DNA of 64,000 nt from Amphirosellinia nigrospora (taxonomy: Eukaryota; Ascomycota; Sordariomycetes; Xylariales; Xylariaceae). The position numbers and the translations under genes are program-made. The notes below the pieces were generated by a model, which was given only the letters and a program-made list of their open reading frames with translations, had not been told where the DNA came from and ran no database searches. The stretch lies in assembly GCA_004123355.1 (NCBI GenBank), contig SCHM01000002.1:992001-1056000 (forward strand), written 5' to 3'. This document shows positions 1-64,000 of this stretch, piece by piece. How positions within the stretch are numbered: position 1 is the stretch's first letter; each line of letters begins with the position of its first letter.

Positions 1-2930
1 GCGATCAAAGCGTTATGGAGCAGAACCGTTGAGTTCTCTACAAGATCGCCGTGTTCGCGTGACGAAAATGATCGAAGGTGGGGGAGCGCAGGAGCTCGAA
101 CAAGACCACAACTATTCCGTGGGAGGGTTTTGTCTCAGCAAAAGAAAAGATTGGTTAACAATCTTGCAGGGGACGGAGGTAGAGCTGTTGTTCTTAGGAT
201 ATGGGAGAGGTAAAGTGGTGTCGGTTGCAGGAGGTGTGTGAGGTGGTCGAGATGGGGAATGATGGCCTGTCACGAAATCGGAATTTTGATGTTGTTCAGG
301 GTTGCTTTTGCTGCTTTTGTTCTGGCGCACCAACCCTGGCCAGTGATATGACGTTGCGTACCTCTCCGGCCCTCTGCCCTGGGGCTAGGCTGGGCTGCGC
401 TAGGGGTACCAAGTAGTAGCTACTAAAGGCACCAGTAACTTGGCCCCGTTTTGGGGTCTGCAACCCCGGACTAGCAACCCAACCCTAAAAGTCCTGACCA
501 GTCTTGTTTGACTTGCACAGACCGACTTCTAAATCTTTATATCTATCTCAAAATAAGCGAATGATAAGAAACAATTTCACTGATCAAACGAGAATGGTCT
601 TAGTGACAACAATACTTTGTGTCATGGTGTGCATACTTGTCGTAACATCATGTACCAGTCAGGTCTTTTTCGAACCCACTGTACTAGTTACTTTGTATTT
701 GGGGTCTGCAGCTGATGGTCTGCGCTAACCAGTCTGGCTGCATGGGGGTTGGTCCAGACAGAATATCAGAGAACAAAGGCGAATTTTATTTGTATGCTCG
801 AAATGAGGCTGGCTTAAACAGTCCAAGTTTAGCATAACACAAGTTGCGGATTATTTCATAATAGGATCATCCCACACTTTATCTTCTTTGCTTCAACGCT
901 GCTTTCTGCTGTTGCATATCGAAGCTTGGTTGCATTGTGCTCCACATAGGAACATTGCTATTCATCTTATTCTCCAACTTCAAACCCGGCTGCATGACTC
1001 GGACATTCGGCTATCAGCATCTTTGGATATCTAGATTTGACTCGTCCATCCTGTATAGTTGATAGCCTCTTGACGGACCTGCCTATCCCTTTCATCGCAT
1101 CGCACCCTCATTTATATTCAGCAATCCACCAAACTTGCTCTACTGGCAGGCAAGGCTCAACGCGGCTCGACCGCTTCTCATGTCGGGGGGTTCATACGGA
1201 GTATCGGTATTACTGATCTAATTCGGCGTGTAACAGCTAAGCGGCTCCTAACGAGACACGGCCTGTAGATGGTGGCGCGTCGTTGGGCTGCGCTGAATCG
1301 CACGAGGCGTTGATTGGGTCGTTCGGTGCGTTTTGGTTACCGCGAGCGACACTTCACCCTCTAAATTTGGCTAGGGTGTCCTTTTTGTGATCGTTAGTAA
1401 TTGTGTCTCAGATGAGCTCAACTGCGCTGCTTCCATCCGGGTGGAACATACAGCCGTTACTTTTCGAATGCTCTTGGCGCTGATGTTTCGCTCGCCCGCT
1501 TGCTTCGAATCAATCGTCGCCTCTTTGACTAGCCTATTTCAATTATTAGGAATCAACTCGTCCACATGGTCTAGCTTGGTAGTCCCCATACGTTTGCATG
1601 AATAAGACGTAGTCGAGAAATATCTATACGCAGAGTTGTTGTTAGTTGGACGCGTCAGGACACGCGCGACATGGAAACTCGTGGGCTTAGCCTTACCATG
1701 ACATCTACGTTCTTGCTCACGTTGCACTTCGAATGGGCCTTGACGATTTTTTTAACGGTCGCCCGCGGGTACATCTTCTGGCCTGGCGCCATGGTCCTAA
1801 ATGTCAGGCTGAAGAAACTGAAGGCAGTTCTAGAGTTGTTGATATGGGCGTCATTCGACTCGAGTATCTGTTTGCTGGTTTAAGATGGAGATAAAGCTCG
1901 AGTGCCCCGCCTGGAAGCTGAGTACCTAACCAATCGGCATTTTATCTCATGTGGGGCGCTGGTTACCCCTTATCTATTCGACGTACCTAAGTATCCCGAG
2001 AGCTTGGGCCAGTCACACATTCATCTCCCCCACTTTAAGCGGCCGGCAGAACGGTTGAACCCCAGATTCAGATGACCTCATCCATGTCGTCCGCCCCTCG
2101 TAGGTGGTAGCCAATCGTACCACATCCTATCGCGGCAAAAGCTATACCCCTACTATCTCCTAAGGAGGTTGCTCTACCCAGCCCAATACACTATGTCTTG
2201 AAGATGTTGTCACCCTACATCTTTTGGAGAATGCTCCAGACGCGCTTAACATGCGTGTAGGGTAGGATATGCTCTAAACACGCGCTTAATCAAAGACTGG
2301 TCGTCATCCTCCTCCACCTGCTCATATACCACCACAAGCGCCGTTTCTCCGAGAGCGCCAAATGAATTCCAATCTACCAAAAATCATGTTATCGCCGTTT
2401 GAAGCTATGTTGGGACACTACTGGCCAATTGGCGTTGTCTCCGGAAGCCATCTTCCGAGCAGACGTCGCTTTATCCCAAACTACAGGCACCGTGCCAAAG
2501 TGAGCAATACCTCAGTAATACTGCATAACACTATACCAGCTGACAGGATATGGAGCGTGACACCAAATTTCCTTGCTCGGCAACTATGCAATATGATGAT
2601 GTCGTATATGGCATACATGCCCAACTTCTGGCCGCTGGACCGCACCTCGACATGACTTCAGCCGCTTTACCTGGCCTTGGCAAAGTTGCGTCCAGCTGGT
2701 AAGGCTGATTTGCCAAAACTCGTGGGTTAATATACTTGCAAGTGAGGAGACGCGTCTGCCTATCAAAGCCATCCAATTACCAAGGCCTAGGTGATAATCG
2801 TCAATGTCGCTACCGAGACAATCGCTGGCCAACACTCATCTCGCGGACAAGGAGTGGCACGCCCTTAGCGGGTAAAAGGCCTTGACCCTCCGTAGGATAG
2901 TTATGTCGAGAATCCTCTTGGGGCTCGGGG
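1..2930. other. Intergenic; no supported gene
   Basis: Only short ORFs (under 100 codons) on both strands, none with a recognisable domain. The stretch from about 2060 to 2850 is less AT-rich and has broken open frames on the minus strand, so it could be an old gene relic, but no family was recognised. A 12-bp palindrome (TAGTAGCTACTA) lies near 413-424. Confidence 0.5.
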
Positions 2931-2938
2931 ACCCCAGC

Positions 2939-2947
2939 TATAAAATA
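2939..2947 (+). promoter_or_regulatory. TATA box of the DOMON gene
   Basis: TATAAAATA lies 77 nt upstream of the ATG at 3024. This placing puts transcription start near 2970 and argues against using the upstream GTG-initiated extension of the same frame. Confidence 0.5.
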
Positions 2948-3023
2948 TAACCGTGCGCACGATCAACTCAGTTGCGTGTTCATCACGCAATTCTTGGTTT
3001 CTTGCGCATATCCTTATCTCGTC

Positions 3024-3730
3024 ATGGGTTTACTTCATTTTGCTGTAGCCATCGTGGCTCTTACTAGAGCGGGCATGGCAGCCCCAGCGGCTCCAGCGGC
3101 GCCATCTGTACAATACTGTGACCCGGACTCGGATGTATGTTACTCCAGCAGTACAGTCGGAATCGCAGCCATCTCCTATAGACTAGCCATCCCGAACGTT
3201 ACCGCTAGCCCGTTTGATATCATACTTCAGATAGTCGCACCCAAGACAGCTCAATGGGCCGGTATAGCCTTCGGCGGACACATGATCAACAACACAATTG
3301 CCATGGCCTGGGCGAACGGGAATACATCGGTTGTCTCATCTCGTTGGGCATCGTAAGCAGCAGATTCCCCATTGCCTCAAGAGGTTAAACTGACCACCCC
3401 TCCTCAAGTGTGCATGAAATCCCCGAACCGTATGAGGCGGCGGAATATACCGTCCTCAAGGGATCGGTCACGAATGAGACGCACTGGACATTGACGGCGC
3501 TCTGCAAGGGCTGCTCCTCCTGGGTCCACGATGGTGGCTCCAAGACAGTTCTCGATCCCACTTCGCCGTCCATCAATCTTGCATGGGCGGCCTCGCCATA
3601 TCCGGTCGGCGATCCGGCTGATAACTACACCATGCTAGGCATCCATTCGGAACATGGTACATTCAATCTCGACTTGGCCGCGGCAAGGTCGGACAATTTT
3701 GATAGTTACCTACAGACCTTGCTAGCATAG
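3024..3730 (+). CDS. Secreted DOMON (cellobiose dehydrogenase cytochrome-like) haem protein
   Basis: Two exons, 3024-3352 and 3409-3730, flank a 56-nt GTAAGC...AAG intron with a CTGAC branch point, giving 216 aa. A signal peptide (MGLLHFAVAIVALTRAGMA) precedes an Ala/Pro linker. The body matches the CDH cytochrome/DOMON pattern: WAGIAFGGHMINN carries the Met expected as one axial haem ligand, and GIHSEHGTFNLDLAAA supplies a candidate His. In CDH this b-type haem domain passes electrons from a flavin dehydrogenase to lytic polysaccharide monooxygenases outside the cell. Here the domain stands alone: no dehydrogenase, membrane helix or CBM follows. The reading frame is intact. The stand-alone redox role is inference; the domain call is strong. 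Confidence 0.8.
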
Positions 3731-4430
3731 CCCAGACATCTTTATGCCGACTACTGTGCCTTGTCTTTATTATTGTGTGAAATAACTGTTGGGGTTTTAA
3801 TTTTACTAGAAACGAATATAAGGCGTTTCTGGCCGCAAAAGAAATATGTCTTTGTTCCTCGGTGTGAATTGGCTATCTTTCCGAACTTTTGTTAGTATGG
3901 TAAATCATATGGAACCCTTCAAGCTAGCTACAGCGCTTAGCTTGAGGGAAACGAACTAACTTGGCTGTTGTTCTACTCACGTCGCCCAGTAGATTTTACC
4001 AAGATAGCATGCCTTTTCAACCAGTTCAAGGTATCACAAGAGTTAAGTCTTCGCCGCGGAGATCAGACACATCACGCAGAAGTAGTTAAGTATACGCTAA
4101 GTCTGGGTTTATTTTATCATGTTGTCTATGGTTCCAGCAAGCGCCACAGGTCTAAACCCCATAAGCAACTATCGACAGTCAGGTCACCCGACTTGACACC
4201 ATTCCAACTTTGCCAGCAGTTACCCGTATCATCCCCCATGCCACAGAACGCATATAGTCAGCTGCAGGTAGTCAAGTGCCCGGCTTGACAGCGTTCTATA
4301 GTGTCGTGGTACAGTGCTACGGTTCTGTTCCGTAATACTCGAGTTCTGTGTCGTTCCGTACCATGCCTATCACCTCCCTGATAGCCATCTACTGCACATC
4401 TTGATCACAGATCCCATGGGTAGGCCGCCG
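3731..4430. other. Intergenic; no supported gene
   Basis: Lies between the 3' ends of the plus-strand DOMON gene and the minus-strand Gly-Arg-rich gene. An open frame of about 106 codons (3968-4288, plus) has no recognisable features. Confidence 0.5.
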
Positions 4431-4436
4431 AGTTGC

Positions 4437-4981
4437 TTACTGCTGACCCGAAGATCCTCGACCGCCGGCGGCACCAGCACCGCGTCCGGCACCGCGTCCG
4501 GCACCGCGTCCGGCACCGCGTCCGGCACCACGTCCGGTACCAGCACCAGCACCAGCACCAACACCAGTACCACGCCCGGCACCAGCGCTGGGTTGCTGGC
4601 CTTGCCCAGCAGTACCTTGCCCACGACCCTGTCCTTGGGCCGGCTGAGCTTGCCCTCGCCCTTGCTGGGCTGGGATGGGCGGTGGTGGTGGCGGGGCCAG
4701 CGACGCCTGGATGATGGCGCCACCCGTCTCGGCGTGACGGGATCCCACCTCGATGAATACTGGAAGATTATCAGTTAGTTGACTGGCGCCTTGACTGAGA
4801 TGTATAGAGTGTTGACGCGAGGAATGTGTCATCATAAATGTATCTATATAGTTGAAAGGAAACGCAAACAACTTACAGTCCCGTAAGTGGGGGGAGTCGT
4901 GCCCTGGGGATCCAGGCGGGCTAGAGCTTGGCGGATCATTTGCCGGCGATTCGCGAGCTCGGCACTAGTGGGTGGTGCCAT
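4437..4981 (-). CDS. Gly/Arg/Ala-repeat low-complexity protein
   Basis: Family not recognised. Exon 1 (4981-4877, minus) starts in good context (AACAATGGCACC) and reads MAPPTSAELANRRQMIRQAL. A 117-nt intron (GTAAGT...CAG) leads to exon 2 (4759-4437). Exon 2 has a poly-Pro run, a Gln/Gly/Pro-rich stretch, then GAGAGAG and five GRGA repeats before the stop. The predicted product is disordered and basic, about 140 aa. The two exons are out of phase by one base; an extra G at the donor (ACTGGTAAGT for ACTGTAAGT) would restore the frame, like other one-base losses in this window. In the other possible phase exon 2 would read an unlikely Val/Leu/Pro/Asp repeat. GR-rich proteins often bind RNA, but no RNA-binding domain is seen. 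Confidence 0.5.
4477..4570. repeat. 12-bp minisatellite followed by a 6-bp repeat, inside coding sequence
   Basis: Five tandem 12-bp units (GCACCGCGTCCG, the last with one change) span 4477-4536. A run of ACCAGC-type 6-mers follows to about 4570. Both unit lengths are multiples of three, so copy-number change would keep the reading frame of the minus-strand gene. Confidence 0.9.
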
Positions 4982-5054
4982 TGTTGTCTTGCTGTCGTCG
5001 GTGTTTATGAAAGTGGTAGAGGTCGTTGGAGTTTCGTTGGGTTGTCGATGTATC

Positions 5055-5076
5055 GTTGTTATTATATAATAACAAC
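5055..5076. repeat. Perfect 22-bp AT-rich palindrome
   Basis: GTTGTTATTAT followed directly by its exact reverse complement, 74-95 bp upstream of the ATG of the Gly/Arg-repeat gene (minus strand). Its centre (TATATA) could serve as a TATA element, or the palindrome could bind a dimeric factor; which one cannot be decided here. Confidence 0.85.
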
Positions 5077-5129
5077 TATACCATTCGGGACTGAACTTGT
5101 GTGGCTTTGCTGCTGTTAGCAAAAGTTAA

Positions 5130-8100
5130 CTGTTTGTTACAGTATATAACAGGACATCGAGGAATAGTTAAATCTAACTCACGCAAAGTAAATCGGGAAA
5201 TACTTAGGTAAAGAAACCGTAAGTATATATAGGGCCACAAAGAGTTAAGTCGTGAGACTTGACAACGTTCTACCTTTTGTAGTGTGAAGGTGTCGTGCTC
5301 GGCTCTGGTGGGTGATGTTGCTATTGGTGAGAGAGAGGAGAAAAGAAACGTAGATTGTGGGAGGCAAAGGTCACTTAAATAGACGGTGGGGAGGAGCGAA
5401 AGGGCAGCACAGTTTAGAGTGAAATCAGTCACTCAGGTACGTGTTGGTTTGCTTGCGCGGCTTCCTACTCTGAGTGTTCGCTAGTTTGTTGTTGGGTGGC
5501 CGGTTTGGTGCTGGTAAGTATGCTGTTTCCTTATTCTCTTAGAAATACCTAGCCAAACTTTTTGATTGCCCCATAATGATACCTAGCAACGCCGGTTATA
5601 GGAATACTTATTGGCTTGCACAAGCAACGTAGGTACACAAGGACACCTATTGACTATGATAGGTGCAGAGCTACATATGGCGTCTGAAGGGAAATCATTT
5701 CTACAGGTATGTATTTCTTTAGTTTACTGAATAACAACACAACTTAGAGGGTGGCCGATGTAACGGTAACGATGTTGTTCAACAGTGACTAACCAAAACA
5801 GTTATACTTTAAATAATAATAATAAACAGATAACGGTTTGGTTTTCCCTCTTGCACTAGAACGCTGGCTAAACTAAGGCACTCATTGAGTAGGTACGTAT
5901 CTACGTTCATTTTCAGTCTTCAAAGTCCAACTCAATTCAAAATGTGCAAAAGAAATCAGGCTTCTTATTTTGTGAAGTTTCTTATTTGTTGCATCTCTGG
6001 CTTCAACAAACACGCCAAAATATTGTCTGGAATCGACACACCTAATTTCCTCTTTGTGACACAAGTAGCATAGTGTGGCATTACGCTCCTTGAAAACAAC
6101 TGACATCGCACTTGTACAACTAAGGAAGACCTGTTAGCTGTGATACTTAGATACTTCAAAATTGTAATAATGCTTCATGCTCAGAGATAACCTACAATGC
6201 CAGGTCTTATACCCTCCACTCTTGATTGGCTAGAGACACAAACCTGCCATCACATACAGCCGGTCGGCTTTAAAATTCTTGCATGAAGGCATTCAAGAAT
6301 ATATAATCAACTTTATAGCTAAGCAGTACTTACAACTTGTGTACATGTGTAGTAGATGATGTTGTAGTTATTTAAACACAAATAGCAATAGTAATTATCG
6401 CCTATTTCAAAGAGCACCATACACGATATACTTACCTAGGTACTTGTAGAGTCAGGCGATGTAAATAAAGAGAAGTCCTGGAATTACCCCGCCCTGCCAT
6501 ACCAAGATTGATAGTAACTAAGTGCCTTCTCAAGCAAAAGTGTTTTGGCCGTTCTCGGTAAACAACATAGCTGCCACAGGCGCCAGCAAAGATAGTGTCC
6601 ACTTAGTTCCTTAGATGGAGTCACATTAATGCCGGTACCAGGGGAGTTGCAGCGAGAGTCGAAGTACGCAATAAGCAATTGAAATAACTATCAAGGCGCA
6701 TATTGTGACAGACAAGCTTGATTATCGGTAGAGCTGTTACCGATTGACTATAAAGAGACCCTGTACCCTACTTCCCGTTTCTCTAAAACAGAGACCTTGA
6801 CTAAGGCGACACCATGAAAAAAATGTATGATTATTGCGATCCCGTATTATGTTTTAGACACAGTCATGAGACTGTATACTCAGCTTGCTGGTGTTTTCAG
6901 CCATTATCGTTCACACCTATTATCCAGCATGACACGCTAGCTAACAAGACCGACTACGTTCGCAAGGAAGATAAAAGCTTTTGGGCACGCATAACTAGGC
7001 AAGCTATAGCCGTGGTTCTTCTACTCCACCGCGTCGCTGTGGTTGATGTGAAAACTAAATTGTCGGCGAGAGAATCATTGTTGTCGAAGCTTGGCCGAGG
7101 AACAGTCAGGGTGCATACTATTGTTACAATTCTCAAACTTGAGGGTGGACTGGGGATTCCTGGGGATACGAGTTTGGGAGTCGTTGTTTTGGCGGAGTTA
7201 CAACGATTCATTCTCAAAAGTGTGGAATAACAGACAATATAAAGCGAACCGACGCACTTTCTAGCAGTGTATTTATGTAATTTAAGATATAAGTTTTCGA
7301 TACAAATAATAATATTCTAGAGAACATTATAAATACTAGAAATCATCCGGACTATATATCGCCCATCTATCCTACGTAGGTCCACTTCTCCGTGAACGAA
7401 TGAATAATCAACAGGAACAGTTTAGGAAATTACACGGCACGGGAATATTGTATTAGGTATCTTTGAGACTTCGTTTCTTGGCAGTTTCAATATGTAGTGC
7501 CCTGCAGCCAATTGCGTTTGTTCTAAGTAGTCTTTATCGCGCGAAATCCTCGATAGTCTGGCTATATACAGCATGCTCTTTATTATACTGTTCCAAGATG
7601 TCTTACAACCAGGTGGAATCTCACGTGTGCGAATCAGACCTGCTTGCCACATCGTGACCAGATGGTTGGTTGGCAACGCTGCTGGGATATAAAGTGGAAC
7701 TAATACCCTTGTACTAATACCAAGACATGGCCAGTCCCTTCACCACCCCTTCACCCTTCACCTCGAGTACAAGTAGTGCATCCAGTTATGCGCAAAGAGT
7801 GTATTAAACTTTGCCAAATATTCCTATGCTACTTTCTTTATGGGTGATGTTAAAGAAGGTTGAATATCCATACCCTCTGGTCGGATTACATTGGTGTGGG
7901 CTAGCCCCAGGCAGCCATATTTTTATACTGTTGCCTAATCAAACAGAGAAAGTCTGCCCAACCATATCTAATTACATCACTTAAGCTCCAATAATAGTTA
8001 AAATTGTCCCGTGGGTAGCTTCATTAAGTGCACTTACTTTGTTTAACCTTAAAGTCTGTGTTTCCAAGCCATCGCTATGGAGATATTAACCTAGACCCGA

Positions 8101-8490
8101 AAACTTCCCCATAAGTAACCTCATTATTCGCATGTAGATATTACAAGTGGGCTCCAGATTGAAGTAGATAAGATTACCCTTGAAGTTTGTTATCGTAATA
8201 TTGACGCATATGGGGGCGTAGCAGGCTAGGACCGAATAGCTAACTTTAAACTACTGCCAGGGATGTAGATTTATACAGAACTCATCCCTGGTACACCTAT
8301 CATACGCACGTAAGCCCAAATCCAAGCAAGTGATATGGTATGCCAAGTCTCACAGCCCAGCCAAGAGAGCCGCTAGCTGAAATGAAACTAGGAGTCCTAG
8401 GATGAATTCAAAGCTGATTACACTTGGAATCAAGTGAACACTCCATGTTTCGAATAATTCTCTTACTGTCTGTCCATTGACAGACCACGG
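5130..8490. other. Long AT-rich intergenic stretch, no supported gene
   Basis: About 3.3 kb with TACCTA-type runs (for example 5540-5700 and 6430-6445) and an AAT microsatellite near 5813. The longest open frame (6814-7230, plus, 138 codons) has poor protein character and a competing frame on the other strand. Confidence 0.5.
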
Positions 8491-8503
8491 TGTTGACAAC
8501 ACG

Positions 8504-9650
8504 ATGTTGCCAAACTCTCCTCGTACTAGACGTGCGCTAAAGTATCTGATCCTGAGTCTATCCATTTTTATCATCTTGGCTCTCGTGGTCCGCCTTTACC
8601 ACTTTGCCAATCTATTTGCTTTCTTCAAAGGTCATTCAGGCATACTTATTACGCAACGCGAGATACTTGACGATTCCCTTGCTCGCGAGACTCGAAACGA
8701 CACAGCCGTCCCCGTCATTCCCAAGGATACTACACCAGGTCTACCACAACTGGTCTGACCCAGATAATACTGTCATCTCTCTACCTGAGGACTGGGCCAC
8801 CGCGCAACGGTCCTGCATAGACCTCAATCCTGACTGGGAGTATAAGTTATGGACCATCAAAAACTCCCGCGAGTTCATCGAGGACAACTTTTCCTGGTTC
8901 TTATCCACTTACGACAACTATGAATTTCCTATTCAACGTGTTGATGTAATTCGATACTTCGCGCTACGCCATTTTGGCGGTATTTATATCGATCTTGATA
9001 ATGTGAGAGCGCTTCCTTCACGACATTCCCTTCAACTCACTCTATTGCTGTGAGCTACCGGAAAAACATGAATGATGATTAACGTGCTTTACACAGGGAT
9101 GTCGACAGAGTCTCGAGCCCATCACCTACTTCCCTGCTTTTACCACGGACGGAGGACATGGTACCTTGAGTAACAACATCATTGGAGGCCAGCCCGGCCA
9201 CCCCTTTTTCGACCTCCTGACCGAATCCTTGATACCGTATAACTGGAATTGGATTCTGCCGTACATCATCGTTAGCTACACGAGTGGTCAATGGTTCGTA
9301 ACGGCGATATGGGAGCAATATCATCGGCTACTCTCCGCTGACGGATCTGTCAATGGCTTCGAAGGCGATAGTTGGGGGCCACTCCATCATGTCCTAATGG
9401 ACATGCGACCCGGCCAACCTGACCCTTACATTTTTTGGACACAGGAACATGGTGGCTCTTGGGACCAGTGGGATAACGCTTGGTTTGGCTGGATTGGCTC
9501 CCACATCAATTTGGTGATTGAGTATGTTGTCGGGGAATCGTGGTGACGGCGCTACTAATCACAAGTTGCGTTCTCGGCTGGAGATACTATGCGGCGAGGC
9601 AAAACCGTTCCAAGGGCTACAGCATAGTGGGGGTTCAGGAAACAGTATGA
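8504..9650 (+). CDS. GT32 family glycosyltransferase (OCH1/SUR1-like), two frameshifts
   Basis: Type II Golgi-type glycosyltransferase related to mannosylinositol phosphorylceramide synthase subunits and Och1. The N-terminus has one hydrophobic anchor (YLILSLSIFIILALVV). The catalytic region reads ILHQVYHNWSDP, then RVDVIRYFALRHFGGIYIDLDN with the DxD motif in YIDLD. A 94-nt intron (9003-9096, GTGAGA...CAG) separates it from GCRQSLEPITYFPAFTTDGG and NNIIGGQPGHPFF. A C-terminal hydrophobic helix (VVTALLITSCVLGW) ends at a TGA at 9648-9650. Two one-base events break the frame: an extra G at 8725-8726 before ILHQ, and a missing G in the GGGG run at 9532-9535, before the last helix. Everything else is well kept, so assembly error or a very young pseudogene are both possible. 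Confidence 0.75.
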
Positions 9651-10000
9651 TTAGAGGTTAGCCGTCAGGTGACTAAGACTAATACAGCATGAATAAAGAA
9701 TTCACGAAACGGTACATATGAAAGCCCAAACGAATTATAACCTACCTATATTAACACTACAGCTCATCTAGCGTTGATTTAGTTGGAGAGGCGAGATACC
9801 AATTATTCCTAAAAAAGAACTCAGCGTTACGTTCTGTCCCTACTCAGGCATATTCAAAGCCAAAATGCATGCATGATATGAAAGCTCGCCAGTATTGATC
9901 GTTACAGTACCTAAGTCTACTTATTGAATGATATGAAATAGTAAAAAGTAAACAAAAAGTACACGGAATGTTGTTGAAGCATTATGAAGAATGGCAAAAT
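9651..10000. other. Intergenic; no supported gene
   Basis: AT-rich spacer between the glycosyltransferase and the tRNA-Gly gene; nothing recognisable. Confidence 0.6.
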
Positions 10001-10070
10001 GCATCAGCCGTGAATCGAACACGGGGCCCATCGATGGCAACGATGGATTTTACCACTAAACCACTGATGC
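10001..10070 (-). tRNA. tRNA-Gly(GCC)
   Basis: Read on the minus strand it folds as a cloverleaf: acceptor GCATCAG pairs with CTGATGC, the anticodon stem CATCG/CGATG holds loop TTGCCAT with anticodon GCC, and the T-arm contains GTTCGATTC. There is no intron. Confidence 0.93.
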
Positions 10071-10950
10071 TTAGTAATTTGCAACTAATTGGATTGTACC
10101 AAATGCCCCCTCATATTCACTTGCGCTAAGTCAATTGAACAGCAATTCCATAAGACAAGGTATCGCCGTCGCGTTTAGCTACACGAATACTTAGCTCGGC
10201 CATATTAGAGCGCAAGTATAATCTTGGCCACAATAAGGTTTGCGGAGGCGAAGACGCTAATGCATGGGAGTTGTGATAGGCTTTTATGGGCGGCGCGCTA
10301 CAGATATTAGTGCCCTATTGCATGCGTGCTGTTAAGCTTTTGGGGTTGGGCGTCGATACCAAATCGCAAGTGGTAATGAACTGCATCTGGGAATCTCAGA
10401 CGATATTTTCTATTTCTGGACTCGTTACAATAATACAAGATCGCTAGCAGCCAAGCTAGCAGTTACGGGGTTGCGGGGTCGCGGGCGCCGTTGTATGTGA
10501 CTGTCTACGAGTTACCGAAGCCATACTCATAGCTTCGAGTCACAGTCTTGGCATTGTATTCGCTCTATGCGGAAACCATTGCAGGCGCCCAATCCAAGTA
10601 GGGGTTTTCACATTGACCGTGATCTCAAGAAACAGTAGGTAACGGTGTAGGTTCTCGATAGACATAAGAGTTATTCAACCTCGTAAAACATGCACGGTCT
10701 GTCGGAACTCACAACTTCCTGACTTCTACTAATCTTAAACTAATACTTTCGATTGCCTTAAGACATCTGGAACATCACAATTTTTATTCATCCTCTCCGA
10801 CCATGAAGTAGATAATGATAATGGCAGGATTTCGAAGTCGAGAGGTTTAGGCAGCTGTCCACTAGTGCGGAAAGCGGGACTCTGCAATCCCTTGTTGGTG
10901 GCACGTCTAGCTAAACGATAGGCTGCGAAGCAACAACAGGGGTTATACCA
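10071..10950. other. Intergenic; upstream region of the rvt gene
   Basis: No gene recognised. A TATATATA run at about 10952-10960, some 115 nt before the rvt ATG, is a candidate TATA element. Confidence 0.5.
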
Positions 10951-11072
10951 AACATATATATACATTCAGCTGAAAGCTGATCTTGTTTACTGATGATTGT
11001 GATCCGTTCCTTCTCTTCTCAAGCTTCTTTTGGAATACACTTTTGCAGCATCTCCTGACAACAGCAGCAACA

Positions 11073-13952
11073 ATGGCGCAGCCTTCGTCAGTCCTCTCTC
11101 AGACCATGCAGTCTATCTCCTTGACTAAGATGCGTGAGCTCGAGAAGCAGAGAGACAGATATGAATATCGGAAAAATGAGGTGCTGGCTGCGGCTGAGAA
11201 GTACCCTGACAATATCCGCGAGAGGATCACTGAACTTCTTCGCGGCGTGAAGAGTCTCTGTGAACCAGAGCTGGCGCTGGATACAAAAGTCTTGAACATC
11301 GATGTGTGGCTCCAGCAGTCCGCCTATGATGCTTCGATGCCTTTCCAAATGCTTCAATCATATGAAGCACTACTCCGTTCAAGACTGGAAGTGCAGAGTC
11401 GGAAACTCAGCATCGGTCACTTATGGTCTCGTCTTGTGACCGAATGGATGAATTCGACAACGCCGATAAGCGAAGCGGCCAACTCCAGTGATCAGTCGGA
11501 CGAAGTTGATCGCCAGGAAAAGCGTCTCAAAGAACTCTGTGAGAAGTTCGAGGAGGTTGTCTTCACGCCGCTCGAGACCGACGAGGCCAGAATCGAACAG
11601 TACATCCAGGGCCTTTTCAGTGGCGATGAAGGCAGGAAAGCGCTGAGGTCGATAAAGTCTCAGATTCAAAGGCATGAAGAAGTCTTGTTTGGTAGAAAGG
11701 AGCCATTCAACTGTGATGTCCTGGGCTGGTGCATCAACGGACTACTGGCTGAGGATCTTCTCAGTGATGAGAAGCAAGCTATTCTACGCGAGTTTCTCGA
11801 AAACCCAGTGGTCCTCAATGAGATCGCTGATGTTTTGAAATGCGGTTCGCTGACTTTGACAATTGGTCGTGGGAAGCTGGTGAACATGGCATACCAGTTC
11901 TGCCACGGCCACAGCTGAATGGAAAGTATCGAATTTGGATGGACGAGGATGTCTTACAAGCCATCTTCATCCATTACGTGGGCGTAAAGAACTGTGTCGG
12001 CCTTAAGGCCACTTTGACTCGTTTTTTGACCCGCCAAGATATGACGCATGAAGACGGAGCGTGGAATTGGCGGGCGGGCAAACACATGACCAGTGTTGAC
12101 CGTTTAAGATACGAGTATTCACTGGAATGAGGTTTGTTCATAATGCAGGAGTGGATAACACCCGTTCGGTTTTGTTTCGAGAATCCTTCTTCTGTCACAG
12201 CTTCCGGCCTCGGAGACAACGATTGGCAAGAATCGGGCATATGTCAATGATGGCAATGTTGAGGAGGATGACGAGGAGAAAGAGAAAAATGAGAGAGCGC
12301 CCGAAAATTTCAATGTTAAACAGAAGCTCCTCCGTACGCTGGCTACTGAGTCAATAGTGCATCGCACATTATACGGAGAGGCTGCAGTCATCCAGTCCGA
12401 TCTTCAATGGTACGCTACCGGACTCTCACACACAACCATCTTCGCAGTCATGCGCTTCCTTGGATTCTCCGAGAGGCTCGTGTCGTTCTATAGGAAGGTC
12501 CTCCAAGCGCCCCTGAACATGGTTTCGGCACCAGGGGGGGAGCCTAGTGGCGAGCCTAGGATTCGCCAGCGGGTGTACCGATGGCTCACGCGCCGGAAAA
12601 ACTCACTGGCGAAATGATTTTGTTCATCATGGACCTGGCCATCAACAAAGCGACAGGTATGTTGCTATATCGGCTGCATGATGATCTCTTTCTATGTGGC
12701 GAACCTTCGCGCTGTGCTCAAGCATGGAAAGCGATGCAAGAATTTGCAGACGTCATGGGTGTTGAGTTCAATAAGAATAAGACCGGTTCAGTCTATTTAA
12801 CGAACCCTGAGAAGGGCCGCGATGCTGAGATAGGGGCATCAATGCCTGAAGGCGCCGTTCGGATTGGCCACCTCCTTCTAGACCAAGATAGCGGAGAGTG
12901 GGTTCTTGATCAAGAGCAAATTAGTGAGCACGTTACTCAGTTGCGAAAGCAACTGGGAGCTTGCAACAATATTCTTGACTGGGTCAAGACATGGAATAGT
13001 TGCATTAGTCGCTTTTTCAGCCACACACTCGGAGAACCTGGGTATTGTTTTGGTCTCAAACATGTGGACAGCGTGCTAGAGACATACCAGCGTATTCAAA
13101 GGGTGCTGTTCAAACCTGCAGATCAACCCCAGGACGACGGGGATCAGACGACGGGCAAAGGTAGTGTCGTAAACTACCTCAAGTCTAAGATCAAAGAGCG
13201 TTTTGGGGTTCCAGAGGTGTCAGATGCATTTATCTTTCTCCCTGAAAAAATGGGTGGTTTGGGCGTCAAAAATCCATTTATTCCGTATCTTGCTTATCGC
13301 AATCGGCTTCTCGAAAGTAAGCCAGAGTCGTCGCCCGATGGTATTATGCGAACGTACTGTAAGTCCCCTACATCAATCCGATATTCTCATCAATTCATTA
13401 GGTTGCTTGCTTCTTCCGTACAAGGTTAGGAACCGTATAAATATAGGCTCTAACTGTTTCGCTACAGTAGAAAATGAGAAAGAGGAGTACGAGGAAACCC
13501 GGAAGGCGCTTCAGAGACTCAGGAGCACCGAGGAGCGTCTGAATCGCCTCCGCGGATTATATCCGGAGAGCCAGTGGTTCGAATATGTACGATTAATCTT
13601 GGACAAGGCGCTCGTCCCCGGAGAAGATGACGATTTTATGAGTTTTGAGGAGTACACGCGTCATCGCGAATCGACCAGTCGCCTTCTCAGTGTGGCCTAT
13701 AATAAACTCCTTGAAGTCCCTAGTCAGAAGGGTGCAAACCTGGAGTTATTTGTGACAGAGGCATTATCGCGCGCCGGAATCAAGGATTGGGGAAATCCCA
13801 CAGTTCTTCAGATTGAGTGGGTACTACAACTGTATCAAGATGAACTCAAGGAGCGCTGGGGTGGCTCCAAGCTTGTCGACGAGAAGTATTTGCCACTGGG
13901 ACTGCTGACTATGATGAGACGTAAAGGTGTGCAATGGACCATGATACTATGA
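11073..13952 (+). CDS. rvt: Domesticated reverse transcriptase, rvt family (frameshifted)
   Basis: Cellular reverse-transcriptase-related protein of the rvt class found in many fungi, usually single copy and not part of a transposon. It starts ATGGCGCAGCC with a coiled-coil N-terminal third (11073-11830). The polymerase part includes GKYRIWMDEDVLQAIFIHYVG, DLQWYATGLSHTTIFAVMRF, PRIRQR...MAHAPEKLTGE, and LLYRLHDDLFLCG, whose LHDD corresponds to the catalytic xxDD motif C. After a 109-nt intron (13359-13467) comes the C-terminal domain, ending LPLGLLTMMRRKGVQW near the stop. Full length would be about 920 aa, normal for the family. The frame is broken near 11836 (one base lost), between about 12125 and 12195 (net shift, with TGA at 12128) and near 12570 (one G lost from a G run). 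No LTR, integrase, RNase H or gag is present. The family call is strong; whether the gene works here is open. Confidence 0.85.
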
Positions 13953-14141
13953 GTGAGGGCATCTGGGGAAGTGTCTACCTAATAATCTTAGGAAGGGTAC
14001 AGCAGACATGAAGCTAATCAGGGAGAGATGATTGTAGCTTGTGTCATAGCATCTCGTAAATTTTCGACAATACTGACAATATGGTGTTGGGTCTGTGTTT
14101 TGGTTCAGGTTATATCTTGACGTAGATGATAATATGTCCTG

Positions 14142-15911
14142 TCAAGTAGCTTGCACATCGAAAGCAATCTCGACAAGCACCGCCTGTCGTGGACGGTTGT
14201 GATACGCCAACTGTGAGTGAGCAGCTACAATGAAGTGTTGCTCATGATCGTAGTGACTCCAATTGTCCGGGTCTGCCTCGAAAGGCCACACCTCACAGCT
14301 CCGATCGTAAAAGTCTTCATCTGGGTTAGGAACAAGGCGGCACATCCAATTGCACGCGATAGAGTCGTCAGACTGCGCTAGATAGATTCCAATTCGTTTG
14401 CCGGTTCCTAGTGTCTGCGCCGTGCTTGATGTTGTGCTTGAACTCATATCGTCTACATTTTCTTCGAAAACAATGAGTCCATGAGCAAAGGGGTGACCAC
14501 TTGTTCCGAAGGGCGGGCAGAATAGGCTGGTGTCTTCTTGAAGGGCTCCAGGCGGGTATGAGCCGAGAACGCGATAGTCAGCCAAACCCGCGGGAATGTC
14601 AGCATAAAGGTAGACTTTCGCACGTCGTCATCTGCAAACCCTTTCATGACGCTATCAAGGTCAGCTCCAAACGCAGGATACACCCGAGTGAAGTAGGTCA
14701 CAAGATAGCTAGTGACAGTTGACGTCGTCAGATTCTGGAGTTCGTACTGGACTTCTGTCTTAGCATCTTTCAAGGGCCTCTTAACTAGACTGATCGGATC
14801 ACGAGCACGCATGTATGTGTTATCTTTCCCTAGAAGCGGCAAACAAATTTGGAGTAAACGCGAGCCGTTACTGGTCTCTACTTCGAAGCAGTTCAGCACG
14901 GCCAAAACCCAGAACGGAGACAAGGTACGAATTAAGGGTGTTGACAACGATAAGCCAGCGTTGGTAAAAAGGAATGGCGGCGTTAATCTGGCTTCAAATC
15001 TTGGCTGAATTTGTTTGGAGTTGCAGAAATGCCTGGGATGATCTGCTAGCAGAGAATCTCGTGAACTAAGCGTATCAAAGGTGAAGATACTGTGGTCATC
15101 TGAAATCTTGATGATCTCCTCTTGTAGACGTCGGAACGCCCTTCGCCCCTCACCGTAGAGAAGAGGCATGTTAATGTTGAACAGACCTAGCAAGCTGTAT
15201 GCGATGTCTTCTTCCCGAGTAGTAGATCTGAGTCCGGCCCATGACATGCGCTGGGCAATGCTGTACTCATGTAAATTCTTTTCTTTGCATAAGCAAAGCT
15301 GATCTATTCCCGTCACAAGGGAGATGGAGCTCGCCAACCCTTTTTTGGTCCCGAGTTCAACCCAATCACGCGTGAAAAAGATGATATAGTCGGGAGCTAG
15401 CAGCTCCTGCAGAGTCCAGCCCCGGGTGAACCATCTACTGCGTTGGAAGACGTCCAGTATGTTGACCTGACTGGGAAGGTCACTTCGTACATCTTCCAGG
15501 AAAACATAGCAACCTTTGCATTCTTATACCAGGTGTACATTGAATTGATGGCCTCGGATAGCTCGGCTGAGCTCGACTTGTCGATGCAGATGGTATCAAT
15601 CCATACGTATGGAAGCCCATCTTGACGCGCACGCTTGCAGGTGGATAGAATCTTAACAAACCCTGCCTTTCTAGACTTCTTCAGGCGGCTCAAGCGAGAA
15701 TTCCACTCCCTAAAGGACGCCTCGCTTTCACCCCATGTGTGCGACAAGACTGCAGTATCATGAGTGAGTGAAATAGAAAATTGGGGACTCTGTTTGGGGA
15801 TTTTGAGTACTCCAACAAATAAAAGTATGATAGTTACGTACTGGCATATTCCGGGGCTCTCGAGGCTGTGAACTCCTCTATTCGGAGACTTCTAGAGTTC
15901 AGTAGTCGCAT
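14142..15911 (-). CDS. HET-domain protein (heterokaryon incompatibility)
   Basis: Exon 1 (15911-15842) encodes MRLLNSRSLRIEEF..EYA; a 92-nt intron (GTACGT...CAG) follows, and exon 2 begins ILSHTWGESEASF. Together these give the classic HET start (RLLN...YAILSHTWG). Further motifs are GLPYVWIDTICIDKSSSAEL, INSMYTWYKNAKV, CYVFLEDV, SRWFTRGWTLQELLAP, ISLVTGI, SIAQRMSWAGLRSTTREEDIAY and LLGLFNINMPLLYGEG. The roughly 250 aa C-terminal part is not recognised. HET domains trigger cell death when unlike fungal individuals fuse. Two frame breaks, each fitting one lost base, occur at about 15512 (between NAKV and CYVF) and about 14597 (a C run before AGLADYRVLGSY). With these restored the protein is about 560 aa, without a NACHT or WD40 region. 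Confidence 0.85.
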
Positions 15912-16458
15912 TGTTGGCAACTTTACTCCTTTTAGGCACTTCCCGCCGCCAAGAGGCTTCAAGGGGCTAGTTAGTCCCCGGTCTAGATGGAGCCGAGCAT
16001 TGAGATATCAAAGGAATCTGGCCGATGCTGCGAAGTCAAGGAAACAATTTTCTGCAAGGTGTCTCAGTGTTTCATAGATGCTATTATAATCATCGCAAGG
16101 TACTGTAGATGACCCTTTTTTGATGAGCATTTCATAACAAGCCACATTCTAACCTAATTAAGTTATCCGGGAGACACTAGCGCTATTAGATGACGTAGTG
16201 GGGCATCTGAAAATGACAGTCCTAGGCCTATTCATGATCAAGTAGATACTTGAACCCTCTTGCGATGAAGCACAAGCAGTCAGTTTATAAAAAGGTAAAG
16301 CCTTCGTATTTATCTGAATAAATTCTTATATTCATCTTCAACTGGCAACCTCCATGTCACCTTTCACACTGATCACATCTGTGCTGGGAGACAATATCTC
16401 TCTAAGTCAATGTCCATGATGAGAGAGTCCTGTCTACCTATGTAGTTAGCAATGAAAC
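15912..16458. other. Divergent intergenic region between HET and SWS1-like genes
   Basis: About 550 bp between two divergent start codons (HET on minus, SWIM gene on plus). No further gene; it presumably holds both promoters. Confidence 0.6.
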
Positions 16459-17352
16459 ATGGCGACGACAACTCCGACCCCGCGAGATATCCTAACATCC
16501 CTCATCTCAAGCCTCCCATCCATCCCTATAGCCGACGATGCAACTACAACAGCCTCATTTCATAGACCTTCAAACAAGCATGTCGGTGGAAACGCACCGA
16601 CCAATCCATTTAAGCGCATACCGTCAGCTTATCGTCCCATTCTCACAACTCTCCACGTTCTATACCCATCCACATTACTGCCAGCACTTGACCTGCTAGA
16701 CCGACGACTCGTGACACGCGTGATTCTCCAGCAAGAAGATGCTGATTCACATCTCACCAACGTCCGGGATGCCACCATACCCTCGGCTCAAAAACCCCCG
16801 CCGACAGCAGGATTCATGAGGGCACCAAACCAGCACCTCTCTACCATCTAGTCCGCTCCGCGGAGCCGCAATCCCACCGGCGACAGCACGCGACGTCTTC
16901 AGGGGGCGGGTCTACATCGTGCGTCTCGAGAGCTGGAACTGCACATGCGCCGCCTTCGCATTCTCCGCATTCCCGCCTCTGCCTCCTCCCATAGTCTCGT
17001 CTTCCGGATATCAGATATCTCCCGCAACTCACACCCCGGCAGAGGATGAGACACTGAACAGCGACGAAGCCGCAACCCAGCCATGGAATTCGGCGGGCTG
17101 AGCACAGATGGGAAAGACGAAACGGGAGGTGTGCCTTGCTGCAAGCACCTCCTCGCCTGCGTGTTAGCGGAAAGATGGGACGCGGTGCTAGGCGAGTATA
17201 TGGAGGATCGTCTGGTGGGTAAGGAGAAGGCGCTGGTCTGGTTGGGGATCTGTGAGGTCCATGGTATCATGATGCTTATTATCGGGCTGACTACAGATTT
17301 TAATGATGCACATAAGGAGAACATGGATTGTTCTAATAGGGGCGCTTCGTGA
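16459..17352 (+). CDS. SWIM zinc-finger protein, Shu2/SWS1-like
   Basis: The N-terminal helical part contains YRPILTTLHVLYPSTLLPAL and LLDRRLVTRVIL. The SWIM motif is visible as WNCTCAAFAFSAFP followed, after a Pro/Ser/acidic linker and FGGLSTDGK, by VPCCKHLLACVLAERWD. This fits CxC...CxHxxA, the invariant form in the Shu2/SWS1 family. These proteins work in Shu complexes with Rad51 paralogues in homologous recombination. The gene lacks introns but changes frame three times in the direction of lost bases: at about 16800-16830, near 16865, and near 17085. The C-terminal end is uncertain; the last frame stays open to TGA at 17350-17352. The family call rests mainly on the SWIM motif and its setting. 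Confidence 0.65.
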
Positions 17353-17872
17353 ATATTAGGTAACCTGAGTGTTTACATGAGTAGCGGATAGGGGCTGGCT
17401 GGATGAGCATATCCGCGCTACGTATATTATTACAATTGCTCGCCTGGTACATATGCCCCAGAACTCAGTGTAAAGTCGTCGTATCACACACGACAACTAG
17501 TAAGTATCGAGAATAAGTATCCCAAACAAATATACCTAGAACACACGACACTACGGCTATCGAGTACTAAGGACTTTGTTAAGCTGCATCATGAGTCGGT
17601 CTGTATCGAGGGGAGAGCTCTCCTGGAGTTTCGAATCTCCTCTGTGAGAGAATTACACGTTAGTAATGCCGGGGCGAATTTAGCTTGTGATTCATTATGC
17701 ATGCTTCATTCATCGTCTATTAGACTGGAAGCTGCCCGTCGCAGCCGGGATGGCTTCCTGGTCTTATTTAATTGAAGCCAGGATATTATACACAGCCTCT
17801 GTGATCTTGAGCGAGGCTACAATTAGTGCTTCGCTTGGACGTTCTATTGCCTGTCAATTCGCATGCCCTAGA
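17353..17872. other. Convergent 3' intergenic region
   Basis: Lies between the stop of the SWIM gene and the stop of RPN8. Probable 3' UTRs and terminators; no gene recognised. Confidence 0.5.
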
Positions 17873-19049
17873 CTAACCCCGTCTATTTCTTCTTTCTTTT
17901 TCGGGGCCTTTGTCCCCGGCATCACTACCAGAACCATTTGCACCAGCTTCTTTCTTCTCTTTTTCACTCTTCTCCTTTTCGGCGGCGGCCTCTTCTTTCT
18001 TCGCTTCCTTTTCCTCTTGCTGCTGCCTGTTTTGGATTTTGTTCTCGATGAGGTCGTGGAAGGCGGTAATCGCTCGAATCAAACTGCTGAGGTAAATAGC
18101 CAACAGCTGGTCGTTCGTCTTGACACTCATGGCGTAGCCTAGCTCACCAACGTTGGAGCCCTTGGACTCACCACCAGGCTTCGGTGTAGATAGGTTAGGC
18201 AGGAGGTTGAATATGTCCTGCAGGTTGCCGAGAACAGCGTGGTTCACTGGTAATTGTTTGTCCTGAACTTTTTGGAGGTATGTCTGGATCTCGCGCAATC
18301 GTAAATGCAGTCCTTGCAACGACTGCAGCTGGTTTGTGATACGGGTTGATAGTGTGCCGATGGCAACATCACGGATATCTCTAAGAAGGTGCTCGACTCC
18401 TATTTCTTCGGCTTCTTCGGCCTCGATTGTGGAGGGTGTGTGTACGAATGTCTTCGATGTGGTTGTACCGTCCTATAGTCACAAACTGTCAATCGAGCTC
18501 ATGGAGATCCATATTGAACAAGCACCTACATCTTTAATCTCCTCCACGGCGAAATATGCATCTGTTGGTACGCCAGACTCCTTAGGTTGGACGTCAATGA
18601 TGACAAGTAGAGGGTTCGGTGTGTATCGCTTGAAGAGTTCGTTGATCTCTAGGTCGGAAGCGCGGAGCTTGGGTCCAGAGTGGTACCAGCCTATTAACTT
18701 TTCTCGTGCGTTCACCTTCTTGAACATGTCGTTCATGTTCTCCACATAGTTATGGTCGAGGAACCAAACCGAGGGGTCATCGCTCTCTTCCTCGAACGGC
18801 ACTACCAAAGGTCCAGGTTAGCTAACTGGGGCTACGCGGAAATGCGTCTGGGGTGCTGTGGCGAACCTGCGAAACTATTTGATACCTGACATTCTTGCCA
18901 TCATTCTGCCCTAGCAACACGCCTACAACGCGCTTTCGTGTCCCCTTGGCTGCCCGGTTGAAGTGGTCTACGACGGATAATAGAACGAGGGGTGCGACGG
19001 TGACATTTCTGCTGACGAACGAGAGCGTCTCAGCAGTGGTGGTAGGCAT
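17873..19049 (-). CDS. RPN8: 26S proteasome regulatory subunit Rpn8 (MPN domain)
   Basis: Non-catalytic MPN subunit of the 19S lid that pairs with Rpn11. Exons: 19049-18867, 18801-18530 and 18472-17873, with introns of 65 and 57 nt. Key stretches are [73 protein letters not shown] and [20 protein letters not shown]. The JAMM metal site (HxH...SxxD) is absent, as in all Rpn8 proteins. The C-terminal part has the helical [15 protein letters not shown] region and a Lys/Glu-rich tail. Exon 1 is one base short: a G restored in AGG-TATCA gives the invariant VRVSNSFAVPFEE across the first intron. Because RPN8 is essential in yeasts, this break is best read as an assembly error unless another copy exists. 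Confidence 0.95.
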
Positions 19050-20331
19050 CGTAAATACGAGGGCCCTGCTGTCGACAATTCCAGTGGTGTGTGCGGTATG
19101 TACGTACGAGTGGTGGAAGGTAAAGAGTGATGATTTGGTGAGATGTGGGAGAGGGTGATGAACCGGTGATTGGTGGTAAGAAGGCTGTGAGGTTAGTTGT
19201 GTGTCGTAACCGTGAGGCTGCCTGAGTACCTATCAATGTACCAAATCCTAGGCAAGCTCAATCCCTCTTCAGGATTAGTGCCAATCAATCGGCACAGATG
19301 CCCCTCCATGTGCGGCTAAAGAACCAGCTGTGGCTGATCATGTGGCACATGTGTTATCAAGAAAAAGCTACATATACTAAGGATTAGAACAAAAGATTAG
19401 ATAAGCATCTGCTTACTTACAAGTAAGTACATAGCTAAGTATCTCTAACAAATAAACATTTGGAATGCAGGTACCATCCCAAATGGACACTAATTCTGGC
19501 GCTGACTGGCGGATTGAAAATTAAAAATAGGCAAGAGAGACTCTCTGCTTAGACGAATGCATATATTATGGGTTTTCAGATAACAGCTTGAGCATCTGCA
19601 AAGCTCGTGAAGAACTGGGGAGCTGAGTAAACCCAGCTGTCGGTTTTACTAAGATCGCTCTCCTTCCCTTGAGCTTATTGGTCCAAAGAGGTGATACTAG
19701 CATTTCTATACACATAATCATCCATCTTACAATTCAAGAGTAGTTTATGCTACGTAGCATAGACTTAGGTGCTTTAGGTACAGGAAACAATCTTCTAGTG
19801 TACCTATGATGTTCGGTCTACCGGGTAGGCCAGTCGTGCAAGCTTCATGATGGTAGCCGAACCACGATAGCGCGGGTGGATGGAACTGTGAAGACTGCCC
19901 CAGCAGCCTACTTAGCTATGCTAACCTATCAGCAGGGGCAGTAGAAGCCACTAAAGACCGCCCCCACCAGCTGCCTAGGCAGTACCCCACTTAACATGAC
20001 ACCGACAGCCACTCAAAACACCCAATTCGGTCCGCTACGTCGTTCTGTACAGCAATTGTTACTGTAATCGTGTCTATGCAACATTTTTGTCGCAACGTGC
20101 TTCGGTCTGTCTATCCGTCTCGTTGGGAAGCCCGACCTCGCAGACTTCGTCTTCGGAACTTCTCACTCTTCTTTCTTTTCCTTTCCTTCCCCTTTCTCTT
20201 TTGCCGCTTCATACCCTCTTCACTCAACCTCTATATTATTATTACATCGTAGCAGCATTTTCTAGCTGTCTTTTATTCCCGTCCTTCTACCTCGGCCCGG
20301 CCCGTTTCCTTCTCACGCACGCTAGTTCACC
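19050..20331. other. Divergent promoter region of RPN8 and ADK1
   Basis: About 1.3 kb between the RPN8 and ADK1 start codons. A pyrimidine-rich tract (about 20160-20215) just upstream of ADK1 fits a 5' UTR/core promoter of a highly expressed fungal gene. No further gene seen. Confidence 0.55.
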
Positions 20332-21381
<1,050 letters not shown>

Positions 21382-22458
21382 AGCGACCTGAACGATAGTA
21401 GTAACCAAGGCCGCCTTTTAACGATTTAAATCAACCCGCGTTCAACTATGAGATAACAAAGCACAACGGCTACTTATGAGACTGTCATTCCAAAGCGAAT
21501 AGAGCGGGATGGATGTACGCTCAGTTTGCATGTACAGTTCCTGGCCCTTGGAAGAAAGCTGGGGAAATGTGGACATGGGGGAATGAAGCATCACGATTTG
21601 TACCATACCTACCGCCTTCACCTATTCTTGTGTATGTAGAACTTGACTAATTCAAGATTTCAAATTATACAACTTAAGAGGCTATCTTGATTGTGAGCTC
21701 GCGCGCTAAGAAGTAAGGTCCTTGCATTGTCAAGGGGTTTATGGAACACGTGGGAAAAACATAGTAGGGGGTAACTGCTACAGCCTAAAAGGTGCCCGGC
21801 TCTTAGATGTGACTACAATAAGACATATTTGGCTCTGAGGCACTAACTCTTCAAAGTGTCGTCATTCATCAACTATTGACAGGAATCATAACTTTGATAG
21901 GTTAACTATGCTGACAAACTTGAAAATTCGCGATTTCTGAAATAAGACATATATTTGACTATGAAGCAGGCATAAGGATGAAGTCTTCTCGATTCTCCGA
22001 AAACCAAAAATGCATGGAAGCCTTGGGGCATGCCCAGTATATATTTGAAAACGGGGTATAATCTAATTTAGGCGAGGATATATACAACTGCCAATTACAA
22101 AACCAAGACCCGACCGTATATGTTCCTAATACCTTTATATATGTGGTCTCCCTATGAAAATGCTCAAACTTCTCCTGCATTGACATAAGAGACCGGGGGT
22201 GGGGGAGACTTAGTAAACTACCTAGATAGTGCTAGGTCTATACTCTGGTCTGTGATAGTCGAAGTAGTGCCACAAACTACAAGTATCCTGCAGATGCGAG
22301 GTGAAGTTTCTGAACCGATTCAAGTAAACCTCTCTAGCGTCGTATGATGCTTGTGAATGGGGCTGATAGTGGACAGGGACGTCTTGACTATGCATTATAC
22401 CTGGTGGAGTTCCTACCTCCGCGACGTAGCTAGTGACCGATTATTAGCAATGCTTGGT
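21382..22458. other. Convergent intergenic region; no supported gene
   Basis: Lies between the ADK1 stop and the Hook stop. AT-rich with only short, featureless ORFs. Confidence 0.55.
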
Positions 22459-25400
22459 TTACGATGAATCATTTCGGATCACGCCGCATTTACCACGAGA
22501 AATTCGCTTACCATTAACTTGTTGTCTCTGTTTTCCTAGCCAGCTTTTGGGATTCTCATTCCGCCGCTGTAACACGAAATGATTACTTTGCAACCTGCTT
22601 GATAGATCATACCATGCCGTGGCAATCATCGCATTCTCGCGTTGGAGATTCGTGATCATCTCGTCGGTTTGGGCCTGAATCTCAAGTTTAGTGTACATAC
22701 AGGGTTAAAGGGAAAGAGGGTTGAGACGTTCGAGGACTACAACAGAGCAATGTTCACGTGTTTGTTCACGTGTTGATATGACAAAGCAATTTAATCGTAA
22801 ATTTGTACAAGAAAAAGAAAACTAGTACTTACCTTCTGTGCGCTGGCCTCTGCGCCAGCGCGGACGCTCTTAAGAGTTCGTTCGAATTCACGGTTCTTGA
22901 GTTCGGATTCTTCGTATTGCTAGTAAAGAACATATATCAGCCACGCGCTTGAGGTCACACGCAGTCTGTATATGACAAAACCTTGTTCAAGCGCAGCTCG
23001 AATCTTACGATCCAAGCCCAAGCCGACTAAGCCAACTTTTGGGTCCCCTTTTTGCCTGGCTTGGGGGGCCCTTGGCGTAGTGGCAGACTTGACACTGTTG
23101 ACAGTCACGGGGTAACTACCTCCGCGAGGAGGCAATCTCGTCACAACCCGCTTAGGGGCAGTCAATGAGCCATCATTACCAATCGCATGAGGATGAAACC
23201 CATGCTTTGAAGGGTTTGATGAATTCCGGAATCTGAAACTATCCCACACAGATTGACGCTTCTCTTCCACATGAACGACGTCCGGATCATCTTCTTCGCT
23301 TGGCGTATCTGACAAATTCGAAGAGATGCGACTCACCTGCTGTAGCTGCTTGTAGCGAGTCCGGAGCTTCTCGATCTTTTCGGATTGTTTGATATAATCC
23401 GTGCTGACAGTTTGCCCATCAGCTGCTTTTTGAAGTTCCCGGTTTGCATGTTCGGCTTCGCGGCGAAGTTCGTCTTTCTCAATGAAGGCGGATAGGAGCT
23501 GCTTTTGCATCGCTTCTGACTCGTCCTTCAATAACTTGTTCTTTCTTCTCTCAACTTCGAGCTCTGCACGAAGTGAGGTGGCAAGCATGCCATCGGTGTT
23601 CTTCAATTCCGTGAGTACATCCAGACTAGATTTTTCTACAGCAGTCACTTTCCCCGCGTAGTCAGCATTTTCCTCGTCCGAGACATACTCTATAAATATC
23701 GCCTTACAATCGCCGCGGGCCTCTAACAAGGCACGCTCTTTGTCAGCAAGCTGTTCTTTGATGGTCTCGAGCTGCTTTTCGAATTGCTTGGCGCGACTTT
23801 GTTCGGCAAGGACCTGGGTTCGGAGGTTGGAGTACGCTTCTTCCCTGAAAAAATCCGACATCAGCCATTTTGTGTCCGGGGCCATATTATAACAAGCTTG
23901 CATCACCCTGACTAACCCTTTCTCGCTCATATTCTGGATTAGGATGTCAAGTTGCTTCTGACCAACCGTAAATCTCTCAAAAATATCGTTATACTTGTCC
24001 TGAATAGCTTGACGAGAGGCGCGCAAATCCTCCATCTCCTGAACTAATTGACCCTTATCTGTCTCCGAGCCGATAGTACTCTTCAACACTGCATTTTCTG
24101 CCTGAAGCCTCTGCACCTCGAGATTTCTCATAGAAATCGTATTACTTGAGTCGTTGAGCTCATCTTCGAGGGAGGTAGGGTGAGCAGCCAAGGGATCATC
24201 CATGACAGCTGAAGGATCCAACATCAAGACTTTCTCCTGCAGATCTTTGACTACAGCTTCATCAAGGTGGCTTCTTTGTTCTAGTTCACCAAGACGCATT
24301 ATCATGTCTTGGTTTTGCGACATAAGTGCCAGCTTTTGGTCTCGCATGTTGGCGATGTCAATTTCGTAACCTTGCATTTTAGAAGCATATGCCTCGCTTT
24401 CTCGCTTCAGTGTCTCAATCTTTGAATTGGCGTGTGTGAGTTGATCATAAGTCCTGGCAAGATCCATCCTGTCATTGCGTAGTGAAGTTAGCTCAGCTTC
24501 AAGATGTTTCGACGCCTCAACTTTCTTCCGCAAATTGTCGGCCATATTAGCTTTTTCGATAATTCTTCATTCTTCGCCTTGAGTTCCCTGATTCTCGTCG
24601 ACCAGCAACTCCGCCTTTTGTGACGCAGTCTCCAGGCGGGCTTTATCTTTCAGGAGGCGCTCCCTCTCCTCTATCAGGGAATTCCTTTCATTTTCCAGGT
24701 TGGCAATTAGTGTCTCGTTCTCCTTCAGGTGCCGCTGAAGCCGATGTCGATCAAAATTACCAGCTTCTGATTCGATTTGCTTGTGAAGGTGCTCATTCTC
24801 GTCCTGCAGCTCTTCGTGTTTCCTAACTAGTTCATCATAGTTATCCTGAAGGCGGTCCAGTCGCACTTTTAAGCTACCAGCTTGTCGCTTAGCGTCTTCA
24901 GCCTCCCGCTGCAAATCAGATATGGCGGCTTCGTGTGCAAGATCAGCATCTAGTTTAGCACTCTCAGCAGCAGCACCGCCGTCACTATCGATGGTAAGGC
25001 TATCTTGCTCAATTTTTACCTTGACATCGGTAAGGATTTGAAAGATGGAGACTTGGTACTTCGGGTCCAACTCTTGAGCTAAGACGACGTATTGAGCATT
25101 GTCTTCGTGGAAACAGGCAGCGCATAAAAATAGCAGTAGGACCTGTAGTGCATCTTTAGCATACTGTCCGCCTTCCTGGGGCTGTTGATGGGAAGATGGA
25201 ACAATACTGAGCGAAGGCTCATACGAGGAAGGGGAGGAGGCACCGAAGGGGTATTCACCTCAGACATGCCTGCTCTCGTCGGTTCTCTATCCAACGTTTG
25301 GAAGTCGACCGTCTGCAACAAAGGTATTATTTTGGGGCAAAGTGTTTGCGCGAATTTTTTCAGACTGATATGAATAGCGTGCATGATTCTCCTCGTCTCA

Positions 25401-25729
25401 TCGCCAGCCGCAGATGCGGCAAGGCTTTGCTCGAACCGGGCTGGACTATACTCGGGGTCTAATATTTCGAGGAGGGCGGAAAATACGGCGCCATCGAAGA
25501 GTTGTTCGAGCTTCTTCACTTTCAGGGCCTCCTCGCGCTCGGGCGCAAATTTGGTGATCATCGCATTTGCCTATAGGAATAATGGAAGTCAGCAAGCTTG
25601 CCAGCAAAGGTAATAAAGAGATAGGAAAAGGAAAAAGGAAAAGAAAAAAAAGGCGACATGAGGATGCAGGATACATACCCATTCGAGCAGGGCCGCGTGA
25701 GTGCCCGGGTGGTTCATGTAGGAAATCAT
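22459..25729 (-). CDS. Hook-family dynein/early-endosome adaptor
   Basis: Exon 1 (25729-25679, MISYMNHPGTHAALLEW) joins after a 108-nt intron to ANAMITKFAPEREEALKVKKL and LFDGAVFSALLEILDPEYS: the N-terminal Hook (calponin-homology-like) domain. A long coiled coil follows (LQDNYDELVRKHEELQDENE; KKVEASKHLEAELTSLRND; intact from 24545 to 22983). Then come exon 3 (22919-22833, QYEESELKNREFERTLKS) and exon 4 (22674-22459, DEMITNLQRENAMIATAWYD). In Aspergillus such proteins link early endosomes to dynein. Oddities: near 24560 an in-frame TGA is bypassed if two compensating one-base shifts are allowed (giving RELKAKNEELSKK); around 25300 either a 118-nt intron or a one-base loss is needed; exons 2 and 3 are out of phase by one base. 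The second in-frame ATG at 25717 is an alternative start. Confidence 0.85.
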
Positions 25730-27436
25730 CGTGCCGGCTAACGATATCGGAGTATACTAAATGCGTGGTCTTCAGTGTAACGAGATGATTATGGGGGTCG
25801 TCGGTAGGATATATAGGCCAACGATGGCCGAGTGTAGCAAGCGCAACAAGGATGGACAAAGCCGAAGACAGAAAGGTCTCTAAAGACGTTGTTTGGAATA
25901 GGTTGTGATTGCTGCTCTAAAAGTCGTACGACGCATTATAATAGCAACGAGAGTCGACAGATCGAGAGTTTCCGTGATGGCCGGAGTCGAGGCTCAAGAT
26001 ATAGAAGTAGGGGATCGGTTACAAAGAGCATGAACGTTTCATTGTCAGGCAGAATGCATAGGTATTGTTCAGTCGATCATAAAGCGCATTGTCTCGTGGA
26101 CGTCTCCGACTCGCTAGGCGTTCAAAGAGTGTGTAACGTGGGTATTAGAGAGAAGGGGGGCACTGGTGAGGTATCTACAACTGTATGTCGCGTCAAGTTG
26201 TCGTCGCTAGATTTCAACCAGACCGCGCGATCGCACGAAGTTCTTATGACAGAAAGACAGACACAGACGTGCATCTCTAGGTTAGTGGGGTGCCTACTAG
26301 TCGAGCACCAGGGGATTTAGATCATCGTCTGACAAGGGGCTAATCGAGCTAAACGCGCTAAGGCGGCAGGTTGATTACAGCTGCAGCTACGGCATGATGA
26401 TATATGCTCGAGTCTTAGGTAATTCCTGCACTTTTTTTGAAGTGTCTTCATGTTGCAATACCATTTATATCACGCCTCTTGAACAAAAATATTTTAAAAA
26501 ATAATTTAGGTACTTGGTATGGTAATTCAAAGCATATATAGTAAGGCGCATACTAACAGCATATGCAATCGCTCATACGTACTACCTAACTTAGCTACCT
26601 ACACGATTCAAAGAGCATGTGATTCCACTATGAGTTATCTCAAAGACCCATAAAATCCGTACCTCGCCGAGAAGATAGAGGTAACTGACTGAACATTTAC
26701 ATAGCAACATTTACAAAGCATGCAGCGCTTTGAGAAGGTAGTATGGACATATTCCCAATTGAAGAAACGAAGAACACGCAAGTACCTAATGGTGCCTTGT
26801 CAACCGTACCTTACAGCATATGATGGTTTATCTATTAGCCCGCCATGCACGGCAATGCAAGCTATCTTAAAATAGACATGATCGTCCCGCCACATGCCGA
26901 TAGTAGAGCATAGTTCCGAGTGGAAGGGTGCGATTACTCAATCCTAAAATCCCTACTTTGCCTAGATTCAAATCAATCATGATGCTTGCGAAGGCCATGA
27001 TTGCTTCGTGAATTCAAAGATAAGCCGTCAATAGCACCTAACTTCGAGATGAGTACTTTCCCAGGTCAGCAAGCTGTTGTATGACCCGGACAGCTCCTAT
27101 TTCGGAGTTGATAATGTAGAGCAATCTAGCTGGGTTGATGGTAGACACTATCTGACATGAAGCAGGCATACATCGCTCCCAACTGTAATATATTGACGGT
27201 TATAATAAAGACTCTAAGCATACAAAGCTCACGGACGTTGAGTAGGCAAACAGTTCTCGAACACCAACAGGTCGAATTCCAGCGTCTTTCACCCTACTCA
27301 CCAAATATTCTAATCATCCGTTTCTTGCCGGCATTCATTCAAAGCAGCACTATCGCATAAGGAGGGTATCAGGGGCGTCGGGCCGGGTGGCATTTATCTC
27401 GTAATTACGTTTGACGGCGTCTGAAGCACTGTCGGT
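25730..27436. other. Intergenic; no supported gene
   Basis: Hook upstream region followed by AT-rich spacer with TACCTA-type repeats (about 26500-26610). An open frame of 143 codons (25889-26320, plus) overlaps the probable Hook promoter and shows no domain. Confidence 0.5.
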
Positions 27437-27894
27437 TTAATGCGTGGTAGGATTGGAGATCTCTACGATCTGGTCCTCTTCGATAACGGCGTGATACTCG
27501 GAGCTCCATGTTGTGACAGACTCGAGAACCTTCTGTGGCGCCTTCGCCGCAAAGCCCCTATTTAATATTGTCAGTATCGTGTGCAAGCGTTCAATTCTAA
27601 TCGATCCTCTGACTCAAACTTGGGTAACTGAAGAACTGTAGACTCCTTCTTGTTGGAAATAATATGCGGATGGAAGATATCGCGCAGATAACAATCAAAC
27701 AGGGCCTCTTACTTGAGCAGCTTATATTCGTGCGTTATAGTGCCGCCGGCTTTGCGTATATCGTCCATCGCCCGACTGACAACATCATCCGGTGTGTCAT
27801 TCGGGAAGCTCATAATGATCGCCTTTTGGATATCAACAGCGACGGCGCCTTGCGCAACAGCAAGCGCTGCGGCGGCGACAGTCAGGAATCGCAT
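27437..27894 (-). CDS. Secreted I9-type (proteinase B inhibitor-like) small protein
   Basis: Exons 27894-27713 and 27557-27437 flank a 155-nt intron and give 100 aa with no frame break. MRFLTVAAAALAVAQGAVA is a signal peptide. The mature part fits the inhibitor I9 / subtilisin propeptide-like fold: VDIQKAIIMSFPNDTPDDVV, then IRKAGGTITHEYKLLKGFAA, and SEYHAVIEEDQIVEI at the end. The closest well-known relative is yeast Pbi2, a cytosolic inhibitor of vacuolar proteinase B; here a signal peptide indicates secretion or entry to the vacuolar route. Inhibitor activity is inferred from family only. The short form with no protease domain is typical of the family. Confidence 0.88.
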
Positions 27895-28695
27895 TTTGTT
27901 CGGTTCAGGTGATGGCGAAATGGTTCGTTTTGTTCGTTCGATCAATTCGGCCGCTTCGGGCAACGCGGGTAATTGGTTGCGATTGTACACTACTCAGTCT
28001 TAATATAGTGATGCGCCTAAAACACCACAAAAGACTTCGTGGTGAGTATGGAGACGATAGCGGGACGCTTGCAGTGGGATAGATGTAAATGTTTTGTTGT
28101 TGCCTGAAAGGTTACAGGTAGATAGGGAGTTCAACCAGTTTGATGACAGCATATCGGCCCACCAGGTCCCTAATGCGACCTCATTATGTAAGTACAGTCG
28201 GGCGGGTCCGCATGGGTCCTTCTACTCTGGGGAATCCTGATAGTTGATCCGAACTACCAAAAAGGGAAAGGACAATTAGCACATGTCAAGTGAGTTGGCC
28301 AAGGTACCTATCACCCATCAGACGCAGCAGTATTGTACCAAGTGGTTGTAGCAATGTGTTTAGTCCCGAAGGACAAGGGTGCATATTCTATTTGGGCCTA
28401 TGAGTACTCCACACCCCTACAGTATTTGGCAAACTATGTAGGGAACTAAGATTTAGCAGTTACGAAGATAAAATAACCTTTTCTATTCGAGACATTACAT
28501 TTTTCATCTCTCACGCATTAAGCTGTATTTATAAAGAATGACTCAGAGCTAGGTGCTCACTACTCGGCTTAGTTCCCGCCGACTAACGATTGACCATGTT
28601 CACCCGTTAACACATCAGTTCCCCTAGATACGAATATCGAACCCTGGGTAAATGAAATATTCACTGGTCCGCCATACATTTATTCTTTATCATCA
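27895..28695. other. Intergenic; no supported gene
   Basis: About 800 bp between the I9 gene promoter and the end of the first GH71 gene; nothing recognised. Confidence 0.55.
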
Positions 28696-30750
28696 TCAAG
28701 CAGTTGGAGTTGCCTCGGCATAAACAACTCTATCAGCCAGTGCGATAGCTGCAGGGGTGGCCCTGAAGCCACTTGGCCCACATGTGCTGACGTGGAGGCC
28801 ATTGAGAATTGAGGAGTATCCCGCTGGTAGAAGTTCGTCGGCTTCCCCTGCAGGGATTGTTCCAGAGTAAGGATTGAAGTTATATATGCCACAAGGGCAA
28901 TGGTCCAAATTTTCATAGGAGAAGTCCCTTGGAGGACCGTAGAGCCCCCTCGACTTAGACTAAAGGAGACCGCTCCCGGTGCCATCCCAATGGAGTTTAT
29001 CGCCGCGCCAGCAGGAACGTTGACTGTCACCGAATTTCCGGCGACATTTCATGGTCAGTGACGCTTCCTTGGTCAACAGTGTGACAACAAAAACCTCGTC
29101 TCTCATCGTTTCCCATCCGTTAGGGCGTCCTTTAAAATAGTTTCCACTGGAATTGTCAGGGACGTCAACAAGGGTAGTATCGGTAGCGTCGCAATCCAGT
29201 CCCTTGAGGGTCGGACGGAACCAATAGACGCTAAACGTGGCAAGTCAGGAACATTCTTTCTTCCAAGGTTCTCCCCAGTCCATTTATTCTGGATGAACGC
29301 TAGGACTCTGGATTTACTCACATCTTATCTTCCGTAATAAATTGGGCGGGGTCAGAGGCTCCAGCTTTGAACGCTGCAATAAATGGAACCGCCATATCCA
29401 GAAAGGCGTCGTGAGGAAAGCCATAAACCCATTTACTGCTCCCATCATCTCCATGGGGAGAATCCAAGCGACCTATGTAATGCGATTCACCGTAATCGTT
29501 CCATGTGACAATCTCCAGATATTGGGGCTGAAGCTTGAGAATCTGCTGCCATCGGTCGAACCAGAGTGCTATATTTGAATTAAAACAAAGCCTCAATGCA
29601 AAGAAGTCTACTAAACTTGGTACCATAAAAACACTTACTGTCACTTGGGAACACCCAATTCTTACTATAGGGAACTTCGGGCCCGAAGTGAGCTATTGAC
29701 ACGGTAGGGTTAGAAATTACCATAAAGAGAAAGTTGGAGAAATGTATCGAGAGTAAGCAGGAGCAGTGAGGCTCGAAACCTGCTTAAGGGGGAACAACTA
29801 ACTGAAAAACCAAGGTGACACAGGCGCAATGTATGCTTTGCCATTCAGAGCAGCAACATAGGCTTGGTCGCCTTGTTGGACGGTAACGTTGGCACCTGGC
29901 TTTGGGGCTTTGTTGTTTCCATCATTCGGCCAAGCCAACCAGTTCAAAGCTCCGTCTGAAAGGCAAAGTCGATTAGCAATAATCATTCGCAATGAGGAGC
30001 GCTCAAAAGCACAAGGGCAATACGTGAGATATCATACCGATTACCGAGAAATCGGTTCCTTGCTCTGGGTGAAAATTCGGTGCGAACCAGACATTATTGC
30101 CAGCTGCGTTTCTCATGGCGGCGACATCTGCGAGCATCGAAACGTGTCAGTCGAGATTTCTAAGTCCAATTTCATAGAATGTCTTTATCATATGTGATAA
30201 AAAGACTAATGAAGGAAAAGAACAGACACGGGACGTTAATACGCACCCAGCCCATCACCTGCAAAGGATGACGCAACTACTCTATCACCAAACTTCAGCT
30301 GAGCCGGCTGAGACGCATACTGAGCAATCTTTTGGCCCACTTCGACTGCCTGGTTAGTATGATACCAGTTGAAGTCGAAAGAAATGAATGCTTTCATTCC
30401 ATTTCTATTTGCCGACTCATACGCGAATGCGAGTTGCTGGTCGGTATAAGGATCGACACCAATGTTGAAAGCCAAGGCATCAATTCCAATGGCTTTAGCG
30501 CGCTTCATGTCATCATCATAATCCGCAGATGATGTTCGAACATAGAAAATCCCTATCTTGGGTGAAAGCTTAGCCATATAAAGCCTATACATCGACACAG
30601 GGAGCATACCATGTAATGGCAGAACACCATCTTCCCTCCATCTTCCTGCCGAACAGTCAAACTGTCCCCGAATGGCGATGGGGCAGCGAGGCTGATGGGC
30701 AGCAGAGCAGCTGTCCCAACAGCTCGGAGCACAGCTTTGATAGACCACAT
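28696..30750 (-). CDS. GH71 alpha-1,3-glucanase (mutanase), copy 1
   Basis: Secreted endo-alpha-1,3-glucanase acting on cell-wall alpha-glucan. Seven exons on the minus strand: 30750-30610, 30556-30247, 30127-30038, 29955-29803, 29692-29639, 29568-29322 and 29230-28696. A signal peptide (VLRAVGTAALLPISLAAP) leads into the family pattern: VFCHYM, DYDDDMKRAKAIGIDALAFN, MKAFISFDFNWY, NNVWFAPNFHPEQGTDFSVI, GALNWLAWPNDG, AYIAPVSPWFFTHFGPEVPY, KNWVFPSD, LEIVTWNDYGESHYIG and KWVYGFPHDAFLDM. The C-terminal beta-rich part ends CPCGIYNFNPYSGTIPAG. Two frame breaks in the last exon: one extra base near 29050 (before VAGNSVTVNVPAG) and one lost base near 28912 (before CPCGIYN). No CBM24 is present. Confidence 0.9.
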
Positions 30751-32882
30751 GGTGAATCACCTACGAGTCAATAGAACAGTGTGGTTTCTGCTTCATTGGG
30801 AATTTTTGGAAGGCACGCGGGCGGAAATTGATCCTTTTTCTACAACTGTCGATCAGCCAAGAACAATTTTATTGCACAATCATCCTTTACACTTTGTTCC
30901 TATGGAGGGAGAGTCTCCCATACTGCCAAGGCGTTGGGGAATATGGCCGACCGACCGCCGACTACAATCTTCGCATCGTCATTGTTCTGAACTTTATCTC
31001 AAGAAGTTTAGGTCATGCGTTGCCACGCAGCATTGAGAACGGCCGACGAATATGCCGACCCCAACGCAACGGATGGGTGTCCTTTCTGAGTTGATAATTC
31101 GTAGATAATGGCGACGATACCCTGCTGGGTCAAGTATTCGTAACCTTCTAGTTTAGCACAGTCTAATCAGTTCGACAATAGGTTACTAGGTTGCAGTACG
31201 AGTGGGACTCGGTAATCTTTGTTCCCCTTTTCTGTAATAGTTTCTCCAAGGTTGGAGACAGCCTAGTGTGCGAGATGTGTGATAAATCCGGAGACTCCGT
31301 GATAATTGGAGCTAGCCCCGAGCATCTTGTGGAGCCAGCTCACCCCTTGATGCTGTCGATACTAGGATGCAGAACTGTGATCCAGTTGGAAAGAATACCG
31401 ATGATAACTCAGGTGTAAGTGATCGACGGGGAATTTGGTTGTGTGTGTTACTAGCCTGACAATAGGGTTTGGAGTTGGACAAAATCGCCGAAACTCCACG
31501 TGCATGGTCTTAGTCTGGGGTACCCCACACGACAACACCTTCTCGCATGCCTGGAGTATTACTTGACGTCACTTCAACGGACACGCTCGACGCTTCGATC
31601 TTTTTTAAGATTGTATAAGTAACTTTAGTTAATAGACTCTAAGGCGAAGGCGAAGAGACTTGGCGTCCGAGGAACACGAACCGGCCCCGGCCTAGCAACC
31701 TTGTTAGACTCCACATACCCCTAGCAAAAAACTTACCTTTAGGTAGTATTACAAGATATGTCACGAGGCCCGAGCACATAGACAAATAGACTCCTGTATA
31801 TAATCAGCCTCTACGAGGGTAAATCTAGAGCCTCGTGCAACAACAAGTGTCTATTGTCTACCGCATACTAGGTTCATGACAGCATGTTTTGAAGTCTATC
31901 CTAAAGAACTTGAGAGTAACTCTCGGCTGCCCCGAGAGACAACCCCATACCTCGGCGCGTAATAGCACGAACAAGGATTTACCTCCGCCTTTTTTGCCAG
32001 TACCGGCTTCTACCCGACCTATTTCTCGCCGCATGATATCCACTTCGGGACATCGAGTAGTATTTTATTTAAGGTTACTTCGAGGGATGTTACATGGTTT
32101 CTAGATCTATTGTCACATCTTCCATCTCATTGGGGGGGAAGCGATGGAGAGATGTAGTCGTGCTGTAGCCAAGACACCCTAAACCCAATCTTTAGCGACA
32201 AAAAGACAAGATTACGATTATTTCGAACCAAAACCAAGCTGGTGGCGGTTTCCCACATGCATAGAGAACCTAAGTTCAACTCTCACCCCTCTTAGGGACG
32301 TTATCCACTGCCATAGGGTCGTAGACACGTGCTCAGCAACTTCGCCATTCGCTCGCGAATAAGAAAAAGGCCCGAAAGATTCGGTCCTTAGTTGGGCGCC
32401 GAGCCGGGAGTTATGTAATAACGTCGATGCCGCGTTTTTTCATGCTTCAACCTACTGGCCTAAAGCCGCTTGAGGTCTGGTCAACAAGGCCGGCGTAAGG
32501 CTACTGTTTGTAGAGTTTACATGCACGATCTCGCCCTCTTCGGCATATCTTAGACTGCCGACGAAGCTCAAATCTTGGATAGATGCGATTTGCTAGCACC
32601 CCGGCTTAGTAGGTCTTTTGTTCTTAGAAATTGGTTTAGTGATCGAAATGTTTGCATGCATAACAGAGCAAATTGGGAAGGAGACATCGCAAGTCCTAAG
32701 ACTTCAAAACTCCAACAAATAACTGACGATCATTACCAAAACGGAATACCATCACTACATCAAACATACGATATTAAGTGAACTAGATGCGCTGCTCAAG
32801 GCATGGAGATCCAACGCTCAGTTGTGGTCGTCTATCAAGGCAGTTCCATTGGTCTCTGAGTAAGATATTATTACATCTCATC
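30751..32882. other. Divergent region between two GH71 genes
   Basis: About 2.1 kb separating two divergent alpha-1,3-glucanase genes. It holds a candidate LTR-like fragment (31759-32052) and only short ORFs otherwise. Confidence 0.6.
31759..32052. mobile_element. Candidate degenerate solo LTR
   Basis: Begins TGTCACGAGG and ends CGGGACA, so the outer bases are TGTC...GACA. It has an internal TATA-like TGTATATAATC near 31795-31806 and an internal inverted repeat (CACGAGGC near 31761, GCCTCGTG near 31830). No convincing target-site duplication was found (AGATA before, TCGAG after). This is weak evidence from composition and termini only. Confidence 0.25.
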
Positions 32883-34637
32883 ATGGCGAAGAGATTTGTT
32901 GCGACGCTCCTGGCTGCGATGCCATGGGTGGCCCAGACGCAGGCTGAAAATCCTGTATATGCTCACTTTATCGTAAGTTATTCCCTTTTGCGTCTCCCTT
33001 TTGCACTGACTTACGCGATTGAAGGTCGGTATTGTTGAGAATTATACCGTCGATGACTGGAAGGCCGATATAACACAGGCGCAGGCCATCGGCATTGATG
33101 GCTTCGCATTGAATTGCGCCCCAGAGCGAATTGACAGCTACACTCCTAAGCAGCTTGCCAACGCGTACCAAGCTGCCGAGGAGCTCGGCTTCAAGATGTT
33201 CATCTCCTTCGACTTTGCGTACTGGAGCACTGGCGATACTCCTTCCATTATTGATTGTTGGCAACTACAGCAGTCACCCAGCCCAAGCTCGCTATAGGTT
33301 TGTGTTACACCTCAACTAAACATGTACTTTCAAGATTGGAATTACTAACTGAGTTATAGTATGTTAAGCAACCCACATAATTCCCCGCCCCCGACTTTTC
33401 GCCGAAAGATTTTCGACGAAGGATGAGTGTCGCTAATAGCGTGTATTAGATGATGGCGCCATCGTGAGCACCTTTGTAGGTGATAACATGGACTGGAACG
33501 CAGTCAAGAGCGCGCTCCCTGACCAGAAGATCACTGCTCTGCCGAACATCCAAGACCCCAATTTCCTCGCCAGTGCCCAAACCGGGCTCGATGGCGCATT
33601 CTCGTGGTATGCTTGGCCAACCGACGGGGCAACAGTATCATCTCGGGGCCCATGACGTATGTAATCTCTATGATCACTTTTCTTGTTTTGGCAGCCTGTA
33701 GATCATAAAGAGAAAGGGTTCATTCAGCAAGACAGCGTCCAGAGGCTTCTGAAACTAACTGAGCCTAATCGTTACAGTACTATTTGGGATGATCGATTTA
33801 TCAGTAACTTGGCCGGCCGACCCTATATGGCTCGTGAGTTCCATACCTCCTTTCTTTGTCGAACTGATACTCATTTACTCGAAGCCGTGAGCCCCTGGTT
33901 CTTCACCCACTTCAACACCAAGAACTGGGTTTTCATCTGCGAGGATCAACCAACCCTTCGCTGGGAGCAAATGCTACAGCTGAAGCCGGCAATCGTTGAA
34001 ATTGTGACTTGGAACGGTATGTCCTAATTTTGCTGGCTATTTGCATCATCTACTAATATGCTCTCTCGTAGACTTTGGCGAGAGCCACTACATTAGGTAA
34101 GCACTCAACGCGACATTCAGTATTGCAAACACATATTGATACTTTTATTCCTATAGCGGCAGCCAGCCCCACCACTCCGACGACGGCTCGAGTGCCTGGG
34201 CAACAGGATATCCCCACGACGGCTTCCGCACGCTCTGGGCGCCCTACATCGCAGCATACAAGGCAGGTGCCGACAAGCCCACCGTGACATCCGATGAATT
34301 AGTATACTGGTACCGGACGACACCGAAGAACACGGTTTGCACGGGCGACACGCTCGGCGCGCCAAACGGCATCCAACTCCTCGCGGATGTCGTCTTCGTG
34401 GCCACGATGCTGACTGCGCCCGCGGAGCTCACCGTGACTAGTGGCGGTAACGCACCTGTCACCAAGACGGTCGATGCGGGCATTCATACTACAAACTTTA
34501 CGATGGGCGTTGGAGCGCAGAGCTTCTCTCTCTCCCGGAACGGTGTTCAGCTTCTCAGCGGTAAGAGTGAGAAGGATATTGCGAGTTCTTGCGAAAAATA
34601 TAATTACAACCCCTATGTTGGGGTTTTGTCTGCTTAA
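32883..34637 (+). CDS. GH71 alpha-1,3-glucanase, copy 2
   Basis: Second secreted alpha-1,3-glucanase, divergent from copy 1. Exons: 32883-32972 (signal peptide MAKRFVATLLAAMPWVAQTQ), 33025-33297, 33450-33656, 33778-33833, 33885-34016, 34072-34096 and 34157-34637. Motifs: DDWKADITQAQAIGIDGFAL, FKMFISFDFAYWS, IVGNYSSHPAQARY, STFVGDNMDW, FSWYAWPTDG, GRPYMA joined to PVSPWFFTHFNTKNW, IVEIVTWNDFGESHY, DGSSAWATGYPHDGF and C-terminal YNYNPYVG. Frame problems: a shift near 33255 (before IVGNYSS), an unclear exon-intron join after ARY (33297), and one lost G in the GGGG run at about 33625 (GGNSIISGPMT expected). The last three exons join cleanly to the stop. It differs strongly from copy 1, so the pair is an old duplication or independent members. 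Confidence 0.88.
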
Positions 34638-35076
34638 TGTAAGGGGATAGTTGAGGCTTTCAAATAAAAGGGGTAAGGGGGACTTTTACAGAGGCCAGAT
34701 ATAATCTTGAGATTGATTTCATGTCTTGTTTTGTCGATATCATGTTGTGTATGAGGAACGAGCAATGAATACTTAACGCAAAGCGACTCCGTTGTTGAGG
34801 TTATGGCAATAGGGGTAGGTTTAGCACACTCCTTCACAGAATATTCAATTTCATCTGTTTAGTGGAAGGCAGGTTTGATTGATATGTTACGCGCAGCGCA
34901 ATCTAGTCTAACTCATATCTGTCAAAATAACAAAGGGGTATTTCCATATTCGTAAAATCTCACAATAGCTTTCGTCAGTAAGACCTTCTGTCATGGCCAA
35001 AATCCAGTTTAGTCGGCCAATAACCTAGGATCGGACTATCAAAGCCCATATCCTTGCTGCAAGATACCACAGTATC
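34638..35076. other. Convergent intergenic region
   Basis: Short AT-rich spacer between the stops of GH71 copy 2 and the small secreted protein gene. No gene. Confidence 0.6.
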
Positions 35077-35513
35077 CTAAGAAGAAATCGCGGAAGTCTC
35101 AACGGCTACGGCTGCCTCAGCGGCTATTGACGTGCGGGATACTTTGGCAAGGGTCGTAGATGTCGCAGATGTCGTATAGCTGGTCGGAGAAGCTGTGGGA
35201 GGGGGGCAACTATAAGGATCTGGGGATGTGACAGTTCCACACGGAGGAGGTGTGTAGCAGCTACAGCAACAAGTCAGCCACGTTGTAAGAGAGCTCAGGA
35301 GAGAGGGGAGAGGTACAGGTAGACAAAGGTCAAGGAACCATTGCACTCAGCATAAGAAGCCCAGCAGTCTGTCGACGTGCAAGCGGCTGAGGTATGGTCG
35401 GCAGCGGCAGAAACATCATTCAGCTCAGGCGCAGCAGTGATCATAGGCCGGGGACCAGGAAGGGCTGAGACTACTCCAAGGAGAGTTGTTACGGCGAGGG
35501 CTGAAAACTTCAT
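35077..35513 (-). CDS. Small secreted Cys- and Ser/Thr-rich protein
   Basis: Not assigned to a family. Exons 35513-35317 and 35260-35077 flank a 56-nt intron (GTACCT...TAG, branch GGCTGACTT) and give 126 aa in frame. The signal peptide is MKFSALAVTTLLGVVSALPG. A Cys-containing middle (ACTSTDCWASYAECNG, then CYTPPPCGTV and PYSCPPP) holds six cysteines, followed by a Ser/Thr/Ala-rich tail that could be O-glycosylated or wall-linked; no clear GPI signal was seen. The splice choice rests on keeping one frame and on a good branch point. A TATATA run (35640-35645) lies about 130 bp upstream. Size, signal and cysteines fit an effector-like or wall protein, but no function is claimed. Confidence 0.7.
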
Positions 35514-36724
35514 CTTGGTGATTTGCAGTGATATGACTTGGTATGGTACTATGCTACCGATAAAGTGGCGATGATTATCTTACTGCAAACAGTTGCGCTG
35601 CGGTCTAAGCTCCGAGGTGTGAGTGAAGGGTAACTGTGAGTATATAAACGAAAAGCAATACCACTTACTGGGCAGGTAGGTGTACTACACATGGTGTAGC
35701 ACAACACCAGAGACGAATCTCGAGGCAGTGACTGTCTACATGGACATGTGAAGCTAAATTAATCAGGAGCACCTACTATCAATATAATGGAAACTCATGA
35801 CGTCCATCATGATGTCCCTAAATCTCTCTACGTAAGTCCATGTGTTTTGGGCGAGTACATGATGCAAGTGCAGGTGCCACTGCCCCAGCCAATGAGCGGC
35901 ATGCGCTCGCCGCAACGGGCAATCTCTCGTGCCCAGCCGCTAAGACAAACTGCCGATCAAGCCTGGAAACATCGAGCGGAATCCCTGTGTCGCCAATCAG
36001 ATGTTCTGCCGTAACATTGGCGGCCCATCAATGTTTCCTAATTAGGGGTAGCATGTTTGCTGAGTGTCCACCAAGAGCAAGAACCAACCACGTTTCGCCT
36101 AATGCAGGTTCGGATGCACAACAGCGGGCTAACTTAGCTCATCACCAAGAGCAATGTAAAATTCGGCGAATGGAGGGGAAACCCCAACTATGTCGTGGGT
36201 GGCGTGAATATGGACTTGAGTCTAGCCACACATGCCCCCCACTTAAGAAAACGTTTGGAAGGTAGGTGTTTAGGTGGGGAAGGCTTGCGATACCGAATAT
36301 ATGCCTATTCACCTACGTAGACGAGGTCATGTCGGGTGTGTTTGAACATCCTCTTATGAGAAACAGGGTGAAATAGAGTGAAATCTTACAATTTAATCTA
36401 TTAAGCGTGACAGACGTGACAGATAGACAATGAATATAGAATAATTGGATCTTGGATACAAACATTATCCAAGACCTAAACTTCGGATGAAGGCAAGGGA
36501 TTACTGTGCTATGGCAACGCAACCACTTGCATGGTTCACCATGATAAAATCTCTACATCGTGCTTATTACAGTGTAACGGATGAATCACTATGTTATTTC
36601 AGTCGCCTCTCTTAACTTCAAGCACCTGCAAGTAAAGTAACTAAAAATGTAGACTAAACGGTCTAGACCCACGACCCATACTACCACTGGGCTAGAGTTT
36701 GCATTAGGGATAAAACTATTATCT
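35514..36724. other. Intergenic; no supported gene
   Basis: Promoter side of the small secreted gene, then AT-rich spacer. An open frame at 35840-36265 (plus) is unsupported. Confidence 0.5.
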
Positions 36725-36798
36725 GGTTTCGTGGTGTAGTTGGTTATCACGTCAGTCTAACACACTGAAGGTCTCCGGTTCAAGTCCGGGCGAAATCA
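36725..36798 (+). tRNA. tRNA-Val(AAC)
   Basis: Acceptor GGTTTCG pairs with CGAAATC (one G-U), followed by discriminator A. The anticodon stem TCAGT/ACTGA holds loop CTAACAC with anticodon AAC. The T-arm reads CCGGTTCAAGTCCGG. There is no intron. Confidence 0.93.
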
Positions 36799-36852
36799 TA
36801 TTGTTCCTTTTTGATCTCTTTTTCTTCAGAACTCGTGCCGTATTACCTATGC

Positions 36853-36945
36853 TAAAGAAGGTCTTCAGTTTAAGTACGAGCGAAATCATGAATTTTCTTT
36901 TTACTCTCCTTTGCTCTAAGTAGAATTGATGCCGTATCCAAGATT
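36853..36945 (+). repeat. Degenerate tandem copy of the tRNA-Val 3' half plus flank
   Basis: GAAGGTCT-C-GTT-AAGT-CG-GCGAAATCAT is shared by the tRNA (from 36765) and this copy, which has five changes, four of them C-to-T or G-to-A. Homology continues past the tRNA end (T-rich run, then AGAA.T..TGCCGTAT near 36828 and 36919), so the duplicated unit is about 90 bp and includes downstream flank. This half copy cannot make a tRNA. Confidence 0.75.
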
Positions 36946-37951
36946 GGTTTTAGGATAGCGATGATACTTACTGTTACTAATATCCGAATCTAGCTTGGCG
37001 CATTTTACTACGACGGCTGCTCCTCGATTTGCTTTCGTGCTACTAGATGTCACGGGCTACTAGGATGTTCTAGCTGCAAGGTACGAGGCAATGGAAGGGC
37101 CACAGGAATGCTAGATTGTCAACTTGTTAGGGTATTGAAGTACAATGTAGCACTTCAGCCGCCATAGTCGAGTTACCCAAGGCTTGTGTTTTCTTTTGGC
37201 CAGTAGGATCAAGAATTGGCTACCAAGTAGCTGGAAATCGCAGAAGTAATCTTAACATCTCCTTATCCGACGGGATGTGGAGATCCGGTCAAAGAGTTTT
37301 TATGTTTTGGTGACACTTAGCAGTGTTCTAGAAAAGCGCCGAATAGATTCAAGCTACACATTGTGCCGACAAACATAGATGGTGGCGGTACAATGTTCTA
37401 CTTGTCAGAACCTAGCACTACGCACGGCGCGAGATCTAGATGCAAATGGAACAGCATCTATCCAAGGCAAAGAATTAAAGAGTAAATGGCCCACGAGGCA
37501 TAATTGAAGCCCCAGAATAATATTCTATGACCTGTTCTCTAATGAACGGCTGAATGGTGATTTTCCTCTTTTGGGCAACGAACCGCCGCTTGAAATTATA
37601 AGTACATGTGGAAAAGCTGCTACCAGGTCCGAAACACTGGGACAAGGAGAAAGCAATGTGAGAAATAAATTGTAGGGAGATGGAAAGGAAAATCGCAGCC
37701 GCAAAGTGTGTTGCCATGAGAAGTGACGGGAGTCGGGAGATTGACTAGTTTCGCCAATTGCTTCGGACGCCTAGCTCAGATGTCAGAATTAAACCCAGAG
37801 CCAACTGCTTTATAGATAAGCAGTAAACTCACATGCTCTCTTCAAGAGGATATCTAATGCATTCCTTCTTTTGTCGAAACGCACAATTCCCTTGGGGACG
37901 GGGCGGAGGCGTGTTCTCGATCGTGACGGCCGCTGGGAGTTTCGGGTAGTT
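36946..37951. other. Intergenic; no well-supported gene
   Basis: AT-rich. A minus-strand frame at 37475-37717 begins MATHFAAAIFLSISLQFISH, which resembles a signal peptide, but nothing after it is recognisable and no partner exon was found. Confidence 0.45.
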
Positions 37952-38134
37952 TCATTTGGTTTTCTTCTTCTTCTTCGTCGTCTTGGGCTTCTCCAATTTT
38001 TGGAATTGCACTCTGTTCATCGTGACCGCACCTGAGTACTGCACATTACTGAAGTCTGTAACTGCTGGCGGTTGGTAGTTCGTAAACTGGGTGTTGGCGA
38101 AGCCAGAAGTGTTTGGGTTGTTCGAGCCAGGCAT
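37952..38134 (-). CDS. Small basic hypothetical protein (60 aa)
   Basis: Not recognised. The start lies in good context (AACAATGCCTGG). The Asn/Gln/Thr-rich N-terminal half (TQFTNYQPPAVTDFSNVQYS) is followed by MNRVQFQKLEKPKTTKKKKK at the C-terminus, which could be a nuclear signal or contact nucleic acid. The region is surrounded by AT-rich non-coding DNA, and its less AT-rich base use is the main support for coding. Confidence 0.35.
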   Translation of the reverse strand: MPGSNNPNTSGFANTQFTNYQPPAVTDFSNVQYSGAVTMNRVQFQKLEKPKTTKKKKKTK

Positions 38135-39031
38135 TGTTAGACTTGGTAGACGAGTCTCAACTATGATTATAGAAACAATGTTATTGTCTGGCGTATTTGA
38201 CTCCTTTGATATTGAAAGCCAACGGGTTCTGGGCTACGGGAATGGGCGTATCGATGATCAGGCTGGTTAGGCCAAGGCGAACAATAACAGCTTTGAAAAC
38301 TGACCTATCTTAGTGCCGTACGGGAACACCCCTGCGTGTGCCATTACAGGGCTGGATAATTCATTTAGGGCCAATTCAGATATAATCACTTGGTCGTACG
38401 TGCATCCGACGAACACATCCGAACCACGCCTGTAATTATCCCTTTGAATGTTGTTTCGGCTAGGGGACTTTTGAAACTCCCTAGTAAACCTCATATTGCT
38501 CTAGCTTACAAAATAACGCCACTTTGGAAGATGATCTACTGTCTTGCTGGCAAATTGGTCATTGTTGGTACGTCTGGTGTAAGAAAGGTTAGCTAGGAAT
38601 AGAAGTATCTAAGGGCGGGCGAGATATTAAACAGCCGAAATAGTATTCAAAGTGACGGTGGAATAGCAAATAAAGCTGTGATTGTGCGAGAAGTATTGGG
38701 CCTCATTGCATCAGCTCCGCTGCTTCAAGCCTGATAGGTTTGATACAGGGGAAGTACCACAAAGCTTGACTGATTATGTATGTGCCCGTATTTTTGACCC
38801 ATATCTAAGGTCATCGCGGTGTTACATTCATGCCGTTAGGCCGACATTATGGAAGCTTTTACCTACAAAAGACGGCACTCAATATGTATATGTAGAAATA
38901 TGAGGCTGACTACTTCGGGTTGGCATACTACGGCTTCGTGCCGGGCATTCCGTCTCTTGAGTGATGGCCCGATTCCTGTGTCAGCTATAATGTGTCGCAT
39001 ATTCCCGTTAACTACGGAAATGTACTTCCGG
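38135..39031. other. Intergenic; no supported gene
   Basis: Short overlapping ORFs on both strands, no domain recognised. Confidence 0.5.
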
Positions 39032-40050
39032 CTATGCATCTTTCACAATGTCCCTTAGCATACTAGATGCTAGGTCAGCCACAAATGTTGGGTTGTCTCT
39101 CTGAATGAAATGACCGCAATCCTTTGCGATGATCGGGCCAGATGCTTTCTCCGGACTTGTTAATCTCGTTAGGCCTTCGTTATAATGGTGCCAAATAGGG
39201 TTTGTGTAGTTCATAGATATCGATATCGGTGTTTTCATCGAGCCCCGCAAACTTTCATTGGCAAACCACTCAGGGTCGTGACCAACTACTGTCACAAACG
39301 GCGCTCTGCCACCAAATCCTTGATCGAGATGAGGTTTGTTTGCATCGGTAACAAGGTGGATAAGTTTCGCCGATCCAACCCTTCTGGATTCTTTACGCTA
39401 GGGTGGAAAACTTCGCGGAATTTCTCGCGCGTGTCACGCAGCATCTCGGGTGTGACGTCTTGCGGTAATGACCCGGCATCAAAATCAGGGCTATCTGGAT
39501 CAGGAAATATGCTAACAAAGTCGGAGTTGGCCATGATGCTATCGAGAAGCAGCATGCCAGCTACGGTTCCGGGATATTCGTGAGCATACAAGCGAGCTAT
39601 TGCGCAACCGATCGAGTTAGCGACAAACATGATTCGTTTATCTGAGTCTTGCGTGGTTTGATTGATGAGCTGATGCAAATCGTGTACAACGTCCAGCGTG
39701 TCATGCCCGTAGCCCTCTTCGTGACCCTCATCACCTGGGTCGCGGTCTATCGTTCTACCTTGGCCATAGCGGTCATATGCAAGCATTTGGGGTCTAGACG
39801 CATCACTGTTGAGGCCAGAATCGCCGGTTTTGAGGAGGCGTAGCATGAGGGCCATGATGGGTAGCCAAAACGACTGCGGCGTGATCAATCCATTGAGAAA
39901 CACCACGAGGACATTAGAGTTCCCGGAGTCGCCGATACTCTGCACTTTGGAGCACTCCAGACATGCCGTTGGCTTTGTATCTAATCTAATAGAGTCAAAG
40001 GTGATAGAGGGGGGCAAGGCGATTGCCGGCTGTGGTGCTGCATATGCCAT
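39032..40050 (-). CDS. Alpha/beta hydrolase
   Basis: Starts MAYAAPQPAIAL at 40050; the open frame upstream of this ATG lacks an ATG. The fold is visible as VLVVFLNGLITPQSFWLPIM (oxyanion-hole strand), LAYDRYGQGRT, the nucleophile elbow MFVANSIGCAIARLYAHEYP (Ser in NSIG), LLLDSIMANSDF and the late catalytic His in IIAKDCGHFIQRDNP. The lid region between is variable, so substrate cannot be told. No signal peptide is seen, suggesting a cytoplasmic enzyme. One base is missing near 39293 (AERAPFVTVVGHDPEWF is read across the break), which otherwise truncates the protein before the catalytic His. About 339 aa when restored. Confidence 0.8.
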
Positions 40051-41170
40051 CTCTCTGAGCTTGTGGAATGAAATGATGATCAATTCATCAAGTTGCCTTT
40101 TCAAGAATACAAATCACCAGCATTCTGGTCGCTGAAGACGAAGGGCGTGATGTATACAAAAGTATAGGTAATGCCGATCCTTGGCAGACCCGGTTTTGTA
40201 GTACTGTACGTAAACCATCTGCTAGGAGGATATCACGTGATGTAATCTTGCAGCATAATTGAGTTCCAAAGTAGTGGTGTGGCGTAAACAGTGATCGATT
40301 ACTAGCCAATATAAGAATCAAAATAAGGGGTTAATTACCTACAGTATGTAGGTACGATAAGTACCTACCTAATTTAGCCTTCTGACGTGCAGACATCCCC
40401 ATATATGTAGATTGAAGCTAATTCCCACCCCTGGTCCCCTCATAGCTACGGAACTACCCGCTTAATCCACTTTACCAGTAGGGACGTCATAGAGTTGGTG
40501 TTGAAGAACATTTGCGCGCAACACATATTCAAGGATACCATCGAGCCTCATGCTATTATGGACGCACTTTAGCACATAGAGACGATTTTACGTGGATTGT
40601 GACAGGTTTTAGATGCTCTAGCTCCACGAGGTAGAATAAAGAACCTAAGTACTAACTACGTAATTATAGGTGACATGAAATGGTGTCAAGAACATGCGTC
40701 TGAAGTTTGGAGATATGTTAAATAAATCTTCGAGGTTTATTAGAAATCTACGGTCTTATAAGACAAGTGCGTACCGCTAAATATAAGTGAGGAGAATAAT
40801 CATAGATTATAAGAGTCGGCTTAAGCGCTCGCGACTACTCAAATTAAGATTTCTTAGACCCCCAAAGCCTAAGCTTACAACTTCATGTCCCCTGTTTTTC
40901 TACGCCTCCTGTTTCTTTCGCTTTAAACGAGCAAGATAATATAATTCACAGAGCACATTTATACTGAGGGTCTGAAACATTCTCATATTAAAGGAGTGGC
41001 TACAGTTAATCGACACTACTGCGCTCCTGCTCCCCAACATTAACAAACGGGTACACTAATCGTCCTCCCTCAATCCACTCCACAAATGAGCGACATGATG
41101 ACTCTTTCAAACTGTGCGCTGCCTGCTCAATTTAGGAAAACCCAATTGTTGGCAGCTTGACGCCTGGCGC
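40051..41170. other. Intergenic; no supported gene
   Basis: AT-rich spacer with a TACCTA/TAGGTA cluster at about 40340-40375. No gene seen. Confidence 0.55.
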
Positions 41171-41633
41171 TTAGAGGCCAAGGGGAGTCTGGCAGAGGAC
41201 GTCCTGGCCAGCCTGAGAAACAATATATATTAGAATCATTTTCATGACATTTATCACTTCACTTATGATCATTGCTTACCACAGGGAGAACGCAGCAACG
41301 AGCGCGCTGGCCGCCTTTGGCGCAGATAGCCTCGAAGCTGGAGGGGCTAGTAGGGACAGCGCTCGCTATAACATGATGTTGTCAGTGAATGCCTCTCGGT
41401 ATGTTAGGAGTCTGTGGATGATATCACGTACGCGTTCCGCAATCAAGGTCAGCGACACCGAGAACATCGGTAGCGCAGCACTGGAGGGAGTCGTAGAGAC
41501 CGCTGCAAGCATCATAGGGGCTGCCGCCACCACTGCCGCCGCCATCGCCACCGCCGCCACCGCCGTTGCGCTTGGTGGGGTTGGCCATAACGGCAGAAGC
41601 GAGGAGGGTGATGAACAGAGTAGAGAACTGCAT
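41171..41633 (-). CDS. Class II hydrophobin
   Basis: Exons 41633-41432, 41365-41280 and 41212-41171 (introns 66 and 67 nt) give 109 aa in frame. The signal peptide MQFSTLFITLLASAVMA is followed by a Gly/Asp/Ser-rich linker (GGGGGGDGGGSGGGS), then eight cysteines in class II spacing: C-X8-CC-X11-C-X16-C-X8-CC-X10-C. Visible segments are CSGLYDSLQCCATDVLGVAD, RARCCVLPVAGQDVLC and the terminal QTPLGL. Of two possible acceptors for exon 2, the one at 41366/41365 gives X16 between Cys4 and Cys5 exactly as in HFBII-type proteins, so it was chosen. These proteins coat hyphae and spores and self-assemble at air-water interfaces. A TATAAAA (41783-41777, minus) lies 144 bp upstream. Confidence 0.95.
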
Positions 41634-41776
41634 GTTGGTTGTAGTGATTGAAACTTTGAAGTTTGTTTGTTGAGTGAGTGTACAAAAGTGCAGAAGCGAA
41701 GGGGCAGTAGCTTGAGTGACTGCTGTGCTTTGTTGTGGCTGATGAGGATTGAGACTTGAATAGGTGGAAAGCCAGA

Positions 41777-41783
41777 TTTTATA
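41777..41783 (-). promoter_or_regulatory. TATA box of the hydrophobin gene
   Basis: TATAAAA on the minus strand, 144 bp upstream of the hydrophobin ATG, as expected for a strongly regulated surface-protein gene. Confidence 0.5.
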
Positions 41784-44101
41784 TTCGAGGGTTGATGCTC
41801 TCAACTCCCATCACGACTACGATCGCGATCCCTCCTTGTCACCCCCTAAAGGCGACGGTATTGTTGCCGTCGCTGTCGTTGAACAGCGCTACCCATGAAA
41901 TCAAGGCAATACCCCTGAGAGGTCGAATCTGCCATTTCACGATGCAACGTACCATGTTGACACCAGTAGAGAATCACCGTCGTCGAAGGACCCCATGATA
42001 GTTGCCATATCCCCTGCTCCTGGAACTATTACGCGCTGTTGTCTCCAAACAGAAAAGGATCGTCGTGAAGCTAGTTTTCGACTGAGTTGAAGCCGTACAG
42101 ATGTAACATCGCCAAATCGGTCTGGCTCTGAAGTTTTCTCTCGAAAGCCGAAGCAGGTAATGATCATCGACCAGAAACCTTGTTCACGGCACTTGTTTCA
42201 GTGTATATAGCCTTCGTCTAGGCTTCCGGGCGGTGGTTGGGCATATTCTAACTGGCCGGCATCCGCCAGGGCGAAGTTAGGTAGCAGACCGTTGAGTAAC
42301 CTCATCATTACGCAGTTTGTGTAAAGAAAGAGAAGAAACTTTGGATTCGATGACGTCGGAGGCTTTTGTAAATGTAATACTACTAGTACCCTGCCGGTTA
42401 ATTCTTCAACTCGTATGTTCAGAAAGTGGTAATACCCCAGTGTGTAGTTATTCAATATAGGGCCAGGGCCGACTGATATAGATCTGCCTATGGAACCAGC
42501 GGTGATAACAAAATAACTTAGAAATCCCCGCAATCAGGCCGCCTCATGATACATGACGGATTCAGCTTGATCTGTTTTTTCATGGTTGAGCCGCACGAAA
42601 CTTGGTTGGAGAGTTTGAACCCACTTGTGACCGTTGCAATATTATGTGGAAATGGCAAGTTGAGGAATCATAGCGCATCATCCCGGGAGCTGTCAAATCT
42701 TGCCCTGGGATTGGGCTGTCGGCTAAATACCCGCTGACAGATCTTTCCGGAACAGGATTTTGGACAGATCCTGTGCCTGAGTCCATCTTGCAGGAAACTA
42801 GTGAGTTGAGCGCAATTCCAAGGGATTAACCTAATGGCAACAAGCGAGCGGTGCCGTCGACGAAAGAGGAATCTAACCCGACCTCACACGGACGTTGGTC
42901 GCGTTGCTTACGAAAGAAGACTAAACGGCAAACTAAGGCATGTATGGTGTATCCTAGCATGCTCTTGGTCCAAGTTTATGCAAGTTGACCGTTGAGTGCT
43001 TTTCTGACAGTCAGATTTGGAGGTCAGACGTGCAGGCAAGCAGGGTCAGGTTGTCCGACACGTTGCTCAGAATGCATTAACTGCAGCTATCCTTCGTAAT
43101 CAATGACATACGAGGATATCTCTGAGCATTGGCCACATAACAACAGGAAAAACACACTCCAATGGGTTGGAAGCGGGCCATCTGCTATTGAAGTGGAGGA
43201 TGATGTTGTCAGGTTTTACCGACCAACCACGTCTTGCGAATATGCAGTACGGCCCCCTGCTGACAGGGACAGCGCATTCGGCAGGGTTTGGGTCCCTCCA
43301 ATCCTGCACCAAGTTCCAATTTTTGTCAGGGGCAAAACTTCGCTAGTTTCCTTAGTTCTCAATCGTAATTCCGGGGTAGATGTTAGCTTTCAGGGAATAA
43401 TTATCCCACCTCTTCTTGGAACCTTATGATCATGCTTAACTATTAATGTTCTTGGATCGCATACACACAAACGATGAAGTGACGCTGGCCATGCAACAAG
43501 TCAGCCAACCATCTATCTCGACTGGCATTTCTACTCCGAGTTCTACAACGAACGCAGAGACACTGTTGTAACTGGTCGAGAAGAGTGATGTGTAGCCATC
43601 TATCTGAGCTTCGAGGTTCCCCGGATCCGCGTTCGAAGATACCATGGCGTTACGCTAATAGATGACTGTATTATAGGATATGGCCACAGAAAAGTATCGG
43701 TGGCACATCCAGAGAATCCGAGCGAGGTAAGCAGACGCTATAGGAAACACTGAGAATCCCGCCGTCCAGGAAAGCAGGGCGGCCCCGCCTGCTCCGCCAC
43801 TGCATGAGAAGGTTCAGCTGCAAAGATGATAGGCTCGGTAACACAATCGATTGATGCCCCGTATCCCGTCGTAAAATTTGAACCCCCCCCCCCCCAATTT
43901 TTGATAGAACAAGCAGCGTCTCATCGCTTCGTACAGCCCATCTGCTTCGCGGGTTTGCCGCATTCTGGGCGAATAGACAATGAGCAGGTGATGGTTGGAA
44001 GAAATGTGATCTTGACAAGTTTGAAAAGTGTGGTGGGGTCTTGGCTGCATAGTCGAGTGCGATGTCAAGAAACCGTCTCGTCCCCGACGTGATACTCCAA
44101 C
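41784..44101. other. Intergenic; weak coding hints only
   Basis: A minus-strand frame at 43436-43645 (MVSSNADPGNLEAQIDGYTS) and one at 42198-42533 have fair protein character but no family and no clear splice partners. A run of 13 C lies at 43883-43895. Confidence 0.4.
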
Positions 44102-46202
44102 TCAGTGAGTGACCAGTTCCTTGATGCTGGAGGAATGCAACCTTGCTAGCCAAGTAGTCGACATGAACCTGCGTATTTTCTTGCCCCATATCATGAAGAT
44201 AAGCAGGGCCAGGTTGTTTACTAATAGCACACCCCCAAAATTCCAGACATCACCACTGCATAGCCGCTTTCCATAACCCATGTTAACAGCTTCAAGCCAA
44301 AACCAAAAGAGATAGCCCTGTAAGAACTCAAGTGTTAGCGACTGCCGCTTATGGGAGACAATTTACCCGGCCTCGAGGGCTTAGGTCCATGCAAGACCCT
44401 AATAGGCTTAAATTTTTGCTGGATTATGAGGTAAGTATGAGGGGATGCGTACTGCTTGCCAAGATTCATAGCTATTAACATTTCGGAGGTGTTTGAATGG
44501 TAGCTATCAACTGCGTAGGCCAAGGTAAAGGTGAAATAAAAGTAGGCAGCGAAGTATGACAGAGCGCCCCCAATGAAGTAGAGCACCCAGTGCAGTCCTT
44601 TCTCGGCTGTGATTCCGTACAGGATAATACCTGCCGGCCCAATCAACACTAGTAGAAATTAGATTTATATTTATCGCCTACATCAAGTGGATTTGATCTC
44701 TTCGGGGATCACGAGCGCGTACTACAGCTCAGAGGACAAGGGATGGAAAGAATTGCCGTATGGGGAAACAAATGGAGGACGGAACACGTACTCGCAGGTA
44801 ACATTACCCCTAAGCGCATTTCTGCCTCACGAATCCCATTGTTACGCTTGGTGAAGTACGCAGCAAGTCTGTCAGACGATGACGTGAATGGAACGGCTAA
44901 AGCGTACCCTACGACTGCAGCTATCGCGAATAAACCGGAATTGATCTATACATCATTAACGGGCCACCCATGTGTTTCGAAGAGAATGCACATACAACAG
45001 TCCAGTTGTAAGGTGGCGATGTGATCAGAATCGGAAAGGTGTAAGAATAAGCGAGGGCCAGCAGCCCAATATTGATCCCAAAAGAGGCAATGACCCATAG
45101 CGCTTGGGGCACTAGGAAGTAGGTGAAACTCCTTGCCATCATGGTGAAGACCGGAACATCGTGGTCGACTCTACCCCAAAGACTGAGAGTCTTTGCAAAC
45201 GACTTGCGAGGCGGGATACGTGCATCGGATTGGTCTGTCAAAACCTGACTCGTCATTTCATCGCTCGCCTTTTCGCTTTCCACCGCCGGTGTCGACATCA
45301 GCATGGCTGCTTTGCGGTCATACGAGGTCTCTTCGACAAAGAGAAAAGCAAGCACCAGTAGCGCCGCACCAAATGCGAACTCGACATAAAAGAACAACCG
45401 CCAACCGTATCCTCCGGCCAAAATGTAACCCGCAGGCAGCGAAGCAAAGGTGCCAAGGCATAGACAAACTGGGGATGACATTAGCCACGAGCAGAATGTT
45501 ATAACGTTTGACCGCGAACTATACCGGTGTAGTAACCAATTCTCTCTCCCCGTTCATGCAAAAAGAAGATGTCGTTCACTAATTGAACGGGGAGTGCTTC
45601 ACAGACACACGATCCGAAGCCATGGAGGACTCGCGTAGCCATTAGACTACCGTACGTGGTACACTGTGATGCGCCAATGATACCGGCACAAAACTACATT
45701 CGATTAACTTGTGCCTCTATGACATGTGTCTTCGGGGAGGGACTTACCACGACGAGAGATATCAACATGACAGGTCTGCGACCAATCTTCAGATATAGCG
45801 GGACGAAAACCAACGAACCTGCATAGGGTTAGCGCTACGACCGCATCTTCTGCTTCCTATACAAGCAACCTACCAAAGCCAAAAGCAAGATTCGGGTACG
45901 AAATGAGCTCGGATGCTTTCGTGGGAGAGATGTTGAATTCTTCCGCCCAAAGATCAATGTAAGGAGATGGCCCGATAAGCGCGGCGTTTGCGAGGAAAGA
46001 ATAGAAGGAGCATATGATTAAAATCATTGTCTTCTTGAAATTGGACCACTAGGCTCAGGTTAGAAGACTCCACCGACTACGAGTTCATCGCGGCTCACTT
46101 GTAAAGGGTCGTTAGGATCTTCCGCAGGACGGGAAACAGTGCCTGGCCATACCCAGTGTCGTCCCCTCTAAGCATGTCGTCGCGCATTAACTCACGTGCC
46201 AT
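44102..46202 (-). CDS. MFS transporter (DHA1-like multidrug/polyamine type)
   Basis: Eight exons on the minus strand: 46202-46099, 46048-45874, 45818-45748, 45693-45525, 45468-44996, 44945-44792, 44648-44453 and 44317-44102, all with GT-AG introns. The product is about 519 aa. The cytoplasmic start PAEDPNDPLQWSNFKKT is typical of fungal drug/H+ antiporters. Helices follow: MILIICSFYSFLANAALIGP, LVFVPLYLKIGRRPVMLISL (motif A region), ATRVLHGFGSCVCEALPVQL, LFFYVEFAFGAALLVLAFLF, the long charged central loop, then the second half from YFLVPQALWVIASFGINIGL to LLVNNLALLIFMIWGKKIR. Frame breaks fitting one lost base each lie in exon 1 (near 46155, before VWPGTVSRPAE) and in the last exon (G run near 44235). 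Substrate cannot be told. Confidence 0.88.
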
Positions 46203-47435
46203 CCGAGATACTACACGTTTGGGATAACAACGTACCTGAGACATTGAGGTTTACCGTGCCAGGTATGTCTTCCTCATGCGCGTGGCTGTGCGCCAAATGC
46301 TGCTTTGTTCCGGGACTCATGATGGAGGCTGAACTCCAATTCTTCAAACTGAGGCGCAACGATAATCTGGCCTTGCTTGATAGATTATCCGCAGTCCAGC
46401 ATTATTTCTCTAAGTAGTAAACCCTACTCGTGATAAATACGGTTCGACGTGATTTATATAAAGCCTAGGCCTCCGATTGATCGCCCCTCTTCCCTCCCGC
46501 TAAGGCACAAAAGCCGAAGGGTGCATCTTCGGGGATCTTACTGTTCTGGTTGTCTGTAACCGCGGGGAAACGTGGGGGACACGACGTGACATGCACGGCA
46601 GTTTCGTTGCTGTGACCACGTTTTTTGCCAAGAGCTGATGTAATTGTCGTCAAATACCTGACAAAAAGTCTGTTTGAACGACTTGGATATCGCGAGACAT
46701 TCGATGCTCTTGTAGGCAAGTGATGATTGCGGGAAACCGATTATGGTGTTGCGCAATTGGGTTGCTGGCGCTCGTCATGCGCAATCAATGAGCCTCTCAC
46801 CTTGCATATTTACCCGGACCACCATTTGACGACGCGTTCGCTATCTAGGGCGAATCCGCTCTTGAGCTGCGACGTATAATGGAGTCTTCACTTACTTAAA
46901 ACCTGCCCATAGATTGTGGGTAATGGAACCTTACCATGTATGAAGATAAACTTATGCTATCTTGAATATTGATAATGGCGAATATCCATGCGAAGAGGAA
47001 GAGGAAACTGGAATCATCCAAATCGAGCACCACGATCCACAAACTGCAAGACGCAACCGAGTACAACATTACATAGCAATGTTGGATGGCGCGAGTTGCG
47101 ACAGATAGTGTACTCATCTGCAACATTCGTGTATAATTTTGGTATATCCCGTAATGAGGACGTATCAACTCATCTCCAAGCATGGCACACGTAGAATTCT
47201 GAAAAAGGGCTTAGTGTGATAAGTGGCCGATAAACAACCAAGAATGAAATTTGACCTCAGTCTCTATTGCACAGGGTATCATCTATTCACGAATCAGTAG
47301 CCGTGCCATAAAATCGCTAAACCATTTCAATAATACTCCTAAACTGTACCATTTCGGAATGAGTACAAGGCGAACCACTGTGCCAAGCTTGGAGGACTTC
47401 GCGCTGTTGTGCAAGACTGTCATGACTAATCATAA
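46203..47435. other. Intergenic; no supported gene
   Basis: Upstream of the MFS gene and downstream of the next minus-strand gene. Short ORFs only; one (46896-47183, minus) is hydrophobic but unrecognised. Confidence 0.5.
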
Positions 47436-48319
47436 TCAGTTGTCGACACTTTCCGCGGCGCTCTCTTCGCCCCAGACGCCTCTTGTCTCTTGCTCAACGG
47501 CTCTCATGGCGATTGCAACCTCTTCCAGCTTAGCAACAACATCTCTCACACCCTGGTCGACTTTGCTAAAGTACCGATCATTCGCCTCTCTTCTATTCCT
47601 CGCAAGGAGAATATCTCGCTCCGTCTCCTCCTCCAACTTGGCGCCGAGCTTCTCACCGTCGAACCCACCACTACTAGGGTGCACGCTTCCGGTTCCTACG
47701 GTGCTTTTGCCTCCATCCGTGCCGTCGGCAGCCCCCTTGGCATTTCCCGCTGGATTAATGGCACCGTGAGAAGTACTAGTAGCCACAGCAGCCGCCATAC
47801 CTCCTACATCGCCCAGGGCGCCCTTCAAATTTCGCATTTCGGTCTCGGAAGCTGCCGATCCACCAGCGGCATCGTCAGCCTCGCTTCGACCCCAGGCTTG
47901 CGCCAGGGCGATCTGGGCAACCCGCAATTCGGCCAGCTTACGATCGTGGTCAGGCCCAAATACATGTGTGCCACCACTAGCGGACAACTCGGCCTCCTCA
48001 AGCGTCGCCTGCATCTCGGCCCATAATGCGTCGGTCCTATCGGCGGTTCGAGCTGAGTCTCCAGTCGGAAGACGGGGAGTTGGCCTGTTACGAGGGTTGA
48101 GGAAAGAGGCTGTGCGCGTCGGGAGATCTTGGGCCTGCTGAGTGGATGTACCGCCGGGCAATTGTGAACCCAGCTTCAGGCTAGATGATGACGGCGGCCC
48201 GGCGCCGGCGATGACGCCTGGAAGGGAGACATGTGATGCGCTTGGCGATGGGTGGAGGAAGAGGCTTGGTGGAGGGTCGCGAGTTTTTGAATTGCTCGGT
48301 GTTGATTTGTTTGAGACAT
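47436..48319 (-). CDS. Conserved-looking ascomycete coiled-coil protein
   Basis: Function not recognised. Starts MSQTNQHRAIQKLATLHQAS at 48319. A Ser/Pro-rich linker and SQLPGGTSTQQAQDLPTRTA precede the main part: DALWAEMQATLEEAELSASG, HDRKLAELRVAQIALAQAWG, a Gly/Ala/Thr-rich disordered stretch, then helical LEEETERDILLARNRREAND and VRDVVAKLEEVAIAMRAVEQ near the end. About 294 aa. One base is missing near 48230: the frame changes between QAHHM and LPGVIAGAGPPSSS. The helical ends and lack of a signal peptide suggest a cytoplasmic or nuclear complex subunit, which is inference only. It is divergent from RPS23, with about 640 bp between start codons. Confidence 0.65.
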
Positions 48320-48957
48320 AGCTGCATCCTACATCTTGAGTAGAGATGCCGATGCTAATTTTCTTTACTATTGGTATGGTAAAGAGAGCTCAGCCTACGC
48401 GCGATAGGCCCATCCTGAAATGCCGAGTTCGAGAGCTTAATAGTGATGCCGCTATTGTCGTCATGTATTGATGTATCTCAAGTACATGGGTATTTCGAGT
48501 CCCACATCGAGCACCCCCACTCTTGCACCGAGCCACTTCTTATCTTTATCTATCTACTGCATAGCCACATAGCTCACACCGCCACAGCAAGCCCACAAGC
48601 CCACCAACCACTCTCACTAGGGCAAACCCTTCAATTTCTCCATCCGGCGCCCCTCTGTGCAAAAATTAACCGAGAGAACTTCCTATCCACGCCAGCGAAC
48701 AGAGCAGCTAGCCATCTCACCCCCAAACCAAGACTCATCAATAAACCCATATTCCAGCGATATCACAAATAAGTCGGTAGGTCTCTCTCCAGAATTCACA
48801 AGCCATCACAATCGCCCGATATCCCTCGATTTTCGAGAACGTTGCGCGTTGTCATCGACCGAGTCAGCCCATCGAACCATCCAACACCCGCACCCGCGCA
48901 CGCGCAATCACGACTTACCGCCGAACCCGCTCGCTAACATCGTCGTTCCTAGCAATC
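48320..48957. promoter_or_regulatory. Shared divergent promoter of the coiled-coil gene and RPS23
   Basis: About 640 bp between two start codons pointing away from each other. The 400 bp before RPS23 are C-rich and CT/CA-rich on the plus strand, as is common in fungal ribosomal-protein promoters and 5' UTRs. Confidence 0.5.
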
Positions 48958-49529
48958 ATGGGTAAAGGCAAGCCTCGTGGTCTCAACGCGGCCAGAAAGC
49001 TGCGCACCCACCGTAAGGATCAGCGCTGGGCCGATTTGGGATACAAGAAGCGTGCTCTCGGTACCGCCTTCAAGTCCTCACCGTTCGGTGGTTCCTCCCA
49101 CGCCAAGGGTATCGTCCTCGAGAAGGTCGGTGTCGAGGCCAAGCAGCCCAACTCGGCCATTCGAAAGTGTGTCCGTGTCCAGCTCATCAAGAACGGCAAG
49201 AAGGTTACAGCTTTCGGTACGGAGCCCCAACTTTCCTATCTAGCCAATCATTGGTGGAGTGGCAGTGACAGGCACATCGGCGCCAGAGCTGCCGGGAGAG
49301 AGGAAGTTGCACTGTGGCTATAGGCGAGGCTAACAAATGATCTTTTACAGTCCCCAATGACGGTTGCTTGAACTTCGTCGACGAGAACGACGAGGTCCTC
49401 ATTGCCGGTTTCGGTCGTAAGGGCAAGGCCAAGGGTGATATTCCCGGTGTCCGTTTCAAGGTCGTGAAGGTGTCGGGTGTCGGTCTGTTAGCTCTGTGGA
49501 AGGAGAAGAAGGAGAAGCCCAGATCATAA
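48958..49529 (+). CDS. RPS23: 40S ribosomal protein S23 (uS12)
   Basis: Exons 48958-49216 and 49351-49529 around a 134-nt intron give 145 aa, the exact family length, with no break. It begins [20 protein letters not shown] and contains [20 protein letters not shown]; Pro64 in KQPNS is the decoding-centre residue that is hydroxylated in several eukaryotes. Exon 2 reads [20 protein letters not shown] and ends KEKKEKPRS. The protein sits at the decoding centre of the small subunit. Codon use is strongly C-ending, as expected for a highly expressed gene. Confidence 0.98.
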
Positions 49530-49587
49530 ACGGAGTCGCCACCGGGCCGGGGAGTCATGAGAGACGGGAATGAAAACTTGTGTGATG

Positions 49588-49593
49588 AAATAA
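49588..49593 (+). terminator. Poly(A) signal of RPS23
   Basis: AATAAA, 59 nt after the RPS23 stop codon. Confidence 0.5.
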
Positions 49594-50078
49594 AGGTTCA
49601 CCATTGGGAATGCGGAGTCGACACGGCTTGCTTGATTTTTCACTAGCATCATAGGTTCGGGCCTTATACACACAATCTTCCTAGGTTGATCGGATCCAAA
49701 ATAGAGATCTTAGCATCATCCAACCACACAACTTGGAGACCCCCTTTGCATAATGTGCATAATGACGCCAAATTCGCAGATGTTGAGGAGAATCTTCATA
49801 AGCCGAGTGGTAAATAGAGTGTACGCTACTTTTCATGGGCTGTTGCCTCGCTTACATCACGGGAAGAGTGAAGAAATAACCTTCAACAAACGATAGACAA
49901 TCTTCAGATTCTACGGCTACGAAATCATGACGTCGCATGAATTTGTGATTACCATGTCGATTCTATAAATCTTTTACATATACAATATTGGTACAGCTTG
50001 TGGTGTAGGTGAACCTCTCTACATATGATATCACCCACCTTCCCCTTCCAGCGGTTCCTAAGTTGCCTAAATATACAC
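49594..50078. other. Convergent intergenic region of RPS23 and COQ2
   Basis: About 500 bp between two stop codons; no gene seen. Confidence 0.6.
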
Positions 50079-51335
50079 CTACAGTTCCTGCGGACTACCT
50101 GATAAGTTCTCTGCCTTCACATCGATTCTACCCTTCTCGTTATCCTCTGAAATATATTGGATCAAGTAGTCGGTTCCGAGGCCGAGACTAATGACACCCC
50201 CAGTGATCCAACAACCATTGACGAACCACCACCAGCAGTCCTTAACGCTCTTCAAATTGACCTTCTTAATCATGTAACCGAGCGTTAAAGCAGCCCCTCC
50301 ACAGCTCCCGATGAAGAACGCCGGCCCAGCGCCCGTGGCAATCCCGGCACCGGCAAGCAGTCCGATTTGCACAACTGCCAAGCCGGTGAGAACCTGCTTT
50401 GTCTCCGCACCGTGTTTCAGAGCAATGCTCTTGATGCCAGCCTTCGCGTCGTCCCGGACGTCCATGTGCGCGTAGATCATGTCATACAACACCGTCCAGG
50501 CGACGTTACTCGCATATAAGAGTGCGGCGGCGGCCCTGATGGCACCAGCGTCTGCGGCGAGCAGGTCTACCCCTAGCGCCGGAAACCCCATCATAGCGCC
50601 CCAGGAGAAGGTTAGGCCGAGCACGAACTGCGGATAGTACGTGACACGCTTGGCCAGCGGATACGTCGCTACGAAAATGAGACTCGGGATGCCGTAGTAT
50701 AGGCATGCAGGTGGGAACTGTAGTAGGATCCCCAGGCCGGCCAGCAGCTGAGCACCTGTCCATGCCAAGGCCCGGAACGGCGTCAGGGCGCCGCGAGCAA
50801 TGGGCCGCAGACGCGTACGAGTTACGTGCGGGTCGAGATTCCGGTCCCATAAGTCGTTGATGCTGCACCCCGCGCCGCGCATGATGAGTGCGCCTGAGAA
50901 GAAAAGGGCAGTGGTTCCGAGGACGGAGAGAGGGGATGCCATTGGGGTCGCGAGGGGTGCCGCAAGGAGGGTTGAGAAGAGACATGGGAAGAATAAGTAT
51001 ATTGTTCCCGCCGGCTTGTCAAGGCGCATCAGCTCCCCGTAGGGAATCCATGATGCAGGGAGAAGGGAAAGAAACCCGGTTGTTGGTGGTAAGTAGGGTT
51101 CTGGAATCACCGGCGAGGAGGGCGATTCAAGGGTGTGAGCTCGACGTCGAGGGATAGAAGTCGGGTGTAGTGGAATGAGGTGAGTTGGCTTCAGAAAGCC
51201 TACGGCTGTTCTGGATGTTGAACGCCCCTTTAATCCATGTATTTTAGATATGCGCTGGGTGAGCTGTGATACTCGGGGCCCAGTTACACCTCGGGAGAGC
51301 GGCTGTATTCTACCGCAAATGCTTAAAAGTTGCAT
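50079..51335 (-). CDS. COQ2: 4-hydroxybenzoate polyprenyltransferase, mitochondrial
   Basis: UbiA-family membrane enzyme that joins a polyprenyl chain to 4-hydroxybenzoate in ubiquinone synthesis, in the inner mitochondrial membrane. Single exon, 418 aa, intact. The Arg/Ser-rich N-terminal 70 residues form a mitochondrial targeting region. Then come YGELMRLDKPAGTIYLFFPC, the first Asp-rich prenyl-diphosphate motif GCSINDLWDRNLDPHVTRTR (NDxxDxxxD), and the second, YDMIYAHMDVRDDAKAGIKS (DxxxD form). Several hydrophobic helices follow, as in the family. Confidence 0.96.
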   Translation of the reverse strand: MQLLSICGRIQPLSRGVTGPRVSQLTQRISKIHGLKGRSTSRTAVGFLKPTHLIPLHPTSIPRRRAHTLESPSSPVIPEPYLPPTTGFLSLLPASWIPYGELMRLDKPAGTIYLFFPCLFSTLLAAPLATPMASPLSVLGTTALFFSGALIMRGAGCSINDLWDRNLDPHVTRTRLRPIARGALTPFRALAWTGAQLLAGLGILLQFPPACLYYGIPSLIFVATYPLAKRVTYYPQFVLGLTFSWGAMMGFPALGVDLLAADAGAIRAAAALLYASNVAWTVLYDMIYAHMDVRDDAKAGIKSIALKHGAETKQVLTGLAVVQIGLLAGAGIATGAGPAFFIGSCGGAALTLGYMIKKVNLKSVKDCWWWFVNGCWITGGVISLGLGTDYLIQYISEDNEKGRIDVKAENLSGSPQEL

Positions 51336-52180
51336 TTCCTTTTTAAAAGATAGCTTGAGATCTGCAATTCAGATTAACACGTGTTTCCCTCCCACGAATC
51401 CAACGACGATTCAACAACGTAAAAAGCCAAAGAAGTTAATTTCAGATGTAACATCATTCCTTTCATACTAAGCTGAGCAGCATCTTTGTACCTTAGTTTT
51501 GGCCTAGAGATAGCTGGAGACGTGCTTACCTAACTTTTATACTCTAGATATCTTACGATTTGAAGAGAACCTGAAATGCTTAAGCCCACGATCTAGTTCC
51601 TGTAAATCCCCGCGTAAAAGAGTGTTGCATGTGGCATTTGGGAAGGAGCTTGCACTATTTCGGCACTGTTCAACCTTCAAGATTAAAAAAGTTATAACTT
51701 TGAATACCGGGCACATTACGTAGCTTCCTATCGATTGGGACCCAGTGGGCTTATCCATTAAAAGTACAGGGATTGTTCAATACCTACATGCATATTTAGG
51801 TAATAGCGGGCACAGGTACCTGCCTAAGATTACCTATAGCTAAGTACAGTACCTACCCATATCTATCTACTGTCCTGCGGCGACATCTCCAACTTCTTGC
51901 AATCTGAAGATTCACCAACGTAGGTATTGTGAAGTAAGCGCGCCGCACTCCATCCTAATAACCTTGAAAGTGCTTGCGCCCTACCCCCATTCACTGGAGG
52001 GAGGAGAATGTCCTTGCTTCATCTGATGCCATCAGCCTGTTCATCGTTTCGGTGACGCGCTCAACGTTATCGCGACCCTCTACGCATGTGCACGGCTCTG
52101 TCAGTTTTTGCGTAAAAGATTGAAAACATTGTCGCGCCCACCACATTTGACTGCCTTGATACAGGCGGTTCTAGATCAAT
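51336..52180. other. Divergent region between COQ2 and the JmjC gene
   Basis: AT-rich and TACCTA-rich at 51779-51860 (several TACCTA, TTTAGGTA and GGTACCTG words). No gene seen. Confidence 0.6.
51779..51860. repeat. TACCTA/TAGGTA-rich low-complexity cluster
   Basis: TACCTA and its reverse complement TAGGTA recur with spacing variations over about 80 bp. Similar clusters occur near 5540-5700, 26500-26610 and 40340-40375, always between genes. Confidence 0.6.
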
Positions 52181-55100
52181 ATGCCGAGTGCGCTCCATCC
52201 ACAAGCCAAGTTCGATCCAATACCGCCGGATCTCGACCTCCATGGCCTGGTCGATCGAACTCCCAACTTCGACTGGGTAACGCGCATCTCCATCACTCAG
52301 ATCCGACGACTTGGCCCGGCCGGGTTCGAGAAACTCGTCCAGCTGCACGTAATAGAAGGTGGCCGGCCACTGGTCATTGAGGGATGGGATCGGGCTTTGC
52401 CTAACGATCTTTTTAGTGCTGCTTGGCTAGAGAGAACATGCGACAAGAAGCGTAAGTTCTTGCCCCTTTCTCCCCCCGTTCTGGCAACCACTAACCCCAT
52501 GGACAGAGGAAAACGTGCGCGACATCAATGCGCAGACAGACATCCCCATGACTGCTGGTCATTACCTGCGATCAATGCGACAGCTTGCAAACCAATGGAC
52601 GCCTTCAAACTTCCGCGACGAGCGCCGACAGCGTCTATACATGAAGGATATCGATTGCCCAGATGAATGGTTTCACCACCTCAAGAAGATCATCCCGCCT
52701 AATGTTTTCTACATGAACGAAAATATTAGTGAGAACCCGAGCCACGGGTCTCGAAGCGACGATATCTTTGGTGCGCCTGAGAAGACATCCGCTGTGGCTG
52801 GGGACTTGATGAGCAGTCTAGACCTAGAGATGCGCGCGCAAAATCTCATGTGTTATGTCGGTCATGAAGGAACATATACTCCAGCCCACCGAGAGATGTG
52901 CGCAAGCTTGGGCCAGAACATCATGGTCGAGGCATCAGGAAGTGAGAATGGGGAAAAGCCAGGAAGCTCTATCTGGTTTATGACAGAGACCAAGGACCGG
53001 GAAGTCGTGCGCGAATACTTCCTCTCTATGCTTGGGCACGATATCGAGATCGAAAAGCATTTTGCCCAAGTCAATGCTTGGAAAAAGGCAAACTTCCCCG
53101 TCTATATTGTCGAGCAGAAAGTGGGGGACTTCATATTAGTGCCTCCTCTTGCGCCGCATCAAGTGTGGAACCGGGGTACTAGGACAATGAAAGTCGCGTG
53201 GAATCGAACGACCGTAGAGACACTTGACCTGGCATTGCACGAAGCCCTCCCAAAGGCCCGACTTGTATGCCGAGACGAACAATACAAAAACAAGGCCATC
53301 ATTTACTATACTCTTGACAAGTACTACAAGGAAATGCAGTCGTTCGAGGATAGTGCCGAGGTCAGCTGGTTGGGGCTTGGTCAAGAACTGATGCAGAATT
53401 CCTTTCGCATGAAACAGATGGCTCGTGACTTCAAGAGGTTATTCAATCTCTTTACTGAAATACTAGTCGATGAAATGTTCGGAGAGAAACAGCTGAACGT
53501 CGAGTATATCCCCTTTGACTCAAATATCACCTGCTCATATTGTAGGTCTAATATCTTCAATCGGTTTTTAACCTGCAAGTGTTGCGTACGGCAACTCATA
53601 AACGGCGACGAAGACACCTACGATATTTGCTTAGACTGTTATGCTATGGGTCGCTCTTGCGTATGCGTTTCTGGCCTGAAGTGGTGTGAGCAGTGGGAAT
53701 GGTCCGAACTTGTTAACAAAATGAAACGTGGCGTGCAATGGTCGTCGAACAAGACGACTTTATTGACATCAACCTCTCTCCCAGCCTCTCGAATTGGCAC
53801 GCAAGATATCAGGCAAGAAATCAGTAGCTCAGATTTGCCAAGAACAATTACGAAGACGGCCATGGAACGATATCACTAAACCGCCTGAGCGGGAAGCCGA
53901 AGTCTCTGATGACCCCGACGTTGATGAGGATGGTCGTGTTAAAAAGAAGCCGAAGAGGCGCAAGAAGAAGCTTGGCGAAACCTACACTTGCCATGTATGC
54001 TGCCATAAAGATTTCCTTTACAAGTTGCACTTCTGCTCCACGTGCCCCTCGGCGTACTGCTACGGTGTCCTATGGAGAGCATTTGATATGATGCCGCAAG
54101 CCGTCATGGAGCAAGAGCATTGGCAATGCCCGAAGTGTCTCAAGATTTGCAACTGTGGTGGATGCCGGCGAAGTGGCAATACTGTGCCATATATTCCCAA
54201 GAATACACTGTTGGGGCATGACACCCGCCCTATTGCCGATGATAGGAGTGTAGAATCTATCGTCGATTTCCGGGTTCACAACCTGAGCTGGCTGAAGGCC
54301 GCCGGTGAAGAGAATCGCAGCAAAGACTCGAAACGCATGAATACGCTGCGACAACAGGCCGACGCCGAGAAAGCCAAAGATCCACTAGCATCCATGGCTG
54401 CAGATAACGCTCCCGACGAAATGGATGCCGCGCTCCAGGATTCAATCGCGAATGGTTACGGTGACCAAAGCCATATCGCTGCCTCTGAATCACGAGAATA
54501 TAGCGAACATCTCGGCCCGCCGCCCGTTTCACATGAACAGCCAGGCAGCCAAATTGAAACGACGGATGCGTTTGGGTTACAGGATGCAGAAGGCGAATCA
54601 TTTATCCAGACCCATCTAACTACCCCGATCCGACAATGTTGGATCGAGGGCGTATGATGGGGTTGGGTTTCTACGAACAAGACGAAAGTACGGACAGAAT
54701 TCTCTTCGATGCTTTCCAAATGCCAACACCAGATGTCCTTAATAATGAACCTGAGATGTCCGAGTTTGTGAAGAAAACTTTACGCCTTGCGAAACGGAAG
54801 GCCCGACTCGAGCAAGACGATGACCCCGACTTCCAAGGCCCGAGGAGCCATCGTAAAAAACCAAGACCGGCAATATCGAGCAATTGGTTAATCTAGACCC
54901 AGCTCTGCTTGGTTCTCTCGGTGATAGCACTCCTACCCCGGTTCGCGAAACAGATAAAATCATGTAGCCGCTGAAGAAGCGCCTAATGCATTGGAAGGGG
55001 GAAATGGAAGCCAAGTCACAGAGAATCAGGTGCCGGCAGTCCCGGCCAAACCGACACGGGTTCCGTTACCCATTGACCCATTGCGACCTACATTACGACA

Positions 55101-56207
55101 TGCTAAGCCCATGACGTCGTATGTGGAAGCGGAGGAACCCGTAGAAGATCCCGATGATACGGTCCCGTGAGGCACTTTGGGGAGGAGAACACAGAACCTA
55201 ACGAAAAAACTAACGAAGACACTAGCGAAGAGTCGAGACCATCTGCCGTAGATTTAGCGGCAGATGCAATTCGTGCTATTACTGGCATGCCTGTATCTCA
55301 GGACACACTGACAAACAAGCCGACGACACCGCAATATAGTGGCAAGAGGCGAGGACGACCACCGCGAAGTTCACTTGACGTGGTCTCGTCGTCACCTTCT
55401 ACAGAGAAAAGCGGCGAGGTCGTCCTCCTGGAACAGGCCGGGCACGAAGATCAACTTTGAATCGGGTTGAGAATATTGAAGACACAACATGGCCGATGCT
55501 GATGATCACGCCGATAACGATGGCGTCGAGCAAGATAACGTTACTATCGCTGAGTTGGAGGCTCAATTAGTGGTGGAAGAACTTGAATCGCGCGAGAATA
55601 GAGACGAGGCACAGTTACAATCTACTCCTGCTCAAGAAAACTTGACTAGACGAAGAGGACGTCCACCAGGCCCCAGACGCCCTCAACCCGTAAAGATGTC
55701 CACGACAGAGCTGAGGAGACACCGCACCCACTAAAGATTTTCGATCTATGTCACTGCAAGAGCGGATGGCACTTAAGGGAAGAAGAAAATCCGCATTGGA
55801 CAACGGAGTCGCAATCCAGATACTGGTGTACCTGGAACTACTACGCCCACATCTACGGCCAAGGTTTTCCAGAGGGCTAAGCCCACTGCAATTGACAAAG
55901 AGGCTCATTCGTCAGTGCCCACTCTAAACGCGGCCGTGCTGAACTCATTGATGATGATTTTGAGCCTCCGCCAGTCGGTTCGCCATCTGTTTCTTCTGCA
56001 TCAGAGCACGATGAACCACAACCGTCACGAAGCGTATCAGGTGGACCAACCGTCGTCCGACTGGCTATCTCTGATGGTGAAAGCTCTGCAGAGTCTTCAT
56101 CCGGCTTGAGCGACGACGAGATCCCCGCGAGGCGATTCGTACCAACTCGTGGTAGAGGGCGACCGTCGGCTCGGGGGCAAGGTAGCCGGTGGGCCACGCG
56201 TGGTTAA
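52181..56207 (+). CDS. JmjC-domain, zf-4CXXC_R1 and AT-hook chromatin protein
   Basis: Exon 1 (52181-52451) and exon 2 from 52507 are separated by a 55-nt intron. The N-terminal half contains the JmjC fold: YTPAHREMCASLGQNIMVEA (HxE iron ligands), SSIWFMTETKDREVVREYFL, and FILVPPLAPHQVWNRGTRTM (second His). A Cys-rich segment (CSYCRSNIFNRFLTCKCCVR, then YDICLDCYAMG) precedes the zf-4CXXC_R1 domain: ETYTCHVCCHKDFLYKLHFC and WQCPKCLKICNCGGCRRSGN. The disordered C-terminal third holds four AT-hook cores: KRRGRPPR (about 55345), KRRGRPPG (about 55410), RRRGRPPGPRRP (about 55650) and RGRGRPSARG (about 56150). This suggests an Fe(II)/2-oxoglutarate histone demethylase or chromatin-boundary factor on AT-rich DNA. 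The frame is open to about 53720, then shifts roughly ten times, mostly as one-base losses. Confidence 0.82.
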
Positions 56208-57950
56208 AATATTAATGTATGGGAGTTTGGCGTCCAGGTGGATATAAAGCGCTTAACAGCTGCATATGCTTGCTTTGTAATGAGTTGAATGTAGCAATAG
56301 CAGAACCCTGCTATATTGTGTGCTGTGCGATAACATGTTCAGTAAGGTCGTTATAATTCTACTTTAGAACAAGAAAGAATGATCGCGCGAAGTTTCTGCA
56401 CAATCAGCACATGTGACTACGTCAACTCCATGTTGCATAGTCCCCTTTCCCTTCAGCTATGCTGTTTGCATCAACAACCCATCCCCTCTCCTCGACCTCA
56501 ACCTTACCTGATAGTAAGTGAAGCACATGGTACGACGCTTCAGGTCTCCGGGATCTGGAATGGCTACTTGACACGGCGTAAGTGAGGGGTCTACGTACGG
56601 TGTACTTCGAACCAGTATTGTTTTGACTTGTGGCGTTGTCGGGTATAGGTAATAAAAGCAGCGATGTTGAAGATCAGCTTCAGCCGTGACGTAACATAGA
56701 TGCATTCTGAACCTCACTGTAGTAGCCTTTACGCAATCGAGAACTCTTCAACAGCCGTTGGGAAATTTCCCAGCAGCAACCAGAACGGCGTCTGTTATGA
56801 ATCGATGTTGATGGTGTTGTGACTAGGCCGAAGCGGGAGTGGATGCTATCCAATTCGTATGTTAGTTGGCGGGCTGAAACACTGTTCCAGAATCCTTTAG
56901 CAGATCCAATTAGTAAGTGAGAGTTGTTTAGTCAGGCTATACACTTCTTGGCAAAGAAGAATTGAAACAATGACGGTTTTGATTCGCCCCCAATGATCAG
57001 ATCCAGCGCTTAAAGTCAGGGCATAGAGTAGATCAACTACCTACCAAGCAAGTAGCTAAAAAACGTTGGAGGCCTAAGAACACGATAGTACTATCGAATG
57101 AGGATTAAAGCTTCCGGATCTACAACTAAATAGTCGGGTTGATGCAGGCTGACGTAATATATTTGAACTAAAAACTACAAAGCCTGGAATTGGCTCAATA
57201 TAGAGAGGCCGCATTAGCCATGACCCGACTAGGGCTGGCTGAAAAGTGTCGGAAAATTGCCCCCTTCAGGGATGCCTTACATTTTTGTGCTGCAGGGCGA
57301 GAATAGAGAAACTATAAGGCAGTCAGACTGCTATAACTAGCTTCATCATTGATACCGTATATACTATGTACTGGTAGGTAATTACAACCATAATGCAGCA
57401 TCAGTGCTATGTAATACAGAATAATCTCGCCGCTAGTCACCAGAAGCCATTAGCTGAAATATCTCGGGTCTAAACTCGTCGTATGTGTACATCGACTGGG
57501 CGTATCAGGTCTCCAATGATGCAGCATTTCTGTAACCTGGACTATTTCTTGTGACGAGGCTAGCTGAGACGAAGATCATTGTAGAATCAGTCAAGAAAAA
57601 AGGCTAACGCAAAGATAGGATATGAGTTTTATGACTAAGTGAGAGTTGAAATAGGAGGCTAGTCTGTCGTGGCACCATGTGTCCGTTCACCTAATGTTAC
57701 TTCCATGATCCCGACCATAGAAAACCATCCAATAACCCCGATAGGAAACAGTACACTTATGAGAGCAGAGAGATCATCCCGAAAATTGCATGAAAAAAAT
57801 TAATACATCTCGGTACCATGGGAAAAGTTCTTGGTTTCAGCTGATGTTCGACGTGAATCGGACTTTCTACGTCGCAAGAATTGATTTTGTCCTGTCTGTT
57901 TCATACAATAACTGCATCATGACATTACTGGAGTTTGAAAATCTGTCCCC
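56208..57950. other. Intergenic; no supported gene
   Basis: AT-rich spacer of about 1.7 kb; only short featureless ORFs. Confidence 0.55.
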
Positions 57951-57953
57951 AGA

Positions 57954-57961
57954 TATAAAAA
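57954..57961 (+). promoter_or_regulatory. TATA box of the crystallin-like gene
   Basis: TATAAAAA lies about 150 bp upstream of the first ATG of the downstream gene. Confidence 0.5.
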
Positions 57962-58107
57962 GGGCCCTCTGTCGTTGATTTAATCATAATTCATAATCCA
58001 GAGTTATAACTTTGTAAGCATCATCAGCAACATCTGCACACAGAGCATCAATCTAATACCCTTCGCCTAGTCGATCTGATACTTCTTACCCAACTCGACG
58101 TACACCT

Positions 58108-58889
58108 ATGATCAAGATGGCTCCAAACGCCCCAGAACATTCTGCCGAATTTTTCGACAAGGCCAACTTCGAAGGCCGAAATCATCTGTACTTGCTTAAC
58201 GCAGTCACCCACTTATACCCCAAAAAAATTGCCGATGTTTACCAATCTCTTAGCACCGGCTTAGGAGCCAGTTAGTACTTTTGAACAATTCATTCACTGA
58301 TCCAGCAAACATTCTGCTGCTCTCTGCCATAATCTCATAAATGCTTTGACGACATCGCCCGATAAACTCGTCAGCCCTTGCTGTAAACGGTTATTGTTAA
58401 CTCTTAATCTCTTACAGAGGTCTATTGTTGGCACCACCTCGACTCTATTGGCCGCCACGCAGAACTAGAGGGTGACCATGCTACCATGGCAGCAGCCGGC
58501 GACCTCACCTGTTTCAGCATCGACAAGGATGACACTCAGGTCATCCAGTTCAACTTCGTCGACAAAACGGGCGGGCACCCAAGGACTACAGCCTAACCCT
58601 GGACCTGCATGGCATTGGCAGGAAGATCTTGTATTCCAATGACGGCTCGGACTACAAGCTCGCCGGCAAGATTAGCCCGTCGTCAGGAACGGTTACGACG
58701 GCCATCTTCCTTCGCAACGAGAAAACAGGGGTGTACCTGTCGACTGGGTCTATCTACTTCGTGTGGAACGCGCAGAAGAAGGAGGTCGACATTGACTCGG
58801 AAAAATTCTGGCCAAAACAGCTCACACATGAGAGACAGGGGCCTACCAAGTTCCTCATCACACTTGTCTCCAACGAGCCAACTAACTAA
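58108..58889 (+). CDS. Beta/gamma-crystallin-like protein
   Basis: Exon 1 (58108-58270) reads MIKMAPNAPEH, AEFFDKANFEGRNHLYLLN and KKIADVYQSLSTGLGA. A 147-nt intron ends at 58417, and exon 2 continues KVYCWHHLDSIGRHAELEGD. The pattern (xFFDxxNFEGR...L...IxDVYQSLSTGLGxKVYCWxH) is that of small beta/gamma-crystallin-fold proteins, some of which bind calcium. A second segment (LDLHGIGRKILYSNDGSDYK, then KLAGKISPSSGTVTTAIFLR) follows. One base is missing in the G run at about 58573-58576 (GGAPKDYSLTLDL is read across). No signal peptide is seen. The second ATG at 58117 is an alternative start. About 211 aa when restored. Confidence 0.65.
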
Positions 58890-60290
58890 AGGACGCAACC
58901 CGCTGAAGGGCTACACCTTGTGTCTAATTGATTATTAGCGTCGAAAGACATTATACGAACTTGCGTGTTATGAAAAGTCCCAACGATGAATGAACTACGT
59001 TATTAGTGAGGTTGTGTCAGGGGATAGTGCGGAATGAATGAACTAACCGGGGTATCTTCATGGCTGCCTGGGAGGAAACAAAGGTGGAATACTGGCTATT
59101 CACCTTACTTTACGGACACTCCTTAAACTTTTCATATTTTACCTACAATACATTTTGTAGCGCGCTATTTCACAGTAGCTATTTCCCCATCATATGCAGT
59201 GAACGTATTACCAGTGCAAGTATAGGAGTTGACACATCTTCATATGCAGAGGGAGAACTATTAATTTGCGCTTTACAACGAAGTGCGCCGAACTAATCAG
59301 ACAAAAGTAAGAGTACTCGAAGACGAAAAAGGTCGTTAATTACTGATACGATGATCGGAGAAGTTCATTTCACTTAGTCTTTTTGGCCTGGGAAGGAATA
59401 TACGATTCATTACGATGTATCGTCAGGGGAAGTCGGATACAACATCGTAACACGAGGCGATGGATTATATCATTGTCTATTGTCCTAAGAAGTCCTACAT
59501 GGCAGGGAAACTGCTTCTTGCAGAAAGACCCTATATCTGCACTCTGACCTATATCGTATTCTTGTATATCTCATTCCAAAGTGCTATCTACTAGCTTCGT
59601 ATCATTCGGCAAGGATATAATGAGGTCTTTGATATGGTCCGTTGAAATAAGTGAATAAATCGGCTTAATGCGAAGTAGTGTATGAACGAAAGGTGATGAG
59701 ACGCGATGACAGTCGGTGAAATAAGTGATGCCTAGCTACATACGAGTTGCGGCGACTGAGCCTTGTGGGGTTAACCGGTGTCTCGGTACGTAAGATCACT
59801 ATTTAATTGCCGGCAGAAAGCTTCCTTGGTCTGCTTGGCAGAGGGCTCCTTTTTGGCATGAGGACTAGCAACCCTTGCAAACGCCTTGCTGCTGGCGCCA
59901 TGCATATTCATGAGTCTGTGGCAAAAAGGGTACATCATCAGGGATTGAGCGGCACTTCCGCGTAAGTTCCCGCTGACCCCAGCACACAACCATTGGTACG
60001 GGCCGGGAATAATAGGGTCTACTATATGCCGGGAGCCAATGTGGAGCTTGTATTCACGTCAGGAGCCTCCAACTATTCCTTCGTTGATTACTTCCTCCGG
60101 GGTTCTATGCATCGATTCTGTGAATACGAAGTCCCACTCTGGAGAAATAGTCGTCTCGTATTCAGATATTCAGTGATTTGATAACCTCACCACAGGTTGT
60201 TCAGATGCGGCTCACCCTAAGATGATGATCATCCTATGGGCAGGCTGTGTTCACATTGCATATGAAATTCAAAAAGGTGTGAGAGACGGG
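58890..60290. other. Intergenic; no supported gene
   Basis: AT-rich. A less AT-rich patch at 59771-59989 has a minus-strand frame of 72 codons that is basic but unrecognised. Confidence 0.5.
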
Positions 60291-60297
60291 AAGACAA

Positions 60298-60304
60298 TAT
60301 ATAA
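60298..60304 (+). promoter_or_regulatory. TATA box of the small secreted protein gene
   Basis: TATATAA lies 122 bp upstream of the ATG at 60426. Confidence 0.5.
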
Positions 60305-60425
60305 GACAGTGTCTCGTCTCTTGCCATCACCTATCATATCTCAGAAGCATCTCGACTAGCACTCACTCCAAACACCTGACAAGCAAATCAACATCAACTC
60401 TTCCGACTTCTGCACTCAATCGAAA

Positions 60426-61113
60426 ATGCGTTCCTTCATTGCTGCTGCCTTCACTCTTACCGGAGCTGCCCTTGCAGCCCCGGCCGCCAACGAGGCTTCT
60501 GCCGAGTTTCGGCTCCAGGTCGTCGATAATGCCAACATCAACGGCTGGGCTATCGTGAACGCTCATGTCGCCGCTGGCCAGAACGTGATCCAGATCCAGC
60601 GCCCGTCGGTGTATCAGTCTGACCCGGCCTACTTGGACAACGGCTCGCTGACCTTCAGTACGTAACCATCCTGATTTTGAGTAGAGGGCGCTAGCCTCGG
60701 AATGAGGAAAGAGATGACGTTGTGCTAACGTGGGATTTCACTCCTTGCTTTAGATCTTACCGGCGCCACTGTCCCGTACGGCTTACGCGTGCCTACCGTG
60801 CCCGCCGGCACTGTCGGCCAAGTCACTGCCGAGCTGGGCACAGGCACAACTGGCCTGGCCATTAATACCAGCAACTATCTGACCTTTAACGGAAATGTCC
60901 AAGGTGAGAACTACACATACATCTACTCGTTGCTAACTGAGGAGATCCAACACTGCATTGGCATGGATAATGGCTAACACTCAGCACACATGTAGGCTGG
61001 TGGGCTTGCCCGTGAGCGGCACCTTCGAGCTCTTCTATGGCCTTAACCCTACTGAGGCCAACCTTCCCAGCACTGAGTGCCAGTCCTTTGAGATTTCTGT
61101 TGCTTTCATTTAA
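60426..61113 (+). CDS. Small secreted beta-rich protein (ascomycete secreted family)
   Basis: Exons 60426-60657, 60754-60903 and 60996-61113. The signal peptide MRSFIAAAFTLTGAALAAPA leads into FRLQVVDNANINGWAIVNAH, VIQIQRPSVYQSDPAYL, GSLTFNLTGATVPYGLRVPT, LAINTSNYLTFNGNVQ and, in exon 3, GWWACPVSGTFELFYGL and LPSTECQSFEISVAFI. The layout resembles a group of uncharacterised secreted ascomycete proteins (DUF7907-like, by memory of the pattern), with no known activity. One base is missing in exon 3 near 61013 (TGCCC-GTGAGC); without it a TGA interrupts after GWWACP. About 167 aa when restored. Two cysteines in the mature part could form one disulphide. Confidence 0.65.
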
Positions 61114-61693
61114 GACGAAGGTTTTATCAGTCAGTGTTTGTTGTCCCGGGACTTTGTTCGGAGAGGAAGTAGAGAAAAGGGGATTTATGAGTCAATTTCA
61201 ATTTCTGTTAATTATAGATGCATCACCCGTTCGATGAATTTTAATAGAGCACCTCTTTTACCACCAATATACATGACAAGAAAGAGAAGAAAAATCATCT
61301 TCTGTCGGCAGCTCTTTGTTACTTGAGCGAAAGACTTGTCCATCAAAACGCGATTTTAGTGAGGCAACTGTCCCACTTTGCCCGGCAAGTCCGCGTCCGT
61401 TCACGGTGAAGAAACTGAAGCAAAATGACTAGGAGTTGTTCGGCTCCTTCATGTGTCATCCGAGGTAGCTTAATATCTCGGACCGAGTTTGGAATAGATG
61501 TCAGCTCTGGAAAATAGCTCGGCAGAGTTCCTGTAGTTCAATATCACGTCGACACAGTTTGAAAGAGCCCTATTAGCCTACTCCTTCGTCCAGTAGTCTT
61601 CCTTTTTCCTTTTTGTATTCTGTTGTCGCCTACGGGTCTTGCTAGTCTTGGCTGTGTGGCATTAGGTGTATGGACCTGTAGCCCTTATTTCCC
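61114..61693. other. Convergent intergenic region
   Basis: Lies between the stops of the two small secreted protein genes; no gene seen. Confidence 0.6.
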
Positions 61694-62320
61694 TCATGGA
61701 ATTTGTAAAAGGTGGCCGGAAGTACCGAAACAGGAGAGGAGGCCTTCATTGCGCGTAACAAAATCTAATTTCAACAGTCAATATTAGAACGCTACACCAC
61801 TCTAGATATAAAGGATACATATTCGTGGTGTCGGGACATATTCACATACCTAGTGTTGTAGAGCTGTCAGCTTTTCCTTTAGGACCGCTACACTTTGCAG
61901 TCAAAGTAACTACACCGCCGTCTCGTGTAATTCTCATGTCGCTGCAGGTCTTTCCAAAGTTTCCCTCCACAACACCGACCATCTTTCCATTGATGTTCGC
62001 AATACAACTGACGATGTGTTAGTTTGAAGACAGGATTTGAATCAACAATGCGAGAGCCACATAGTTATGAAGTGGAATGCAAGTTGGAATAAAAATTGGA
62101 AAAGAAATTGATCAACTTACTGATTAAGGTCAAGTGTAAGAACGAACCCGGATGATGATAATTGACCACATGATGCTTGCATCGTCGATCCCGCGTCCGA
62201 CACTCCCACCGTCTGGCAACTGTTAAGGCTATCGTCTTGATCATCTCGAGGCATATGTATGACGCTCGCAAGCACCCCGGCAAAGGCAGATTGGAAGGCA
62301 ACAAAAGCAAGGAGCTTCAT
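61694..62320 (-). CDS. Secreted cyanovirin-N homology (CVNH) protein
   Basis: Exons 62320-62121, 62007-61850 and 61764-61694 (introns 113 and 85 nt) join in frame to 142 aa. The signal peptide is MKLLAFVAFQSAFAGVLA. The CVNH pattern shows as two related halves: SCQTVGVSDAGSTMQASCGQ then FVLTLDLNHCIANINGKMVG, and TCSDMRITRDGGVVTLTAKC then STTLDFVTRNEGLLSCFG. This repeat of C..........L.A.C......LDL...I.N.NG is the family signature. CVNH proteins are small glycan-binding lectins; many are cytosolic, and this one is predicted to be secreted. If the second intron were retained, the protein would stop after STTLGM and lose part of the second repeat. Confidence 0.82.
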
Positions 62321-62885
62321 AATTGAAAGAATACTTTGACGAAGGACGATGAAGATTGGTATAGATGAGTTTATCTTAACAGATAAAATACGTATTAATG
62401 AGACGGGAGGGTATTGCTACCTATTTTAATGAAGCGATGTTGAAAGATTATACATGATTATATATATCAGGAGACAGTTGAACTAGTGGACAAAGTCCCT
62501 TGAATAATTACATTGTTTGATTTCAAGGCGTACATGGCTCAACGATAGGCCTCCAGACTATCCGGGTGGAACTAGTGGGGATCCTTCGGTGGCCACAAGG
62601 GGCTATGTATTCAATTTGTCCAGTTAAATACCAGCGCGTTGTTTGGGGGCGCTTTTTCAGCCAGTTAGGTAATTATTATTGGGTGTGGATGCAATCGAAT
62701 TGACAACTTATCTTGTTACTTCTAGGGATGTGCGCATTACCATTGATTTTATCCGCGCTGTTGTGACGAGGGCTTGTCTCATGCGGTTGAAACTCGAATA
62801 GAATTCGGGGCTCCTCGATAGGGGCTTGCCTTACACGAGGCTGCATTGACTAATAATCCTTCTATTTCATCTGGATGTCCTGGCC
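62321..62885. other. Intergenic; no supported gene
   Basis: Divergent spacer between the CVNH gene and the orphan ORF; AT-rich until about 62750. Confidence 0.55.
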
Positions 62886-62891
62886 TATAAA
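62886..62891 (+). promoter_or_regulatory. TATA box that decides the start of the orphan ORF
   Basis: TATAAA lies after the first in-frame ATG (62875) and 86 bp before the ATG at 62977, so the latter is the likelier start. Confidence 0.45.
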
Positions 62892-62976
62892 GAGGGGGGC
62901 CGGAGGACACCGGCGATCTGGGACGTTGTGTGGCTCGTGGCCTTGTGGCTTGTCCATACGACACAAACGTCTCGCT

Positions 62977-63489
62977 ATGTTACATGCAAGCGTGGCTGGC
63001 AAGCCCGTGCCAGAGGCTTTCGGCTACGCGAAGAAGTGTAGGGAGACGATGTACCCGTTGTTCGCTCCCCAATTCGTACAAATCAGCGACTCGCAACGAG
63101 AATCACTAGCCCAGAAAATGCAGCTTTCTATTCAGAACAAGATGAAGGAGAGCAAGATCCCATTTGCAGCTGAACTGTACAAGCTCGACGACACTGCCTT
63201 TGCCTCGTGCAAGCTGACCATTCTGTCGAGCGCAGAAGAGGCGCTCAACAGCGGTCTTCGCGAACTCTACGAGTCGAAAGTAGGCCTCTGCTACATCGAT
63301 GCGGGCGGCCAGTGGCAAGCTACGACAACTAAACAGCAGGCCAAAGCTCTCAAGAAGGTGTGGCTAAGCGACGAGGACGTGGAGACGGCGAAGGCCAAGG
63401 GTACGGACTTGAGAGTGATTTATCAGTTGCGATGCAAGAGACAGGAAAAACGACAGAAGTTTAAGGCTGCGGGTTTGGACATGCCTTAG
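62977..63489 (+). CDS. Orphan soluble protein, 170 aa
   Basis: Not recognised. Starts MLHASVAGKPVPEAFGYAKK. The body is helical and charged (QRESLAQKMQLSIQNKMKES; SSAEEALNSGLRELYESKVG), with GLCYIDAGGQWQATTTKQQA in the middle and a strongly basic end (QLRCKRQEKRQKFKAAGLDM). No signal peptide or membrane segment. Base use is clearly less AT-rich than both flanks, which supports coding. The open frame extends upstream to 62875, but that ATG lies before a TATA element. The gene is intact and appears single-exon; a missing upstream exon cannot be excluded. Confidence 0.55.
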   Translation: MLHASVAGKPVPEAFGYAKKCRETMYPLFAPQFVQISDSQRESLAQKMQLSIQNKMKESKIPFAAELYKLDDTAFASCKLTILSSAEEALNSGLRELYESKVGLCYIDAGGQWQATTTKQQAKALKKVWLSDEDVETAKAKGTDLRVIYQLRCKRQEKRQKFKAAGLDMP

Positions 63490-64000
63490 AACACATACAC
63501 GTTCAGCAAGAATTGAGGAATGGTAAAGACATGGGGCGAGTGCATTACAGGCTTTTCTTCACTGCGTTAGTCATCCGTTCAGGATGGAAGATAGGGAATA
63601 GAAGTGGGCATGTTGCGGAATGTTGGGGGCTTGGCATGTGGCATATCGGATCACAGGCTCTGATCAAGAACTGGGTCGAGTAATGAATTGGCCCACGGTG
63701 ACCGGGTCCACGAGAAAGGAGGTAATCTGGGAATTACTCATCTAATTCGAGTCTCAGTCACGTAAAAATAAGGGGGATCAGTTGATTGAAAGGAATGCAA
63801 TAAATTAATAAAAATCCAAAAATTTAAATGCCCCGCGGTGTGTGTGTTGCCAAGTACAAAGGTAAGATACAGAGGGAATTCTGGTGTTTTTACGTGACCA
63901 GTCCCCTTGTTAATTTGCTCATACACCTCACAAGTCCTACTTCAGTAACGACTCTACTACCGCTGACGGCGTTCGGTCTTCTTCATACAATAATCCGTAA
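63490..64000. other. Intergenic; window end
   Basis: AT-rich 3' flank of the orphan gene; nothing recognised before the window ends. Confidence 0.55.

Follow-up and report, generated by a model that had tools for sequence, protein, structure and literature searches.

Genes of the rvt class form one of the few classes of cellular reverse transcriptases (RTs) besides telomerase, and their role is still under study. An rvt-type gene of the fungus Amphirosellinia nigrospora, spread over several reading frames in the genome assembly, raises the question of whether it is a living cellular gene, a gene recently lost, or a fragment of a mobile element. It lies on contig 4 of a 48.1 Mb genome assembled in 11 contigs, within the 64,000-nucleotide stretch analysed here (positions 992001-1056000, hereafter the window). 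Positions given without a contig are those of the window.

Anatomy of the Gene

The gene occupies positions 11073-13952 of the forward strand and comprises about 920 codons, distributed over five successive frames and one intron. It starts with an ATG at 11073 and ends with a stop codon at 13950-13952. Expressed as position modulo 3, the N-terminal piece is read in frame 0, followed by frames 2, 1, 0, and 2, and the last exon is again in frame 0. The frames as read contain no stop. An initial annotation had described a stand-alone RT gene with the motif LYRLHDDLF, separated by three or four one-base shifts from a protein of about 920 residues. The frames are indeed present as described, and the shifts number four.

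Exon 1 (11073-13358) harbors all five frames and the four one-base register changes between them. Its N-terminal part (11073-11837) lies outside the RT core and was described in the initial annotation as a coiled coil, an N-terminal feature of rvt proteins. The RT region begins at 11837-12127 with a segment assigned to the fingers by its order, which displays an EDVLQAIF block also found in another, diverged rvt-like gene, located on contig 5 (see below). Positions 12128-12398 hold a motif 2-like stretch, read in frame 1 at about 12136-12213, and then an acidic linker ahead of motif A. The motif A aspartate is encoded at 12399-12401, within SD-LQW. The palm, the thumb, and the C-terminal part of the RT, also assigned by motif order, span 12566-13358 and include motif C, RLHDD (12671-12685), within LYRLHDDLF. 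Motifs A and C, which supply the metal-binding aspartates, were assigned by their customary spacing and by a profile match (RT_UG37, see below). A histidine stands at +10 from the motif A aspartate, which we take to be the canonical RT spacing. Between the motif 2-like stretch and motif A lie about 200 bases that include an acidic run and, judging from motif order, may correspond to the rvt "loop 2a". This loop is an insertion between motifs 2 and 3, according to PMC5718144. An AlphaFold2 model of the isolated piece P0003 reached a mean pLDDT of 41.3.

The intron (13359-13467) is 109 bases long, in phase 1, with clean GT-AG borders (GTAAGT...CTAAC...CTACAG), and connects both flanking frames. 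Exon 2 (13468-13952) encodes the C-terminal domain and the stop.

Position of the Register Changes

The four register changes are located near 11838, near 12127, at about 12180-12215, and at about 12567, and each is a step of -1 (mod 3). A tblastn comparison with the contig-5 gene runs in frame 0 as far as 11837, in frame 2 at 11891-12124, in frame 0 at 12210-12572, and in frame 2 from 12572 onwards; the short frame-1 stretch between 12124 and 12210 is not shown by this comparison. When aligned separately, however, frame 1 of 12125-12215 falls at the expected place of the contig-5 protein with a score of 41, a value reached by one of 1000 shuffles, whereas frames 2 and 0 of the same bases do not align (469 and 819 shuffles of 1000 scored as high). 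The middle change is therefore read as a pair, since the frame-1 stretch passes an alignment test of its own. For the same reason, an intron at 12115-12200, for which GT and CACAG signals exist, was rejected as a substitute for a frame change.

Segmentation of exon 1 by codon usage, which is independent of homology, gives a weak signal (net score 1.6 or -13.4 at its two penalties). It detects three changes, close to 11910, 12224, and 12580, two of which correspond to single changes and one to the middle pair. The longest homopolymer runs in the four break stretches are 4, 3, 2, and 3 bases, so that the breaks do not lie at long homopolymers. Runs of at least four bases occur in one of these four stretches and in one of six examined control breaks (out of 18, see below), compared with a fraction of 0.19-0.27 among random stretches of 22-31 bases; no homopolymer enrichment is seen in this sample of ten.

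Family Assignment

The PADLOC profile RT_UG37, a bacterial profile of 778 positions, matches four of the five pieces of the gene in collinear order over positions 3-676. The matches cover profile positions 3-219 (5.8e-5; piece P0005, in the N-terminal part), 220-266 (1.3e-3; start of the RT region), 336-434 (2.2e-4), and 442-676 (1.1e-26; the palm-to-C-terminal part, which gives the best match). A chance match is excluded because four of five pieces fit a single RT profile in order, and by the codon-position identities given below. Since the N-terminal part and the RT are covered in the same order, bacterial relatives of the same architecture are found in RT_UG37, and we infer that the UG37 group represents rvt in bacteria. 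Within the A. nigrospora genome, five candidates scored against RT_UG37 yielded three matching stretches, one in the window gene and two in the contig-5 gene. The profile also matches three of 14 control genomes, the same three that are matched by Pfam RVT_1, which indicates that it sees ordinary RTs as well. RVT_1 itself matches 32 places in the A. nigrospora genome; neither rvt-like gene is among them, and none of the 32 is among the RT_UG37 matches of the genome.

Other searches returned little. Pfam gave no match for the five window pieces or for four pieces of the contig-5 gene. NCBIfam gave distant matches below its cut-offs, and PHROGs nothing better than E 0.05-0.08. The last exon has no match in the four libraries tried (Pfam, NCBIfam, PADLOC, and PHROGs). 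In a PDB sequence search, P0003 had no match at E <= 10, while P0002 and A5 had a single hit apiece, at E 1.3 and 0.96, respectively, that we attribute to chance. None of 32 and of 59 pattern matches in the genome contigs searched for bacterial relatives was confirmed, nor any of 31 in viral contigs, and tblastn against plasmids and phages gave no match.

The window gene resembles the rvt genes described by Gladyshev and Arkhipova (2011) and the Neurospora crassa RVT in being a stand-alone RT with a long N-terminal part. It also shares with them what may be a stretch inserted between motifs 2 and 3, a C-terminal domain, an intron, and no visible mobile-element parts, a likeness drawn from their descriptions. 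In contrast, the A. nigrospora genome holds two rvt-like genes instead of one. Compared with RT_UG37, the collinearity of four pieces is the common feature; the profile differs in being bacterial, in belonging to a collection of defence proteins, both known and candidate, and in leaving the fungal last exon unmatched.

An RT core with motif A and RLHDD is also what a retrotransposon (LINE, LTR, or Penelope-like) would carry. RVT_1, however, is silent at this locus despite its 32 matches elsewhere in the genome; P0003, P0004, and P0005, the three pieces used as queries, occur in a single near-exact copy; no direct or inverted repeat of 30 bases or more was found in 6000-19000; an intron is present; and the N-terminal part fits the bacterial RT_UG37 profile. 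A retrotransposon origin is hence regarded as very improbable. Telomerase reverse transcriptase (TERT) is, like the window gene, a cellular RT, but contig 6 holds the genome's only match to the telomerase RNA-binding domain (PF12009; E 2.3e-43), and an RVT_1 match lies no more than about 1.5 kb away from it. TERT is thus a separate gene, which refutes this identity for the window gene, and we give almost no credence to its being TERT or another known host RT.

Altogether, the match to RT_UG37 and not to RVT_1, the location of TERT elsewhere, the absence of repeats in 6000-19000 and of near copies, the intron, and the stretch ahead of motif A fit the rvt class. Membership of this locus in the stand-alone class is thereby supported, with outside support from RT_UG37, and the proposal of the initial annotation (an rvt gene, neither a LINE or LTR element nor TERT) holds.

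Some features of the other RT loci of this genome may be mentioned. Contig 9 (1.33 Mb, less than 3% of the genome) contains 15 of the 32 RVT_1 matches and is perhaps a transposon-rich or accessory contig. Five RVT_1 places on contigs 1 and 4 have identical scores and open frames of 757-1075 residues, and are probably young copies of one retroelement. The match to the TERT RNA-binding domain (contig 6, 1195772-1196233) has two TAG codons inside the matched stretch.

Intact Gene or Recent Loss

Frame breaks in conserved genes of the same assembly served as a yardstick. Matches to a Cpn60/TCP1 profile (25) and to an HSP70 profile (20) were grouped into 10 loci each; a small number of weak single matches among them probably represent genes other than true chaperonins or HSP70s. 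A change was counted where adjacent matches differ in frame and no more than 30 bases of DNA separate them, leaving no room for an intron; there are 25 control junctions, and seven with larger, intron-sized gaps were left out. Breaks were found in 11 of 20 loci (6/10 for the chaperonin profile and 5/10 for HSP70). The chaperonin loci contribute 10 changes over 13,750 bases and the HSP70 loci 8 over 11,651 bases, together 18 in 25,401 bases or 0.71 per kb. This rate is rough, since breaks close to either end of a profile escape detection. Less certainty attaches to four of these changes (one with a 284-base overlap, the others with gaps of 29, 17, and 10 bases). Stops inside the matched stretch, attributable to introns, overshoot, or error, occur in 11 of 45 control matches (8/25 chaperonin and 3/20 HSP70). 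It is very unlikely that so many essential chaperonins are dead, and most of the control changes are thus best regarded as errors.

The window gene exhibits four changes in 2,771 bases (1.44 per kb, about twice the control rate), where 1.96 would be expected (Poisson P(>=4) = 0.136). All four have the sign -1, as do 14 of the 18 control changes. The contig-5 gene has at least three changes, with P(>=3) = 0.35 at the control rate. Nothing clearly sets the window gene apart from the control loci in its frame breaks.

These figures bear on the two fates between which the initial annotation had left the choice. Its "live gene hidden by assembly error" is supported by the chaperonin and HSP70 loci, which this assembly breaks in a like manner. 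Its "very recent loss" is left without support, because these loci show the same kind of break, roughly half as often per kb and in most cases also of sign -1. We therefore hold with good confidence that a cellular rvt gene lies here, that the living fungus carries it intact with about 920 residues encoded in two exons, and that its four register changes are one-base assembly errors. Loss of rvt in this strain through several one-base changes would account for four frame changes within one gene, and the doubled break rate leaves room for a contribution of real decay; moreover, rvt is non-essential for Neurospora growth, as stated in PMC3520738. Against a true recent pseudogene stand the same breakage in the chaperonin and HSP70 loci, the frames that read without a stop, the retention of both catalytic motifs, and the frame breaks of the second rvt-like gene, and we judge it distinctly unlikely. 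The product of the intact gene would probably be active. The case illustrates how assembly errors can mimic gene loss, and the frequency of frame changes in conserved genes calls for caution with any pseudogene claim from this assembly.

Proposed Function

In PMC10680173, rvt proteins are reported to perform non-templated polymerisation and to need intact catalytic residues for stress relief. Induction of rvt by translation inhibitors is described in both PMC10680173 and PMC3520738. By analogy with Neurospora RVT, the product of the window gene would act as a template-independent nucleotidyl transferase, probably in multimeric form. Catalysis would depend on the metal-binding aspartates, which are present in motif A as well as in motif C, and the gene would be switched on under inhibition of protein synthesis or amino-acid shortage. 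The cofactor of Neurospora RVT is Mn2+. Because the window gene retains the catalytic residues, a stress role shared with Neurospora RVT is most likely.

A Second rvt-Like Gene on Contig 5

A diverged second rvt-like gene, missed in the initial annotation, is found on contig 5 at 2630749-2633707 (1750-4708 of the fetched stretch 2629000-2636500). The two genes share 36% identity in the N-terminal part; the pieces that follow reach 42% and 34%, the palm and thumb 34% and 39%, and a 40-residue stretch near the end of exon 2 reaches 40%. In coordinates of the fetched stretch, its frame changes from 1 to 0 near 2600, from 0 to 1 near 3817, and from 1 to 2 at about 4260-4440. Identities at the three codon positions are 0.50, 0.62, and 0.31 over 704 codons, with saturated third positions, which indicates that the two proteins diverged under protein-level constraint and is silent on recent selection.

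The genome is thus not single-copy for rvt: the window gene itself is present in one near-exact copy, but the contig-5 gene adds a relative at 34-42% identity, depending on the piece. Rvt genes are described as single-copy in PMC10680173 and PMC3520738, and a cyanobacterium paper mentions three paralogues, in a passage where "rvt domain" appears to be loosely used. Because copy number characterises a genome and not an individual gene, the window gene is kept in the rvt class, with this departure noted.

The catalytic motifs of the two genes differ. Motif A is SDLQWYATGLSH in the window gene and SVFESWNSLLPH in the contig-5 gene, in which the Asp is replaced by Val, and motif C is RLHDD in the former and RLHED in the latter. 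Being located inside a stretch read in one frame, these differences are not explained by one-base indel errors. Loss of the motif A aspartate normally abolishes RT polymerase activity, and the contig-5 gene may be a catalytically dead paralogue of the window gene. Inactive paralogues tune other multimeric enzymes. A two-gene rvt system is conceivable, if doubtful, in which an active window enzyme would be joined in a mixed multimer by its ancient, diverged contig-5 paralogue as a dead partner or regulator. The candidate paralogue without catalytic residues provides a testable lead.

Next to the rvt gene, the reverse strand of the window carries a HET-domain gene (14142-15891) convergent with it. 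PF06985 matches one of the two pieces scanned, and by eye this gene is split across overlapping frames.
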